A model generated the notes under the pieces. It searched no databases, was not told where the DNA came from, and worked only from the letters and a program-made list of their open reading frames with translations. The position numbers were made by a program, and so were the translations under genes. This document shows, in pieces, positions 1-59,923 of a stretch of 59,923 bases of DNA (the first letter of the stretch is position 1; every line of letters starts with the position of its first letter). The stretch is from Helicobacteraceae bacterium (lineage in GTDB: Bacteria > Campylobacterota > Campylobacteria > Campylobacterales > SZUA-545): assembly GCA_031286325.1 (NCBI GenBank), contig JAITUT010000042.1, forward strand, positions 1 to 59,923, in the 5' to 3' direction.

Positions 1-594
1 CGCGTAACCTCTATAGCCGCCAAGATCATAATCCGCGCCCGCTTTTTTCAAAATTTCCTCAACGTCTTCAAGGGTTTGCGAGCCCAAAACAAAGCCTAAA
101 TACTCGCTACTTGGGGCGGGTTCGCTTGCGGGTTCTTCGCTTGCCGATTCTTGCGCGGCTTCATCTTGTTCGATCGGCTCGCCTTCCGCCGCTTCTTGCG
201 TATTCTGAGTTCCGCCGCGTCCCATATTCATAATCTCGCGCGCCTTTTGAAATTGCTCCTCAACGCGGCGTTGCCCCTCGTCGTGCCTCTGCTCAATCTC
301 GCGGCGATCCCGCTCGATATTTCGGCTGACATTGCCAATAAAACCCGTCGCTTTGATCATCGCGATAAACACGAAAATTATCATAATTGTCGCGATCACG
401 ATCGTTACGCCGCTTATGATCGTTCCTGCCAGCGCGATATTTTTTGCCTGTTTGTCTTCGCTCTGATTCGCCTGTATCATCGCGATAATTCCCAAAACCA
501 AACCTATGGTCGCCAATGTCAAACCAAACGGGATTCCCCCCGAAAAACAAAGCAAAAGTCCGAGCCCCGCCAGAACCAAAGATGCTGTTCCCAT
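1..594 (-). CDS. Two-helix membrane protein, DUF4190-like, C-terminus cut by window edge
   Basis: Reading the minus strand from the ATG at 594-592 gives an open frame to the window edge (198 codons, no stop seen). Residues about 1-45 and 55-85 form two hydrophobic segments separated by a short charged loop (QANQSEDKQAKNIALAGTII), as in DUF4190-type small membrane proteins. After the second helix comes a charged, probably helical stretch rich in R and E, then an acidic E/A/P/S-rich linker and the start of another domain near the edge. It is downstream of and co-oriented with motB, with an 85-bp gap. A clear paralog of the two-helix part lies at 9462-9752. Function unknown; the family name is an inference from topology and the loop motif. 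Confidence 0.6.
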   Translation of the reverse strand, partial: MGTASLVLAGLGLLLCFSGGIPFGLTLATIGLVLGIIAMIQANQSEDKQAKNIALAGTIISGVTIVIATIMIIFVFIAMIKATGFIGNVSRNIERDRREIEQRHDEGQRRVEEQFQKAREIMNMGRGGTQNTQEAAEGEPIEQDEAAQESASEEPASEPAPSSEYLGFVLGSQTLEDVEEILKKAGADYDLGGYRGYA

Positions 595-679
595 ATTTAG
601 CCTTCTAAAAATCCACGAAAATTTATTTGATTTCCACTAGAAGCTACGTGATCGGACAAGCTTTGCTCGTCCGCGAAGT

Positions 680-1453
680 TTAAGGCACGTCCAAAATACT
701 CTTCGGCGCTTTGCTCTCGCTTGATTTGCTTTCGCCCATAAAGTGAATTTCCACGCGGCGGTTTCGCGCTCTGCCCTCTTCGGTGGCGTTTGTGGCGATC
801 GGCTTGTATGAGGCAAGCCCTTCGGCGGCGAGTTTTTCGGGCGGCATTCCGTCCGCGATTAGCTCTTTAACCACGCTCACCGCGCGCGCCGTAGAGAGCG
901 TCCACTTATCGCGAAACTCTGGGTTGCCCGCCTCCGTCTCCAAATCGTCCGCGTGCCCCTGTACGACCACGCGCATATCTTTGGGCATTCTTGAAGCGAG
1001 CATCGCGATTCGTTTCAGCAGCAACTTCGCGTCCGCGCTGATAACCGACGCGCTCCCAGGTCGGAACAAAATTCCAGCTGGCAGACGGATCATAAAACCC
1101 TGAATCGCCTCCTCAATCTGCACCGTCTCCTCGCCGCCTTGCCGCCTGATAATTTCGTTAAATTCGCTGATCGTAACGGTTACGCGATTGACGACCTCGT
1201 CGCTCTCGCTCTGCTTGACAATCGGCGTGGCTAGCTGCATTCTCTCGCGCGAGACCTCGCTCTGCGTGCCGCCCTCTAGCACGCTCAACGCGCCGTTTAG
1301 CGATCCCATCGCCTCATTGACCTTCTTCGCGTCGATCGTGCTCATTGAAAGCAACAAGATAAAAAAGACCAGCAAAAGGCTCATCATATCGCCGAATTGC
1401 ACGAGCCATCTAGGCACGCCCGGCGGACATTGGAGTTCTTTTTTCTTAGCCAT
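680..1453 (-). CDS. motB: Flagellar motor stator protein MotB (PomB-like)
   Basis: A 257-residue protein with one N-terminal membrane helix and a C-terminal OmpA-type peptidoglycan-binding domain (about residues 120-245; VVQGHADD and ARNRRVEIHF are typical). The membrane segment follows a CPPGVPRW motif and carries the ion-binding aspartate at residue 22 (FGDMMSLL). With MotA it forms the stator that couples ion flow to flagellar rotation and anchors to the cell wall. The CPPGxPxW...D.MSLL pattern resembles sodium-type PomB more than E. coli MotB, so sodium coupling is possible, but sequence alone does not settle it. It follows motA by 23 bp on the same strand. Confidence 0.93.
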   Translation of the reverse strand: MAKKKELQCPPGVPRWLVQFGDMMSLLLVFFILLLSMSTIDAKKVNEAMGSLNGALSVLEGGTQSEVSRERMQLATPIVKQSESDEVVNRVTVTISEFNEIIRRQGGEETVQIEEAIQGFMIRLPAGILFRPGSASVISADAKLLLKRIAMLASRMPKDMRVVVQGHADDLETEAGNPEFRDKWTLSTARAVSVVKELIADGMPPEKLAAEGLASYKPIATNATEEGRARNRRVEIHFMGESKSSESKAPKSILDVP

Positions 1454-1476
1454 TTTTTGACCTACTCATTTTTGAC

Positions 1477-2241
1477 CTACTCAAACTGGCTTATCCTCTG
1501 GTTCGGCGGCAGGAAGCCCAACAGTTTTTGCTCCAAAATGCGCGGGTTGTCGCCCGCTTGAATAGACATAATTCCTTCAATAATCAAGTTTCGCATCATT
1601 ATCTCATCGCCGTTTCTGATGCCCAAAAGATAAGCCATCGGCGCGGCGACCACGTTTCCGAAAATCGCGCCGTAAAGCGTGGTGATAATCGCCACCGCCA
1701 TCGCGGGACCGATAGCACTTGGGTCGGACATATTCACAAGCATCGCCACGAGCCCGATCAGGGTTCCGATCATTCCGTACGATCCCGCAAGGCTGGCGAA
1801 TTGATCCAGCATCGCCGCGTTGCTTTTGTGGCGATCGCTCGTGGCGTCCGTTTCCAACTCCAAAAGCGAGCGGATAACATCGGGTTCGTTGCCGTCCACC
1901 GCCATTGAGAGCCCCTTTTTCATAAAGAGGTTATCCTCTTGGTTCGCGGGCGTTTCCAATGCCAAAATCCCGTCTCGGCGGGCGATCGTGGAGTAATTGA
2001 CAAGTTTTTTAATGAGCGAGGCGATGTCGTAAGTCTGCGGTTTGAAGACCAAACCGACGACCCTGCCCAAACCTTTGAGTTGCTCTAATTTGAACGAAAC
2101 CAAAATCGAGGCGGACGCGCCGCCGAGTACAATCAATACGCTTGGGACGTCTAGGTAGGGTTCTAGCCCCACGCCCATCATCATCGCCATCATCAAAAGG
2201 GCGACAATCATCACTAAACCGACAACCGAACCTAAATCCAT
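1477..2241 (-). CDS. motA: Flagellar motor stator protein MotA
   Basis: A 254-residue membrane protein with four predicted helices: two at the N-terminus (about 3-20 and 30-50) and two after a large cytoplasmic domain (about 145-165 and 178-200). The signature SYGMIGTLIGLVAMLVNM and the following P-rich segment match the MotA/ExbB family. It is the ion-channel and torque-generating partner of MotB. It is the first gene of the motA-motB pair on the minus strand and is divergent from glmU, with about 75 bp between the two starts that must hold both promoters. Confidence 0.94.
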   Translation of the reverse strand: MDLGSVVGLVMIVALLMMAMMMGVGLEPYLDVPSVLIVLGGASASILVSFKLEQLKGLGRVVGLVFKPQTYDIASLIKKLVNYSTIARRDGILALETPANQEDNLFMKKGLSMAVDGNEPDVIRSLLELETDATSDRHKSNAAMLDQFASLAGSYGMIGTLIGLVAMLVNMSDPSAIGPAMAVAIITTLYGAIFGNVVAAPMAYLLGIRNGDEIMMRNLIIEGIMSIQAGDNPRILEQKLLGFLPPNQRISQFE

Positions 2242-2317
2242 TGCGTTTCCCGTTTTTGCGCGCGTTAATCGCGGACGTGATAAGATTTCGGGATTTTACC
2301 CAAAAGCAGGTTTAACA

Positions 2318-3649
2318 ATGAAAGATAAGTTTGGGAGCATAGTTATTTTGGCGGCTGGCGCGGGAACGAGAATGAAATCCGCCGCGCCCAAAGTTATGCA
2401 CGAAATCAGCGGGCGCAAAATGATAGATTTTGTACTGAACGAAGCCTTGAACGCCTCTAACGATGTGATTTTAGTCTTGTATCACGAATTTGACGCGATC
2501 AGTAAATATATTAACGAAAATTTTATGAATTTTATCACACATAATAATTTGCGAATCACACGACAAGATCACGAGAATTTTCCGGGCACGGGCGGCGCGA
2601 TTAAAGCGGCTTTTTCGCTTGCCAGACACGATCGTATTGTTGTTTTGAACGGAGATATGCCGTTAATTACCGAGGAATTTATAAATAACTTAAATTCTAC
2701 AGAAAACGAAATGGTTCTCGCTATTTTAGAGATGGACGATCCGAGCGGTTACGGGCGGGTTATTACGCGCGGCTCTTTGGTGCAAAAAATAGTAGAAGAA
2801 AAAGACGCTATGGCTTCTGAAAAATTCGTGCGATCGGTTAATGCGGGGGCGTATAGCTTCTCTAAAAAGTTTCTCGCCGATAATTTAGATAAACTTGATA
2901 ATAACAACGCGCAAAAAGAGTATTATATTACCGACTTAGTCGAGATCGCTTTTAAGGCGGGAATTGAAATCGCGGCGGTACGCGGAAATAAAGAAATTTT
3001 AATGGGTGTAAACAGCAAAGAGGATTTGGCGATCGCCGAATTTTTGCAACAGAAAAGAAAAAAACAAATCTTGACAAAAAGCGGCGTGATTATGCGCCTG
3101 CCCGATACGATCTATATTGACGATCGCGCCGAATTTGAAGGCGAATGTATACTAGAAAACGGAGTTGTAATAATAGGCAAATGCAAAATTAAAAATTCGC
3201 ATATAAAAGCGCATAGCGTAATTGAAGAGAGCGAGATCGTAGAAAGCGATATAGGACCAATGGCGCATATCCGCCCTAAATGCGCGATCTATGAAACGCA
3301 TATCGGAAATTTTGTTGAAACAAAAAACGCTACGTTAAAAGAGGTGAAAGCCGGGCATTTAAGTTATTTGGGCGACGCGGAGATCGGCGAAAATACAAAT
3401 ATCGGCGCGGGAACAATCACTTGTAATTATGACGGTATGGCGAAACACAAGACAATTATCGGTAAAAATGTATTTATAGGATCGGATACGCAACTAGTAG
3501 CTCCAGTAACGATCCCAGATAATGTTTTAATAGGCGCGGGCACGACATTAACAAAAAGCCCAAACAGCGGCGATTTAGTGCTTACAAGATCGCCTCAAAC
3601 AAGCATCGCGAATTTCTTTTACAAATTCTTCAAAAACGAACCGAAATGA
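2318..3649 (+). CDS. glmU: Bifunctional UDP-GlcNAc pyrophosphorylase / GlcN-1-P acetyltransferase
   Basis: This 443-residue enzyme makes UDP-N-acetylglucosamine for peptidoglycan and lipid A. The N-terminal half is a nucleotidyltransferase with LAAGAGTRMKS near residue 11 and NGDMP further on. The C-terminal third is a left-handed beta-helix with hexapeptide repeats, ending with the acetyltransferase motifs NFVETKNATL and TNIGAGTITCNYDG. The length fits the family. The stop overlaps the coaBC start by 4 bp (ATGA), which indicates translational coupling. It is the first gene of glmU-coaBC-uppS. Confidence 0.96.
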   Translation: MKDKFGSIVILAAGAGTRMKSAAPKVMHEISGRKMIDFVLNEALNASNDVILVLYHEFDAISKYINENFMNFITHNNLRITRQDHENFPGTGGAIKAAFSLARHDRIVVLNGDMPLITEEFINNLNSTENEMVLAILEMDDPSGYGRVITRGSLVQKIVEEKDAMASEKFVRSVNAGAYSFSKKFLADNLDKLDNNNAQKEYYITDLVEIAFKAGIEIAAVRGNKEILMGVNSKEDLAIAEFLQQKRKKQILTKSGVIMRLPDTIYIDDRAEFEGECILENGVVIIGKCKIKNSHIKAHSVIEESEIVESDIGPMAHIRPKCAIYETHIGNFVETKNATLKEVKAGHLSYLGDAEIGENTNIGAGTITCNYDGMAKHKTIIGKNVFIGSDTQLVAPVTIPDNVLIGAGTTLTKSPNSGDLVLTRSPQTSIANFFYKFFKNEPK

Positions 3650-4866
3650 ATAATTTTTCGCCGTTAAGAGATAAAAAAATTTTAATCGGAGTTTCAGGCG
3701 GGGTCGCGGCGTATAAAGCCGCGATTTTGGCGCGGCTTTTTATCAAAAACGGCGCGAATGTCCGCGTGGTGATGACGCCCGCCGCCGAAAAGTTCGTCGG
3801 CGCGCTGACTTTCGAGGCGCTCGCGGGCAATCTCGTTTTGCGCGAGGGCGCGGAGCGGTGGGATGCGGGGCTGAGCCACATCGGCTACGCGAAATGGGCG
3901 GACATTTTAGTCGTCGCGCCCGCCACCGCGAATACGATCGCGAAACTCGCCGGCGGCATCGCCGACAATTTGCTCCTCCAAACCGCGCTCGCCTGCGCCG
4001 CGCCGAAAATTCTCGCGCCGGCGGCGAATGATGAAATGCTCGCCAAACCCGCAATCAAACGCGCCGTTACAAGCCTCATTGATGATGGCTTTGTGATCGC
4101 GGGCGCGGAAATCGGAGAACTTGCTTGCGGCGATACGGGCGAAGGGCGAATGGCTGAACCCGAAAAGATCGTAGCTTTAGCGGCGCGGGTTTTGAGCGCG
4201 CGCGATTTTTGGCGTGATCGCTTAGTGATCGTTAGCGGCGGCGCGTCAATTGAGAAGATAGATTCTGTGCGCGGAGTTACTAATTTCAGCAGCGGCAAAA
4301 TGGCGGCCGCAATGGCGATCGCGGCGTATATTTTCGGCGCGAAAGCGGTGTTTATAGGAAATACTACCAATCAAGAGCTCTCGAATCAAAACTTACCGAT
4401 TAAATATATTTCCGCGCGATCTGTTGCGGAATTTGATGAAAATTTACGATCCCAAATCGCTAACAACAAAGGCAAAAAAGCCGTGTTAATTATGGCTGCG
4501 GCGATTAGCGATTACGCGCCGGAAAATATCGCGCAAGGAAAGTTAAAAAAGAACGATATCGGCGATCGATTTAATTTAACATTAACCAAAACAAAAGATA
4601 TATTATTAAACTTGCCAAAAGACGATATTTTCTGCGTGGGTTTCAAAGCCGAAACAGACCAAAATTCGGCGCGCGAAAACGCCCAAAAAATGTTAAAAGA
4701 AAAGGGCTTAAACGCGGTTTGCCTGAATGTGATAGGCGCAAGCGGCGTAGAGTTTGGCGGCGATCGGACAAAAATAGAGTTTTTCGGTAAAAATAATTAT
4801 ATTTTTGAGGGCGAAAAACGATCTGTCGCTTACGAAATTTTAACAGCGTTAGAAAATGAAGCCTAA
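3646..4866 (+). CDS. coaBC: Phosphopantothenoylcysteine decarboxylase / synthase CoaBC
   Basis: A 406-residue bifunctional coenzyme A biosynthesis enzyme. The N-terminal flavoprotein (CoaC) half shows GVSGGVAAYK, the catalytic His at residue 78 (LSHIGYAKWAD), a PATANT motif (variant of PASANT) and the substrate-recognition loop ACGDTGEGRM. The C-terminal CoaB half begins near residue 185 and contains VSGGASIEKIDSVR and FSSGKMAAAMA. Together they condense phosphopantothenate with cysteine and decarboxylate the product. It overlaps glmU by 4 bp and uppS by 11 bp. Confidence 0.95.
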   Translation: MNNFSPLRDKKILIGVSGGVAAYKAAILARLFIKNGANVRVVMTPAAEKFVGALTFEALAGNLVLREGAERWDAGLSHIGYAKWADILVVAPATANTIAKLAGGIADNLLLQTALACAAPKILAPAANDEMLAKPAIKRAVTSLIDDGFVIAGAEIGELACGDTGEGRMAEPEKIVALAARVLSARDFWRDRLVIVSGGASIEKIDSVRGVTNFSSGKMAAAMAIAAYIFGAKAVFIGNTTNQELSNQNLPIKYISARSVAEFDENLRSQIANNKGKKAVLIMAAAISDYAPENIAQGKLKKNDIGDRFNLTLTKTKDILLNLPKDDIFCVGFKAETDQNSARENAQKMLKEKGLNAVCLNVIGASGVEFGGDRTKIEFFGKNNYIFEGEKRSVAYEILTALENEA

Positions 4867-5533
4867 ACATATCGCGATTATTATGGACGGCAACGGAAGG
4901 TTTGCCAAAAAACTTGGCTTTGCCGATCGTACGGAAGGGCATAAAAAGGGCGCTGAAATAGTTAGATCAATTACCACGCATTGCGCTCAAATAGGCATAG
5001 AAGTTTTAACGCTCTACGCATTCAGCACCGAAAATTGGAAACGATCTAAAAAAGAGGTAGATTTCTTAATGAATATCTTCGAAAAATATCTAAAAAACGA
5101 GTTAGAAACCCTGCAAAAAAATAATATTGTTTTTAATACGATCGGCGATCTTACGAAATTAAATGAAAAGTTGCAAAAAAAAATAAACGAAACGATAGAA
5201 ATTACTAAAAACAACAACGCTATGACGCAAGTTTTGGCGTTGAATTACGGCGCGAAAGACGAGATTGCGCGAGCCGCCGCAAGCCTCGCGAGCCGCGGCG
5301 CAAGGGTCACGGAAAACTCAATTGAATCCGCTCTCGACACCGCGAAATATCCCCCTGTAGATATGCTCGTGCGCACGGGCGGCGAGCAACGTCTCTCAAA
5401 TTTTTTGCTGTGGCAATGCGCCTACGCCGAACTATTTTTCACGCCGACATTGTGGCCCGAATTCACCCCCGCCGAATTAGACAAAATGATCGCGGATTTC
5501 TCGCGCCGCAATCGCCGTTTCGGAGGGGAATAA
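4856..5533 (+). CDS. uppS: Undecaprenyl diphosphate synthase
   Basis: A 225-residue cis-prenyltransferase that makes the C55 lipid carrier for cell wall and O-antigen synthesis. The catalytic Asp is residue 11 in MDGNGRFAKK (most homologs have W rather than F). Other hallmarks are YAFSTENWKRS and RTGGEQRLSNFLLWQ near the C-terminus. The conserved RTSGEQRLSN appears here as RTGGEQRLSN. It starts inside the 3' end of coaBC and is the last gene of the three-gene operon. Confidence 0.95.
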   Translation: MKPKHIAIIMDGNGRFAKKLGFADRTEGHKKGAEIVRSITTHCAQIGIEVLTLYAFSTENWKRSKKEVDFLMNIFEKYLKNELETLQKNNIVFNTIGDLTKLNEKLQKKINETIEITKNNNAMTQVLALNYGAKDEIARAAASLASRGARVTENSIESALDTAKYPPVDMLVRTGGEQRLSNFLLWQCAYAELFFTPTLWPEFTPAELDKMIADFSRRNRRFGGE

Positions 5534-5688
5534 CGCCCCTCGCAAACATAAACGCGACGACTGCAAAGAAATTCTCCGATGATGTTCTCTTTTAAGTTGT
5601 AGATATTATCGGCGGGTTTATTGAAATAGAAGCGGGAAGTAAAAATACCCTATAATCCCGAAATTTTATCACAAAAATTGGGGCGAAT

Positions 5689-7434
5689 TTGAGAACGCAT
5701 TATGCAACGGAATTAAACGTAGAGAGCATTGGCAAGAGCGTGAGCGTAGCGGGGTGGACTCAAAGTTACCGCGATCACGGCGGCGTGATTTTTATAGATT
5801 TGCGCGACAAATCGGGAATTATTCAGATTGTTTGCGATCCAGCGGATAGCCCCGCGGCGCACGAGGCGGCGAGCGCGGTGCGCGATGAATTTGTCGTGAT
5901 CGCAAGCGGCAAAGTCAGAGCGCGCGGCGAAGGGCTCGCGAACCCGCGCCTCAAAACGGGCGCGATCGAGATTGTCGCTGAAAGCCTCGCGATTGAGAAC
6001 AAAAGTCATACGCCGCCCTTTGCGATCGGCGATGAAAAGGTTTCCGAAGAGACGCGCCTCAAATATCGCTTTATTGACCTGCGCAGCCCGAAATCGCAGG
6101 AGATTTTCGCCCTCAGATCGCGTGTGGCGAACGCGATGCGCTCAAGCCTTGTGGAGCAAGGTTTTATGGAGGTAGAGACGCCGATTTTAACTCGCCCGAC
6201 GCCTGAGGGCGCGCGCGATTATCTCGTGCCGAGCCGCGTCCATCCGGGCGAATTTTTTGCGTTGCCGCAGTCGCCGCAACTCTTCAAACAACTTCTAATG
6301 GTCGCTGGTTTTGACCGCTACTTTCAGATCGCGCGGTGCTTTCGCGACGAGGATTTACGCGCCGATCGCCAGCCAGAATTTACGCAGTGCGATGTAGAGA
6401 TGAGTTTCTGCGATCAGGAATCTGTGATCGTGGTCGCCGAAAAGTTGCTCAAAGACGCTTTCAAAGCTGCGGGAATTGAGATCGCGACCCCGTTTATGCG
6501 CCTTGATTACGAGAGCGCGATGGAAAAATATGGCTCCGACAAACCCGATCTGCGCTACGACCTGGCGATGTTTGACGCGATTGATGTTTTTGAAAAAACC
6601 GGACTCAAAGTCTTCGCCGAGATCGCCAAAGAGCCGCGCAAAAACCGTATCAAAGCGTTGAAAGTAGAGAACGGCGAACGCCTCACGCGCAAGGAGATTG
6701 ACGCCCTCACGGAATTTGTCGCGAAATTCGGCGCGAAGGGTTTGGCGTGGATCAAAGTTAAAGACGGCGCGATGCAGGGACCGATCGTGAAATTTCTAAG
6801 CGAAACGGAGCAAAAAGCAATTATAGATCGCGCGGCGGCGAAAGAGGGAGATTTGATCTTTTTCGGCGCGGGCGCAAAAAAAGTCGTGCTTGATTATATG
6901 GGCAGATTGCGTTGCGAGATCGCGCGGATTTTGAGCCTTGCGAGCGATCGCGAATTCAAATTCCTCTGGGTCGTGGATTTCCCGATGTTTGAAGAAACGC
7001 ACGACGGCAAGATCGCCGCGCTTCACCACCCATTCACGATGCCAGCTAGCGTTGGCGGCGATCCGCTGGAGATGAAATCTATCGCTTACGATGTCGTTTT
7101 GAACGGCTTTGAGATCGGCGGCGGCAGTATTCGTATCCATAAAGAGGAGGTTCAAAAGGAGATTTTCACCCTGCTGAAAATCGGCGAGGAGGAGCAGCAG
7201 AGCAAATTTGGCTTTTTGCTGGACGCGCTGAAATACGGCGCGCCGCCGCACGGGGGTTTCGCGCTGGGGCTTGATCGCCTAATAATGCTGATTTCTGGGG
7301 CGACGAGCATTCGCGATGTGATCGCGTTTCCCAAGACGCAGCGCGCGCAATGCCTGATGACGAGCGCCCCAGCGGAGGCGGAGGAGGCGCAATTAAACGA
7401 ACTTTCGCTTCGCATAAGAAAAACGGCAAAATAA
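5689..7434 (+). CDS. aspS: Aspartyl-tRNA synthetase
   Basis: A 581-residue class II aminoacyl-tRNA synthetase of the bacterial type: an N-terminal OB-fold anticodon domain, a catalytic core with [10 protein letters not shown] and [16 protein letters not shown] (motif 2), an inserted GAD domain (about 280-420) and motif 3 GFALGLDRL near the end. The start is TTG at 5689; no in-frame ATG fits the conserved N-terminus MRTHYA. A TATAAT hexamer at 5651-5656 could be the -10 box. Whether it is tRNA-Asp specific or also charges tRNA-Asn cannot be read from the sequence alone. Confidence 0.96.
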
Positions 7435-7534
7435 CGGAGTTAATAATTGCGCGGTTTTAACTTCGCGCTTTTAGCAAAAACCCGCGCCGCGATCGCTGAC
7501 AAAGAGAGCAAGCGGCGAGCGAAATTTGCCGCGC

Positions 7535-7612
7535 GGGACAAAACGGCAAATTTTGAGGAGTCAAGAGGCGAAGCCTCTTGTCATAAAGACAGGCTTTGCC
7601 AGTCTACGAAAT
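7535..7612 (+). repeat. Dispersed two-hairpin repeat, copy A
   Basis: This spacer between aspS and adk carries a perfect 8-bp hairpin (CAAGAGGC-GAA-GCCTCTTG, 7562-7580). A second hairpin with a GGC-TTT-GCC core follows (7588-7604). The context CGGCAAATTTTGAGGAGT before it and CGAAAT after it is shared with copies at about 33127, 40105, 8338 and, inverted, 43945. The adk ribosome binding site follows directly. See the finding on this repeat family. Confidence 0.7.
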
Positions 7613-7631
7613 CAAAAAAGGAAGGTTCAAG

Positions 7632-8204
7632 ATGAAGAAACTATTCTTAGTCATCGGCGCGCCCGGCAGCGGCAAAACTACGGACGCGGACAGGATCGCA
7701 AAAGGCAGTCCCGAAAAGATCGCGCACTTTTCCACCGGCGATATGTTGCGCAATGAAGTCGCGAGCGGCTCGGAGCGCGGCAAAGTGATTGATAGCTTTG
7801 TCAGCAAAGGCAATCTTGTACCGCTTGAAATCGTAGTCGGCACGATCGTAGGCGCGATCAAAAACAGCGACAAAGACGCGGTCATCATAGACGGCTACCC
7901 GCGCAGCGTAGATCAGATGCGAGCGTTAGACAGCACGCTCAAAAACGATCCGAGCGTGAAACTTGCGGCGGTGATTGAAGTGGAGGTGGGCGAGCAGACG
8001 GCGCGCGATCGCGTGCTGGGGCGGGCGCGCGGCGCGGACGACAACGAGCAGGTATTCAACAACCGAATGAAGGTTTATTTGGAACCGATCGAGGAGATTC
8101 GCCGCTTTTATTCGGTGAAAAACCTGCTGAAAAAAATTAACGGCGAGCGCGCGATCGAGGAGATCGTAGAGGAGATGAACGCGTTCGTGCAGAGTAAGAT
8201 TTAA
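7632..8204 (+). CDS. adk: Adenylate kinase (short-lid type)
   Basis: A 190-residue nucleoside monophosphate kinase that interconverts AMP, ADP and ATP. It has the P-loop GAPGSGKT at residues 9-16, the AMP-binding TGDMLR motif, and DGYPRS. The lid segment is short ([12 protein letters not shown]), as in Campylobacter adenylate kinases, and has no zinc cysteines. The frame is open further upstream to 7596, but ATG 7632 is chosen because AAGGAAGG lies just ahead and the protein then begins at the conserved MKKLFLVIG. Confidence 0.94.
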
Positions 8205-8337
8205 AGGCTGTTTTCTCGGCGTTTTAGACTTACAAAACACAAGCGCGGTCTTTTGAGCGCGCGCGATCCAAAATGAAACTGTAATTCTCGCCTCAATCAG
8301 GATCGCGCGTGAAGCGACAGTCGCCGCGGAGGAAACC

Positions 8338-8406
8338 TAACGGCAAATTTAGGAAGCACCAAAGACTTAAAATCTTTGGTCGCAAGCGGCGGCTTTCTAC
8401 GCGATA
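8338..8406 (+). repeat. Dispersed two-hairpin repeat, divergent copy E
   Basis: It has the same layout as copy A with a different first stem: CGGCAAATTT, then CCAAAGA-CTTAAAA-TCTTTGG (8359-8379), then TCGCAAG and a GGCTTT segment ending in CTACGCG. It lies between adk and ppa, about 65 bp ahead of the ppa start. The different stem sequence with the pairing kept suggests that structure is conserved. Membership is less certain than for copies A-C. Confidence 0.45.
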
Positions 8407-8469
8407 ACGGACGCTTTGCGCCCTATCGTTACGCCGTCGCGAAAAGTAAAAAAAAAGGGTCTTACACAA

Positions 8470-8991
8470 ATGGACATAACAAAATTAACGGCGGGAGAGA
8501 ATCCCGACAAAGTAACGGCGGTCATTGAGATTCCTTACGGATCGCACATAAAATACGAGTTGGACAAAGAAAGCGGCGCGATCGTGGTGGATCGCGTGAT
8601 GTTTTCGACGGTCTTTTACCCCGCGAACTACGGCTTCGTACCCGGCACGCTCGCGGCGGACGGCGATCCAGCGGATATTTTGGTGCTCGGCGAATACCCG
8701 ATAGCGCCCGGAAGCGTCATTAAAACGCGCTTGATTGGCGTTTTAATTATGGAAGACGAAAGCGGCTTTGACGAGAAATTGATCGCCGTGCCGGTGAGCA
8801 AGGTCGATCCGCAATTTGATCACATCAAATCGCTCTCGGATTTACCCGAAATCACCCTCAAACGTATCAAAAACTTCTTTGAAACCTATAAAATTTTGGA
8901 GCCTGGCAAGTGGGTAAAAGTAAATGACTTTAAGCCCGTTTCGGACGCCAAAACCGCGCTGGAAAACGCGATCAAAGCCGCGGCGAAATAA
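8470..8991 (+). CDS. ppa: Inorganic pyrophosphatase (family I)
   Basis: A 173-residue soluble pyrophosphatase that hydrolyses PPi released by biosynthetic reactions. Family I signatures are visible: IPYGSHIKYELDK, the metal-binding DGDPADILV (aspartates about 60-70) and ETYKILEPGKWVKV near the C-terminus. ATG 8470 is taken as the start (MDITKLTAGE), since homologs begin there; an upstream in-frame ATG at 8416 lies just past the repeat element and encodes an unconserved basic stretch. Confidence 0.95.
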   Translation: MDITKLTAGENPDKVTAVIEIPYGSHIKYELDKESGAIVVDRVMFSTVFYPANYGFVPGTLAADGDPADILVLGEYPIAPGSVIKTRLIGVLIMEDESGFDEKLIAVPVSKVDPQFDHIKSLSDLPEITLKRIKNFFETYKILEPGKWVKVNDFKPVSDAKTALENAIKAAAK

Positions 8992-9006
8992 CTCGCGATC
9001 CCTTAG

Positions 9007-9030
9007 AGGCTAGCTTGGCTAGCCTTATTT
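9007..9030 (+). terminator. Rho-independent terminator after ppa
   Basis: Directly downstream of the ppa stop, AGGCTAGC and GCTAGCCT form an 8-bp perfect stem around a short loop (9007-9025), followed by TTATTT. This is a compact intrinsic terminator in the right place and orientation. Confidence 0.6.
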
Positions 9031-9271
9031 CTCGTGGGAAAACGCGGCAATAATAGCCTTGCGCGGCAAGTTAAAAGCAAATTAAAGGCGCAAAAGCGCG
9101 GCTTTACGCCGCAAACGGCAAAACCTGACGCCCGCGATTTTCTCCGCGCAAAAGACAGAAGAAAAGTCCTAATCGCCAGCAAAATGTGTAAAAACAAGTA
9201 TGAAATGTCGCGGCGAAAATGTGGGTTGAGAGAAGAAAAATTTAGCGGCGGCGCGTATCGGTTTGGGCGGG

Positions 9272-9484
9272 TTAGAACATTTCAAACTTGATTTTTGCCT
9301 CCGTGAAAACCTCGCGATCATCAGAGGATTTGACCTCGTTATATTTGTTGAAGCGATTGCGAGATTTCACGGCGATCGTGGGCAAATCCTCATTGTCGTT
9401 ATAGATTTCGACTTTGTCATATATCTTGAAGTCGCCGAATTTGTAAGCCGCGACTACTTTTTCAAAATACCACCACCAAGCCAA
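9272..9484 (-). CDS. Soluble fragment likely detached from the upstream membrane protein by a frameshift
   Basis: A 70-codon frame (MAWWWYFEKVVAAYKFGD...) follows the two-helix protein at 9462-9752 and overlaps its 3' end in another frame. It has no convincing ribosome binding site, begins in the middle of a hydrophobic segment, and continues as a charged, ordinary-looking polypeptide ending KIKFEMF. I infer that it is the C-terminal part of the same gene. The frames would join if the pentamer run TTTGG-CTTGG-CTTGG at the junction were one unit longer. No family recognised. Confidence 0.4.
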   Translation of the reverse strand: MAWWWYFEKVVAAYKFGDFKIYDKVEIYNDNEDLPTIAVKSRNRFNKYNEVKSSDDREVFTEAKIKFEMF

Positions 9485-9752
9485 GCCAAATAAGCAGGAT
9501 GCGAAGTATCAAGATTACCACGATCACGAACGTTACGCCGCTTATGATCCTTGCCGCCAACGCGATTTTTTTCTCCTGTTTGTCCTCAGCCTGTTCCGCC
9601 TCTTTCATCGCGATCGTTGCCAAAATATAACCCGCGATCGACAAACCAAGCGGAATAGCCAACCAAAAACAAAACGAGAGTCCGACCCACGCCAAAGCCA
9701 AAGCCGCAATTCCCTTGCTGATAGGGATTTGCACCTGTTTAGGTATTTGCAT
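9462..9752 (-). CDS. Two-helix membrane protein, paralog of the gene at 1-594
   Basis: A 96-residue protein with two hydrophobic segments (about 12-45 and 68-94) and the loop KEAEQAEDKQEKKIALAARIISGVT. That loop closely matches the one in the protein at 1-594 (QSEDKQAKNIALAGTIISGVT), so the two are paralogs. It ends abruptly inside the second helix after LGLVVVF, at a CTTGG pentamer repeat. A frame encoding a further soluble part (9272-9484) continues across that point. Function unknown. Confidence 0.55.
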   Translation of the reverse strand: MQIPKQVQIPISKGIAALALAWVGLSFCFWLAIPLGLSIAGYILATIAMKEAEQAEDKQEKKIALAARIISGVTFVIVVILILRILLIWLGLVVVF

Positions 9753-9818
9753 CTCTTCTCCTTCTTTTGAGGTCAGTATAATACAAGAAAATATAAAATG
9801 GATATTATGCGCTCCCTG

Positions 9819-9853
9819 TTTACAATGAAACCTACCTTATTTACAAGGAAACC
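9819..9853 (+). repeat. Pair of 14-bp direct repeats ahead of the NERD gene
   Basis: TTTACAANGAAACC occurs at 9819-9832 and again at 9840-9853, exactly 21 bp apart (two helical turns). The second copy contains the AAGGAAA ribosome binding site of the next gene. This could be an operator or a simple duplication of the leader. Confidence 0.35.
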
Positions 9854-9855
9854 CA

Positions 9856-10851
9856 ATGAAAATTGTAGTTCTCTCCGATCATACCGCTACGCGCCTAAAA
9901 GAGAAAGGGCAAGAGCGTGAGAAAGAGATCGGCAACCTAGAAGATCAGTATAAGGAACAAGAGCGCGTCTATACGAAAGAGTATATGGAATTGGAGGAGA
10001 GGACAGATAGAGAAATACGTCTTTTAGACGCGCGAATTGCCGAAGAAAAGACAAAAAATGATCTGTTCTGGACAGACAAACGTTATTTCAGATATATCTT
10101 TGGTTGTATCGTTTCCTTTATAAAAACAATGACGCTAAAAAAAGAAAAAGCGGATTTGAAAGAAAGGCTTTCGCGCAAACGAACGCAAAACGACAGGATA
10201 TTGAGGTCAATGCGCGTCAATATAGCTTCCAGAAGCGTCTATGTTAGCGATGATGAGAAAGCCTTTATCGCAGGATCGGAGGGTGAGAAAAAAGTGGACG
10301 ACTTATTTATGAGTTGCCCAGATAATTTTATTTTTATCGCGGGTTATAAGAATTTTAAGGGCGAAATAGACAGAATTTTAGTTTGTCCGCACGGAGTTTT
10401 GGCGATAGAGATCAAAAATCTTAACGGGCGTATAACCGTAATCGGCGATAGCTGGAGCATAGAAAAATACGACAACTACGGCAATCTTGTAGAGAGCGCG
10501 CGCCCGATCCAAGACAAAGGCGGCAGGTCTCCTAGCGAGCAAGTCAATCGATCCGCGGACGTTTTACACGGCGCGGAGTTTAAGCGGAGATTTCCAAAAG
10601 TAGAAAAAGTGGCGAGAATGGCGCTCTGCGTTCACCCCAAATCAAAGCTTATAAAAATAAGGGGCGCTACCGTAGATATAATCGCGGACTACGATTCGCT
10701 TAAAGACGACGGCTGGAATAAAATAGCCCAAGTAATGCCGAACAGACTTCAAGAAAAGAGGCTAACGGACGAAGAAATAGGACAGATCGCCGCGTTTATT
10801 GAGAGAGATCATAATTATCACGAGCGAAAGAGAGAGAATCGAAGAAGATAG
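9856..10851 (+). CDS. NERD (nuclease-related) domain protein with N-terminal coiled coil
   Basis: A 331-residue protein. Residues about 8-60 are a charged coiled coil, followed by an aromatic/hydrophobic patch (about 75-95) and a second coiled segment. The region about 140-250 matches the NERD fold: GSEGEKKVDDLF, then YKNFKGEIDRILVCPHGVLAIEIKN with the E-x-D...E-x-K nuclease-like spacing, and an SPSEQVNR-type helix. NERD proteins occur in plasmid and defence contexts, but no substrate is established. It lies next to a DNA methyltransferase-HNH gene on the other strand. The start is ATG 9856 with AAGGAAA ahead. Confidence 0.75.
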   Translation: MKIVVLSDHTATRLKEKGQEREKEIGNLEDQYKEQERVYTKEYMELEERTDREIRLLDARIAEEKTKNDLFWTDKRYFRYIFGCIVSFIKTMTLKKEKADLKERLSRKRTQNDRILRSMRVNIASRSVYVSDDEKAFIAGSEGEKKVDDLFMSCPDNFIFIAGYKNFKGEIDRILVCPHGVLAIEIKNLNGRITVIGDSWSIEKYDNYGNLVESARPIQDKGGRSPSEQVNRSADVLHGAEFKRRFPKVEKVARMALCVHPKSKLIKIRGATVDIIADYDSLKDDGWNKIAQVMPNRLQEKRLTDEEIGQIAAFIERDHNYHERKRENRRR

Positions 10852-10871
10852 AATTTGTAAGTGTGAATTTG

Positions 10872-10901
10872 AAATGTCGCGGAGTGTTTTCCGCGACATT
10901 T
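10872..10901 (+). terminator. Strong hairpin between convergent NERD and methyltransferase genes
   Basis: AAATGTCGCGG and CCGCGACATTT form an 11-bp perfect stem with an 8-nt loop, 20 bp after the NERD stop. There is no U-run, so it may be a bidirectional or factor-assisted terminator. The stem sequence GAAATGTCGCGG also occurs at about 9202-9213, so both ends of the 9.2-10.9 kb segment carry it. Confidence 0.4.
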
Positions 10902-10953
10902 GACTTCCCATTTTCGCGACATTCAAAAGGCGTTTGGCAAATTTTTCATTATT

Positions 10954-12195
10954 TCACTCTCCAAAAATAATTTTCTCGCCTAACATTTCTTCGCGCGCTT
11001 TTATCTTCAAACGCAAATACTCCATAGGTCTCGCGCCTTTTATTTTGTTGCAGGAGGCGCATAATAATTGATAATTTTCATAATAATCGCCGCCGCCTTT
11101 GGATTTGGGAATAATATGATCTATTTCCATATTCCAAATTTCAAATTGCGCTTTGCAACCGTTGCACAAACCGTTTTGTTCTTTGTATAAACGTTCCTTT
11201 ACAGACGTTGTCGGCTCTATTATCTGTATGTCGGTTCTCTGTGGAATTTTTGTCGTATTGATAAAATCCTTAAACAAACCGGCGTCGTCGCTTAATCTTT
11301 CAACAAGTATGCCGACCGATTGTTCGGCAATGTCTATTCCTATCCATTTTCTACCGAGTTGCTGCGCGGCTACGCAAGTGGTAGCGCACCCGCAGAACGG
11401 GTCTAAAACTATATCGCCTTCGTTTGAGGAAAATTTAATAATACGATGCAAAAGAGAAAGCGGTTTTTGCGTTGGATAACCCGTACGTTCTTTTGATTGA
11501 GAATTTAATAACTGAATGTCTACCCAAACATCATTTTCTCTAACGCCTTTTTCGTCAATGGAAGTTACAAAAACATCATCGCCTTTTATTCTTGTGTGAT
11601 AATTCTGCTTTCTTTTTAATGATTTTTGCGTGTATGGCGTGTATTGTTCGTTAAAAGTGTATTCATCGGTTTTCGTGTAGAACAAAACAATATCGTGCAA
11701 TGATTGGAATTTTTTTGCTTTCCCCGTCCATCTGCGATAATGCCAAACTATCTCGTTCCTAAAATTATTCTTCCCAAAAATCTCGTCCAACAATAATTTC
11801 AAATAGTGAGAAGCCGTAGGGTCGCAATGCAAATACAAACTGCCCGTATCTTTTAATACTCTATGCATTTCAATTATTCTTTGCGCCATATAAGTTAAAT
11901 AAGCCATCATCGCCTTGCCGTGTATGCCGCCGACAGATACTATAAATTTTGTTAACGACGGATACCTACCCGCTAAAGTTTCTAAATACGCCTCGTTTAC
12001 ATCAGCCCACGTCCACATATCCTTAAAAGAAGCCCCCGCCGACTTGCTGCCGACAGGCGCGGAATAAAATCGCTTTGTATTAAACGGCGGGTCTAAATAT
12101 ATCAAGTCGACCAAATTGCTGTTAAGTCCGTTTAGTATGTACAGATTATCATTTGTATACAAAGCGCTTGTAAATTCCATTATTTCACTTTCCAA
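10954..12195 (-). CDS. Beta-class DNA methyltransferase fused to a C-terminal HNH domain
   Basis: A 413-residue fusion. The N-terminal part is an amino-methyltransferase in the beta order: catalytic motif IV LDPPF (Asp 35) first, a variable target-recognition region in the middle, then the SAM-binding motif I DPFCGCATTCVAA near residue 265. From about residue 345 an HNH fold follows (CNGCKAQFEIWNMEIDHI, NYQLLCASCNKIKGAR) with two CxxC zinc pairs and the DH catalytic pair. It would methylate adenine N6 or cytosine N4; the HNH may cut at or near the same site. No separate restriction gene is beside it. The Met at residue 6 is an alternative start. Confidence 0.85.
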   Translation of the reverse strand: MESEIMEFTSALYTNDNLYILNGLNSNLVDLIYLDPPFNTKRFYSAPVGSKSAGASFKDMWTWADVNEAYLETLAGRYPSLTKFIVSVGGIHGKAMMAYLTYMAQRIIEMHRVLKDTGSLYLHCDPTASHYLKLLLDEIFGKNNFRNEIVWHYRRWTGKAKKFQSLHDIVLFYTKTDEYTFNEQYTPYTQKSLKRKQNYHTRIKGDDVFVTSIDEKGVRENDVWVDIQLLNSQSKERTGYPTQKPLSLLHRIIKFSSNEGDIVLDPFCGCATTCVAAQQLGRKWIGIDIAEQSVGILVERLSDDAGLFKDFINTTKIPQRTDIQIIEPTTSVKERLYKEQNGLCNGCKAQFEIWNMEIDHIIPKSKGGGDYYENYQLLCASCNKIKGARPMEYLRLKIKAREEMLGEKIIFGE

Positions 12196-12769
12196 ATTTT
12201 ACGGATTTGGCGCGAATTGTACCTCTTAAAACCTTACGACCATTTTTTGAAAAGAGAGAACTACAGATAGCCCCTCTTTGAGAAAAACTCTAAAATTTTG
12301 AGATCGCGTCAAACGCCTTTTGAAATGCCGCGAAAAAACGCGCGTAACAAACTCGCGCACCCTGTCGCTCTCTGTATCAACGCTTATGAAAAAGCAAAGA
12401 GGCGCGAGATAAAGAAAAAGTCGCGCAAAGAGAGCTTATTTGCGAGCTGCCTGCCGCCCGTTGATTGCGCGACGCTTAACACGATCGGCTAAAAAGCGTT
12501 CGGCGCGAGATTTTGCAGCCCTGTGTTCTACTGCGAAAGGGCGCGGAAAAGATAGAGAAGATCCGCGTTGAAGCGATATTAAAGTTTTTAAGAAAGCTTC
12601 TCTCCGTCATTCCGCGCTTTTTCGCGATAACGCCGCAAGCGGCTATCGCTGCGAAGCGAAATTTCATATTTTATGTTTCTATGAGAGCGCGGGTTGCAGC
12701 CCGCAATGGCGATCTAACAGGCTTTAACAATTGAAAATTTAAGCGCGTTCGAAAAGCCTTAAAGGTTAA
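12196..12769. other. 574-bp spacer without a supported gene
   Basis: Between the methyltransferase-HNH gene and lpxD I see only short frames without ribosome binding sites or recognisable motifs. No tRNA or CRISPR repeat is evident. Confidence 0.5.
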
Positions 12770-13801
12770 TTATTCCGCCTCGTCTAACGATTTTTTGAAT
12801 TGGCGCATTATGAAGCTGTTTAACCGCAGCCATTCGCGGTGCTTAATCGCGGGAAAACCTGCGTATGTGCCGCTTTTTTTAATAGATTTCGTTACGCCAG
12901 CCTTGCCCGCAATCATCACATTGTCGCAAATTTCTATATGCCCAGTGATCGCGCTCTGCCCGCCAGTAACAAAGTATTTGCCTGTTTTCACGCCGCCCGC
13001 AAAGCCTGTCTGCGCCGTGATAAGCGAGCGTTCGCCGATCTCGCAACCGTGCGCGATATGCACGAGGTTGTCGATCTTCGCGCCGCTTTTAATTCGCGTC
13101 TCGCCGAGCGCGGCGCGATCTATCGCGCAGTTCGCGCCGATCTCGACAAAGTCCTCCACCACGACCCGCCCCAAATGGCGGATTTTCAAATGCTCGCCTT
13201 TTTCGCCGCGCGCGTAGCCAAAGCCGTCGCTGCCGATCACAGTTCCAGCGTGGATTCGGCAGTGATCGCCGATCTTTGTGCGGTTGTAAATTACGGCGTT
13301 CGGATAGATCACGCAATCATCGCCAATCTCGCAATCATCGCCGATGTAGGCGCCGTCCATTATCAGGCAATTCGCGCCGATGACGCTATCAAGCCCGACG
13401 CGCGCGTTCGGCGCGATCTTTGCGCCCTCGCCGATCCGCGGCTTTTTCCCCTCGCTTTTTGCGAGCGGTCGCGTGAAGAACGCGGTGGATTTCGCGAACG
13501 CGCGGTAGGGATCGGCGCAGACAATCGCGGCGGTTTCGGCGGGGACAAGAGACGCTTGCTCTTTGGTTACGAAAACCGCGGCGGCTTTCGTGGTTTTTAA
13601 CTCGTCAACGTGACGTTCGTTCGCCAAAAACGAGAGGTGCTCCGCGCCCGCGGTTTTCAGGCTCTCAATCCCGACAATGTCCATTTCCAAAATGTCGCGT
13701 TTGAGCCCCTCGCGATTTACCACCGCGCGATCTATAATCTCGCCGATCACGCCGCCGCCGAACTCGCTCTCCAAACCAAGCAAAATTTCCGTAACCCTCA
13801 T
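12770..13801 (-). CDS. lpxD: UDP-3-O-acylglucosamine N-acyltransferase LpxD
   Basis: A 343-residue lipid A biosynthesis enzyme that adds the second acyl chain to UDP-3-O-acyl-glucosamine. The N-terminal uridine-binding domain (about 1-110) is followed by a long left-handed beta-helix of hexapeptide repeats and a short C-terminal helix. The catalytic His lies in NLVHIAHGCEIG, and VIGSDGFGYA is typical of LpxD. It confirms a Gram-negative envelope. It is downstream of xseA on the same strand with an 81-bp gap. Confidence 0.95.
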   Translation of the reverse strand: MRVTEILLGLESEFGGGVIGEIIDRAVVNREGLKRDILEMDIVGIESLKTAGAEHLSFLANERHVDELKTTKAAAVFVTKEQASLVPAETAAIVCADPYRAFAKSTAFFTRPLAKSEGKKPRIGEGAKIAPNARVGLDSVIGANCLIMDGAYIGDDCEIGDDCVIYPNAVIYNRTKIGDHCRIHAGTVIGSDGFGYARGEKGEHLKIRHLGRVVVEDFVEIGANCAIDRAALGETRIKSGAKIDNLVHIAHGCEIGERSLITAQTGFAGGVKTGKYFVTGGQSAITGHIEICDNVMIAGKAGVTKSIKKSGTYAGFPAIKHREWLRLNSFIMRQFKKSLDEAE

Positions 13802-13882
13802 CGCAAATCCCTACATCCTAAAATTTGCGAATTATATAAATTTTTTACTGGCTAATTATTTGCTCTTAATAAAACTTTAATT

Positions 13883-15067
13883 TTACAATTTTTGGATACT
13901 GATCGCTTCGGCGATCGCGATATGTTTGCCATCTGTGATTTTGAACTCTTTTTTAGGTTTTAGATCGCCTACCGCGATCGCGGTGTTTTCGTAAATTATT
14001 TGCGCGGTTTTCGGCGGTAATTTTTTAGCGTTTTCTATCATAGCGATCTGCGAAACTAAATGATCTATCTTGGATCGTTCGCCTCTTAAATAAATTTTAT
14101 AGAATTGATCTAACTGATTTTTTAGCGATTTTACCTCTAATTTATTTCGCTCTATTTTCGCGAGCGGACTTAATTGGTTTAACAATGTTTTAAGGTGATT
14201 TAATTCGCTCGTTTTTTTCGACAAGATCGCGGCGAGTTTCGCGTTCAGATTGTCTAAATTTTCCGCGATCGCCATTTTTTCATTGTCGGAATCGGGCAAT
14301 AAAATTTCCATTGCCGCGCTGGGCGTGGGGGCGCGTTTATCGGCGACAAAATCGGTAATCACATAATCAATTTCGTGCCCGATCGCGCTGATTGTCGGCG
14401 TCTTCGCCTCAAAAACCGCGCGCGCTACGATCTCGGAATTAAACGCCCAAAGGTCTTCCATAGAGCCGCCGCCTCGCGCGATCACGATCGCGTCCGCGCC
14501 GAGTTTGTCCGCCGCCGCGATTGACCGCGCGATCGACTCCGCCGCCGCCTCGCCCTGTACCAAAGTATTCACGCAAATCAGTTTCGCAAGATTCCAACGT
14601 TTTTTCGCGACGCGGCGCATATCTTGCAGAGCCGCGCCCGTAGACGCCGTAACGAGCGCGACTAATCGCGGGTAGCGCGGCAGAGGTTTTTTAAGCGATT
14701 CGTCAAACCAGCCGCGCTCGGCGAGGGTTTTTTTAAGCTGCTCGTAAGCAAGCGCGAGAGCTCCGGCGCCCTCAGGCTCCACGCTTTGACAGACGATCTG
14801 GTAACGCCCTTGCGGCGGATAGACGCTGATCGCGCCGAAAACTACGAGCGCCGCGCCCGTTTCAATACGGAATTTCACTTTGGCGAGCGAAGAGCGAAAG
14901 ATCACGGCGTCAATTGTCGCGTCCGCGTCTTTAAGCGAAAAGTAGCAGTGCCCGCTGGGGTGGTAGGTTACGCGCCCCGCCTCGCCGCGCGCGCATATAG
15001 AACTAAATTGCGACTCTACGCTGGTTTTAAGCTGCGCTGTGAGCTCGCTGATGGATAGCGGTTTCAT
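13883..15067 (-). CDS. xseA: Exodeoxyribonuclease VII large subunit
   Basis: A 394-residue protein with an N-terminal OB-fold (about 1-100; SGHCYFSLKDADATIDAV) and the catalytic core containing GAALQDMRRV, IARGGGSMEDLWAFN and AIGHEIDYVITDFVADKRAPTPS, all conserved in XseA. A C-terminal coiled-coil region follows. With XseB it degrades single-stranded DNA in both directions. The small subunit gene is not visible nearby. It is co-oriented with menG/ubiE, 12 bp apart. Confidence 0.95.
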   Translation of the reverse strand: MKPLSISELTAQLKTSVESQFSSICARGEAGRVTYHPSGHCYFSLKDADATIDAVIFRSSLAKVKFRIETGAALVVFGAISVYPPQGRYQIVCQSVEPEGAGALALAYEQLKKTLAERGWFDESLKKPLPRYPRLVALVTASTGAALQDMRRVAKKRWNLAKLICVNTLVQGEAAAESIARSIAAADKLGADAIVIARGGGSMEDLWAFNSEIVARAVFEAKTPTISAIGHEIDYVITDFVADKRAPTPSAAMEILLPDSDNEKMAIAENLDNLNAKLAAILSKKTSELNHLKTLLNQLSPLAKIERNKLEVKSLKNQLDQFYKIYLRGERSKIDHLVSQIAMIENAKKLPPKTAQIIYENTAIAVGDLKPKKEFKITDGKHIAIAEAISIQKL

Positions 15068-15079
15068 TTAAGCGTTGTC

Positions 15080-15814
15080 TTACATAGGTTTTCGCGCTAT
15101 GAATCGCGTAGAAATTTTAAAAGTTTCATCTTTAATTTGCACAATCTCGAACCCGGCGTTTTGGAGTTTCGTTTCCAACTCCTCTTTTGTCAAAAATTTT
15201 TCAATTGATTCTGGCAGATATTTATACGCTAAATCGTCTTTGGAAATTAACTTGCCGATCGCGGGTAAGACTCGCTTCATATAAAGCCTCGCGAATCTAT
15301 CAAAAATAGTCAATTTTTCGCGCGACATAAACTCTAAAATTAACAAAATTCCGCCGCAATCAAGCAACCTATAAAATTCTTTGATCGCCTTATCGATTTC
15401 AACTACATTTCTTATGCCGTAACTAATGCTGATTAAATCGACCGAATTATCTTCCAGAGGGATTTTCACCGCCTCGCTCACGATAAATTCCGCGTCTTTG
15501 CCGATCTTTTTCTCGGCGATTTCAAGCATTTTTTTCGCGGGATCGACGCCGATCACGCGCTTGATTTCCACACGGGCTTTTTTAGCCGCCGCGCGCCAAA
15601 AAAATATCAGATCGCCCGTGCCGGTCGCGACATCCACGAGCAAACGCGCCTTATGATCGCGCTGTTCCCTGCCGCCCAAAAACGCGCGAAAAGCCGCAAG
15701 ACAGCCGTTCCTGCGCCACGCTCTATCCGCGCCGAAACTTAAAACGCGATTTAAGCGATCGTAAGTCGGCGAAATTTCGTCAAACATATTGATAATTTGT
15801 TTCTGTTTGCTCAT
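15080..15814 (-). CDS. ubiE: Quinone biosynthesis methyltransferase MenG/UbiE
   Basis: A 244-residue class I SAM methyltransferase. It has the family entry motif FDEISPTYDRLNRVLSFGADRAWR, SAM motif I VDVATGTGDL, and SISYGIRNVVEIDKAIKEFYRLL. It methylates demethylmenaquinone (or the ubiquinone precursor) in membrane quinone synthesis. Campylobacterota respire with menaquinone, so the menaquinone role is the likelier one. It sits 5 bp downstream of a tetraheme cytochrome gene. Confidence 0.92.
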   Translation of the reverse strand: MSKQKQIINMFDEISPTYDRLNRVLSFGADRAWRRNGCLAAFRAFLGGREQRDHKARLLVDVATGTGDLIFFWRAAAKKARVEIKRVIGVDPAKKMLEIAEKKIGKDAEFIVSEAVKIPLEDNSVDLISISYGIRNVVEIDKAIKEFYRLLDCGGILLILEFMSREKLTIFDRFARLYMKRVLPAIGKLISKDDLAYKYLPESIEKFLTKEELETKLQNAGFEIVQIKDETFKISTRFIARKPM

Positions 15815-15819
15815 TTTTA

Positions 15820-16161
15820 TTATTTGTAGTTTTGTATTTTCTTTTCCAATGTTTCGACGCCGAACATTTTATTGACAAAATTGCTCTTGCCCCCGCTCGT
15901 GATATGGCAGATTTTGCACCCCTCCAACGCGCCGTGTTCGCGCGTCTCTTTGCCGACTTTGACGTGGCACGAAAGGCAGTTGCCGCCGCATTCGGCTTTG
16001 GGGTTCTCAACATCTTTGTGGCACAAGACGCAGGCAGAAAGCGTTTTATGATCTAAATCGCGCCCGATTTCGCCCGAAAGTTTCGGGTGGCACGAAAGGC
16101 AGTCGCCGCTGCACGCGAGCGCGGCGGAAAAAAGCGTCAGAAATATCAGAATGCGTTTCAT
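15820..16161 (-). CDS. Small periplasmic tetraheme cytochrome c
   Basis: A small exported protein with an N-terminal signal sequence (KRILIFLTLFSAALA) and four CxxCH heme-binding motifs: CLSCH, CVLCH, CLSCH, CKICH. Hemes 2 and 4 are each preceded by a His (DHKTLSACVLCH, EHGALEGCKICH), suggesting bis-His ligation. The protein is probably a periplasmic electron carrier. The frame is open to 16194; ATG 16161 gives the cleanest signal peptide, and ATG 16170 is also possible. It starts a run cytochrome-ubiE-xseA, which puts an electron carrier next to quinone synthesis. Confidence 0.8.
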   Translation of the reverse strand: MKRILIFLTLFSAALACSGDCLSCHPKLSGEIGRDLDHKTLSACVLCHKDVENPKAECGGNCLSCHVKVGKETREHGALEGCKICHITSGGKSNFVNKMFGVETLEKKIQNYK

Positions 16162-16194
16162 TCGGCGCATTATAGCGAGAAACAAAATCGGCAT

Positions 16195-16453
16195 TTTTAT
16201 GCTAGCGGGAAGTGGTATTTACGCCGCCAAAAGGAGTCTCGTTAAATATCGTTTTCGCCCGCTCGGAGCTCTTCTGTTTGCGGGGCTTGAAATAAACCTG
16301 TCAAAAGAAAAAATGCTGGGGCTATCAATTTGGCTTTTTCGCAGCGAGAGTAACTTGCGGGTTTGCTCTTTCTCGCCTTTACGGGCTTGGCGTTAATGTA
16401 TCTCGCGATCAAGCGCGAATATAAGTTTGCTTAACAGATTCGCCTTTTTGCGA
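16195..16453 (+). pseudogene. Possible remnant of a membrane protein gene
   Basis: No intact gene fits this spacer. On the plus strand a frame ending at 16434 encodes a convincing membrane tail (AGLLFLAFTGLALMYLAIK, stop at the TAA), but a stop codon lies just upstream in the same frame. A neighbouring frame holds what reads as the preceding part. This suggests a frameshifted remnant; the parent family is not recognised. Confidence 0.2.
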
Positions 16454-17506
16454 TTATTCTATAAACCCGCCGCCTAAAAGTTTGTCGTTTTCGTAGAAAA
16501 CCGCCGCTTGTCCGCCAGCGATCGCAAACTCTGGATCGCGCAATACGATCTTCGCGCGATTTTCGCCTAATAACTGCGCTTTTGCGGGCTTTTTTTCATT
16601 TCGGTATCTAACTTTTACCTCAGTTTCAAAAACATCGTTCTGCGGCGTGAAAAATAAGTTTATATCTTTCACAAAAAATTCGCTTTGAAAAATGTTCTCT
16701 TTCGTAGTAACTACGATCTGATTTTTTTCGGGAATTATCTCTTTAACATACATAGCCTTTTTCGCGCCTTTTGCGTAAAATCCGCGCCTTTTGCCGATCG
16801 TGTAATTCATATAGCCTTTATGATCGCCGATCACATTTCCCTCCAAATCAAGCGTTTCGCCCAAAGCGTTGATCGGAAAATGGCGCGCCAAAATCTCGGT
16901 ATAGTCGTTTTCCACAAAGCAAATTTCGCTGCTCTCTTTGCGATCGGCGAGAAATTTTAACTCTGGTATGTTCGCGGCAATTGATTTAACATCTTTCTTA
17001 ACCATATTTCCAAGCGGAAAAATCAGCCGTTTTAACGCCTCTTTTTTAACATTAAACAAAAAGTAACTTTGATCTTTGCTTTTATCAAGCGATTCGTAGA
17101 AAAATTCGCCGTCATTTCGTATATAATGCCCTGTAGCGGCGAAATCAAATCCATTTGCGATCACGTAATCCAAAAACGCGCCGAATTTCAAATTCCGATT
17201 GCACAAAACGCACGGGTTCGGCGTGCGCCCCGCTTTATATTCGTTAATGAACGGCGTATAAACCCGCGCCAAAAACTCCTCGCGCTTGTCCAAAACGCGA
17301 AATTCAATGCCCAAAAACTCCGCCACGCGCGAAGCCGAAGCGATATTCGCCTCGTGCGAAGCGTCCCGATCGTGGAGCTTCATATAAGCTCCAGCAACCT
17401 CGTAGCCTTGCTCCATTAACAATTTGCACGACATTGACGAATCCACGCCGCCGCTCATTGCCACCAAAACTCTTTTCACTTTTTTCTCTTCCGCCATAGA
17501 TAACAC
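16454..17506 (-). CDS. mnmA: tRNA 2-thiouridylase MnmA
   Basis: A 350-residue enzyme that adenylates and thiolates U34 of tRNA-Lys, -Glu and -Gln. It shows the PP-loop AMSGGVDSS near residue 17, the first active-site cysteine in NPCVLCN, the second in SSEICFVE, and the tail AIAGGQAAVFYENDKLLGGG. A second Met at residue 4 (MAEEKK) could be the real start. It is divergent from the Rrf2-cysK pair. Confidence 0.95.
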   Translation of the reverse strand: MLSMAEEKKVKRVLVAMSGGVDSSMSCKLLMEQGYEVAGAYMKLHDRDASHEANIASASRVAEFLGIEFRVLDKREEFLARVYTPFINEYKAGRTPNPCVLCNRNLKFGAFLDYVIANGFDFAATGHYIRNDGEFFYESLDKSKDQSYFLFNVKKEALKRLIFPLGNMVKKDVKSIAANIPELKFLADRKESSEICFVENDYTEILARHFPINALGETLDLEGNVIGDHKGYMNYTIGKRRGFYAKGAKKAMYVKEIIPEKNQIVVTTKENIFQSEFFVKDINLFFTPQNDVFETEVKVRYRNEKKPAKAQLLGENRAKIVLRDPEFAIAGGQAAVFYENDKLLGGGFIE

Positions 17507-17538
17507 CTAGTAATTCAATTGATTTGCTAGCGTATTTT

Positions 17539-17553
17539 AAGCAAAGTTTGCTT
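17539..17553. promoter_or_regulatory. Perfect 7-1-7 palindrome ahead of the Rrf2 regulator gene
   Basis: AAGCAAA-G-TTTGCTT lies 46 bp upstream of the Rrf2 start and overlaps a -10-like TATACT (17553-17558) on the plus strand. It sits between the divergent mnmA and Rrf2 genes and is a plausible autoregulatory operator. It does not match the dyad found ahead of cysD, cysN and hcyS. Confidence 0.4.
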
Positions 17554-17599
17554 ATACTTCGTAAAAGGTGTTTGCCAATCAAACGCGGAAAGGATCAAA

Positions 17600-18010
17600 A
17601 TGGTGTGTATAACCTCAAAGGGCGCATATTCGCTCGCGGCAATGCTTTTTTTGACGCGGCAGGGTTGCCGCCTCGCGCAGATCAAAGAAATCGCCGAAGC
17701 CAGCCAAATACCGCAAAACTACCTAGAACTCCTGCTCACGCAACTCAAAAAAGCGGGGTTAGTAGAGAGCGTGCGCGGCACGAAAGGCGGCTACAAAATG
17801 GGAAAAAACGCGGAAAAAATTACTGTTTTAGAGGTTTTAAGGACGATGGAAAGCGAAATTTCATCGCCTGAAAAATACGGCGGATCGCCCGCGCTATTAG
17901 ACTTTTGGGGCGACGTAAATCGCCAAGTCGAGAGCATTTTGTCGGTCTCTTTGCAAGAGATCGCCGATCGCGACGAGTGCCTCGCGAACGCCGGAAACTA
18001 CGTTATATAA
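17600..18010 (+). CDS. Rrf2-family transcriptional regulator (CymR-like)
   Basis: A 136-residue winged-helix regulator: [50 protein letters not shown] is the Rrf2 DNA-binding domain with its recognition helix and GGY wing. It lacks the three closely spaced cysteines that hold the Fe-S cluster in IscR; its only cysteines are at residues 3, 23 and 128. It lies 10 bp ahead of cysK in one operon. That arrangement and the missing cluster resemble CymR, an Rrf2 repressor that senses cysteine status through CysK in Firmicutes. The CymR role is an inference from context. Confidence 0.82.
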
Positions 18011-18020
18011 AGGAAAAGCA

Positions 18021-18953
18021 ATGAAAATCGCTGAAAATGTCTCCGAACTCATAGGAAATACGCCGCTTGTGCGCCTCGCCAAAATCGCGGCGCAAGCGGG
18101 GGTGAAAGCCGATCTGCTCGGCAAAGCGGAGTTTATGAACCCGACCCATTCGGTCAAGGATCGCATAGGTTTTAATATGATCGAAAACGCGATCAAAGAC
18201 GGCAAAATCACGATCGGCAAGACTACGATCGTAGAGCCCACCAGCGGCAACACAGGAATCGCGCTGGCAAGCGTGAGCGCGGCGATGGGCATTGATTTAA
18301 TTCTCACGATGCCCGCTTCAATGAGTTTGGAGCGCAGGCAAATTTTAGCCGCGTTCGGCGCGAAACTTGAATTAACGCCGCCTGAACTCGGAATGAATGG
18401 CGCGGTCAAGCGCGCGGAGGAATTAGTCGCGCAAAACCCCGACTTTATCACTTTGCAACAATTTGAAAATCCCGCGAACCCCGAAATTCACCGCAGAACG
18501 ACCGCCGAAGAGATTTGGCGCGACACGGACGGCAATGTGGATATTTATGTCGCCGCGGTCGGCACGGGCGGCAGTTTAACGGGCGTGGGCGAGGTTTTGA
18601 GGGCGAAAAACCCCGCGATTAAAATCGTTGCCGTAGAGCCCGCCGCGTCTCCTGTTTTGAGCGGCGGCAAGCCTGGTCCGCACAAAATTCAAGGAATCGG
18701 AGCAGGTTTTGTACCGAAAGTCTTGAACACGCGACTCTTTGACGAGATCATTCAAGTTGACAACGAAGCGGCGATCGACACGGCGCGCGAGATCGCGAAA
18801 TTAGAGGGTTTGCTGGTCGGGATTTCCGCTGGCGCGAATGTCTATGCCGCGCTGGAAGTCGCAAAACGCCCAGAAAACGCGGGCAAGCGCGTAGTTACGA
18901 TCCTGTGCGATACGGGCGAACGCTATTTGACCGCCGGGTTGTTTAAGGCTTGA
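18021..18953 (+). CDS. cysK: Cysteine synthase (O-acetylserine sulfhydrylase)
   Basis: A 310-residue PLP enzyme forming cysteine from O-acetylserine and sulfide. The PLP lysine is residue 46 in [11 protein letters not shown], the substrate loop is TSGNTGIAL, the phosphate-binding loop is GTGGSLTG, and [11 protein letters not shown] and [12 protein letters not shown] close the fold. The length is standard. It follows the Rrf2 regulator by 10 bp. Together with the sulfate-reduction genes at 52.5-58.9 kb it provides one sulfide outlet. Confidence 0.96.
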
Positions 18954-18962
18954 CGCGATCCG

Positions 18963-20174
18963 ATGTTTGAAGAGGAGTTAAACGCTCTCGCGAGGGCGGA
19001 TAGATTGCGGCGACGCTGTATTTTTTCACCCGATCTGATTGATCTGGCGAGCAACGATTATCTAGGTTTGGCGAGCAACGAGCGGATTTTTGAGCGCGCC
19101 CTTGATCGTGTGCGCCGCGCGGGGCAATTCGGCGCGAAAGCCTCGCAGCTTGTTTCGGGCTACACGCAAATCCACCGCGACTTTGAAAATTTCGAGGCGA
19201 AACGGCACGGATTTGAAGCCGCGATCGTGATAGGCAGCGGGTTTTTGGGCAATATCGCGCTCTTTGAGACTTTGGCGCGAAAGGGCGATCTGCTGCTGAT
19301 TGACGAAGAATTTCACGCCAGCGGGCTTTTGGCTTCAAGGCTTGCGAGGTCTAAGGCGGAGTTTTTCGCCCATAATTCGCCTGACGATCTGCGATCCAAA
19401 CTTTTGGCGGCGCGGGTCTCAATAAAGCCAAAGCGAATTTTTGTCGCGATTGAGGGTGTTTATAGTATGAGCGGCGCGATCGCCGATCGCGAAATTTTTA
19501 ACGTGGCGCGCGACTTCGGCGCGGCGGTGATTTTGGACGAAGCGCACAGCGGCGGCGTTTTGGGCGCGAAATTAAACGGCGTGTTGGATTATTACAAGAT
19601 TGCGCCCGAAGCCAATGAAACCGCGCCGCTCGCGGCAAAGGAAATTGACCGCGCGGAACTTGGCGGCGAATTTCGCGGAATCAACGGGCAAAGCTTTTTG
19701 TCGGATCGCGGGCTTGGTTCGGGCGAGAAGTATCAAATTGTGCGGCTTGGCACGCTCGGCAAAGCATTCGGCAGTTACGGCGCGTATATTTTGGCGGCGC
19801 GGGAGATCATAGATTTTCTGACGACAAAAGCGAAACCGATAATTTACTCCACGGCGCCTAGTTTATTCGACATTGCGTTCGCGCTGGAAGCGGCGCGGTT
19901 TATCGCGCGGAATGAAAAAAGTTTGCGTTTCCGCGCGGCAAAGGCGCGGCAAATCGCGGCGGAGTTTGGCTACGAAACGCCTTCTTTAATCTTGCCGATC
20001 GCGGTTAAGTCGTCAAAAGCGGCGGTGGATTTGCAAAAAAAATTGCTAAAACGCGGCTTTTTGGTAGGCGCGATCCGCCCGCCGACTACAAAAACGCCGC
20101 AACTTCGCGTAATTTTGCGCGAATCGCCCGCGAATTTGCGCGACTTTTTTGCCGAATTGCAAAAGCTAATTTAA
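18963..20174 (+). CDS. bioF: 8-amino-7-oxononanoate synthase-like PLP enzyme
   Basis: A 403-residue alpha-oxoamine synthase family protein. Seen: IDLASNDYLGLASN at the N-terminus, SQLVSGYTQIHRDFENFEA, the cofactor-binding DEAHSGGVLG, and the PLP lysine in RLGTLGKAFGSYGAY. The length is slightly above the usual 380-390 because of an extra segment at about 205-255. BioF condenses pimeloyl-ACP with alanine in biotin synthesis. No other biotin gene is nearby, so a different acyl substrate cannot be excluded. It starts 9 bp after cysK and its 3' end overlaps convergent queF by 4 bp. Confidence 0.8.
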   Translation: MFEEELNALARADRLRRRCIFSPDLIDLASNDYLGLASNERIFERALDRVRRAGQFGAKASQLVSGYTQIHRDFENFEAKRHGFEAAIVIGSGFLGNIALFETLARKGDLLLIDEEFHASGLLASRLARSKAEFFAHNSPDDLRSKLLAARVSIKPKRIFVAIEGVYSMSGAIADREIFNVARDFGAAVILDEAHSGGVLGAKLNGVLDYYKIAPEANETAPLAAKEIDRAELGGEFRGINGQSFLSDRGLGSGEKYQIVRLGTLGKAFGSYGAYILAAREIIDFLTTKAKPIIYSTAPSLFDIAFALEAARFIARNEKSLRFRAAKARQIAAEFGYETPSLILPIAVKSSKAAVDLQKKLLKRGFLVGAIRPPTTKTPQLRVILRESPANLRDFFAELQKLI

Positions 20175-20542
20175 TTCCCGATCGTGATGATCGTATGCAC
20201 ATTACCGCGCGGCGCGAAATCCGCCGTGAGTTTCAATCGGCGCGGTTTTAACGCGGTTTTGAGGGTGTTGTAGATCGTATTCGCCGCGCTCTCGTGCGAA
20301 ATATGCTGATCGCGAAACGAGTTTATATAGAGTTTCAACGCCTTTAACTCCACGACTTTTTGATCTGGCACATACTCAATTTTAATAGCCGCGAAATCAG
20401 GATAGCCGCTGCGCGGGCAGAGCGCGGTAAATTCGGGCAAACTTATCTCAATCGCCATATTGTTTTCTGGATTTGGGTTATCCCAAAGCTCCAAATCCCG
20501 CGCGGGATTAAACTCTTTAATGATCTTTTCTCCGTATTTCAT
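20171..20542 (-). CDS. queF: NADPH-dependent 7-cyano-7-deazaguanine reductase
   Basis: A 123-residue type I (YkvM-like) QueF, which reduces preQ0 to preQ1 in queuosine synthesis. The catalytic Cys 42 (FTALCPRSGYPDF), Asp 49 and the substrate-binding ELKALKLYINSFRDQHISHE segment are all present. In Campylobacterota queF commonly sits downstream of gyrB and the HD gene; here three other genes lie between. Confidence 0.95.
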   Translation of the reverse strand: MKYGEKIIKEFNPARDLELWDNPNPENNMAIEISLPEFTALCPRSGYPDFAAIKIEYVPDQKVVELKALKLYINSFRDQHISHESAANTIYNTLKTALKPRRLKLTADFAPRGNVHTIITIGN

Positions 20543-20721
20543 TTATCCCCCGCTTTCGCCGCATTCCAATTCAACGATCCCGCCCGGCAAATTTTGCTTT
20601 ATTTGTATAGGTCATTATAGCCAACGTCTTAGATCGCGCCGCTTTGTGTTTTATAAAAGACGCGCGATCCGCGCCCGTCATATTGTGCGCCAAACCGTCT
20701 ATTGCCAACAGCGCGTTTTAT

Positions 20722-21648
20722 TTATTTTTTTGGTTGATATACTTCAATTTTCAATTTTTTACCAGCCTTTTTCAGCTCTTTAAATTTATCTTTTTCTATC
20801 AAACCGAATGAATAACTATCGCTGTTTGTATCAATGCAAAATATGGTTTTATTTGTTTTATTTTCAACTTGTTCATTTAACGAAGAGAGGATTTTCCCCG
20901 CGGTGCTGCGTTCATGTTTGCTTTCATCAATGCTCTCAAATTCGAGACCGCTCAATTCATTTAAAGCATACAGTACTTCTGAATACTCCTCTTTCCAATC
21001 AACAGTTCTCATTATTTCGTTTTCTTCCAAAAGCAAAACAAGATATATTAAATACATATTTTTGGAAGGTTCTAAAATTTCGTATTCCCTTAATTTCTTT
21101 TCGTTTTTTTCAAAATAGTCCGTAGGGGAATAAGCCATCTCTACAATATCCTTTGAGAAGCCTTTATCAAGCGTTAGCGTTTCCAATAAATTTTCAACAT
21201 ATTTAATGTCAATTTCTATTCCTGCGATTTTTTGCGGTTGCGGCATATTTTTTAAAAGAGTTTCAATAGTTGTTTCAATTTTCTTTATCTGCTCGCCATC
21301 TACTTCAAAATATGCCTCCGACATATCATACCATTCGATATTTTTGGCATTTTTTATACCTTTAATCTCTATTTCATCATCAATTATAGCGATAAAATAA
21401 AACTCGGAGGGGTCAGACTCCGTATTATCCCAAAAAAGCATTTGTTTTGGGAAATAACATTTTCCATTCATATAAAACGTGTCGGCAAAAATCATTGTAA
21501 AACTTATAAAATTTGGATTACTGAGTTTGCCTAATTTTTCTAATTCGGAACGGTTTCTGAATAATCTGTCCAAATTAAGTAAATTTATCACCGGCGTCTC
21601 AATAGTTTTTCCGATTATTTTTTTCTCTTTATAAAAAGCTCTTGGCAT
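20722..21648 (-). CDS. Uncharacterised protein, third gene of an inserted cassette
   Basis: A 308-residue soluble, acidic protein starting at ATG 21648, chosen because AAAGGAGAT lies 6 bp ahead. No signal peptide or membrane helix is evident. The N-terminal half reads like an alpha/beta domain (FISFTMIFADTFYMNG...). The C-terminal part (about 215-300; VDWKEEYSEVLYALNELSG...TIFCIDTNSDSYSFGLIEKD) faintly recalls DUF6630-type domains; I am not confident of that. It is co-oriented with the next two genes and probably in one transcript. Confidence 0.65.
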   Translation of the reverse strand: MPRAFYKEKKIIGKTIETPVINLLNLDRLFRNRSELEKLGKLSNPNFISFTMIFADTFYMNGKCYFPKQMLFWDNTESDPSEFYFIAIIDDEIEIKGIKNAKNIEWYDMSEAYFEVDGEQIKKIETTIETLLKNMPQPQKIAGIEIDIKYVENLLETLTLDKGFSKDIVEMAYSPTDYFEKNEKKLREYEILEPSKNMYLIYLVLLLEENEIMRTVDWKEEYSEVLYALNELSGLEFESIDESKHERSTAGKILSSLNEQVENKTNKTIFCIDTNSDSYSFGLIEKDKFKELKKAGKKLKIEVYQPKK

Positions 21649-21700
21649 AATATCTCCTTTATTTTTCTTCTTCGTCAAATTTGCGCATTGCCTCTTTGAA

Positions 21701-22129
21701 CTATTTCCTGTTAAGTTTATATGCGGCGTCAAGCTCCTTTTCTGTTATAGCGTCTGGAGTAAAACCAATTTCAGGCAATTGTGAAAACTTTTCAGTAATT
21801 TTATCCAAAACGCTAAAAATATTTCCGTGAGAAATTGATTTCTTTAGTGTAGCCCCTGTTTCTGTAAGCAAATATTCTTTACCTACTTTTCTTACAAATC
21901 CCTGCGCTTGAAGCCATCCAAAACTATTTTGTAATTCTTCCAACATTGGTATTGCATGATTTATGCCGTCCGCTCTCCAAAGAACTTCATTGAGGAAAGT
22001 CGGTTGCTCGTGAACTGTTAGAAATATCCAAGCGTATATTTTTGTATCTGTCATAGATATTTTTAATTTTTGCTCTGAGTCTACGCTCGCGTTAGTAGCA
22101 AAGCGTTTTTTTCTATTTTCCTTTTTCAT
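21701..22129 (-). CDS. Small winged-helix-like protein of unknown function
   Basis: A 142-residue protein with a basic N-terminal tail (about 1-25), then a likely winged helix (about 27-95): helices around KIYAWIFLTVHEQ and AIPMLEELQNSFGWLQAQGFV and a wing-like VRKVGKEYLLTETG. Such modules bind DNA or protein partners. It overlaps the upstream gene by 17 bp. A second possible start is the Met at residue 27 (22051). No family recognised. Confidence 0.6.
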   Translation of the reverse strand: MKKENRKKRFATNASVDSEQKLKISMTDTKIYAWIFLTVHEQPTFLNEVLWRADGINHAIPMLEELQNSFGWLQAQGFVRKVGKEYLLTETGATLKKSISHGNIFSVLDKITEKFSQLPEIGFTPDAITEKELDAAYKLNRK

Positions 22130-22985
22130 CTATCTCTTTCACAATCTTTAAAAGTCCGCTTAACAAACTCTCAATATTGATTTTTTCGGCGTCTTCTACT
22201 CTTTTTGAAATCATTGTTTGTGGAAAAATTGTTATTGCTGTTTTGGCATAATTCAGACAAAAATCCCTGCCGTATTCGTCGCGTATAATATTCCATTGAA
22301 AATTGGGATATTTGTATTGAATATAATCTCCAAAAGCGATTCCTAACGACTGTAATTCTAACGTATTTTCAGCGTTAAATTTTTTGTTATCTAAAAATTT
22401 TTGAATTGTTTTTAATGTTTCGCCTCTCTCGTGAAAATCGTCTAATTTTTCTTCTGTTATTTCCAAAATTTCCGCGCTTCGTTTGTTAATATAAAGGCAA
22501 TCGTCATTGGTTAGATCAAAGAAATTCTGTTTATCCAATGAAATTTCTTTTATTGAGGCGATATATTCGGGAATTTCAGCCAAACGCGACTTGAAAGTTT
22601 CAGTCGTTGAGTTTTCCAAGTAAGTAGTAACGCTTATCAAAATACTGTTGTATTTATAGCCTATCTGATAAAAATAAGTAATAATTTGGTCGCCGTCTTC
22701 TTCTGTTTGTTGAAATTCAAAAATATAACTTTTGTCGCTAACAATTTCTACTTTCTTCTTTTGTTTTTTTGCTAAATTGATAATATGATCAAACATCGAA
22801 TTTTCCGTTTTGTCTTTTAGCTCAACGGTTGTTACGCTAATTCTAATCCAAACATCGTTCGTTTTTGGGTTATATAAAAGCAGTGTGCTTTTATCTTCCT
22901 CCAACTCCGCGAAATAACGGTCGGAAACGCAAATTGATTTCATTCCGTCGCCAATTTCAAATGTTTTGCATTGTTTCTTGTCCAT
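22113..22985 (-). CDS. Uncharacterised protein with a C-terminal DUF3806-like domain
   Basis: A 290-residue soluble protein. The C-terminal 90 residues (LGIAFGDYIQYKYPNFQWNI, YAKTAITIFPQTMISKRVED, then ESLLSGLL) match the pattern I know as DUF3806. The N-terminal half is a beta-rich domain of unknown type. It begins 3 bp after the stop of the HD gene, so it is translated in the origin-block operon. DUF3806-like proteins often accompany immunity-type genes, but no toxin gene is visible here. Confidence 0.65.
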   Translation of the reverse strand: MDKKQCKTFEIGDGMKSICVSDRYFAELEEDKSTLLLYNPKTNDVWIRISVTTVELKDKTENSMFDHIINLAKKQKKKVEIVSDKSYIFEFQQTEEDGDQIITYFYQIGYKYNSILISVTTYLENSTTETFKSRLAEIPEYIASIKEISLDKQNFFDLTNDDCLYINKRSAEILEITEEKLDDFHERGETLKTIQKFLDNKKFNAENTLELQSLGIAFGDYIQYKYPNFQWNIIRDEYGRDFCLNYAKTAITIFPQTMISKRVEDAEKINIESLLSGLLKIVKEIDEKGK

Positions 22986-22988
22986 TTT

Positions 22989-26533
<3,545 letters not shown>

Positions 26534-27634
26534 TTATAAAAATTCCGGCATTGTGATCGTTGTGAAGTCGCCGGATTCTAATGTGAAAGGCACATTTGCG
26601 TCGTTGATCTTCATATCAAATGTCTCGCCGTCGCAGTGTTTCAAAAACTCTAAAAAATACTTGCTATTTAGCGAAATTGTAAGCGGCTCATCTATTTTGA
26701 TCTCCGTTTCAATACTCGCTTCTGAGCTCTCATTACCGTCATCAACGCTGGCAAAATCAATTTCGCCATTTTTGAATGTGATTTTAATGCGCGGTTCTAA
26801 AATACTCACTTGCTCAATAGCTTCGATAAACGCGGCGGTATTTAATGTGAAAACGTGTTTGTGTTCGCGCGGGATAATGCGCTCATAATCGGGATACCTA
26901 CCGTTAATTACTTTCGTGAAAAAGTAGTAATTACCGCTTTTGATCGTGAGATTTGTCCCGTCATAGAACATTTTAATCTCGTCTAAAAATATTTTTTGAA
27001 TCTCGGTGATCGCCTTTTTGTGAATGATCACTTGTTTTGGTTTATTTGAGCCCGCGTGTTTGATTTTGAAAACCGCAAGGCGCTTCGTATCGGTTGATAC
27101 AAGGTTAATCGCTTCGTCGCGAATATCGAATAACGCTCCGTTTACCTCGTATTTTGGGTTATTCGTAGCGATCGCGGGAATAATTTTTTTAATTCCCGTG
27201 ATTAGGCTTTCGTTATTAACCGTGAGCTCGCTTTGTTCAATAGAATCCAAATTAAACTCTTTATTTGGGAACATATCAGGTTCCATGCTCGGCAATTTGT
27301 GTTTGACCTTTTTTTGTTTGATCGTGATGTTTTCGCCATTAACTTCAATCGTGATCTCGCCGTCGTTTCTAAAGCCGCGCACCAGATCAAGCGTCTTTTT
27401 GCCGCTTGCCGTGAATTTACCATCGCCGCTAGCGGTAAATTCCGAAATTTTTACGCTTAGCCCGATTTCCAAATCGCTCGCTTTGAGGATAAGAGAATCT
27501 TTTTCAACCTCAAACAATATGTGAGAGGTGATCGCGGTAGCGTCCTTTTTCTCTACGAAAGGTTGCAAAGTCGCCAAAGCGTTTTCCAAAACCTCTTTAC
27601 TTAAAGTGAGTTTCAGCCCGTCTGATTTTTTCAT
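26534..27634 (-). CDS. dnaN: DNA polymerase III beta subunit (sliding clamp)
   Basis: A 366-residue clamp with three repeated domains. Family features include the N-terminal ILFEVEKDSLILKASDLEIGLSV pattern, DTKRLAVFKI in the middle domain, and the C-terminal strand GDFTTITMPEF with its MP(M/E)-type end. It tethers DNA polymerase to DNA. It lies between dnaA and gyrB, 18 bp ahead of gyrB. Confidence 0.95.
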   Translation of the reverse strand: MKKSDGLKLTLSKEVLENALATLQPFVEKKDATAITSHILFEVEKDSLILKASDLEIGLSVKISEFTASGDGKFTASGKKTLDLVRGFRNDGEITIEVNGENITIKQKKVKHKLPSMEPDMFPNKEFNLDSIEQSELTVNNESLITGIKKIIPAIATNNPKYEVNGALFDIRDEAINLVSTDTKRLAVFKIKHAGSNKPKQVIIHKKAITEIQKIFLDEIKMFYDGTNLTIKSGNYYFFTKVINGRYPDYERIIPREHKHVFTLNTAAFIEAIEQVSILEPRIKITFKNGEIDFASVDDGNESSEASIETEIKIDEPLTISLNSKYFLEFLKHCDGETFDMKINDANVPFTLESGDFTTITMPEFL

Positions 27635-27655
27635 CGTCTTCCTTTCTCAATTCTT

Positions 27656-27755
27656 AGTAGTAGTATTAGAGGGCGTGAAAATGTGAAATTAACTTTTCGC
27701 CGCTCTTTTTACCACAGTTTCTAACGTGAATTGTATCTAAAAGTTTCTCACACAT
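27656..27755. other. dnaA-dnaN spacer with TTCAC-type DnaA-box-like sites
   Basis: The spacer contains CATTTTCAC (reverse strand, 27675-27683), TAATTTCAC (reverse, 27683-27691), ACAATTCAC (reverse, 27726-27734) and GTTTCTCAC (27743-27751). These share the TTCAC/CTCAC core of epsilonproteobacterial DnaA boxes. It would be one half of a bipartite origin. The function is inferred. Confidence 0.5.
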
Positions 27756-29099
27756 TTAGCTTAACTGGTTTTCGTGGTTTTCGGTAATGCGCCCGATTAG
27801 AAATTCAATTTTCGCTTTAAAGTCCGCTTCAGTTTCGTAGAGGTTTTCGGCGGCTTTGTACGCGTGGCTCGCCGCGCTGTGATCTTTCATACCGAAGTAT
27901 TCGGCGATGTGTGGCATTGAGTTTTTCGTGAGTTTTCGCGCGAGGAATATCACCATTTTACGCGCTTTGGCGATCGGCGCGGTGCGACCTTTACTCCTGA
28001 TTTCGCTGATTTTACAATTTGTTTCTCGCGCTACAACGCCCACGATTTCGTCGATCGTGATGTTTTCGCGCTTTTCTTTTAGGTAATTTTTTAGGATATC
28101 GCGCGCGATCTCAATTGTGTTTTTATTGCCGATCGTCATATTAATTACGAATTGATTTAGAACGCTCTCAATTTCGCGCACATTGCTATCAAGTTTTGTG
28201 GCGATGTAACGAATTACATCATCTTCCATTGAAATTTGGCGATCTTTTAATTTGAGTTTAATAATGTTAATTTTTGTGTCAAGCTCAGGCGGTAAAATCT
28301 CTGCGATCTGCCCGCCCATAAAGCGGCTCTTTAACCTTTCGGTGAGCCCCGCGATCATCTTCGGGACTTGATCGCAAGTCAGTACGATTTGTTTGTTTTT
28401 TTGCGCGAGCGCCTCAAATGTGTTAAAGAATTCTTCTTGAAAACCCTCTTTGCCGCTCAAAAATTGAATATCGTCAATTAACAGCAGATCGCAGTTGCGA
28501 TATTGATTTCTAAAACGATCTAATGTTTCTTCTTTAATAGATCGCTTAAATTCGTTCATCATATCTTCGCAGCGGCGGTATGTAACTACAACCTTTTTCT
28601 CGCGCGCCGCATTGCCGACCGCGACCATCAAGTGTGTTTTACCAAGTCCTACGCCGCCGAAAAATAAAACGGGATTATACGGAGCGGGCTTCTCCTCTAT
28701 GATCGCGCGCGCGGCGACTTTGGCGATCGTAACCGCTAATTCGTTTGACTTCGCGACTACGAACTTTTCAAAGGTAAAGCCGCCGTGTAATTCGTGGCTT
28801 TTAGGTTTTTCGTCTATTTTTTCTTTCTGGGTTTGCGCGTTTGAAACGCCGCCGATCGCGCCGCGCTTTGCTACGATCTGGACAATCGGGCGCGTTTTCG
28901 TAACTTTTTCAAAAACATTCGCGATAATTTCGGCGAAATTTCTCTGCGCGTGCGCCGCCAAAAACGGATTTTGCGCCTCGAAGATAACTTCGTTTGACTT
29001 TGATTTGCTCGTCAAAAACTTTAACGGCGCGATGAATTTTTCGTAATCCTCAACATTTATTGAGTTTTTCAACTCCTCTTTTATAATTTCATACTGCAT
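27756..29099 (-). CDS. dnaA: Chromosomal replication initiator protein DnaA
   Basis: A 447-residue AAA+ initiator. Walker A is GGVGLGKTHL and Walker B LLLIDDIQFL. The signature LKSRFMGGQIAEI precedes the C-terminal DNA-binding domain, which has IRSKGRTAPIAKARKMVIFL and the DnaA motif FGMKDHSAASHAYK. The usual DHSTV reads DHSAA here, a change in the box-contacting loop. It is first of dnaA-dnaN-gyrB and divergent from ruvC. Confidence 0.96.
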   Translation of the reverse strand: MQYEIIKEELKNSINVEDYEKFIAPLKFLTSKSKSNEVIFEAQNPFLAAHAQRNFAEIIANVFEKVTKTRPIVQIVAKRGAIGGVSNAQTQKEKIDEKPKSHELHGGFTFEKFVVAKSNELAVTIAKVAARAIIEEKPAPYNPVLFFGGVGLGKTHLMVAVGNAAREKKVVVTYRRCEDMMNEFKRSIKEETLDRFRNQYRNCDLLLIDDIQFLSGKEGFQEEFFNTFEALAQKNKQIVLTCDQVPKMIAGLTERLKSRFMGGQIAEILPPELDTKINIIKLKLKDRQISMEDDVIRYIATKLDSNVREIESVLNQFVINMTIGNKNTIEIARDILKNYLKEKRENITIDEIVGVVARETNCKISEIRSKGRTAPIAKARKMVIFLARKLTKNSMPHIAEYFGMKDHSAASHAYKAAENLYETEADFKAKIEFLIGRITENHENQLS

Positions 29100-29139
29100 T
29101 TCGCCCCCAGACTTGTTAAATTTCGGACGAAGTATAATA

Positions 29140-29182
29140 GTTTTTCACTTTTACTACAAAAGTTATTCACGTAGTGAAAAAC
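29140..29182. other. Cluster of three DnaA-box-like 9-mers upstream of dnaA
   Basis: GTTTTTCAC (29140-29148), TTATTCACG (29163-29171) and the reverse-oriented GTTTTTCAC (29174-29182) lie between dnaA and ruvC. Two identical 9-mers in inverted orientation around a TTATTCAC site in a core ruvC-dnaA spacer point to an origin or dnaA autoregulation. A TATAAT at 29133-29138 on the plus strand could serve ruvC. Confidence 0.55.
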
Positions 29183-29213
29183 AGTAAATTTTCGCGAAAA
29201 AGGATTTAGCTAG

Positions 29214-29690
29214 ATGATTATTTTGGGTATTGATCCAGGGAGCGCGAAGTGCGGATATGCTCTTTTAGAGTTGCAAAATCGCAAGATGATTTTATTGGAA
29301 GCGGGATTTTTTAAGATCGCCTCCGCACCGCTCGTAGAGCAACTTCCCGAACTAATAGAAGGCTTAGATTTAGTTTTAAAAAAAACGAAAATAGACGAGG
29401 CCGCGGTGGAAGATGTATTTTTCGCGTACAACCCGAAGAGCGTGTTAAAGTTGGCGCAATTTCGCGGCGCGATTTTGCTCAGGCTCATTCAAGAAGTTGG
29501 AGTTATTCACGAATATACGCCATTACAAGTGAAAAAGTCCGTAACAGGCAAGGCAAAAGCCGCAAAAGAGCAAGTAGCGTATATGGTTAAAACGATTTTA
29601 GGCATTAAAAGCGATATTAAACCGCTGGATATTACAGACGCGATCGCCGTAGCGATCGCGCACGCGCAACGGGTTATGATTAGGCGGTAA
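29214..29690 (+). CDS. ruvC: Holliday junction resolvase RuvC
   Basis: A 158-residue RNase H-fold endonuclease that cuts Holliday junctions with RuvAB. The catalytic Asp 7 is in [16 protein letters not shown], the second acidic residue in [24 protein letters not shown], and the last carboxylates in [12 protein letters not shown]. The divergent ruvC-dnaA arrangement is the same as at the origin of Campylobacter jejuni. Confidence 0.96.
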
Positions 29691-29726
29691 AGCCGCTCGC
29701 GAATAAAAAATAACGGATCGTTGCGA

Positions 29727-31058
29727 TTACCGCCCAAAAACCCGCTCAAAGATCGCCTGAATGTTGCGCGTGAAATACGAATAATCAAAACATTCGCGGA
29801 TTTTTTCTTCGCCGATCGCGGAAACGAGCTCGGAATCTTCCAGCAAGAATTGCAGATAAAGGCTCTCGCCGCGATCGTTAATTGCCGCTTTACCCTCTTG
29901 CAGAGCTTCCCAAACTTTCATCGCGTTTCGTTGCACAACGGCGTAAGAAACCTCGCGCGAAAGCCCGGCTTTCGGCAATTCCAGCAAAATCCGCTGGCTG
30001 AAAACTAAACCGCCAGTCATATTCAGATTTTTTAGCATATTTTTAGGATATACCACTAGTTTTTGGATTACGTCAGCCATTCGCGCCAACATAAAATCCG
30101 TCGTGATAAAGGCGTCCGCCAGCCAAAATCGTTCGTTTGAGCTGTGCGAAATATCGCGCTCGTGCCACAGCGCGACATTCTCCATCGCGGGCGCGGCGAA
30201 GGCGCGGATCGTCCGCGCGAGCCCGCAAATGTTCTCGCTCAAAATGGGGTTGCGCTTGTGCGGCATCGCGCTGCTGCCCTTTTGCCCCGCGCTGAAAAAT
30301 TCCTCCGCCTCATAAACCTCCGTGCGCTGCCAATGGCGGATTTGCACGGCGAATTTTTCAACGCCGCTCGCAAGCAGCGCAAGGGCGCACGCGAGCCTAG
30401 CGTAGCGATCGCGCTGGATAATTTGACTGCTTGCTGGCGCCGGCGTCAAGCCAAGTTCGGCGCAAACCAATTCCTCAAATTCCAGCGGCGCGTGCGCGAA
30501 GTTGCCCATTGCGCCGCTCATTTTGCCAACCGCGATAACTTCGCGCGTCTGGCGCAGGTTTTCTGTGTGGCGGCGGAGTTCGTCGTGCCAGATCGCAAGC
30601 GCGAGCCCGAATGTGATCGGCTCGCCGTGAATACCGTGCGATCTGCCGACCATTAAAGTATCGCGGTGTTCGATCGCGCGGGTTTTGATCGCGCTCATCA
30701 AATTCGCGACATCGTCAATAATGATGTCCAACGAATCGCGCATTTGCAACGCCTGCGCCGTGTCGATCGTATCAGAGCTGGTCATCGCGTAATGGACAAA
30801 TCGGCTCTCCTCGCCAAGCGATTCGCTGACGCTTGTCAAAAAGGCGATGACATCGTGCTTGGTCGTCTTTTCAATTTCGTCAATCCGCGCTATGTCGAAT
30901 TTCGCGTTCGCGCAGATTTTCTCCGCGCTTGCCCCATCAATTAGCCCCAATTTTTGCCACGCTTTGACCGCCGCTTTTTCCACCGCGAGCCACGCGCCGA
31001 ATTTGGCGTTTTGATCCCACAAAATTTTCATTTTTTCGCGCGCGTAACGCTCTACCAT
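29727..31058 (-). CDS. purB: Adenylosuccinate lyase
   Basis: A 443-residue fumarase/aspartase-superfamily enzyme acting twice in purine synthesis. The flexible signature loop is GSSAMPHKRNPILSENICGLAR; MTSSDTIDTAQALQ and GRSHGIHGEPITFG carry the other active-site residues. The length is normal. It is convergent with ruvC and divergent from eno. Confidence 0.96.
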   Translation of the reverse strand: MVERYAREKMKILWDQNAKFGAWLAVEKAAVKAWQKLGLIDGASAEKICANAKFDIARIDEIEKTTKHDVIAFLTSVSESLGEESRFVHYAMTSSDTIDTAQALQMRDSLDIIIDDVANLMSAIKTRAIEHRDTLMVGRSHGIHGEPITFGLALAIWHDELRRHTENLRQTREVIAVGKMSGAMGNFAHAPLEFEELVCAELGLTPAPASSQIIQRDRYARLACALALLASGVEKFAVQIRHWQRTEVYEAEEFFSAGQKGSSAMPHKRNPILSENICGLARTIRAFAAPAMENVALWHERDISHSSNERFWLADAFITTDFMLARMADVIQKLVVYPKNMLKNLNMTGGLVFSQRILLELPKAGLSREVSYAVVQRNAMKVWEALQEGKAAINDRGESLYLQFLLEDSELVSAIGEEKIRECFDYSYFTRNIQAIFERVFGR

Positions 31059-31098
31059 TGCCGCTCCTTTTGCCGCGAATTTTATATTTATTTAGTAG

Positions 31099-32403
<1,305 letters not shown>

Positions 32404-32528
32404 CGCGGGCGCTTTTAGTTTATATTGAGTCGGCTTCGCGGCGCGGCTTCGGGATAGGCTTTTTAGTCTTATTCCTCGCCGCTCGCGAAAAATCCCAAAA
32501 ATCGTCTAAAAATCAAGGAGGTAATTTT

Positions 32529-32783
32529 ATGGAGGAATTGACTTCTATGCGAAATATCGGTAAAGAAATTGCAAATAAGCTAAAGTCCGTCGGCATTTGC
32601 TCGGCGGAGGAGTTGAAGCGGGCGGGCAGTAAAGACGCTTTTCTTCGCTTGAAAAGCCAATATCCGAAAGTCTGTTTGGTTCTTTTGTATTCGCTTCAGG
32701 GCGCGATAGAAGATACTGATTATAATCGGTTGTCAGAGGAAACCAAGCGGGAACTAAAGGCATTTAGCGATTGGTTGAAATAA
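32529..32783 (+). CDS. Small TfoX C-terminal-domain protein
   Basis: An 84-residue stand-alone TfoX_C domain: LTSMRNIGKEIANKLKSVGICSAEEL is the helix-hairpin-helix-like entry, and the rest is helical. In gammaproteobacteria this domain is the C-terminal half of the competence regulator TfoX. Single-domain versions are widespread and of unclear function. The start is fixed by AAGGAGGT just ahead of ATG 32529. It stands alone between eno and a repeat-rich spacer. Confidence 0.75.
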   Translation: MEELTSMRNIGKEIANKLKSVGICSAEELKRAGSKDAFLRLKSQYPKVCLVLLYSLQGAIEDTDYNRLSEETKRELKAFSDWLK

Positions 32784-32806
32784 TATCGCAAGACTTATAA
32801 AGCAGG

Positions 32807-32902
32807 GTCAAAAAGAAACCCATATTTTCCCTGCGAACTACATTACAATATGGCAATCGCGGATTACGTCAAAAAGAAACCCATATTTTCCCTGCGAACT
32901 AC
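32807..32902. repeat. Two identical 35-bp direct repeats with a 26-bp spacer
   Basis: A 35-bp sequence beginning GTCAAAAAGAAACCCATATT and ending CCTGCGAACTAC occurs at 32807-32841 and 32868-32902 with no mismatch. A unique 26-bp spacer lies between. The size fits a minimal CRISPR unit (repeat-spacer-repeat), but no cas gene, leader or further repeat is visible. Read on the minus strand each copy contains AGGGAAAATATGGG, which looks like a ribosome binding site and ATG, so it may instead be a duplicated leader. Confidence 0.6.
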
Positions 32903-33126
32903 CCTAATACCGCATCTCACATCTTGATCGCCCCCCAAACTTAATGATTTTTGCGGCAAATGAGCGCGAAAGGAGCGATAGCCGATCGCGGCGTTACCAT
33001 TAAGCGGAGCGGGAGGAGTTTTCCGATCGCCGCGCAGTATTATCAATTATAGAGCAATCGCTTATTGTCCATTCTTTTCGTTTAGGCGCGGGCATTAGCG
33101 CGTAGAGAGTATCTGTTGCCGCAGGG

Positions 33127-33212
33127 GGGAACAAAACGACAAATTTCGAAGAATCAAGAGGCGAAGCCTCTTGTCGCAAAACCCGGCTTTGCGCCGCGCC
33201 GATCCGCGAAAT
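33127..33212 (+). repeat. Dispersed two-hairpin repeat, copy B
   Basis: Nearly the same as copy A: ACAAATTTCGAAGAAT, the identical hairpin CAAGAGGC-GAA-GCCTCTTG (33155-33173), TCGCAAAA, a GGCTTTGC segment and CCGCGAAATC at the end. It abuts the 3' end of hpf (which is on the minus strand), so here the inverted copy would be in the hpf 3' UTR. Confidence 0.7.
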
Positions 33213-33213
33213 C

Positions 33214-33741
33214 CTAATAAAGCCCTAACTTCCCATCTTTGCGGCGGTATAAAACGCGCAATTTTCCCGCGCCCTTCTCCATAAACGCCACAAACGAGTA
33301 ATTTGTCTCTTTCAGATACGCCGCCGCTTCTTCTTGGCTGAAAGTGTGCTCCGGTTCGGCTGGGATTATCTCGCTCTCGCCCTCCTCTAAATCCGCGTGG
33401 GTCGCGGGAATGTCGTGTTTGTGCGGAACTTCTTTGCCGATCTTGTCGCTAATTTTATCTTTGTAGCGGCGCAGAACCTTTTTTGCGCGCTCCACCGCCA
33501 AATCTACAGCCGCGTAAAAGTCCTTATCGGCATGCTTAATCACGATCGTGTCGCGGTGCGCTAAGTGGATCGTAAATTCCACGAGGGTCTGAGGCTTGCC
33601 GTGTTTGCTGTCGTCCTCAATAATGGACTTCGCCGCAATAATGTCCAAATTGTATTTGTCAAGTTGTTCAACGGCTTTGGCGATGTATTCGCGCATCGCG
33701 TCCGTGAGTTCCATTCGTCTTGCTACGATTGAGGTGTTCAT
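33214..33741 (-). CDS. hpf: Long-form ribosome hibernation promoting factor
   Basis: A 175-residue protein. The N-terminal S30AE domain (about 1-100; VARRMELTDAMREYIAKAVEQLDKY) binds the 30S decoding region. A linker leads to the C-terminal dimerisation domain with FSQEEAAAYLKETNYSFVAFM and VLYRRKDGKLGL. The long form promotes 100S ribosome dimers in stationary phase. The stop lies 2 bp from a dispersed repeat (copy B). Confidence 0.93.
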   Translation of the reverse strand: MNTSIVARRMELTDAMREYIAKAVEQLDKYNLDIIAAKSIIEDDSKHGKPQTLVEFTIHLAHRDTIVIKHADKDFYAAVDLAVERAKKVLRRYKDKISDKIGKEVPHKHDIPATHADLEEGESEIIPAEPEHTFSQEEAAAYLKETNYSFVAFMEKGAGKLRVLYRRKDGKLGLY

Positions 33742-33778
33742 TGTTTTCTCCTGAATTTATTTCGTATTTTAGCAAATC

Positions 33779-34591
33779 TCATATATCCCACTCGGGCGCG
33801 AGTCCTCCCGGGTTATTCACGCGCTTGCCCGCGTCAAGCCCGGCGATCACCTGCAAATCGGCGTCTATCAGCGACAAATGCGCGGCGGACAAATTGCTCC
33901 TTAAATGCTCGCGGTGTTTACTGGACGGGATTACGCTCATATCTTGCGCTATCGCCCACGCGATACAGATCGCGGCGGCGTCCACGCAATAATTATTCGC
34001 AATCGTGTTTATCACCAGATCGCCCAAATAGCGGCGCGACGAGAGCGTCATATAGCTCGTGATATGAATGCCGTTCTCGCGCGCAAACTCGCGAACTTTG
34101 CGGTTTTGCAGCCAAGGACTTACCTCTATTTGGTTATTTTCAATCACGTTGGCGCCTGCGATCCCAATCGCCTCTTGCATTAAGGCGATTGTGAAGTTGC
34201 TAACGCCGATGTGTTTCGCGAGCCCAGATTCTTTCGCGGCGATCAAAAGCGGCAGATATTCGCTCATTTTCGCGTTTTGATCGTGCCAATGAATCAGCGC
34301 GAGATCGACGTAATCCGTTTGCAGGCGATCCAAACTCTCTTTCAAACTGTCTATGAAGCGATCTTTTCTGAGATTTGAAGTCCAGATTTTGGTCGTAAGA
34401 AAAATTTCGCCGCGATCTATGCCGCTTGATCGCGCCGCCGCGCCCACTTCGGCTTCGTTTTCGTAAATCTGCGCCGTGTCAATATGTCGGTAGCCCAACT
34501 CTAACGCCGTCTCTACGGAGGCTCGCGCCGTATCGCCCTTTAAAAGATATGTTCCAAGCCCGAAACGCGGAGGGATCGTGGAAGTCCGCAT
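33779..34591 (-). CDS. Aldo/keto reductase (DkgB-like)
   Basis: A 270-residue NADPH-dependent TIM-barrel oxidoreductase. The catalytic tetrad is visible: Asp in HIDTAQIYENE, Tyr in the same stretch, Lys in LTTKIWTSN and His in LALIHWHD. VIPSSKHREHLRSN is the cofactor phosphate-binding loop. Closest in pattern to the 2,5-diketo-D-gluconate reductase B group; the physiological substrate is unknown. It is upstream of and co-oriented with hpf, and divergent from the next gene. Confidence 0.88.
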   Translation of the reverse strand: MRTSTIPPRFGLGTYLLKGDTARASVETALELGYRHIDTAQIYENEAEVGAAARSSGIDRGEIFLTTKIWTSNLRKDRFIDSLKESLDRLQTDYVDLALIHWHDQNAKMSEYLPLLIAAKESGLAKHIGVSNFTIALMQEAIGIAGANVIENNQIEVSPWLQNRKVREFARENGIHITSYMTLSSRRYLGDLVINTIANNYCVDAAAICIAWAIAQDMSVIPSSKHREHLRSNLSAAHLSLIDADLQVIAGLDAGKRVNNPGGLAPEWDI

Positions 34592-34650
34592 AAACGCTCC
34601 TAGATGAAATTATTTTGTAGTTTGCCATAATTAGACTTTGCGGAGGCTTT

Positions 34651-35481
34651 ATGAAATTTCTATTTATCGGCGACATTGTGGGAAAAGCGGGGCGGCAGGC
34701 GGCTTTGGACGGGATTGTGCGCGCCAAGCGCGAGTTTAGCGTGGAATTTGTGGTGGCGAACGGCGAAAATATCGCGCACGGCTTTGGAATCACTCTGAAA
34801 ACCGCGAGCGAACTATTCGCGGCGGGCGTTAATGTAATGACGAGCGGGAATCATATTTGGGATAAAAAAGAGGTCGTGCCGCTTTTGATCGCGACCGCCG
34901 AAAACGCCGAGCGCGCGATGCCGATTTTGCGCCCGCTGAATTTGCCTTTGACGGCGCCGGGTACGGGCGTTTTCACGCGCGGCGAGATCGCGATCGTGAA
35001 TTTAATGGGAATGCACAATATGGGCGTTGTTGAAAACGCTTTTAATATGATCGAATCCGCGGTGGAGGAGTTGCGATCGCGCGGGATCAAGACGATTATC
35101 GTGGATTTTCACGCCGAAACGAGCGCGGAAAAGAACGCGCTTTTGAAACTTTTGGAAGCTCGCGTGAGTTTTATCTTCGGCACGCACACGCATATCGGCA
35201 CGGACGATCTCTTGATCGCGCGCGGTACGGGTTATGTCAGCGATGTCGGCTTGACTGGAGTGCGCGATCAGGTGATCGGAATGGGCGCGGCTGAACCGCT
35301 CTCGCGCTACAAAACAGGGGTGAAATCGGCATTCGAAGTCGTGGAAAACAGCCTGATCGTTTTTCAGGGGGTTGTGGCGGATATTGATCCCTCAAGCGGC
35401 GAATGTTTAGACGCGTTCAAAATCCGCTCCTTTGATCGCGGCGAATTCTTGATCGCGCCGCACGCGGGCGGCTGGCGGTAA
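34651..35481 (+). CDS. YmdB-type metallophosphoesterase (TIGR00282 family)
   Basis: A 276-residue calcineurin-like phosphodiesterase. Metal ligands are evident: Asp in FLFIGDIVGKAGR, Asn in VANGENIAHGFG, His in MTSGNHIWD, His in VDFHAETSAEK and the pair in FGTHTHIGTDD. B. subtilis YmdB hydrolyses cyclic nucleotides and affects RNA turnover and biofilm formation; the role in this group is not established. rnj lies one gene downstream on the opposite strand. Confidence 0.88.
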   Translation: MKFLFIGDIVGKAGRQAALDGIVRAKREFSVEFVVANGENIAHGFGITLKTASELFAAGVNVMTSGNHIWDKKEVVPLLIATAENAERAMPILRPLNLPLTAPGTGVFTRGEIAIVNLMGMHNMGVVENAFNMIESAVEELRSRGIKTIIVDFHAETSAEKNALLKLLEARVSFIFGTHTHIGTDDLLIARGTGYVSDVGLTGVRDQVIGMGAAEPLSRYKTGVKSAFEVVENSLIVFQGVVADIDPSSGECLDAFKIRSFDRGEFLIAPHAGGWR

Positions 35482-36169
35482 TTCGCGATTCCCATAAACC
35501 CCGCGAAAACCCAACCACAGGAAGATCGGCGTCTCCCGCATTGCAATGCCGCCTGTCCGAATCGCTTCTGCCGAATGGGTAGGTTTTGAAATTTTTCGCG
35601 CGAAACGCAGGGCGTTTTCAAAATTTTCGGCGAGAATCGCGCCGTATTTGCCGCTTGCGATCGAATAATCGCGATCGCCCGAACAATCGCGATTGTCTCT
35701 CGCGCGCGAGAGGTCAAATCCCGCGATCTCGCGTTTATATTCTTCGGCGCGAAAACTATCTTTACCGCATACCTTATTATACGGCAAATTTTCGATAAAT
35801 TCCGCTAGATACGCCGCGATCTTAATTTCGCCGATTTTCGCTCATGCAATTTCATCGCGCGAAATATTCTAAAATACGCGAATTATTTTCTTTGACGCTT
35901 GCAATTTTTTCGCCGAATTTGTCTTTAATATGGGCGTCTTTGTTTTCGCTAATTTTGTCGGCGCGTTTTCGCCGCCGCGCCGCTCAAATTTCGCGCTGAT
36001 CGCGTTTAGATCGTTCTTCGCCCCCATTTCCAGATCGCGCGCAAACATATAAGCGCGATCTTGTCGGACGTCTTGTTTTGGAGGGCGAATTTATATAATC
36101 GCAAACTAGCCCTCTGCAAAAATCCCAATTATATATCGGGAATAATAGCGCGCCGTTATATCAAAAACC
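35482..36169. other. 688-bp spacer with gene-like debris on the minus strand
   Basis: No intact gene is convincing. On the minus strand two adjacent frames read like ordinary protein: one around 36060-35880 (YMFARDLEMGAKNDLNAISA...) and one around 35820-35520 (GEIKIAAYLAEFIENLPYNK..., then GKYGAILAENFENALRFARK). They are separated by a stop and a frame change, and the second runs into the 3' end of the phosphoesterase gene. This fits a decayed gene of unknown family. Confidence 0.3.
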
Positions 36170-38344
36170 TTACTGCACAAATATATTCGGCACGATGATC
36201 GGGTATTTCTTCAAAGTGCGGAAAATGTGCTTTTTCACCGCTTGGCGCAAGTTGTTTTCCATAATGCGCGGACTGTTGAAATCTTCGGGTTTGAGCGCCT
36301 CGATAAATGTATCCAAAAGAGTCTCAATTTCGCGGTTAAACTTATGCTCCTGCTTCTGCGCCACGAGTCCGTAGCTCATCACTTTGGGCTTCATCGCCGA
36401 CTTGCCCGCGCTCTTATCAATCTGCATTATCAGCACGATAATGCCCTCTTTCGCGAGGTTTTGGCGATCAAAGACGATGTCGCTCTCAACCTCGCGGTTG
36501 CTTTGATTGTCAATGAAAGTCTTGCCGCACCTGATCGCGCATACCTTTTTTACGCCTTTGCCAGAGAGCTCAATTTGCTCGCCGTCCGCGATCACGGCGA
36601 TATTGCGCTCGGCGATCCCGCATTGCATCGCGGTTTCTTTGTGCTTCAAAAGGTGCTGATATTCGCCGTGAACAGGTATGAAAAATCGCGGTTTCACAAG
36701 ACGTATCATAAATTTCTGCTCCTCCTGCGCCGCGTGCCCGCTAACGTGGATTTCGCTAAATTCTTGATACGCGATGCTAGCTCCGCACTTGGCGATCTGG
36801 TTAATCACCGCGCTAATGCTCGCCTCGTTGCCCGGAATCGCCTTCGCGCTGATTACGATCGTGTCGGTCGGTTTGATCTGGATATGGCGGTGTTCGTTAA
36901 TGCTCATTCTAAATAACGCCGCTTGGCTCTCGCCCTGCGATCCTGTGGTGATCACCAGAACTTCATTGTCCGCGTATTTCGCGACCTCGTGCGCGTCTAT
37001 GAAAATTTTATTTTCAAATTTAACGTAGCCTAACTCCATCGCGATGTGCAAGTTTTTTTCCATTGATCGCCCGATCACGGCGACTTTGCGGTTAAACTTG
37101 CGCCCGCTCTCGATCGCTTGAGCGATTCTGTGCGTGTTGCTGCTGAAAGTGGACATTATCACCCTGCCCTTCGCCTTGGCGAACAAATCGTCAAAAGTTT
37201 TGCCCACGATAGATTCGCTTTTTGTCATTCCTGGGTTAAAACTATTCGTGCTGTCGCTGAAAAGCGCTAAAACGCCGCGTTCGCCGAAATGCGCGAGGCG
37301 GTGGTAATCGGGCGGCAAGCCGTCAATAGGGCTGTTGTCTAGCTTGAAATCGCCGGTGTGTATTACCGTTCCAGCGGCGGTTGTGATCGCCAATGAACAC
37401 GCGTCAATTACGGAGTGCGTCATATGAATCCACTCGACTTCAAAGTCGCCGATTTGCACGGGTTTGCGCTTTTCTACAAAGCGGAAGAAACTTTTGTGCG
37501 CGATTATGCGGTGTTCGTCAAATTTGCTGCCGATCATCGCGAGCGGCAGCGGCGTGCCGTAGAGCGGGACTTGCAATTCCTTGAATAAATACGGCACCGC
37601 GCCGATGTGATCTTCGTGCGCGTGCGTGATAATGATGCCTTTGATCTTGTGTTTGATCGCGTGCAGATACGAGAAATCTGGTACCAAAATATCTACGCCG
37701 TGCATATCTGGGGTAGGGAAACTCATTCCCGCGTCTATCACGATCGCGGAATCTTCGGTTTCGAAAACGGCGATGTTGCCACCGATTTGATCAAGCCCGC
37801 CGAGCGGCACGAAACGTATTGATTTATTCGGATCGCCGAAATTCGTGTAAGTCGCGAGGCGCTCGTTGTGGCATTTGTCGTTCGCGCTTAAAGCGTCTCT
37901 CATTCTACCGAACCACCCCTCGCCATTTTCGTCAGTACCGCCGCCTAGCGGATTGCCCGCGCGGTTCTCGTGATCTTGCGGTTTCGGAGCTTCGCGCGTG
38001 ATCGCGCCGCCATTCTCAAGCGGCTCGTCGTGATCGCGATTTTCCGCGCGGGTTTGATCGCGATCGCGAGTTTTACCGCGATCTTGACGATTCGATTGAT
38101 TTTGGCGCGATCTTCCGCCCAGATTGTTGCGGCGATCTTTCTGATCTTTTTTGTCGCGGTTTTGATCGCCGCTGTTTTGGCGATCGCTATTCTGACGATC
38201 TTGGCGATCGCGGTTTTGCGAGTTGCGGTTTCGTCCGCCGCGCCCTCTGCGGTTTTGGTTGCGATTTGGATCGCGGTTCTGCGGCGCGCGATCGCCGCGA
38301 TCTCCGCTCTGCGGTTCGCCGCCATTTTGGTTATTTTCGTCCAT
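36170..38344 (-). CDS. rnj: Ribonuclease J with long disordered N-terminal extension
   Basis: A 724-residue metallo-beta-lactamase/beta-CASP ribonuclease. The catalytic HAHEDH motif lies near residue 245, followed by HTGDFKLDNSP, the beta-CASP region (TGSQGE, SAKAIPGNE) and the C-terminal VHGEYQHL segment. Residues 1 to about 160 are a low-complexity tail of R, N, D and Q (RDRQD- and QNRD-like units). Helicobacter RNase J also has an N-terminal extension. It degrades and matures mRNA 5' to 3'. It is upstream of rsmA's partner position: rsmA precedes it on the minus strand with 5 bp between. Confidence 0.95.
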   Translation of the reverse strand: MDENNQNGGEPQSGDRGDRAPQNRDPNRNQNRRGRGGRNRNSQNRDRQDRQNSDRQNSGDQNRDKKDQKDRRNNLGGRSRQNQSNRQDRGKTRDRDQTRAENRDHDEPLENGGAITREAPKPQDHENRAGNPLGGGTDENGEGWFGRMRDALSANDKCHNERLATYTNFGDPNKSIRFVPLGGLDQIGGNIAVFETEDSAIVIDAGMSFPTPDMHGVDILVPDFSYLHAIKHKIKGIIITHAHEDHIGAVPYLFKELQVPLYGTPLPLAMIGSKFDEHRIIAHKSFFRFVEKRKPVQIGDFEVEWIHMTHSVIDACSLAITTAAGTVIHTGDFKLDNSPIDGLPPDYHRLAHFGERGVLALFSDSTNSFNPGMTKSESIVGKTFDDLFAKAKGRVIMSTFSSNTHRIAQAIESGRKFNRKVAVIGRSMEKNLHIAMELGYVKFENKIFIDAHEVAKYADNEVLVITTGSQGESQAALFRMSINEHRHIQIKPTDTIVISAKAIPGNEASISAVINQIAKCGASIAYQEFSEIHVSGHAAQEEQKFMIRLVKPRFFIPVHGEYQHLLKHKETAMQCGIAERNIAVIADGEQIELSGKGVKKVCAIRCGKTFIDNQSNREVESDIVFDRQNLAKEGIIVLIMQIDKSAGKSAMKPKVMSYGLVAQKQEHKFNREIETLLDTFIEALKPEDFNSPRIMENNLRQAVKKHIFRTLKKYPIIVPNIFVQ

Positions 38345-38349
38345 TGCTT

Positions 38350-39084
38350 TTAATTCCTTTTGTATAAATTTTCATAATCCGCCAACGCTAGTTCGTGCGC
38401 CCTCGCGCCCTCTTTAACGCCGATCGCGCTTAACGCGCCGCGCGGCAAATTCATAACTTTCGCCAGCTTTTTACGCGGTTGGCTAAACGCTTTCTTCAAA
38501 AACTCCGCGAAATTCTTGTCGTAACTCTTCAAACGTTTTTCAACGCGAATCACCGCGCTAGTAACTTTCGGCGGCGGGTCAAAACAATCGCCGCCCACCT
38601 CAAACAAAAAGTCTGCCGCGCCGCAGCTTTGAGCCAAAAGCGAGAGCGAATTTCGCCCGTTTTTGCCGCAAAATTTTTCGGCGACTTCAAGCTGCAGCAT
38701 CGCCGTAATAGCGCGGCAATTCGTATCCGCCAAAGCCCGTAAAATAATCTCAGTACCAATGTAATAGGGCAAATTCGCCGCGATCTCGTAGTCGCAAAAG
38801 AGCAGATTTGCCCGCCAAATATTCAAAATATCGGCGCAAATCAAAGTCAAAGCGCCGCTAGATAACTCTCGCTCAAATCGCTTTTCAAGCGGCGCGATCA
38901 GATCGCGATCCACTTCGTAAGCGGTTAATTTATTAAAACGCGCTAAAAGCTCCGCTGTCAAATCTCCGTAACCCGCGCCGATCTCAACTATCGCGAAACT
39001 TCCGTCCGCGCTCTCGGCAATCCTGCGCAAAATTTCGCCGTCTTTTAGAAAATTTTGCCCGTATTTCTTTTTCGCTTGTGTCAT
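38350..39084 (-). CDS. rsmA: 16S rRNA dimethyladenosine methyltransferase RsmA/KsgA
   Basis: A 244-residue SAM methyltransferase that dimethylates two adjacent adenines near the 3' end of 16S rRNA. It has YGQNFLKD at the N-terminus, the SAM motif EIGAGYGDLT, the catalytic NLPYYIGTEI, and PPPKVTSAVIRVE. The rsmA-rnj pair (5-bp gap) is typical of Campylobacterota. Confidence 0.95.
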   Translation of the reverse strand: MTQAKKKYGQNFLKDGEILRRIAESADGSFAIVEIGAGYGDLTAELLARFNKLTAYEVDRDLIAPLEKRFERELSSGALTLICADILNIWRANLLFCDYEIAANLPYYIGTEIILRALADTNCRAITAMLQLEVAEKFCGKNGRNSLSLLAQSCGAADFLFEVGGDCFDPPPKVTSAVIRVEKRLKSYDKNFAEFLKKAFSQPRKKLAKVMNLPRGALSAIGVKEGARAHELALADYENLYKRN

Positions 39085-39168
39085 AGAAAAAACGATATTG
39101 TAGCGTTTTACTCTTAAACAATAGTTTAGCCTCTTTCTCTATAATAGACGGCAATGATAAGGCTGATT

Positions 39169-39231
39169 ATGAACAAAGAACAAGAGATATTTTTTGGCAA
39201 GTTTGCTAAAGATTGCGATTTAGCGCTATGA
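39169..39231 (+). CDS. 20-residue ORF ending on the hisF start codon
   Basis: ATG 39169 opens a short frame ([20 protein letters not shown]) whose TGA overlaps the hisF ATG (ATGA at 39228-39231). hisF itself has no good ribosome binding site, so translation of this frame could deliver ribosomes to it. It may be a leader peptide or the remnant of a larger gene. A similar arrangement occurs ahead of rlmN. Confidence 0.4.
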
Positions 39232-39995
39232 CCAAAAATCCTCTCGCAAAACGAATAATTCCGTGTTTGGACATCAAAAACGCCCGAGTTGTAAAGGGGG
39301 TGAATTTTTTGGGGCTTGCTGACGCGGGCGATCCTGTGGAGGTTGCGCGGCGTTACAACGACGAGGGCGCGGACGAAATCACATTCCTAGATGTTACCGC
39401 CAGCCACGAGGCGCGCGGGCTAATGGCGAACGTGTTGCGCGAAGTGGCGAAAGAGGTCTTTATACCGCTCACAGCGGGCGGCGGGATCGCGTCTTTGGAC
39501 GACATTTACGCGCTGCTCTCGGTGGGGTGCGACAAAATTAGCATAAATTCGCAAGCGGTGAAAAATCCCGATTTCATAGATGACGCGGCGCGGCGTTTTG
39601 GCAGCTCTACGATGGTGGCGGCGATTGACGCGAAAAATGTCGGCGACGATCGCTGGAATGTCTTTATTCACGGCGGCAGGATCGATACGGGGCGAGACGC
39701 GCTCGCTTGGGCGAAGGAGTGCGAAAGGCGCGGCGCGGGTGAAATTCTGCTTACCAGTATGGATACGGACGGCGTGAAAAACGGCTACGATCTGGGAATT
39801 ACGCGAGCGGTCGCGGAGGCGGTGAATATCCCAGTGATCGCAAGCGGCGGCGCGGGGACAATGGCGCACATTAAAGAGGCTTTTGACGTCGGCGCGGACG
39901 CGGCGCTCGCGGCGTCGATCTTTCACTTCCGCGAGATCGCGATCGCTGATTTGAAAAAATATTTGCGCGAAAACGGCGTAGAAGTTCGCTTGTAA
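39228..39995 (+). CDS. hisF: Imidazole glycerol phosphate synthase cyclase subunit
   Basis: A 255-residue TIM barrel that uses ammonia from HisH to close the imidazole ring in histidine synthesis. Seen: [18 protein letters not shown] with the catalytic Asp, [10 protein letters not shown], the phosphate-binding [23 protein letters not shown] and [14 protein letters not shown] 39228 is preferred over an in-frame TTG at 39213 because it is ATGA-coupled to a 20-codon ORF. hisH is not in the window. Confidence 0.94.
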
Positions 39996-40104
39996 ATGTT
40001 AAGATCGTCATTATTGATTTCATAGGTCGGAGAAACCGCAAGCTTAATAATCTCGCCGTTCTCACGGCGGGCGAAATCGCGGCTTTTGAGCGAAACTAAA
40101 AAGT

Positions 40105-40170
40105 AAGCGCGATTTTGAGGAGTTAAGAGGCGGCGCCTCTTGCCGCAAGCTGTGGCTTTGTCGCCGCGAG
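40105..40170 (+). repeat. Dispersed two-hairpin repeat, copy C
   Basis: GCGATTTTGAGGAGTT, the hairpin AAGAGGC-GGC-GCCTCTT (40125-40141), GCCGCAAG, a GTGGCTTTG segment and GCCGCGAG at the end. The stem is as in copies A and B, and the flanks are as in copy D. The ribosome binding site and start of the next gene follow within 10 bp. Confidence 0.65.
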
Positions 40171-40178
40171 GAGTTAAG

Positions 40179-40739
40179 ATGATAGTCTGCGCAGGAAAAA
40201 GCGAAAGATTTGATTTCGCGTTGCCGATCGGAGTAGGGCTCATAAACGCCGCGATCAATTTGACGGAACTTTGCGTAATGGAGCGTCCGAAATACCTGCT
40301 ATTTGTAGGCACGGCGGGATCATACGACACCGACCTCGCGCACCTTGAGATCGTTACGAGCGAGGGGGCGGCGAACATTGAATTGTCGTTCATAATGGGC
40401 AAAAGTTACACGCCGCTGGAAAACATTTTGATTTCACCGGGGGGGCTTGTAGCGCACCAAACGATCGTCAATTCCAGCAACTATATCACAACCGACGCCG
40501 AGATCGCCAAAGAGATGAAAAGGCACAAAATAGGGCTCGAAAATATGGAATTTTTCTCCGTGATTTCGGTGGCGAACGAATTTGGCGTGAGCGCGGGCGG
40601 CGTCTTTTGCGTAACAAACCACGCGGTCGCGGACGCGCACGATCAATACAACCGCAACCACGCAGCGGCATTGGACAAACTTGATCGCTATATGAAAAAA
40701 TTTGTGTTGCCGAGTTTGAGGGGCGAGGGTGATGAATAA
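40179..40739 (+). CDS. Nucleoside phosphorylase-like protein
   Basis: A 186-residue protein of the purine nucleoside phosphorylase / MTA nucleosidase fold. It has the GVGLINAAINL strand-turn-helix, LFVGTAGSYD near residue 55, NMEFFSVISVANEF (the M-E substrate motif) and VFCVTNHAVADAHDQYNRNH. It is shorter than MTAN or PNP and the usual catalytic Asp region is altered, so activity is uncertain. ATG 40179 (GAGGAGTTAAG ahead) is preferred to an upstream ATG inside the repeat. A gene of this kind next to rlmN recurs in Campylobacterota as far as I recall. Confidence 0.75.
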   Translation: MIVCAGKSERFDFALPIGVGLINAAINLTELCVMERPKYLLFVGTAGSYDTDLAHLEIVTSEGAANIELSFIMGKSYTPLENILISPGGLVAHQTIVNSSNYITTDAEIAKEMKRHKIGLENMEFFSVISVANEFGVSAGGVFCVTNHAVADAHDQYNRNHAAALDKLDRYMKKFVLPSLRGEGDE

Positions 40740-40812
40740 CGATCTTTCACAAATAAAGAACGAGCGGATCGCGAACAATATAGAAAGCGGGTTTAACGCG
40801 ATCGCCGAATGA
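40732..40812 (+). CDS. 26-residue ORF linking the phosphorylase-like gene and rlmN
   Basis: The frame MNNDLSQIKNERIANNIESG... starts inside the last codons of the phosphorylase-like gene and its TGA overlaps the rlmN ATG (ATGA at 40809-40812). It fills the gap exactly, so ribosomes could pass from one gene to the next. It could be a real small protein or only a coupling device. Confidence 0.45.
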   Translation: MNNDLSQIKNERIANNIESGFNAIAE

Positions 40813-41882
40813 AGAAATTTTTATTAGATTTTTCCCTCGCCGAGCTGTCGGCGCAATTTGACAAGCCATTTCGCGCCAAGCAAATTTACAAATTCGTTTA
40901 TCAGCAATACGGCGCGGATTTCGCGCAAATTTCCACGTTACCCAAAGAGACGCGCGCGTTTTTGGCGGAGAACTTTTCGCTGGATAATGTAACGATCGCG
41001 GCGCGCCAGACATCCAAAGACGGCAGTGAAAAGTTTCTATTTCATCTTGCGGACGATCATACGATAGAGGCGGTTTTGCTATTGATGCGCGAGGGCGAAA
41101 ACGACGAGGAGGGCGAAGTTGTGAAAGAGCCGCGCTACACGATTTGCATTTCGTCGCAAGTCGGTTGCAAGATCGGTTGCGCGTTTTGTATGACGGGTAA
41201 GGGTGGTTTCACGCGGAACATTTCGGCGGGCGAGATCGCAGCGCAGGCTTTGCTCATCAAACGCGAGAAAAATATGGCGACTGAGCGCGGGCTGAACATC
41301 GTCTTTATGGGTATGGGCGAGCCGTTGGATAATTTTGAGAATGTCGCAAAAGCGATCGGGATTTTGACCGACAAGGAGGGGCTGAATATCGCGCCGCGCA
41401 GGATCACGATCTCCACGAGCGGAATTACGCCCAAAATTGACGCGCTGGCGGCGTTAAACTCTGGCGTACTGCTCGCGATCTCGCTTCACGCCGTTGATAA
41501 CGAGACGCGCACGCGGCTGATTCCGCTGAACAAGGCTTACGACATTGAATCCGTGATCGCGGCTGTGCGGCGATTTCCGATTGATTTGCGCAAGCGCGTT
41601 TTATTTGAATATCTGATGATAGGCTCGCTAAATGATACTACCCAGCACGCCAAAAAACTTGTGAAGTTGCTGAGCGGTATTCCCGCGAAGGTGAATTTGA
41701 TCGCCTTTAACCCGCACGAAGGATCGGAGTTCGCGCGACCCAAGCGAGCCGATATGGAGACTTTTCAGCGGTATCTTTTGGATCGCGGAGTGGTTTGCAC
41801 GATCCGCGAATCGCGAGGCGTTGATATTGACGCCGCGTGCGGGCAACTACGCGAAAGGTTTTTCTTAGCGCGCTTAATCTAA
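40809..41882 (+). CDS. rlmN: 23S rRNA/tRNA A2503/A37 methyltransferase RlmN
   Basis: A 357-residue radical SAM methyltransferase. The cluster motif is C120-KIG-C124-AF-C127 (GCKIGCAFCMTG). GMGEPLDNFENV, ITISTSGITPKI and LAISLHAV are further hallmarks, and the resolving cysteine lies in DIDAACGQLRERF near the end. It makes C2-methyladenosine in 23S rRNA and some tRNAs. It starts on the stop of a 26-codon ORF. Confidence 0.95.
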   Translation: MKKFLLDFSLAELSAQFDKPFRAKQIYKFVYQQYGADFAQISTLPKETRAFLAENFSLDNVTIAARQTSKDGSEKFLFHLADDHTIEAVLLLMREGENDEEGEVVKEPRYTICISSQVGCKIGCAFCMTGKGGFTRNISAGEIAAQALLIKREKNMATERGLNIVFMGMGEPLDNFENVAKAIGILTDKEGLNIAPRRITISTSGITPKIDALAALNSGVLLAISLHAVDNETRTRLIPLNKAYDIESVIAAVRRFPIDLRKRVLFEYLMIGSLNDTTQHAKKLVKLLSGIPAKVNLIAFNPHEGSEFARPKRADMETFQRYLLDRGVVCTIRESRGVDIDAACGQLRERFFLARLI

Positions 41883-41982
41883 CTTTTTCCGCTAAAATAA
41901 CTCAACAAAAGCCAAATGTTTCACGCGGAACAAAAGGATAAAAAGCCTTAAAAGTCCATCGCGAGAAGTAGAAGGATAATCA

Positions 41983-42894
41983 TTGATTAAAAAATGCTTA
42001 TTTCCAGCGGCAGGTTACGGCACCCGCTTTTTACCGGCAACCAAAGTAATGCCCAAGGAGATGTTGCCGATCTGTACGAAGCCGCTCATTCAATACGGCG
42101 TGGAGGAGGCTATAGACGCGGGACTCACCACGATCGCGATCGTAACGGGGCGCGGCAAGCGCACCCTTGAAGATCACTTTGATGTGAGTTACGAGTTGGA
42201 GCACCAAATTAGCGGCACGACCAAAGAAAAAATGCTCGCCGATATTCGCCAAATCATTGACAAATGCCGCTTCTGCTACACGCGCCAGCGCGAGATGAAG
42301 GGTTTGGGGCACGCGGTTTTGACAGGCAGAAGTCTGATCGGGGACGAACCTTTCGGCGTGGTTTTGGCGGACGATCTATGCGTGAGCGATTTTGACGGCG
42401 TGATGAAGCAAATGGTAAATATCTTTAAGCGCGAAAAGTGCCCGATCGTAGCGGTGATGGAAGTGGAGCCAGCAGAGGTGAGCAAATACGGGATCGTGGA
42501 TGGCGAAATACACGGCGAAGCGCCGCAGGGTTTGATTCGCGTGCGAAGTATGGTCGAAAAGCCGAAACCTGAGGATGCGCCGAGTACCCTCGCCGTGATC
42601 GGGCGGTATATTTTGACGCCCGATATTTTCGAGGTTTTAGCGAGCCAAAAGGCGGGCGCGGGCGGCGAAATCCAACTCACAGACGCGATCTGCGCCCTCG
42701 CCAAACGCGGCAAAGTCCTTGCGTACCGCTTTGAGGGTTTGCGCTACGATTGCGGCAGTTTGGAGGGTTATTTGGAGGCGACAAACGCGATGTATTGCCG
42801 CGAACACTTTAACCTGAAAACTCCCCAAATGCGGACGATAATCTCCGCGTGGCAGCGGCGGCTTACCCAAATGGCGCGCAAGTTTTCCGATTAA
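41983..42894 (+). CDS. galU: UTP-glucose-1-phosphate uridylyltransferase
   Basis: A 303-residue nucleotidyltransferase making UDP-glucose for surface polysaccharides. It has the N-terminal LFPAAGYGTRFLPATKVMPKEMLPI, the substrate motif VVLADDLC, VEKPKPEDAPS and FEGLRYDCGSLEGYLEATN. The start is TTG 41983 with AGAAGGA 8 bp ahead. It stands alone between rlmN and a spacer. Confidence 0.95.
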   Translation: MIKKCLFPAAGYGTRFLPATKVMPKEMLPICTKPLIQYGVEEAIDAGLTTIAIVTGRGKRTLEDHFDVSYELEHQISGTTKEKMLADIRQIIDKCRFCYTRQREMKGLGHAVLTGRSLIGDEPFGVVLADDLCVSDFDGVMKQMVNIFKREKCPIVAVMEVEPAEVSKYGIVDGEIHGEAPQGLIRVRSMVEKPKPEDAPSTLAVIGRYILTPDIFEVLASQKAGAGGEIQLTDAICALAKRGKVLAYRFEGLRYDCGSLEGYLEATNAMYCREHFNLKTPQMRTIISAWQRRLTQMARKFSD

Positions 42895-43591
42895 AATTAA
42901 GACAAGGCGGCGACTTATTCTTGCCGCGATCGTGTTAATAAAGCGGCAGTAAGCAAGCGGCGGGCAAAAAATCGGCGAATTTTTCGTAAGAGACGAGCGC
43001 GGCGCGGATTATCTTTTTGAGCGGATCGCTAAAAGGTCGTCGATCTGATCGCGGCGCGGGATTTTCACTTGCGGCGAGCTTTGACGTGGCGGAGCTAGAC
43101 GAAAACAGGACAAAAATAGCGGCAAAATGAGGGCGGAGGATTTAATTTTTGCGGCGGATCGCGCCTTTATGCAGCGAAAAAGAGCGGCAAAAGCGCGTCG
43201 AGAGCGAGGCAAATTAGCGGCTTTGGCGATCCGCGAATTGAAAATAATGAATAAAATCAAAAAATTTATGGCTTTGATTAAGCCTTGTTTTGCGGCGGTT
43301 AAAGGTGAAATAAAGGCATTTTTATAGCCTTTAACGCCCAGTTGCTGCTGTAAGCGGAGAAGAGAGTTTTTGGAGTTGGCGGCTAGGGGCGCGATTATAG
43401 CGGCGTTTTTTGAGCAAAAATCCGGCGATTGTTGGAGCGCGGAACTTTTGTTTATTAGTCTTAAAATAGTCTGAAACGAAATTGAATTGAATAGGGTTTG
43501 GCTTGCGGTGTTGGGGCGTTAGATTTTTCTTGCTCTAGCGTCTTTAACGCCTTAAAGAGCGCGGCGATATACAAACGGCTTGAACCCTAAA
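42895..43591. other. 697-bp spacer between galU and rnpB
   Basis: No protein gene is convincing; frames present are short, basic and lack ribosome binding sites. A possible small RNA on the minus strand (43308-43388) is listed separately. Confidence 0.45.
43308..43388 (-). ncRNA. Candidate small RNA (promoter-like start, terminator-like end)
   Basis: On the minus strand a TATAAT (43399-43394) is followed by about 55 nt of non-repetitive sequence and then a hairpin AAAGGC-N9-GCCTTT (43332-43312) trailed by ATTTC. There is no clear -35 box. The size of about 80 nt would fit a small RNA downstream of rnpB, but no family is recognised. Speculative. Confidence 0.25.
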
Positions 43592-43912
43592 CGCGGTGGC
43601 TGTAAGCCGGGTTCTGTCGAGGACGGCGATTTATCTGACGCGCTTGTCGCCAAGCGGTTCAAAGCAAAGCGCTGAAATATGCCAAAATTTAACCTGACGC
43701 TTCTTGCTACAAGTTGGGCTTGCCCAGCTGACCCTGTTGCCAAGACCACTGGCGCGCTCTTACCGCGCCGTTTCACCCTTACCGCAAAAGCGGCGGTTTG
43801 CTTTCTGTTGCGCTATTCCCTTGGGTTGCCCCAGCCGCCCGTTAGGCGGAACTCTATTTGGCTGTAGCCCGGACTTTCCTCGCGAATTATCGCGCCGCCG
43901 CCCGCCACCGCG
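43592..43912 (-). ncRNA. rnpB: RNase P RNA (bacterial type A)
   Basis: The minus strand carries the universally conserved P4 5' strand GAGGAAAGTCCGGGCT (43881-43866) and, at the other end, ACAGAACCCGGCTTA. Between them is GGTAAGGGTGAAA followed by GCGGTAAGAGCGC. The terminal P1 helix pairs CGCGGTGGC (43912-43904) with GCCACCGCG (43601-43593), which fixes both ends. The RNA is the catalytic subunit that matures tRNA 5' ends. A TACAAT at 43924-43919 places the transcription start at about 43912, in agreement with P1. Confidence 0.96.
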
Positions 43913-43944
43913 CGGGGGATTGTAGTGTTTTTTTACTGCGATTG

Positions 43945-44013
43945 CTTCGCGGACTAGCAAAACTAGTTTTTGCGGCAAAGAGCTTCGTTTCTTGACCCCT
44001 CGAAAATCGCGCT
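43945..44013 (-). repeat. Dispersed two-hairpin repeat, copy D (inverted)
   Basis: On the minus strand: GCGCGATTTTCGAGGGGTC, an imperfect AAGA...TCTT hairpin, GCCGCAAAA, a second perfect hairpin ACTAG-TTTTG-CTAGT (43967-43953) and CCGCGAAGC. The flanks match copy C closely, while the stems differ. It ends about 20 bp before the rnpB -10 box. Confidence 0.5.
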
Positions 44014-44516
44014 GTTTCACGCGCGATCGCGGCGGCAAAACAGATTTCAATTTGGGTTTCGTAACTCTAAAATACTGCGCGATCGCGTATTTTCCCCTCA
44101 TTGTGGGCGCGAGGGTTTCTAATAGGAATGTTTTGCATTACAGATTAGGGGAAAGGCAAGAGCAAAGGATTTGTAAGGGGAAAGCGCGATCTAACGCGCA
44201 AACATATACTATAGCAAAGCGAGAGCCGATCAAGCATCGTTTGCTTTTTTCCTCGCAAACAGAAAGAAAGTTTTGCGTAAATAAGAACGCTGAAAACAGC
44301 GTTTTTGCGCGGGAAATCACACATAAATAATGGGGGTATAGAATTACGCCCCCAAAGGCGCGGCGACGAAATACGCGCCGCTTGCGCCCAAAATCCGCGT
44401 AATCTTATCGCACCGATCGCGCGAAAGAGATTGCAAGCTTCCTCCGCGTTTTGCAGTCGCCCGCTACGCTAGCTACTTAACGCTCCGCCGTAATGACCAA
44501 AAGCTCCAGACATCTT
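44014..44516. other. 503-bp spacer upstream of rnpB and downstream of dnaE
   Basis: No supported gene. It contains a terminator-like hairpin at 44286-44306, listed separately, and short unconvincing frames. Confidence 0.45.
44286..44306 (+). terminator. Short terminator-like hairpin
   Basis: AACGCTG-AAAA-CAGCGTT followed by TTT. The U-run is on the plus strand, but on the minus strand the same stem is followed by CTTATTT and could end the dnaE transcript. It lies 210 bp beyond the dnaE stop. Confidence 0.35.
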
Positions 44517-47500
44517 CTAAAAACTTCTAATCCCCTGCGTGGCGGCGAGGGTTACGGCTTCGTTTGAGACTTTAAAGCGCGTGGCGATCTCGTAGTCGTT
44601 CTTATCGCCGCGAATCAGGATTTTCACGGGGCGCTCGCCCTCCGCGCTCTGAAAAATTGAGTAAAGATTATTCAGCGCCGAAGTCTCCAAAACCTCAAAT
44701 GTGATTATCGGCGCGGATTTGGGCTCAGAAGCCGTTTTCCGCTCATTTTCGCCCTCACCCTGCCGATCGGGGCGAAAACGTTTTGGAGCACCGCGCGAGG
44801 GCTTCATATTGTAAGTCAGCGCGTCTTTGAAACTCATTGACTTAACGCAACGGATCGAAACGCGCTCGTCGTCCTTTTCAATGCGCACGTGAAATCCCAG
44901 CGGCATCGCCTCCGGCACATTTTCGTAGTCGATTTTAATGCGGTTGCCCTTTTCGTCGCGCCGCGCGATCTCCTCCTCTTCTGGGTTCAACAGGCTCAAA
45001 TCCTCCACCCCCAAAATTTCGGCGATCGCGTCCATATCGCGCTCAAACGCCATAAACTTCGCGCTTCCCACAAGGTCTGTGAGCGTGATTTCGCAATACT
45101 GCCCGCCCTTTTTGCTCTTTTTAATATCTATGCGGTCAATCGCGCCTATAAAAAGCGCTTCGGCGCTCTCGTCAACTCCAATTTCATCAATAAATTCGGT
45201 CGTCTTATAGTTCGCGCCATCTAGCTCCTCGCGATACTTTTCAAGCGGATGTCCGCCCACATAGACGCCCAAAACCGATCGTTCGTGGTGTAATAAAGCG
45301 TGCGGGCGCAGCTCGTCGAGATACGGCAAGTCCACGCGCACATCGTTCGCCATTTGGTCGCTGTCGCTCTCAAACAAGCCGCCCTTGCCCTCTTTGCGGA
45401 TTTTGTTCGCGTTTTGCGCCGCTTGGACTATTACATCAATTGAGCCCAGCATTGATTTGCGCGTGTAGCCAAATTTATCCAGCGCGCCCGCTTTAATGAG
45501 CGATTCCAAAACTTTCATATTGATCTTCTGCGAATCAACATTCGCCAAAAACTCCGCGATCGCGGAGAATTTGCCGCCGAGCTCCGCGCGAGTTTGCAAG
45601 ATGACCTCAATCGCCTTTTTACCCACGCCGTCTATCGCGCCGAAGCCGAAGATAATGCGCTCCGCTTTTCCGTCATCGTCATAGAGCGGCTTAAACTCGC
45701 GATCGGACAAATTCAGATCGGGAGGCAAAATTTTCAGCCCCATTCGCTTCGCCTCGTTGATATAAACCGCGATCTTTTTAGAGTTATTGGAGTCGTAAGT
45801 CAAAAGCGCCGTCATATATTCGGCGGGGTAGTAGAGTTTCAAATACGCCGTTTGATAGCCCACCATAGCGTATGACGCCGAGTGCGATTTGTTAAATCCA
45901 TAGCCGGCGAACTTTTCAATTAAATCAAAGAGCTCAACTGCCTTTTCGGTGTTGAAGCCGAGCTTCGCCGCGCCGTCGGCGAATTGCGCTTTGAGCTTGT
46001 CCATCTCCTCTTTTTTCTTTTTGCCCATAGCGCGCCGCACCAAATCCGCGCCGCCTAGCGAAAAGCCGCCGATCGTCTGCACGATTTGCATAACTTGCTC
46101 TTGATAGACGATCGTGCCGTATGTCGGCGACAAAATCGGTTCTAATTCGGGGAACATATACTCAACTTTTTCGCGCCCGTGTTTGCGCTCTACGAAACTG
46201 TCTAACATTCCGCTTTCTAAGGGTCCAGGGCGGAACAACGCGATCATCGCCACAACATCTTCAAAGCACGACGGTTTAAGCCGCCGCGCCAAACCCTGCA
46301 TTCCCGAACTTTCAAGCTGAAAAATGCCAAGCCCGTATCCTGAGGCGATCAGCTCAAAGACCTTCGCGTCTTCCATAGGCATTGATGAAAAGTCAATTTT
46401 AATTTTTTGATTTGCCTCAATGAGGCGTAAAGCGTAGTCAATTACCGATAAGTTTTGCAAGCCCAAAAAGTCGAATTTAATTAAATCCACATCTTCTAAA
46501 TAATGTCCGTCATATTGCACGATCACATCGTGAACGTATTCTTTTTTCGCCTCTTCTTCTTCGTCTAACTTTTCGCCGAAGCGGAACTTGTCTTTCTCTT
46601 TTTTGCGATATAACGGCGCTTTATTCCACAACGGCTCGTTGCTGATCACAACGCCCGCCGCGTGCACCCCGGCGTTGCGCTTCAAACCCTCTAATTGCCG
46701 CGCGTAACCCCAAATTTTCTTCTGCTCCTCTTTAATACGATCAATCTCGCGATCAATCTCGTTTTTCGTCATTTTGCCCGCGAGTTTTTCGCGATAATCT
46801 TTCAGATCGCCGCGCATAATAAAGTCTTTGATCTGCGCTAACTTCTCCTGAATTTGCGGCTCGCGCTCCCACGCTTTATCAAGGGTAATATCCAGCTCGT
46901 TTGGAATCAATTTGCACAGCTCGTTCGTGAGATTTAGCGGAATCTCCAAAACTCGCGAAACATCGCGGATCGCGTTTTTAGGCTTCAAAACGCCGAAAGT
47001 GATAACCATCGCGACATTCTCTTTGCCGTAAGCTTCCGCGACATAGCGGATTACTTGGTGGCGACGTTGCTGGCAAAAGTCCATATCAATATCGGGCATT
47101 GAGACGCGCTCAGGGTTCAAAAAACGCTCGAAAAGCAAGCCGTATTTGATCGGATCAATGTTCGTAATTTCCAGCGCGTAGGCGCATAAGCTTCCCGCCG
47201 CGCTGCCGCGTCCTGGACCAACTGGAATTTGGTTTTTCTTCGCGTAATTAACAAAATCCCAGACGATCAGCAGATAGCCCGAAAACTTCATTTTTTTGAT
47301 AATCGCGATCTCGTATTTAAGGCGTTCTTTGTATTTTTCGCGCAACTCCGCCGCAATGTGTTTTAGGCGTTCGTCCAACTTGCGATAGCACAACTCCTCA
47401 AACAAAACGGCGTCGTTTTCGTGGGAGTATTCTTGATCCGCCTTTACGATCGGCACATCGTTTTCGGCGGCGGTTTTTAACGCGAATTTATAATTGGGCG

Positions 47501-48389
47501 GCGTGGGGTTGCCGAGTTTGAGATTTAATTGGCACTTTTCGGCGATCTCCAAAGTGTTCGTAACGGCTTCGGGAATATCGGCGAAGATCGCCATCATCTC
47601 TTCGGGCGATTTAATATACATTTCGCGTACGGGGTGTTGCAATTTATCATCGCTTGTAATGCGTTTGCCGCTGCTGATCCACATATAAATATTCTGCGAT
47701 TCGGCGTTTTCGCGGCTGTTGTAGTGCGCGTCGTTTGTGGCGATAAGTTTGATGCCCAGTTCGCGCGAGAGGCGGATAATTTGATCGTCAATAAACTCTT
47801 GCGACTCATAGCCGTGCCGCATAATCTCCATATAAAAATCCTCGCCGAATATCTCTTGATATTCGCGCGCGACCTCTTTGGCGCGATCGTAACCGCCTCT
47901 GTGTTCCGCGTTTTTCGCCCCAGGACTGCCCTGCAATAGGTGAAAGTCAATTTCGCCGGCTATGCACGCGCTTGAGGCGATCAAGCCCTCGCTAAATTCT
48001 TTTAGGAGTTTTTTGTTGATTCTGGGGTAATAGTAGTAGCCGCGCAGATAACTTTCGCTGGCGAGGCGCATTAAATTTTTGTAGCCGATCTCGTTTTTGG
48101 CGAAGAGGCAGAGGTGAAAACGTTGCTTTAAGATTCGCTTGTCGTCAAACGACTCTTTTTCGCCTAGATCATCGTGATTGTGGAGGTAGGTTTCCATTCC
48201 GATAATGGGTTTAACGCCGTTTTTGGTCATAGTTTTGTAGAAGTCAATCGCGCCGAACATATTGCCGTGATCGCTCATTCCGACCGCGCCCATTCCGCGC
48301 TCTTTCACCGCGCGCGCGATGTCGTCAAGGCGGTTCGCGCCGTCAAGCATAGAGTAATCGGTGTGCAAATGCAGATGGACATAACTCAT
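44517..48389 (-). CDS. dnaE: DNA polymerase III alpha subunit
   Basis: A 1290-residue replicative polymerase. It starts with the PHP domain (YVHLHLHTDYSMLDG, MSDHGNMFGAIDF), followed by the catalytic palm aspartates in MPDIDMDFCQQRR, then GPGRGSAAGSLCAYAL, GVHAAGVVIS, TYGTIVYQEQVM, FNKSHSASYAMVGYQTAYLK and an OB-fold region near 1080. ATG 48389 is chosen because homologs begin MSYVHLH; an in-frame ATG 63 bp upstream adds an unconserved segment. Confidence 0.97.
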   Translation of the reverse strand: MSYVHLHLHTDYSMLDGANRLDDIARAVKERGMGAVGMSDHGNMFGAIDFYKTMTKNGVKPIIGMETYLHNHDDLGEKESFDDKRILKQRFHLCLFAKNEIGYKNLMRLASESYLRGYYYYPRINKKLLKEFSEGLIASSACIAGEIDFHLLQGSPGAKNAEHRGGYDRAKEVAREYQEIFGEDFYMEIMRHGYESQEFIDDQIIRLSRELGIKLIATNDAHYNSRENAESQNIYMWISSGKRITSDDKLQHPVREMYIKSPEEMMAIFADIPEAVTNTLEIAEKCQLNLKLGNPTPPNYKFALKTAAENDVPIVKADQEYSHENDAVLFEELCYRKLDERLKHIAAELREKYKERLKYEIAIIKKMKFSGYLLIVWDFVNYAKKNQIPVGPGRGSAAGSLCAYALEITNIDPIKYGLLFERFLNPERVSMPDIDMDFCQQRRHQVIRYVAEAYGKENVAMVITFGVLKPKNAIRDVSRVLEIPLNLTNELCKLIPNELDITLDKAWEREPQIQEKLAQIKDFIMRGDLKDYREKLAGKMTKNEIDREIDRIKEEQKKIWGYARQLEGLKRNAGVHAAGVVISNEPLWNKAPLYRKKEKDKFRFGEKLDEEEEAKKEYVHDVIVQYDGHYLEDVDLIKFDFLGLQNLSVIDYALRLIEANQKIKIDFSSMPMEDAKVFELIASGYGLGIFQLESSGMQGLARRLKPSCFEDVVAMIALFRPGPLESGMLDSFVERKHGREKVEYMFPELEPILSPTYGTIVYQEQVMQIVQTIGGFSLGGADLVRRAMGKKKKEEMDKLKAQFADGAAKLGFNTEKAVELFDLIEKFAGYGFNKSHSASYAMVGYQTAYLKLYYPAEYMTALLTYDSNNSKKIAVYINEAKRMGLKILPPDLNLSDREFKPLYDDDGKAERIIFGFGAIDGVGKKAIEVILQTRAELGGKFSAIAEFLANVDSQKINMKVLESLIKAGALDKFGYTRKSMLGSIDVIVQAAQNANKIRKEGKGGLFESDSDQMANDVRVDLPYLDELRPHALLHHERSVLGVYVGGHPLEKYREELDGANYKTTEFIDEIGVDESAEALFIGAIDRIDIKKSKKGGQYCEITLTDLVGSAKFMAFERDMDAIAEILGVEDLSLLNPEEEEIARRDEKGNRIKIDYENVPEAMPLGFHVRIEKDDERVSIRCVKSMSFKDALTYNMKPSRGAPKRFRPDRQGEGENERKTASEPKSAPIITFEVLETSALNNLYSIFQSAEGERPVKILIRGDKNDYEIATRFKVSNEAVTLAATQGIRSF

Positions 48390-48619
48390 ACAAACCCCCG
48401 TAAAAGTAAAAATTTTAGCGAAAGTTTTTGTGAGGGCGTGAGTTTCGCTCAATCAGCGGCGAAAGGGGCGGCGCGATCAGGGGCGTTTCGGGGGTAGCGT
48501 GGAGAGCAATTTAGACGGCAATTAAATTTTGCTTTTTAGGCGATCGCAGCGCACCCAAAAGACGAAAGTAAAAGGAACGCGCCCGTCATAAGCGAAAAGT
48601 TAAAATCTCGCATATTGAT

Positions 48620-49849
48620 TTATGCCGCATATGCTAAATTTATCGCAGTTATAGCATCGTCAAAATCGCCGTCCGCAATACAGTTAAACGCTTCATTGTC
48701 CAATCCAACAAAGAGCACATACATAAATTTCCTGAACTCGTAAATTTGCTCACGATTCAAATCAGAAAGCGTTTCTTTAATAACACTTGCTTTTGCGATA
48801 AGACAAATATGCTGATACGTAGCGTCAATTCGGTGGGTATTGCCATCTGGGTGGGCATAATTAAAATGTTGAGTAGGAGTAAGAGCAATTAAGTTTTCAC
48901 AATAGGCGGATATTTCTGGAAATTCTGATCCGGGGAAAATATGGTGAATGTTTGTAGCAAGATCGGAATTGTGCCGCTCGTCAAAAACTTCAGATTTACC
49001 GTCGCGGAACGAATCGTTGAAAGAGCGAACAAGTCTTTTCGCTTTTTGCGACATATACGAAATTAAACTGCTTGATAAGGATATATTTTCTTTTTCTGCA
49101 TATTGACGCCGCGTTAAATCTTTTGGTTTGTCCGCATAAATATCGCGGAAATTATTACGATTATACATCAGCATATCAAGGGTGATTTTATCTTTTGAGA
49201 GACGACCTTTTTCAGTTCCATATTTGCTTAATTGAAAAGCCAAAGGGTTTAAGACTTTTGTAAAAATTCTATTACACTCAAGCGATTTATTGATTTTAGT
49301 ATGCTTTATCGTAAAATCGGAAAACCCGTCTTTCATAGCGTAAAATGTAGCTTTTGTCTGTTTGTCAAAGAACTCGTCAAACAAATGCTTAATTCCCGAA
49401 TCGGACAATACCTTTGAAATATAAAGTTGCAAAAAAGTCAAGGCATTACGATCGCGAATAGCAAGATATTCCAAAATTTCGTTATCCCCGATAGAATAAA
49501 GGTTGCTGTTACCTTTTTTAGTTTTGATTAACACGCCTGCATACGCAAGCATTTCCATAGGTTGTTGAAAGAATTTATCATACTCGTTACGCGCCTTAGC
49601 CTCATTGGGGTTAGGTTTTTTGAATATCGCTTCAACATTTTCAACAGTATATTTGTTATACCAAATATCCCTTGAAGAAAATATTTTTTTGGGAACATCC
49701 TCAACGTAACAGACTATACAATCAGAAACAATCATCACAACATCAGCTGTGCATTTCTGGTCAATCCAACGAGCGTTTCCCGAAATACGAACGTCATAAT
49801 TACGTTGTGATAAAAAATTCTGAATATCTTCATTTTTTAGCCACTTCAT
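48620..49849 (-). CDS. HNH-type restriction endonuclease partner of the fused methyltransferase
   Basis: A 409-residue protein. N-terminal residues about 15-60 (NARWIDQKCTADVV) form a conserved-looking recognition block, the middle is helical, and the C-terminal part has an HNH-like site: NIHHIFPGSEFP, CENLIALTPTQHFNYAHPDG. It starts on the stop of the fused m5C/m6A methyltransferase (ATGA overlap), which strongly suggests it is the cognate restriction enzyme. HNH restriction enzymes of the Alw26I/Eco31I/Esp3I group pair with such modification activities, but I cannot confirm membership. Confidence 0.75.
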   Translation of the reverse strand: MKWLKNEDIQNFLSQRNYDVRISGNARWIDQKCTADVVMIVSDCIVCYVEDVPKKIFSSRDIWYNKYTVENVEAIFKKPNPNEAKARNEYDKFFQQPMEMLAYAGVLIKTKKGNSNLYSIGDNEILEYLAIRDRNALTFLQLYISKVLSDSGIKHLFDEFFDKQTKATFYAMKDGFSDFTIKHTKINKSLECNRIFTKVLNPLAFQLSKYGTEKGRLSKDKITLDMLMYNRNNFRDIYADKPKDLTRRQYAEKENISLSSSLISYMSQKAKRLVRSFNDSFRDGKSEVFDERHNSDLATNIHHIFPGSEFPEISAYCENLIALTPTQHFNYAHPDGNTHRIDATYQHICLIAKASVIKETLSDLNREQIYEFRKFMYVLFVGLDNEAFNCIADGDFDDAITAINLAYAA

Positions 49850-52380
49850 ACGTTTTCTTCCTTTCTTTCAATAAGCCGTCCGAAAAAGAACACCGAGCTC
49901 GAATCAATATTCAATGAACGGGTTTGACGATTACGAGCTGTGCGGTAAAATTCGCGATATTCAGTTGAAGAAAAAAACAGCAATTCATTTTTTTCAAGCG
50001 GCGGCTCTCCTTCTTTAAGTAACAAAATAGCGGCTGAACCGTTTACGAGAACGTCTTTTGGCTTGCGAATAACGCGAGGGTTATAGGTCATATTTGGCGT
50101 TAAATAAACAGTATCGTCATTGAAAAAACGATACACGGAAAGCGTTTTAGCTGTTTCTTGCGGAACATACGAATCGTAACCGCTAATACTGATAATTTTT
50201 GAGCCGCTATCGTCTATATTGCGAGATTTAATAACGCGAATGTCGCAAGAATTTTCAGTCATCAACGCGTTAGTAAGTTGACGATCGCGGAATACATTAA
50301 ATATATCAAACTTTAACTTTTGACATACGTTATCAAAAGCTTCATCTCTATAAATAATCCAGTAAGGAAAACGGCGGTCGCATATATAATTTTGCTTTAC
50401 AATACGGCGTTCGTTTTCAATTGTCGATATAACCGTAGTATTTGACGGCTTAGCTTTTGGGTTTACACAAACCGCAATAGTTTCAATAAGAACGCCGCCG
50501 AACCCTCTTTCCCCGAAGTCGACAATTGCGTCAACGCTGTGCTTAGAGAGGTAATTTCGTGTCGCGGCAAATTCTGGGGTATTCAATAAAAATTTTGGCA
50601 TTACCAAAGCAACATAATCGCCAACACTAAGCGCTTTCTCTAAAAAAAACGCAGACGTATTTGTGGCTGTATTATTTATTGAATTTGCCCTATATTGCTT
50701 TAATTTTTCTTTCTGTGTTGATTTCGAAAATGGTGGGTTGCCAACAACGAAATTGAATTTACCGTTGAAAGAATTTGATAAAAAATCTTCGCAAATATAC
50801 TCAATCGTTATATTAGCGGGTTTATCAATATGCTTAACAAGTTCTTTAAGTATTAAGAGCGCGTTATTATCAATATCCACAACCGTAATATTTACATTTT
50901 TCTTTTTTTCAAACAACTTTATGATGAAAGGCAGAAAATTACCCGCTCCTACGGACGGCTCAAGTATGCTAAGATTTTCGCCGATAATTTCGGGAATAAA
51001 TTTTATAATTTCGTTAATAAGAGATTTGTTTGTAAAATACGCTTCCTGTTCATTGCGTTTTGAATTAGCCAATTCAACAATTCGGCACAAACTTGAAAAA
51101 CCTAAATTCAGAGGATTTTGTTTTACATATTTTATAAGTTGTTTAACGTTTGTTAAATTCAAAAACGCGATTTCACTTTTAACCTCCGCATCGGTTAAAT
51201 AATGTTTATTTAGTGCTTTTTTTATATTTGTGGCAATGCCTTGAAAAATTTCAGTCGGCACGGCTTCGCCTAATGATTGGCGTATTTTAATTTCTTCTTT
51301 TTTAAGAAATTTGCGTTTGTCATTATCAGATAAATTATTTAATTTTGCAAAAGGAGTATCCGTCCACTTGAAGTCAAATGGCAGGGTCATCATAATCATA
51401 AGTTCGCGTATGCTGAATACTCGATCGTCGGTAGGGTGAACGGTATTTTGACTTGCTAACTGGTCGTTGCGGGTGTGAACACAAGGTCCGATTTTATTCC
51501 AAATTTGGCGGCGATATTTATCACCGTTTTTTTGCTGATTATAAACAACCTTACCGTTGATAATTTGGTGAGGAATACGGTTTTTATCTTTGTTTTCAAA
51601 GGCGGATTGTCCTTCTGTCAAAGCGGAAATCCATTTTCTCATATGTTGGGGGTAAGGGCGAAAGGAATGATAAATATCGCTCTCATCAATTTCACCAAAC
51701 GTGCTAAGAGACTTCATATCGCCAATGGCATCAAATAGCGTTACTTCAGGCTTGAATGACGGGAACAATTCAATTGGCGAGAAAAAATCTGTAAGGTCTC
51801 TGCGGACCGCAATTACAAGCGTTCGGGTTCTGCTTGAACATGCGCCATAATCTTTAAAATTCAAGACTTGTGAGTATACTGAATATTTAACGCCAAGATT
51901 TCTTTCAATAGCTTCGCCAATAGGACGCTCTATTCCGTCCGTGTCGGTACAAAGCGTTTTCATAAAAAGAGGCACATTCTCAAAGATAAAAATTTTTGGT
52001 TTAATATCTGAAATTATTTTAATTGATTCAATAATTAGTGAGTTACGAATAATTTCATTCGATGTTTTCTTGTGATTAGCTACCGACATTCCTTGACACG
52101 GTGGGGTAGCGACTACAACATCAATTTCTTTAAGATTTTCTTTTGACTTCCACATTGATATTTCATTAAAAAGTTTTTCTTTTATTGTGGGAACAGAAAC
52201 ATCTCCGAGTATATAGCCGCTTTCGTACTTGCACTTATGATTATATTTCTGCACAGCAAGGCGGCGAGCAACAAGTTCGTTCGTCGCAACACATTCAAAA
52301 TTTTCCAACTTGAAACCGTGGCACCCTACGCCGGCACCACTAAAAAGGCTTATATATGTTAAATAGGAGTTCGCTTTCAT
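49846..52380 (-). CDS. Fused cytosine-C5 and adenine-N6 DNA methyltransferase
   Basis: An 844-residue protein with two complete methyltransferases. Residues about 1-400 are C5-cytosine type: SLFSGAGVGCHGF (SAM), ATPPCQGMS with catalytic Cys 95, IFENVP, CSSRTRTLVIAVR, and a C-terminal FQGIATNIKKAL. From about 440 a gamma-class adenine enzyme follows: LEPSVGAGNFLPF, catalytic VVGNPPFSKS near 550, then a target-recognition tail. Two different base modifications fit an asymmetric (type IIS) site with one strand protected by each. It is AT-richer than its neighbours, suggesting acquisition. ATGA-coupled to the HNH nuclease gene. Confidence 0.88.
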   Translation of the reverse strand: MKANSYLTYISLFSGAGVGCHGFKLENFECVATNELVARRLAVQKYNHKCKYESGYILGDVSVPTIKEKLFNEISMWKSKENLKEIDVVVATPPCQGMSVANHKKTSNEIIRNSLIIESIKIISDIKPKIFIFENVPLFMKTLCTDTDGIERPIGEAIERNLGVKYSVYSQVLNFKDYGACSSRTRTLVIAVRRDLTDFFSPIELFPSFKPEVTLFDAIGDMKSLSTFGEIDESDIYHSFRPYPQHMRKWISALTEGQSAFENKDKNRIPHQIINGKVVYNQQKNGDKYRRQIWNKIGPCVHTRNDQLASQNTVHPTDDRVFSIRELMIMMTLPFDFKWTDTPFAKLNNLSDNDKRKFLKKEEIKIRQSLGEAVPTEIFQGIATNIKKALNKHYLTDAEVKSEIAFLNLTNVKQLIKYVKQNPLNLGFSSLCRIVELANSKRNEQEAYFTNKSLINEIIKFIPEIIGENLSILEPSVGAGNFLPFIIKLFEKKKNVNITVVDIDNNALLILKELVKHIDKPANITIEYICEDFLSNSFNGKFNFVVGNPPFSKSTQKEKLKQYRANSINNTATNTSAFFLEKALSVGDYVALVMPKFLLNTPEFAATRNYLSKHSVDAIVDFGERGFGGVLIETIAVCVNPKAKPSNTTVISTIENERRIVKQNYICDRRFPYWIIYRDEAFDNVCQKLKFDIFNVFRDRQLTNALMTENSCDIRVIKSRNIDDSGSKIISISGYDSYVPQETAKTLSVYRFFNDDTVYLTPNMTYNPRVIRKPKDVLVNGSAAILLLKEGEPPLEKNELLFFSSTEYREFYRTARNRQTRSLNIDSSSVFFFGRLIERKEENV

Positions 52381-52528
52381 TCATATACTTCTAATACTGA
52401 TTTTTCACCAACGGTGAAGAAGAACAGGCGTTCATCGCGCATTATACCATAATATAACAAACAGGTCGGGGGTAAATTTATCGGCGCGAGGTTTGATCGC
52501 CGCGATCGTAAAACGTAGCGACAAAGAT

Positions 52529-54796
52529 TTATTTCTTGCGGATTCTTACTCGCCAAAAGTCGCCCTCGCGATCTGTTTTCTCGATCGTATGCCCTTCGGC
52601 TTTAACGGATTTCGGAACATTATCAATCGGCGCGCCGTCATCTAAAAGAATTTCAAGAATTTCGCCGCTTTTCATTTGCGATAAATCCATTTTGGTTTTC
52701 ACGAAATTCATCGGGCAGGCGACGCCTCTGTAATCTTTAAACTTAATTTCCTCAGTTTTCTCGACCCTGTTAGTCGCGTTAAACAAGGTTTGCGCCGCAT
52801 TAAACCGCAAAGTATTATCCATAGACCCGTAGAGGTCAATTACCGCCCGCGCCAACTCTTTTGCCCGCGCGTCAGCCGCGCCGCTTAGCAAGGATTCAAA
52901 GCGGCGATCGACCAAACCCGCGTCAATAAACGCCCGCTTAAACGCTACCAAAACGCCCGCTTCGTCTCGCGCCTCTTCGCCGCGCGCGACCAAGAGCATT
53001 CGCGCCGATAGCAAGCGGATTTGCGCGTAATCCTCGCCGCTCAAAGCCGCCAAAAGCGCCTTTTTATCAGCCTCTATGAGGTCGTACATTCCCGCGCTGC
53101 ACTCGCCCGCGCCGCGGTTAGCGGTTGAAAAAACCTCTTTCGCGCCGAAGTCGTAGTAAGGATTTTTGTCCTCCTCAAAGGCGGGAATTTCCGCATATTT
53201 CACCGCCAGATCGGCGATAAATTTCTCGCCGCCGTTATCAATCCAATCCGCAAATTCCGCGAAATCCGCCTTGATCGCTACCCAATACCCCAAAAGCTCG
53301 GCGCAAAATTCGGGCAATCTAAACGCGCCGATTTCGCCTATCTTTCGCGCGAACGCCGTGCTTTCGCCGCCAATTCGCGCCCCCGCTACGATGTTATACG
53401 CGGGATACGCTACGCCGCCCAAACGCGCGACCTTGCCGAAAAAGCCCAGATCGGCGGTCAAATGCCTGCCGCAACTATTCGGGCAGCCCGACATTCTGAT
53501 CTTAAAGCCCTGCAAAGCGTCCAAATCTACATTCGCCTTGACGAGCGCTTTCTCAACCGCCGCGATCGCGCCGCGCGGGACGGTAATGCCCAGCTGACAA
53601 GTCGCCGCCCCCGCGCAAACCACGCTATCGCCGATGATCGCCGGCTTTTCCGCGAGCGGCGAAATCTCTTTCGCGGCAGCCGCGATCACGTTTAATTCGG
53701 CGGCTGTTAAGCTGCGAAGATATAAATTCTGATCGCAGGCAAAGCGCAGGACATCGCGATCCTCCGCGATTTTTATCAAGAGTTCCGCGAGTTTTAACGC
53801 CGATTTTGCGGAAATATCGCCCAAAAATAACGGGACTTTGGCGCAAAAGCAACCCGCTTGACGCTCCGCGATCACATATCGCCTAAACCACAAATCGTTT
53901 GGCAAATTGCCGACGCGATCGGCGATCGCGGGTAATTTGGCGGAAAAATCAACATCAACTTCCCACCCCCCGCGCGATCTAACCTCCGCGATCTTCTCGA
54001 TCGCAAGAGTTTTGAACTCCTCAAAACCCAACTCCTCTACGAGAAATCTCAATCTCGCGTTGTGCTTATTTCGGCGGTTTCCGCGCTCGTTAAAGACCTC
54101 TTTGATCGCCTGCGCGTAAAGAAACGCCTCGTTCGCGGGGATAAAGTCGGCGAAGAGCCGACCAATTGCGCTTTTCGCCCCCATTCCCCCGCCGATAAAG
54201 ACCTTAAAGCCGCGATCCGCGCCGCGCAAAACCGCTATAAAACCAACATCCGCCAGAGCCGCATATCCGCGATCCGCGTCCGATCCGCTGAAAGTTATTT
54301 TGAATTTGCGCGGCAGGTTATACGAGTCTTTTTGATCGAACATCTTTTCAGTGAGAGCGTCGGCGTAGGGCGAGACGTCAAAAACTTCGTCCGCCGCGAT
54401 ACCAGCGAGCGGATCGGCTGTAATGTTCCGCGCTGTGTTGCCGCCGCCGCCTCTGCCCGTTAATCCCGCCTTATGCAAAGCGTCTAAAACCGCCGCCAAA
54501 TCGTCTATTTTTACATAGTGCAACTGCAATCCGCCGCGCGTAGTAACGTGCAAAACGGCGTTCGCGTAACGATCGGCTATGGTAGCAAGCGCGGCGAGTT
54601 GGCTTGGCGCAATAGAGCCGCCCGAAAGTTTCACGCGCACCATATAAGTATTTTTCTCGCGCTGCTCGTAAATTCCAAAGGGCACGCGGTAGGTTTTGAA
54701 AGCGTCGGCGTCTATTTTGCCGCCTTGAAACTCCGCGAAACGCGCCTTAAACGCCGCCAAATCCGCGCTCACGCTCTTAGTTAAACGATAACTCAT
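52529..54796 (-). CDS. sir: Siroheme sulfite reductase fused to a C-terminal TusA domain
   Basis: A 755-residue protein. The N-terminal two-thirds is a nitrite/sulfite reductase: ferredoxin-like half-domains (VTTRGGLQLHYV) and the siroheme/4Fe-4S cysteines in VVCAGAATCQLG and MSGCPNSCGRH. A helical linker follows, and residues about 685-755 form a TusA/SirA sulfur-carrier domain (GVACPMNFVKTK). It would reduce sulfite to sulfide and perhaps pass the sulfur onward as persulfide. It starts on the stop of hcyD (4-bp overlap) and is the last gene of hcyS-hcyF-hcyD-sir. In Wolinella a Sir in the same type of cluster feeds HcyS. Confidence 0.9.
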   Translation of the reverse strand: MSYRLTKSVSADLAAFKARFAEFQGGKIDADAFKTYRVPFGIYEQREKNTYMVRVKLSGGSIAPSQLAALATIADRYANAVLHVTTRGGLQLHYVKIDDLAAVLDALHKAGLTGRGGGGNTARNITADPLAGIAADEVFDVSPYADALTEKMFDQKDSYNLPRKFKITFSGSDADRGYAALADVGFIAVLRGADRGFKVFIGGGMGAKSAIGRLFADFIPANEAFLYAQAIKEVFNERGNRRNKHNARLRFLVEELGFEEFKTLAIEKIAEVRSRGGWEVDVDFSAKLPAIADRVGNLPNDLWFRRYVIAERQAGCFCAKVPLFLGDISAKSALKLAELLIKIAEDRDVLRFACDQNLYLRSLTAAELNVIAAAAKEISPLAEKPAIIGDSVVCAGAATCQLGITVPRGAIAAVEKALVKANVDLDALQGFKIRMSGCPNSCGRHLTADLGFFGKVARLGGVAYPAYNIVAGARIGGESTAFARKIGEIGAFRLPEFCAELLGYWVAIKADFAEFADWIDNGGEKFIADLAVKYAEIPAFEEDKNPYYDFGAKEVFSTANRGAGECSAGMYDLIEADKKALLAALSGEDYAQIRLLSARMLLVARGEEARDEAGVLVAFKRAFIDAGLVDRRFESLLSGAADARAKELARAVIDLYGSMDNTLRFNAAQTLFNATNRVEKTEEIKFKDYRGVACPMNFVKTKMDLSQMKSGEILEILLDDGAPIDNVPKSVKAEGHTIEKTDREGDFWRVRIRKK

Positions 54797-55203
54797 ACGA
54801 TCTCCTCATTTTCCGCCGCGCCGTTTTTAATGCGAAATGATTTCACTACAGGCTTCCCCTCCGCGATCGAGACGATCACATAACTGATGTTCGGATCGTA
54901 GGCGAGGCGAATATCCTCTTCGCTGGGGCGCGCGGGGGTTGCTGGGTGCGAGTGGTAGCAGGCGATAAGCTTCATTTTGTTTGCGATCGCGTCTTTGAAA
55001 GCGTTAAATTGCTCCTGCGGGTCAAAGGCGAAGTGCTCTTCGCTCTTGTCGGCGTTGCTCATTTGGTAGATTTTTTTGACCTCGCGAATTTCCGCCGCCG
55101 CGCCGCTAATTTCCCCCGCGAGGTAGCCGCACGCCTCAATCGGCGAATCTTTTTGCGCGTGGGCTACGATCGCGTCAATTATTTCGCGCGGGATTTTGAT
55201 CAC
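54793..55203 (-). CDS. hcyD: JAMM/MPN metalloprotease HcyD
   Basis: A 136-residue zinc protease of the JAB1/MPN family. The JAMM motif is complete: Glu 23 (PIEACGYL), His 84 and His 86 (CYHSHP), Ser 94 and Asp 97. In the Wolinella pathway HcyD trims the C-terminus of the carrier HcyS and later releases homocysteine from it. The start is the GTG at 55203, with GAGGTGAAAA ahead and a 4-bp GTGA overlap with hcyF; the in-frame upstream ATG lies well inside hcyF. Confidence 0.88.
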   Translation of the reverse strand: MIKIPREIIDAIVAHAQKDSPIEACGYLAGEISGAAAEIREVKKIYQMSNADKSEEHFAFDPQEQFNAFKDAIANKMKLIACYHSHPATPARPSEEDIRLAYDPNISYVIVSIAEGKPVVKSFRIKNGAAENEEIV

Positions 55204-56006
55204 TTTTTCACCTCGCAAATTTGTTGTTCGTAATCGGTTAAACTCGTAACGCCCGATCCGCCGCAAACTCTGCAATGCGGATTTTTCGCGAGTTTGATCT
55301 TGCGAAAGTTCATAGTTTTCGCGTCAAACGATAAAAGCGAATTTGTCAGCAGCTCGCCCGCGCCCGTGATAAATTTCAACGTTTCGGCGGCTTGGATCGC
55401 GCCCAACATTCCCGCGACCGCGCCCAAAATTCCCGCGCTAGAACAAGTAGGTACAGCTCCAGCGGGCGGCGGCGCGTTAAAGGCGCAGGCGTAACACGCG
55501 CTTTCGCGGGGTTTGATCGTCATCGTTTGTCCCGCGAAACGCAAAATCCCGCCGTGCGAATACGGCTTTTTCGCCAAAACGCAGGCGTCGTTTATCAGGA
55601 ATTTCGCCGCGAAATTATCCGTGCCGTCAATCACGAAATCATAAGGTTTCACGATCCGCAAAATGTTTTCCGCGCTCAAAAACTCTTGATAAACATTAAC
55701 TTTGATCGCGGGGTTTATCGCGAGCATTTTAGCTTTAGCGGATTCTACTTTCGGCGCGCCGACGTCGGGCGTCGCGTGGATAATTTGACGTTGCAAGTTG
55801 CTCAAATCCACCAGATCGCCGTCCGCGATCCCAATTTCGCCCACCCCCGCCGCCGCGAGATACAACGCGATCGGCGATCCGAGCCCGCCCGCGCCGATTA
55901 CGAGGACTTTGGCGTTTAGGATTTTTTCCTGTCCCTCAATGCCGACATCTTCTAAAATTATGTGGCGCGAGTAACGCTCTAACTCCGCGTCCGTCCATTC
56001 TCTCAT
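55200..56006 (-). CDS. hcyF: E1-like adenylating enzyme HcyF (MoeB/ThiF family)
   Basis: A 268-residue enzyme that activates the C-terminal glycine of a ubiquitin-like sulfur carrier. It shows LERYSRHIILEDVG, the nucleotide loop VIGAGGLGSPIALYLA, DLSNLQRQI, DGTDNFAAKF, the zinc pairs CYAC and CRVC, and a candidate catalytic Cys in VPTCSSAGILG. By itself it could be ThiF or MoeB. Its position between hcyS and hcyD, coupled to both by 4-bp overlaps, supports the HcyF role. Confidence 0.88.
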   Translation of the reverse strand: MREWTDAELERYSRHIILEDVGIEGQEKILNAKVLVIGAGGLGSPIALYLAAAGVGEIGIADGDLVDLSNLQRQIIHATPDVGAPKVESAKAKMLAINPAIKVNVYQEFLSAENILRIVKPYDFVIDGTDNFAAKFLINDACVLAKKPYSHGGILRFAGQTMTIKPRESACYACAFNAPPPAGAVPTCSSAGILGAVAGMLGAIQAAETLKFITGAGELLTNSLLSFDAKTMNFRKIKLAKNPHCRVCGGSGVTSLTDYEQQICEVKK

Positions 56007-56242
56007 TGCCCGCCTTTGGTTTTGGATCGCGCGCTTTGCCCGCCGCCCATAAAGTAGAGGAAATTCACTAAATCGCCTTCTTTTAGCGCGGCGCGATCGT
56101 ATTCCTCCCGCTTCAAAAAGTCGTCATTGACCTGCATAGAAACCATATCGGGCAACTCCACATTCTCTAATTTGAGCAACTCCGCCGCGCTCAGGCTCTC
56201 CTGATCGTATCTCTTCTCTTCGCCGTTTATTATCAGCCTCAC
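56003..56242 (-). CDS. hcyS: ThiS-like sulfur carrier HcyS with an extended C-terminal tail
   Basis: A 79-residue beta-grasp protein of the ThiS/MoaD type. The fold ends GDLVNFLYFMGGG (Gly 66-68), where ThiS proteins normally stop. Here 11 more residues follow (QSARSKTKGGQ), themselves ending GGQ. The Wolinella HcyS ends in a single Ala that HcyD removes. Here either the whole tail after the first glycines or only the last Gln would have to be cut before thiocarboxylation. GTG start with AAGGA ahead; ATGA overlap with hcyF. Confidence 0.85.
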   Translation of the reverse strand: MRLIINGEEKRYDQESLSAAELLKLENVELPDMVSMQVNDDFLKREEYDRAALKEGDLVNFLYFMGGGQSARSKTKGGQ

Positions 56243-56270
56243 TTCGCGATCCTTTGTGAAAATTTCCGAA

Positions 56271-56322
56271 ACTATACAGAAAAAAACCTTAAAAGTAAAG
56301 TATGTTGATTTAATTACTTGAC
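56271..56322 (-). promoter_or_regulatory. hcyS promoter with sulfur-regulon dyad (site 3)
   Basis: The dyad GTAAAGTA-N12-TACTTGAC occupies 56295-56322. On the minus strand its promoter-proximal arm supplies the -35 TTTACT (56299-56294). A 17-bp spacer and the -10 TATAGT (56276-56271) follow, putting the transcript start about 22 nt ahead of the GTG. The spacing is identical to that at cysN and cysD. Confidence 0.75.
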
Positions 56323-56372
56323 ATTTAATCCCTTGCGGGCGCGATCTTTACCGCCGCGCCGAATTTTGCGAC

Positions 56373-57758
56373 TCAAATCTGATACGTAAATCCGTCATCT
56401 TTGAATCTGTGCGGGAAGTGGCGACGCAGGAGCGCGAAAAGTTCGTCCTCAAAATTTGCCCGCGATTTTTCGGCTTCGCTCTCTTTTAAGACTTCCAGCA
56501 CGATCCCGCCGCCCGCCGCGTCATAGCCGTCAACGAGGACAAATCTGCCCAGATCGGCGTTTTCGTAAAACGCGCTCAAAGCTACAGGTTCCAAAAGCGA
56601 CAAGACCACCGAGCCGCACTCGTGTCGTTTGAGGCGGCTTTTGCCTGAAATTTCGGAGTTTTCCGCGCCTGCCGCGCCGCCCGATACGCTCTCGTCCAGC
56701 GTCCGCTCAATTTTTTCAAGCCGCGCCGAAACTTTCGCGCTCGCGATCTTAAGTAGGTAACTTTTGTTAAATTCCAGCGGATTTTGCCCAAGCCAAATCA
56801 CATTCGCGCGGATTTTTCGCGCGATCGACACGCGGGCGGCTTCGTCAGATCGCGTCATTACCTCGCCGCCGCGAACATAAATGTCTTCTTTTAGCGTGAA
56901 ACCTGCGGCTTGACCCGCGATCGCCGCTTCGCGAGGCGGCGCGTTCCAAGCCTCCACGCTCGCGATACGCGCCTCTTTTTCGCTCGGTAAAAAGCGTACG
57001 AGATCGCCCGTTTTCACGCGCCCGCTAGCGATCGTGCCAGCGTAAATCCTGCGATTATCCCCGCCTTTGCTAAACCTGTAAATATCCTGCAAGGGCATCG
57101 CGAAAAACGAATCCTCGTTGCTCGGCAAATTCTGAAAACTATCAAGCGCTTCTAAGACGCTCTGTCCGCGATACCATGGCGTTTGGGCGGAGAGCGTTAC
57201 GATATTGTCGCCCTCGCGCGCGCTTATCGGCACAAACGCCAGCGGTTTTACATTGAGCTCGGCAAGATATTTTTCGTAGCGCGATCTGACGTCGCGGAAG
57301 ATAGACTCCGAGTAACCCAGCGCGTCAAGTTTGTTGATCGCAACCACGACTTGCGAGACGCCAAGGAGCGAGAGCAAAAGCCCGTGCCGCTTGGAGTTTT
57401 CCGCCACGCCCTCGATCGCGTCTATCACTAAGATCGCCGCGACCGCCCTCGACGCGCCGCTGAGCATATTTCGCAGAAATTCTATGTGTCCCGGCGCGTC
57501 TATGATGACATATTCGCGCGCCGCGCTTTTGAAGAAAATTCGCGCGCTGTCGATCGTGATACCCTGCTTTTGCTCGTCTTCGAGGGCGTCAAGGAGCATT
57601 GAGTATTCAAAGACGCGCCCGTTTTTTTCGCACGAGGCTTTCACGCCGTCAAGTTTGCCCTGCGGCAATGAGTTTGTATCCGCCAACAAACGCCCGACAA
57701 GCGTGCTTTTGCCGTGATCAACGTGACCTGTTATGACTATGTTCATTCTTTCTTGCAT
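56373..57758 (-). CDS. cysN: Sulfate adenylyltransferase subunit 1 (GTPase)
   Basis: A 461-residue translation-factor-like GTPase that with CysD converts sulfate and ATP to adenosine 5'-phosphosulfate. The G motifs are [10 protein letters not shown] (residue 12), DAPGHIEF (canonical DTPGH) and [19 protein letters not shown] and [15 protein letters not shown] are typical of CysN. There is no fused APS kinase domain. The APS-reducing gene (cysH) is not in the window. It has its own promoter rather than following cysD directly. Confidence 0.94.
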
Positions 57759-57793
57759 TAAAACCCTTTATTTTTCGCGCCGATTTTCACGAG

Positions 57794-57845
57794 ATTATAG
57801 GCGGATTTTTCTTAAAAGTCAAGTAAGTTTATCTATTTACTCAAG
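57794..57845 (-). promoter_or_regulatory. cysN promoter with sulfur-regulon dyad (site 2)
   Basis: GTCAAGTA-N12-TACTCAAG occupies 57818-57845. On the minus strand the promoter-proximal arm gives -35 TTGACT (57822-57817), followed by a 17-bp spacer and a consensus -10 TATAAT (57799-57794). The distal arm is less perfect than at cysD and hcyS. Confidence 0.75.
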
Positions 57846-58020
57846 ATTAAATTATCAAAAGACGATCCAAAATCAATCCAAAATCATACGGGCGCGTATA
57901 ATAACCGCGCTATATGTTATGTAATGTTAAACCAACTTAAAGCAGATCGCCGAAACCTCTCGTATTTATTGCGCAAACCCGCGCCGCGCTTGATAATAGA
58001 CGTTTTCGCTCCTTGTAAAA

Positions 58021-58899
58021 TTACATATACCCGTCTTTCCGTAACGCTTCCAGCGTCCCGCCGCCGTCTTTATCTTGCGCCCTGCCGCTACGCTCCGCAA
58101 TATCTTTGAATTTGCCGCTTGTTAGCTCCGCGATGATTTCGGCGGGGTTTTTGGCGGCGGATTCGACTGGCGAAGTGCAAGGGTAACAGCCAAGCGAACG
58201 ATAACGTTTGCCCTCTCCTTGATCAAAATAAATCGGAATCACGGGGATATTTTCGCGCTCAACGTATTCCCAAATGTTGAGCTCCGTCCAATCAAGCAAC
58301 GGATGCACGCGCACGTGTGTTCCGGGCGCGAATTCAGTCTTATAGAGATTCCAAAGCTCGGGCGGCTGCAAACTCGCGTCCCACTCGCTCTTTTGATCGC
58401 GCGCCGAAAATACGCGCTCTTTGGATCGGCTGCCCTCCTCGTCGCTACGCACGCCTACGATCACGGCGTTGTAAGGTTCAGTCGAAGCCGCTTCGCTCCA
58501 AGCGTCTGTTTCGGGATCGTAAATCCGCCGCTCCAAAGCGCCGTCCAAAGTCTGCTTTAACGCGCTGCTTTTCAACTCTTTGCAGCAGCTCACGCGATCT
58601 AGTCCATTTACGAAAGTACGCCCCGCTTTCAACGCCTCTTTATTTTGCCCGACAACGAGGCGGAGTTTGAGTTCGCGCGCAACGCGATCGCGATAGGCGA
58701 TCATTTCAGGGATTTTGAACGCCGTGTCAATATGGATAAGTTCAAAGGGAATGTGCCCAAAAAACGCTTTTTTCGCCAGCCACAGCAAAACCGTGCTGTC
58801 TTTGCCGATTGACCACAACATTCCGATATTTTTGAAAGACCTGTAAGCCTCTCTGATAATAAAGACGCTTTGAGCCTCTAATTTGTCTAGCTTGTCCAT
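58021..58899 (-). CDS. cysD: Sulfate adenylyltransferase subunit 2
   Basis: A 292-residue PP-loop enzyme. It has the SIGKDST nucleotide loop near residue 31, [49 protein letters not shown] and the conserved C-terminal tail [24 protein letters not shown]-type end. It forms the ATP sulfurylase with CysN. It is separated from cysN by 262 bp that hold the cysN promoter; cysD is first on the minus strand of the sulfur block. Confidence 0.95.
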
Positions 58900-58919
58900 T
58901 TGCCGCCTTTTTTAGCGTA

Positions 58920-58971
58920 ACTATACATTAAGAAATCTTAAATGTCAAGTATCTCTATTAAATTACTTAAC
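58920..58971 (-). promoter_or_regulatory. cysD promoter with sulfur-regulon dyad (site 1)
   Basis: GTCAAGTA-N12-TACTTAAC occupies 58944-58971; the arms extend to 12 bp with one mismatch (58940-58975). On the minus strand the proximal arm contains a consensus -35 TTGACA (58948-58943), then a 17-bp spacer and -10 TATAGT (58925-58920). The transcript would start about 14 nt before the cysD ATG, leaving room for AAGGCGG. Confidence 0.78.
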
Positions 58972-59077
58972 ATTTCTATTAGCTATAATCCTAAAAATTT
59001 CGCGAGCGCGAGAAAAGCTTGCGAGAATATGCTACACTCCCCGCCTTGTATAAAGCGAGACCTTAACGGAGACCAAA

Positions 59078-59923
59078 ATGACAAAACCGCTAAATCAAAA
59101 CACAAGCGCGATAACGGTTAGACTACTCCATACCCTATTGACCCGCCGTCGGAATAGACCTCTAGTGAACGCGATAACGGTTAGATTACTCCATACCCTA
59201 TTGACCCGCCGTCGGAATAGACCTCTAGTGAACGCAATAACGGTTAGATTACTCCATACCCTATTAACGTCTTATTCAGCGTCGTCGCCGTTATACGCTA
59301 TAACAGCTAGACTACTTACCATATTGACGCTTTCATTGATCGCATTGTCATTTATACCGCAGATATCTCTTGCCAAAGCTCCCGACGCCGTAAACACCCA
59401 AGCCTTCTCGCCTAGTTTTGATTGCTCTAAATCCAAGATAAAAGTAGAGAAACTTATATGCGCCAACGAAGAGCTCTCAAGGCTTGATATGGAGTTGGCA
59501 AAGACGTATAGAGACGCGCTAAATATACGCGAGGAACAGTTGCAAATAGAAGATATATACGACGTTTTAGACATAAGGCGCTCGTTATACGAGTGTCTGT
59601 TTAACGACTGCAATCAAAGCTATAAGTTGCCCGACTCTATCAACGAATCAGAGACGCAAGCTCAAAAAGAGTGGATCAAGCGGAGAAATACCTGCAATAA
59701 CGAGGATTGCCTAAAAAACCATTATGAAACAAGAGTAAAAGCCTTAAACGCGAAAAACACCGCCTTTGTAAACCAACTGCTCAAATCCCAAAGAGAGGCA
59801 AAAGAGAAATACCAAAAGACAAACAGCGCGTTTAAGGCGTCTAAAATAATGGACGACAATAATACAGCCTCTATTATTAGCCATAAACCCAGCCTCTTAA
59901 CCGACGAGCAATACTCTAGCCTA
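59078..59923 (+). CDS. LprI-like secreted protein with repeated N-terminus, cut by window edge
   Basis: Starting at ATG 59078 (GGAGACC ahead) an open frame of 282 codons runs to the edge. Residues about 11-65 are two and a half copies of a 21-residue unit (AITVRLLHTLLTRRRNRPLVN). A related last unit then forms the true hydrophobic signal (LTILTLSLIALSFIPQISLA). From about residue 115 an LprI/DUF1311 domain follows: FDCSKSKIKVEKLICANEELSRLD and QKEWIKRRNTCNNEDCLKNHYE with paired cysteines. LprI-type proteins are periplasmic and some inhibit lysozyme. The C-terminus is missing. Confidence 0.75.
   Translation, partial: MTKPLNQNTSAITVRLLHTLLTRRRNRPLVNAITVRLLHTLLTRRRNRPLVNAITVRLLHTLLTSYSASSPLYAITARLLTILTLSLIALSFIPQISLAKAPDAVNTQAFSPSFDCSKSKIKVEKLICANEELSRLDMELAKTYRDALNIREEQLQIEDIYDVLDIRRSLYECLFNDCNQSYKLPDSINESETQAQKEWIKRRNTCNNEDCLKNHYETRVKALNAKNTAFVNQLLKSQREAKEKYQKTNSAFKASKIMDDNNTASIISHKPSLLTDEQYSSL
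59108..59266 (+). repeat. 63-bp tandem repeat, about 2.5 units, in frame
   Basis: Units at 59108-59170 and 59171-59233 differ by a single base or so (GTTAGACTACTCC versus GTTAGATTACTCC). A third, partial unit runs from 59234 to about 59266. The period is 21 codons, so copy-number change keeps the frame of the LprI-like gene. Confidence 0.9.

Follow-up and report, generated by a model that had tools for sequence, protein, structure and literature searches.

Dyad operators ahead of sulfur assimilation genes in a Campylobacterota genome and a CymR-like Rrf2 protein as their probable repressor

Introduction

Which regulator controls sulfur assimilation in the Campylobacterota, and at which site on the DNA? 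In enterobacteria the genes of this pathway are controlled by CysB, a member of the LysR family. A literature search found no earlier description of a sulfur assimilation master regulator in Campylobacterota, although this does not prove that none exists. In the window (the whole stretch of DNA analysed here, 59,923 nucleotides) a preliminary description had reported a shared dyad ahead of cysD, cysN and hcyS. It read the dyad as the operator of a sulfur regulon and left the regulator open.

The genes concerned lie on the minus strand. cysD (58021..58899) and cysN (56373..57758) are assigned by Pfam and NCBIfam to a sulfate adenylyltransferase subunit and the sulfate adenylyltransferase GTPase subunit. 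The third transcript encodes an hcyS-like ThiS-family sulfur carrier with a GTG start (56003..56242), an hcyD-like ThiF-family adenylyltransferase (55200..56006), a JAMM (Prok-JAB) protease (54793..55242) and a sulfite/nitrite reductase hemoprotein, sir, with a C-terminal TusA domain (52529..54796). Beyond sir, at 49846-52380, a single ORF of 844 amino acids appears by eye to join a C5-cytosine methyltransferase to an N6-adenine methyltransferase. At the other end, tandem copies of an approximately 60-bp unit, GATAACGGTTAGATTACTCCATACCCTATTGACCCGCCGTCGGAATAGACCTCTAGTGAAC, occupy 59100-59320, on the divergent side next to the promoter region of cysD and upstream of it.

Three dyads share one promoter geometry

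The dyads are found on the minus strand at 58944..58971 ahead of cysD, at 57818..57845 ahead of cysN and at 56295..56322 ahead of hcyS-hcyD-JAMM-sir, exactly where they had been placed, and all three have the reported 12-bp spacer. The motif GTCAAGTA-N12-TACTTGAC holds as a consensus and not as a literal sequence, because all three dyads are imperfect. The cysD and hcyS sites each carry one mismatch to it, and the cysN site carries three, which fall in the outer arm and leave the 20-bp core intact. The promoter geometry, in which the proximal arm overlaps the -35 element and a 17-bp spacer leads to the -10 element, is exact at each promoter on the minus strand. For cysD the right arm contains the -35 element, TTGACA (58948-58943), and the -10 element is TATAGT (58925-58920). 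The corresponding elements are TTGACT (57822-57817) and TATAAT (57799-57794) for cysN, and TTTACT (56299-56294) and TATAGT (56276-56271) for hcyS. Assuming a transcript start about 7 nt past the -10 element, the centre of the cysD dyad sits about 44 bp upstream of the start, as previously estimated.

Chance would supply 0.09 such dyads in the window, and in 100 shuffles we saw at most one and never three. With both strands counted, the pattern TTGAC-N18-TATANT occurs four times in 109 kb of the genome, and three of these occurrences belong to the sulfur promoters described here. The three matches therefore exceed chance, as had been claimed, but they are not fully independent of each other, because sister genomes hold most of the same genes as one operon. 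The cysD, cysN and hcyS promoters may descend from a single ancestral promoter. The evidence from other genomes, given below, is independent of promoter copying within this one.

The operator marks a sulfur regulon across the genome

The source genome comprises 2.05 Mb and is 98% complete, and we scanned it with pattern searches. The 28-bp pattern added three sulfur sites on contig C44, ahead of the sulfate-binding protein gene sbp, ahead of cysW and ahead of cysA, which is followed by cysH. A search for the 20-bp core AGTAAnTnnATnnAnTTACT that tolerated no more than a single mismatch recovered eight places genome-wide, and all eight lie ahead of sulfur genes: cysD, cysN, hcyS-sir, sbp, cysW, cysA-cysH, metY (L345) and rrf2-cysK. 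With two mismatches allowed five further core sites appear, one of which is a perfect palindrome at a second cysK gene, cysK2. The idea of one shared operator defining a sulfur regulon is thus strongly supported, and with eight near-exact core sites plus cysK2 the regulon is wider than first described. The preliminary description had expected a genome scan to reveal sites ahead of cysH, metY, sulfate transporters or a regulator gene; all four kinds are present.

In most sister genomes, which are Helicobacteraceae MAGs, these genes form one operon, sbp-cysU-cysW-cysA-cysH-(cysD-cysN)-hcyS-hcyD-JAMM-sir. In the source genome the sulfate operon is broken up, and the pieces each have their own promoter copy. 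A second sulfite/nitrite reductase gene, which has no TusA domain, lies ahead of sbp (L009:5855-7609). The sister sbp promoters carry ATACTTGAC-N-TTTAAG at the -35 position. They keep TACTTGAC-N-TTTAAG but have lost most of the left arm, which means that the dyad in its strict form is not conserved at these promoters. When the family was searched with GTCAAGTA-N12-TACTTGAC, most of the matches were noise, since conservation does not reach the outer left arm. We therefore rejected the idea that a strictly symmetric dyad of 28 bp is what is conserved; the core AGTAAnTCnATnGAnTTACT is the better unit of search.

The eighth core site is a probable autoregulatory operator ahead of rrf2-cysK, AGTAATTCAATTGATTTGCT, on the plus strand at 17509..17528 (p = 0.005 versus shuffles). 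It is imperfect, with one mismatch to the core that places TGCT where TACT is expected, and it precedes a -10 element TATACT at 17553-17558 on the same strand. An mnmA-like tRNA 2-thiouridylase gene (16454-17506) is divergent from rrf2-cysK, as it is in most sister genomes, and the operator between them could therefore also affect this gene. The same region holds a perfect 17-bp palindrome, TAAGCAAAGTTTGCTTA, at 17538-17554, which overlaps the -10 element of rrf2-cysK and is distinct from the sulfur operator. In front of their rrf2 genes, sister genomes conserve a TTAAGC...GCTTA version of this second palindrome.

A CymR-like Rrf2 protein is encoded beside cysK

The genome encodes two Rrf2 proteins, and the one in the window is the candidate regulator. 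Its gene (17600..18010, plus strand) encodes 136 amino acids ending in ...NYVI and is separated by 10 bp from cysK (18021..18953, plus strand), a cysteine synthase A over the TIGR01139 cut-off and the proposed co-sensor. The protein exceeds the cut-offs of PF02082 and TIGR00738, which describe the Rrf2-family winged helix-turn-helix. On the NCBIfam CymR equivalog NF047409 it scores 77.8 bits against a curated cut-off of 195, so we call it CymR-like and not CymR. Its best solved relative by sequence is B. subtilis CymR (2y75, E 9e-17), and comparison of the predicted fold (mean pLDDT 85, with low confidence in the C-terminal tail) again placed CymR 2y75 at the top, with IscR close behind in second place.

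Two better-known regulators of bacterial sulfur or Fe-S metabolism were considered and rejected. The half-site ATACTTGAC resembles the left part of the type 1 box bound by IscR. Unlike IscR, the window Rrf2 lacks the Cys triad that binds [2Fe-2S], with no conserved Cys in an alignment of 14 proteins; the half-sites of the dyad face the opposite way; and the targets belong to sulfur assimilation and not to Fe-S assembly. The missing triad and the inverted half-sites rule out an IscR-type reading. CysB is excluded because the genome contains no LysR HTH domain (PF00126, no matches, against 13 of 14 control genomes positive); the operator is also unlike the LysR T-N11-A site near -65.

The likeness to CymR of Bacillus subtilis and Staphylococcus aureus lies in the protein, the gene linkage, the tail and the targets. 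Both have the Rrf2 fold, a C-terminal Ile tail and no Fe-S cysteines. The linkage to cysK matches that of CAC2236-CAC2235 in Clostridium acetobutylicum (PMC3828012), and the shared targets include cysK, cysH, cysD-cysN and sulfonate genes. There are also clear differences. The window Rrf2 is about 33% identical to CymR and scores below the curated cut-off, and its host belongs to the Campylobacterota and not to the Firmicutes. The gene is usually found in an operon with metY and cysK, and the operator is embedded in the -35 element with a strict 17-bp spacer. The question of the regulator, left open before, thus acquires a candidate within the window itself. We think it probable that the dyads are operators of this CymR-like Rrf2 repressor, with CysK as its helper; the grounds for pairing this protein with the site are linkage in cis, co-occurrence, the precedent within its family and the lack of a CysB.

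The operator and rrf2 are linked across the order

Throughout the genus and family rrf2 and cysK stay paired. More distant named relatives are Sulfurospirillum, Arcobacteraceae, Sulfurimonas, Sulfuricurvum and Hydrogenimonas. In the order as a whole, a relative of the window Rrf2 occurs in 95 of 200 genomes (E<=1e-8). The gene contexts are metY-rrf2-cysK, rrf2-metY and rrf2-(cysK)-DUF2061-cysH-cysD-cysN-sir. In each of 83 genomes we searched as much as 2.4 kb of the DNA preceding the Rrf2 gene with a weight matrix built from only the six sites of the source genome, against dinucleotide shuffles. Of the 83, 42 have a site ahead of the rrf2 operon at p<=0.05 and 28 at p<=0.01, and the best match typically lies about 80 bp ahead of metY. 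Counting the pattern by genome across the order proved too noisy, and genomes with and without this Rrf2 were compared by position-specific tests. Among 70 genomes outside the family, 41 have [AT]TACTTGAC at the head of their rrf2 operon, while the reversed-sequence control gave 0 of 70; a 17-bp spacer leads to a good -10 element in 38 of the 41. The exact word is missing at the tested place in the other 29 Rrf2-bearing genomes. Ahead of cysK in genomes without this Rrf2, the word was found in none of 22 scored upstream regions. The linkage of the site to rrf2 across the order is, like the location of the sites at sulfur genes and the geometry of their promoters, a direct result of these computations. 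The other targets are once more sulfur genes: DUF2061-cysH-cysDN, the alkanesulfonate monooxygenase gene ssuD, a monooxygenase gene of the NtaA/DmoA type and a gene with weak similarity to sulfide:quinone reductase.

Could the sequence simply be a strong promoter, a conserved -35 element and flank that was duplicated when the operon split and that holds no specific operator? In its favour, the -35 hexamer forms the right arm, the promoters of cysW and hcyS are closely alike, as are those of cysA and sbp, and sister genomes hold most of these genes in a single operon. However, in a comparison that used one site per genus, the conservation extends well upstream of the -35 element across genera, with A at -16 and -7 and T at -10, -6 and -1 as counted from TACTTGAC, and pairing across the dyad is highest at the register originally described (0.50, versus 0.25-0.42 elsewhere). 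The palindrome at cysK2 lies away from any -35 element, and the sequence is confined to sulfur genes. We therefore regard this explanation as very improbable. Chance, or a plain -35 box, is ruled out by the location of the motif, by the reversed-sequence control and by the genomes that lack Rrf2.

A second possibility is that the dyad belongs to a different regulator, with rrf2-cysK as one of its targets and Rrf2 serving some other role. The genome does contain the second Rrf2 protein (on C27) and other regulators, and the linkage between site and rrf2 operon could reflect no more than metY and cysK being sulfur genes. Against this, the site is also found ahead of rrf2 where neither metY nor cysK is the first gene, and none of the 22 scored genomes without this Rrf2 has it ahead of cysK. 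The second Rrf2 gene is not linked to sulfur genes, and the family has its precedent in CymR. A different regulator is accordingly unlikely, although less so than the promoter explanation, and the order-wide pattern is most likely a sulfur regulon with the CymR-like repressor as its controller.

If true, this would place a CymR-like circuit with a defined operator in a large order including Sulfurospirillum, Arcobacteraceae and Sulfurimonas. Roughly half of the genomes sampled would be predicted to have such a sulfur regulon, and the prediction is directly testable in culturable strains.

Repression is the favoured mode of action

The preliminary description allowed for an activator touching the -35 element or a repressor blocking it. 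In most promoters the operator covers the -35 element. In several genomes of other families, ahead of DUF2061-cysH, it lies between the -35 and -10 elements, and at cysK2 the apparent promoter has the palindrome downstream of it, an arrangement that suggests repression. The site is thus not fixed at -44, and because its position varies over near-consensus promoters a repressor is favoured and an activator disfavoured.

Some Rrf2 proteins, IscR among them, can activate, and the centre of the dyad is constant at -44 in most promoters, with strict spacing. Rrf2 might then bind the dyad under sulfur limitation as an activator in contact with RNA polymerase at -35. Yet -35 and -10 elements so near to consensus should need no activator, and the sites at cysK2 and DUF2061-cysH disfavour a fixed activator position. 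CymR itself is a repressor (PMC3828012). Activation by Rrf2 therefore seems to us a poor prospect, somewhat below that of a different regulator.

We propose that, when cysteine is plentiful, the Rrf2 repressor would occupy AGTAAnTCnATnGAnTTACT, aided by CysK docked on its Tyr-x-Ile tail, and would cover the -35 element, or the start-site region at cysK2, of otherwise near-consensus promoters. When sulfur runs short O-acetylserine would accumulate, CysK would let go and repression would lift. The genes then switched on would be those for sulfate uptake (sbp, cysU, cysW, cysA), those that activate and reduce sulfate (cysD, cysN, cysH, sir), and with them metY, cysK and the set of sulfur-carrier genes that begins with hcyS. 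Binding of Rrf2 at the site, repression, and tuning by CysK and O-acetylserine are the most likely reading of the sites and of the family precedent.

A C-terminal isoleucine suggests CysK as sensor

Partners of CysK, including CysE, CdiA and CymR, share a C-terminal Ile that enters the CysK active site (PMC12895370). In B. subtilis CysK holds CymR on the DNA and O-acetylserine dissociates the pair (PMC3828012, PMC4961446). We observed a C-terminal Ile in 82 of 83 of these Rrf2 regulators and Tyr-x-Ile in 75 of 83. Among Rrf2 relatives unlinked to cysK the corresponding counts are 8 of 16 and 1 of 16. IscR-like Rrf2 relatives in five Arcobacteraceae-like genomes (G092, G022, G040, G115 and G133; L243-L247) end in ...EEFVGGLGI, which resembles a CysK-docking tail, yet their genes are not beside cysK.

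CysE shows the opposite trend. Outside the closest relatives, all 21 complete cysE genes (one further gene, cut by a contig end, was left out) encode a protein without the C-terminal Ile. The residue is kept in an EpsC-type CysE, the form present in the window's genus and in one further genome (G003), and in this genus CysE could compete for CysK. By analogy with Bacillus, we propose that CysK acts as the cysteine-status sensor of the Rrf2 repressor, which would suggest that the sensing by CysK and repressor known from Bacillus is far more widespread. It would also offer a reason for the missing CysK-binding tail of CysE in most of these genomes. The broadest form of the proposal is that in many Campylobacterota a distinct CymR-type repressor is the master sulfur regulator, that CysK docking has switched from CysE to this repressor, and that CysK reports cysteine status to promoters whose -35 element is built into the operator, in this genome including that of an encapsulin operon. 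We consider the case for it evenly balanced.

A candidate site at a cysK2-encapsulin operon

The perfect palindrome ahead of cysK2, AGTAATCCTATTGGATTACT, lies just downstream of the apparent cysK2 promoter (TTGACA ... TATATG). cysK2 is followed by a family 2A encapsulin, a cysteine desulfurase cargo and, further on, cysE (L259 960-4324, contig C44 of the source genome, G000); shell and cargo both exceed their curated cut-offs. No strong operator was found at the same place in the encapsulin operons of sister genomes, and we therefore state the encapsulin as a target for this genome only. In Synechococcus elongatus, sulfur starvation induces SrpI, which is also a family 2A encapsulin (PMC8049743). 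The cysK2 operon likewise encodes a family 2A shell and a cysteine desulfurase cargo; unlike the SrpI system, it has a candidate sulfur-regulon operator at its promoter. In the sister genomes the genes are arranged as metY-metY-cysK-JAMM-ThiF-encapsulin-cargo-cysE.
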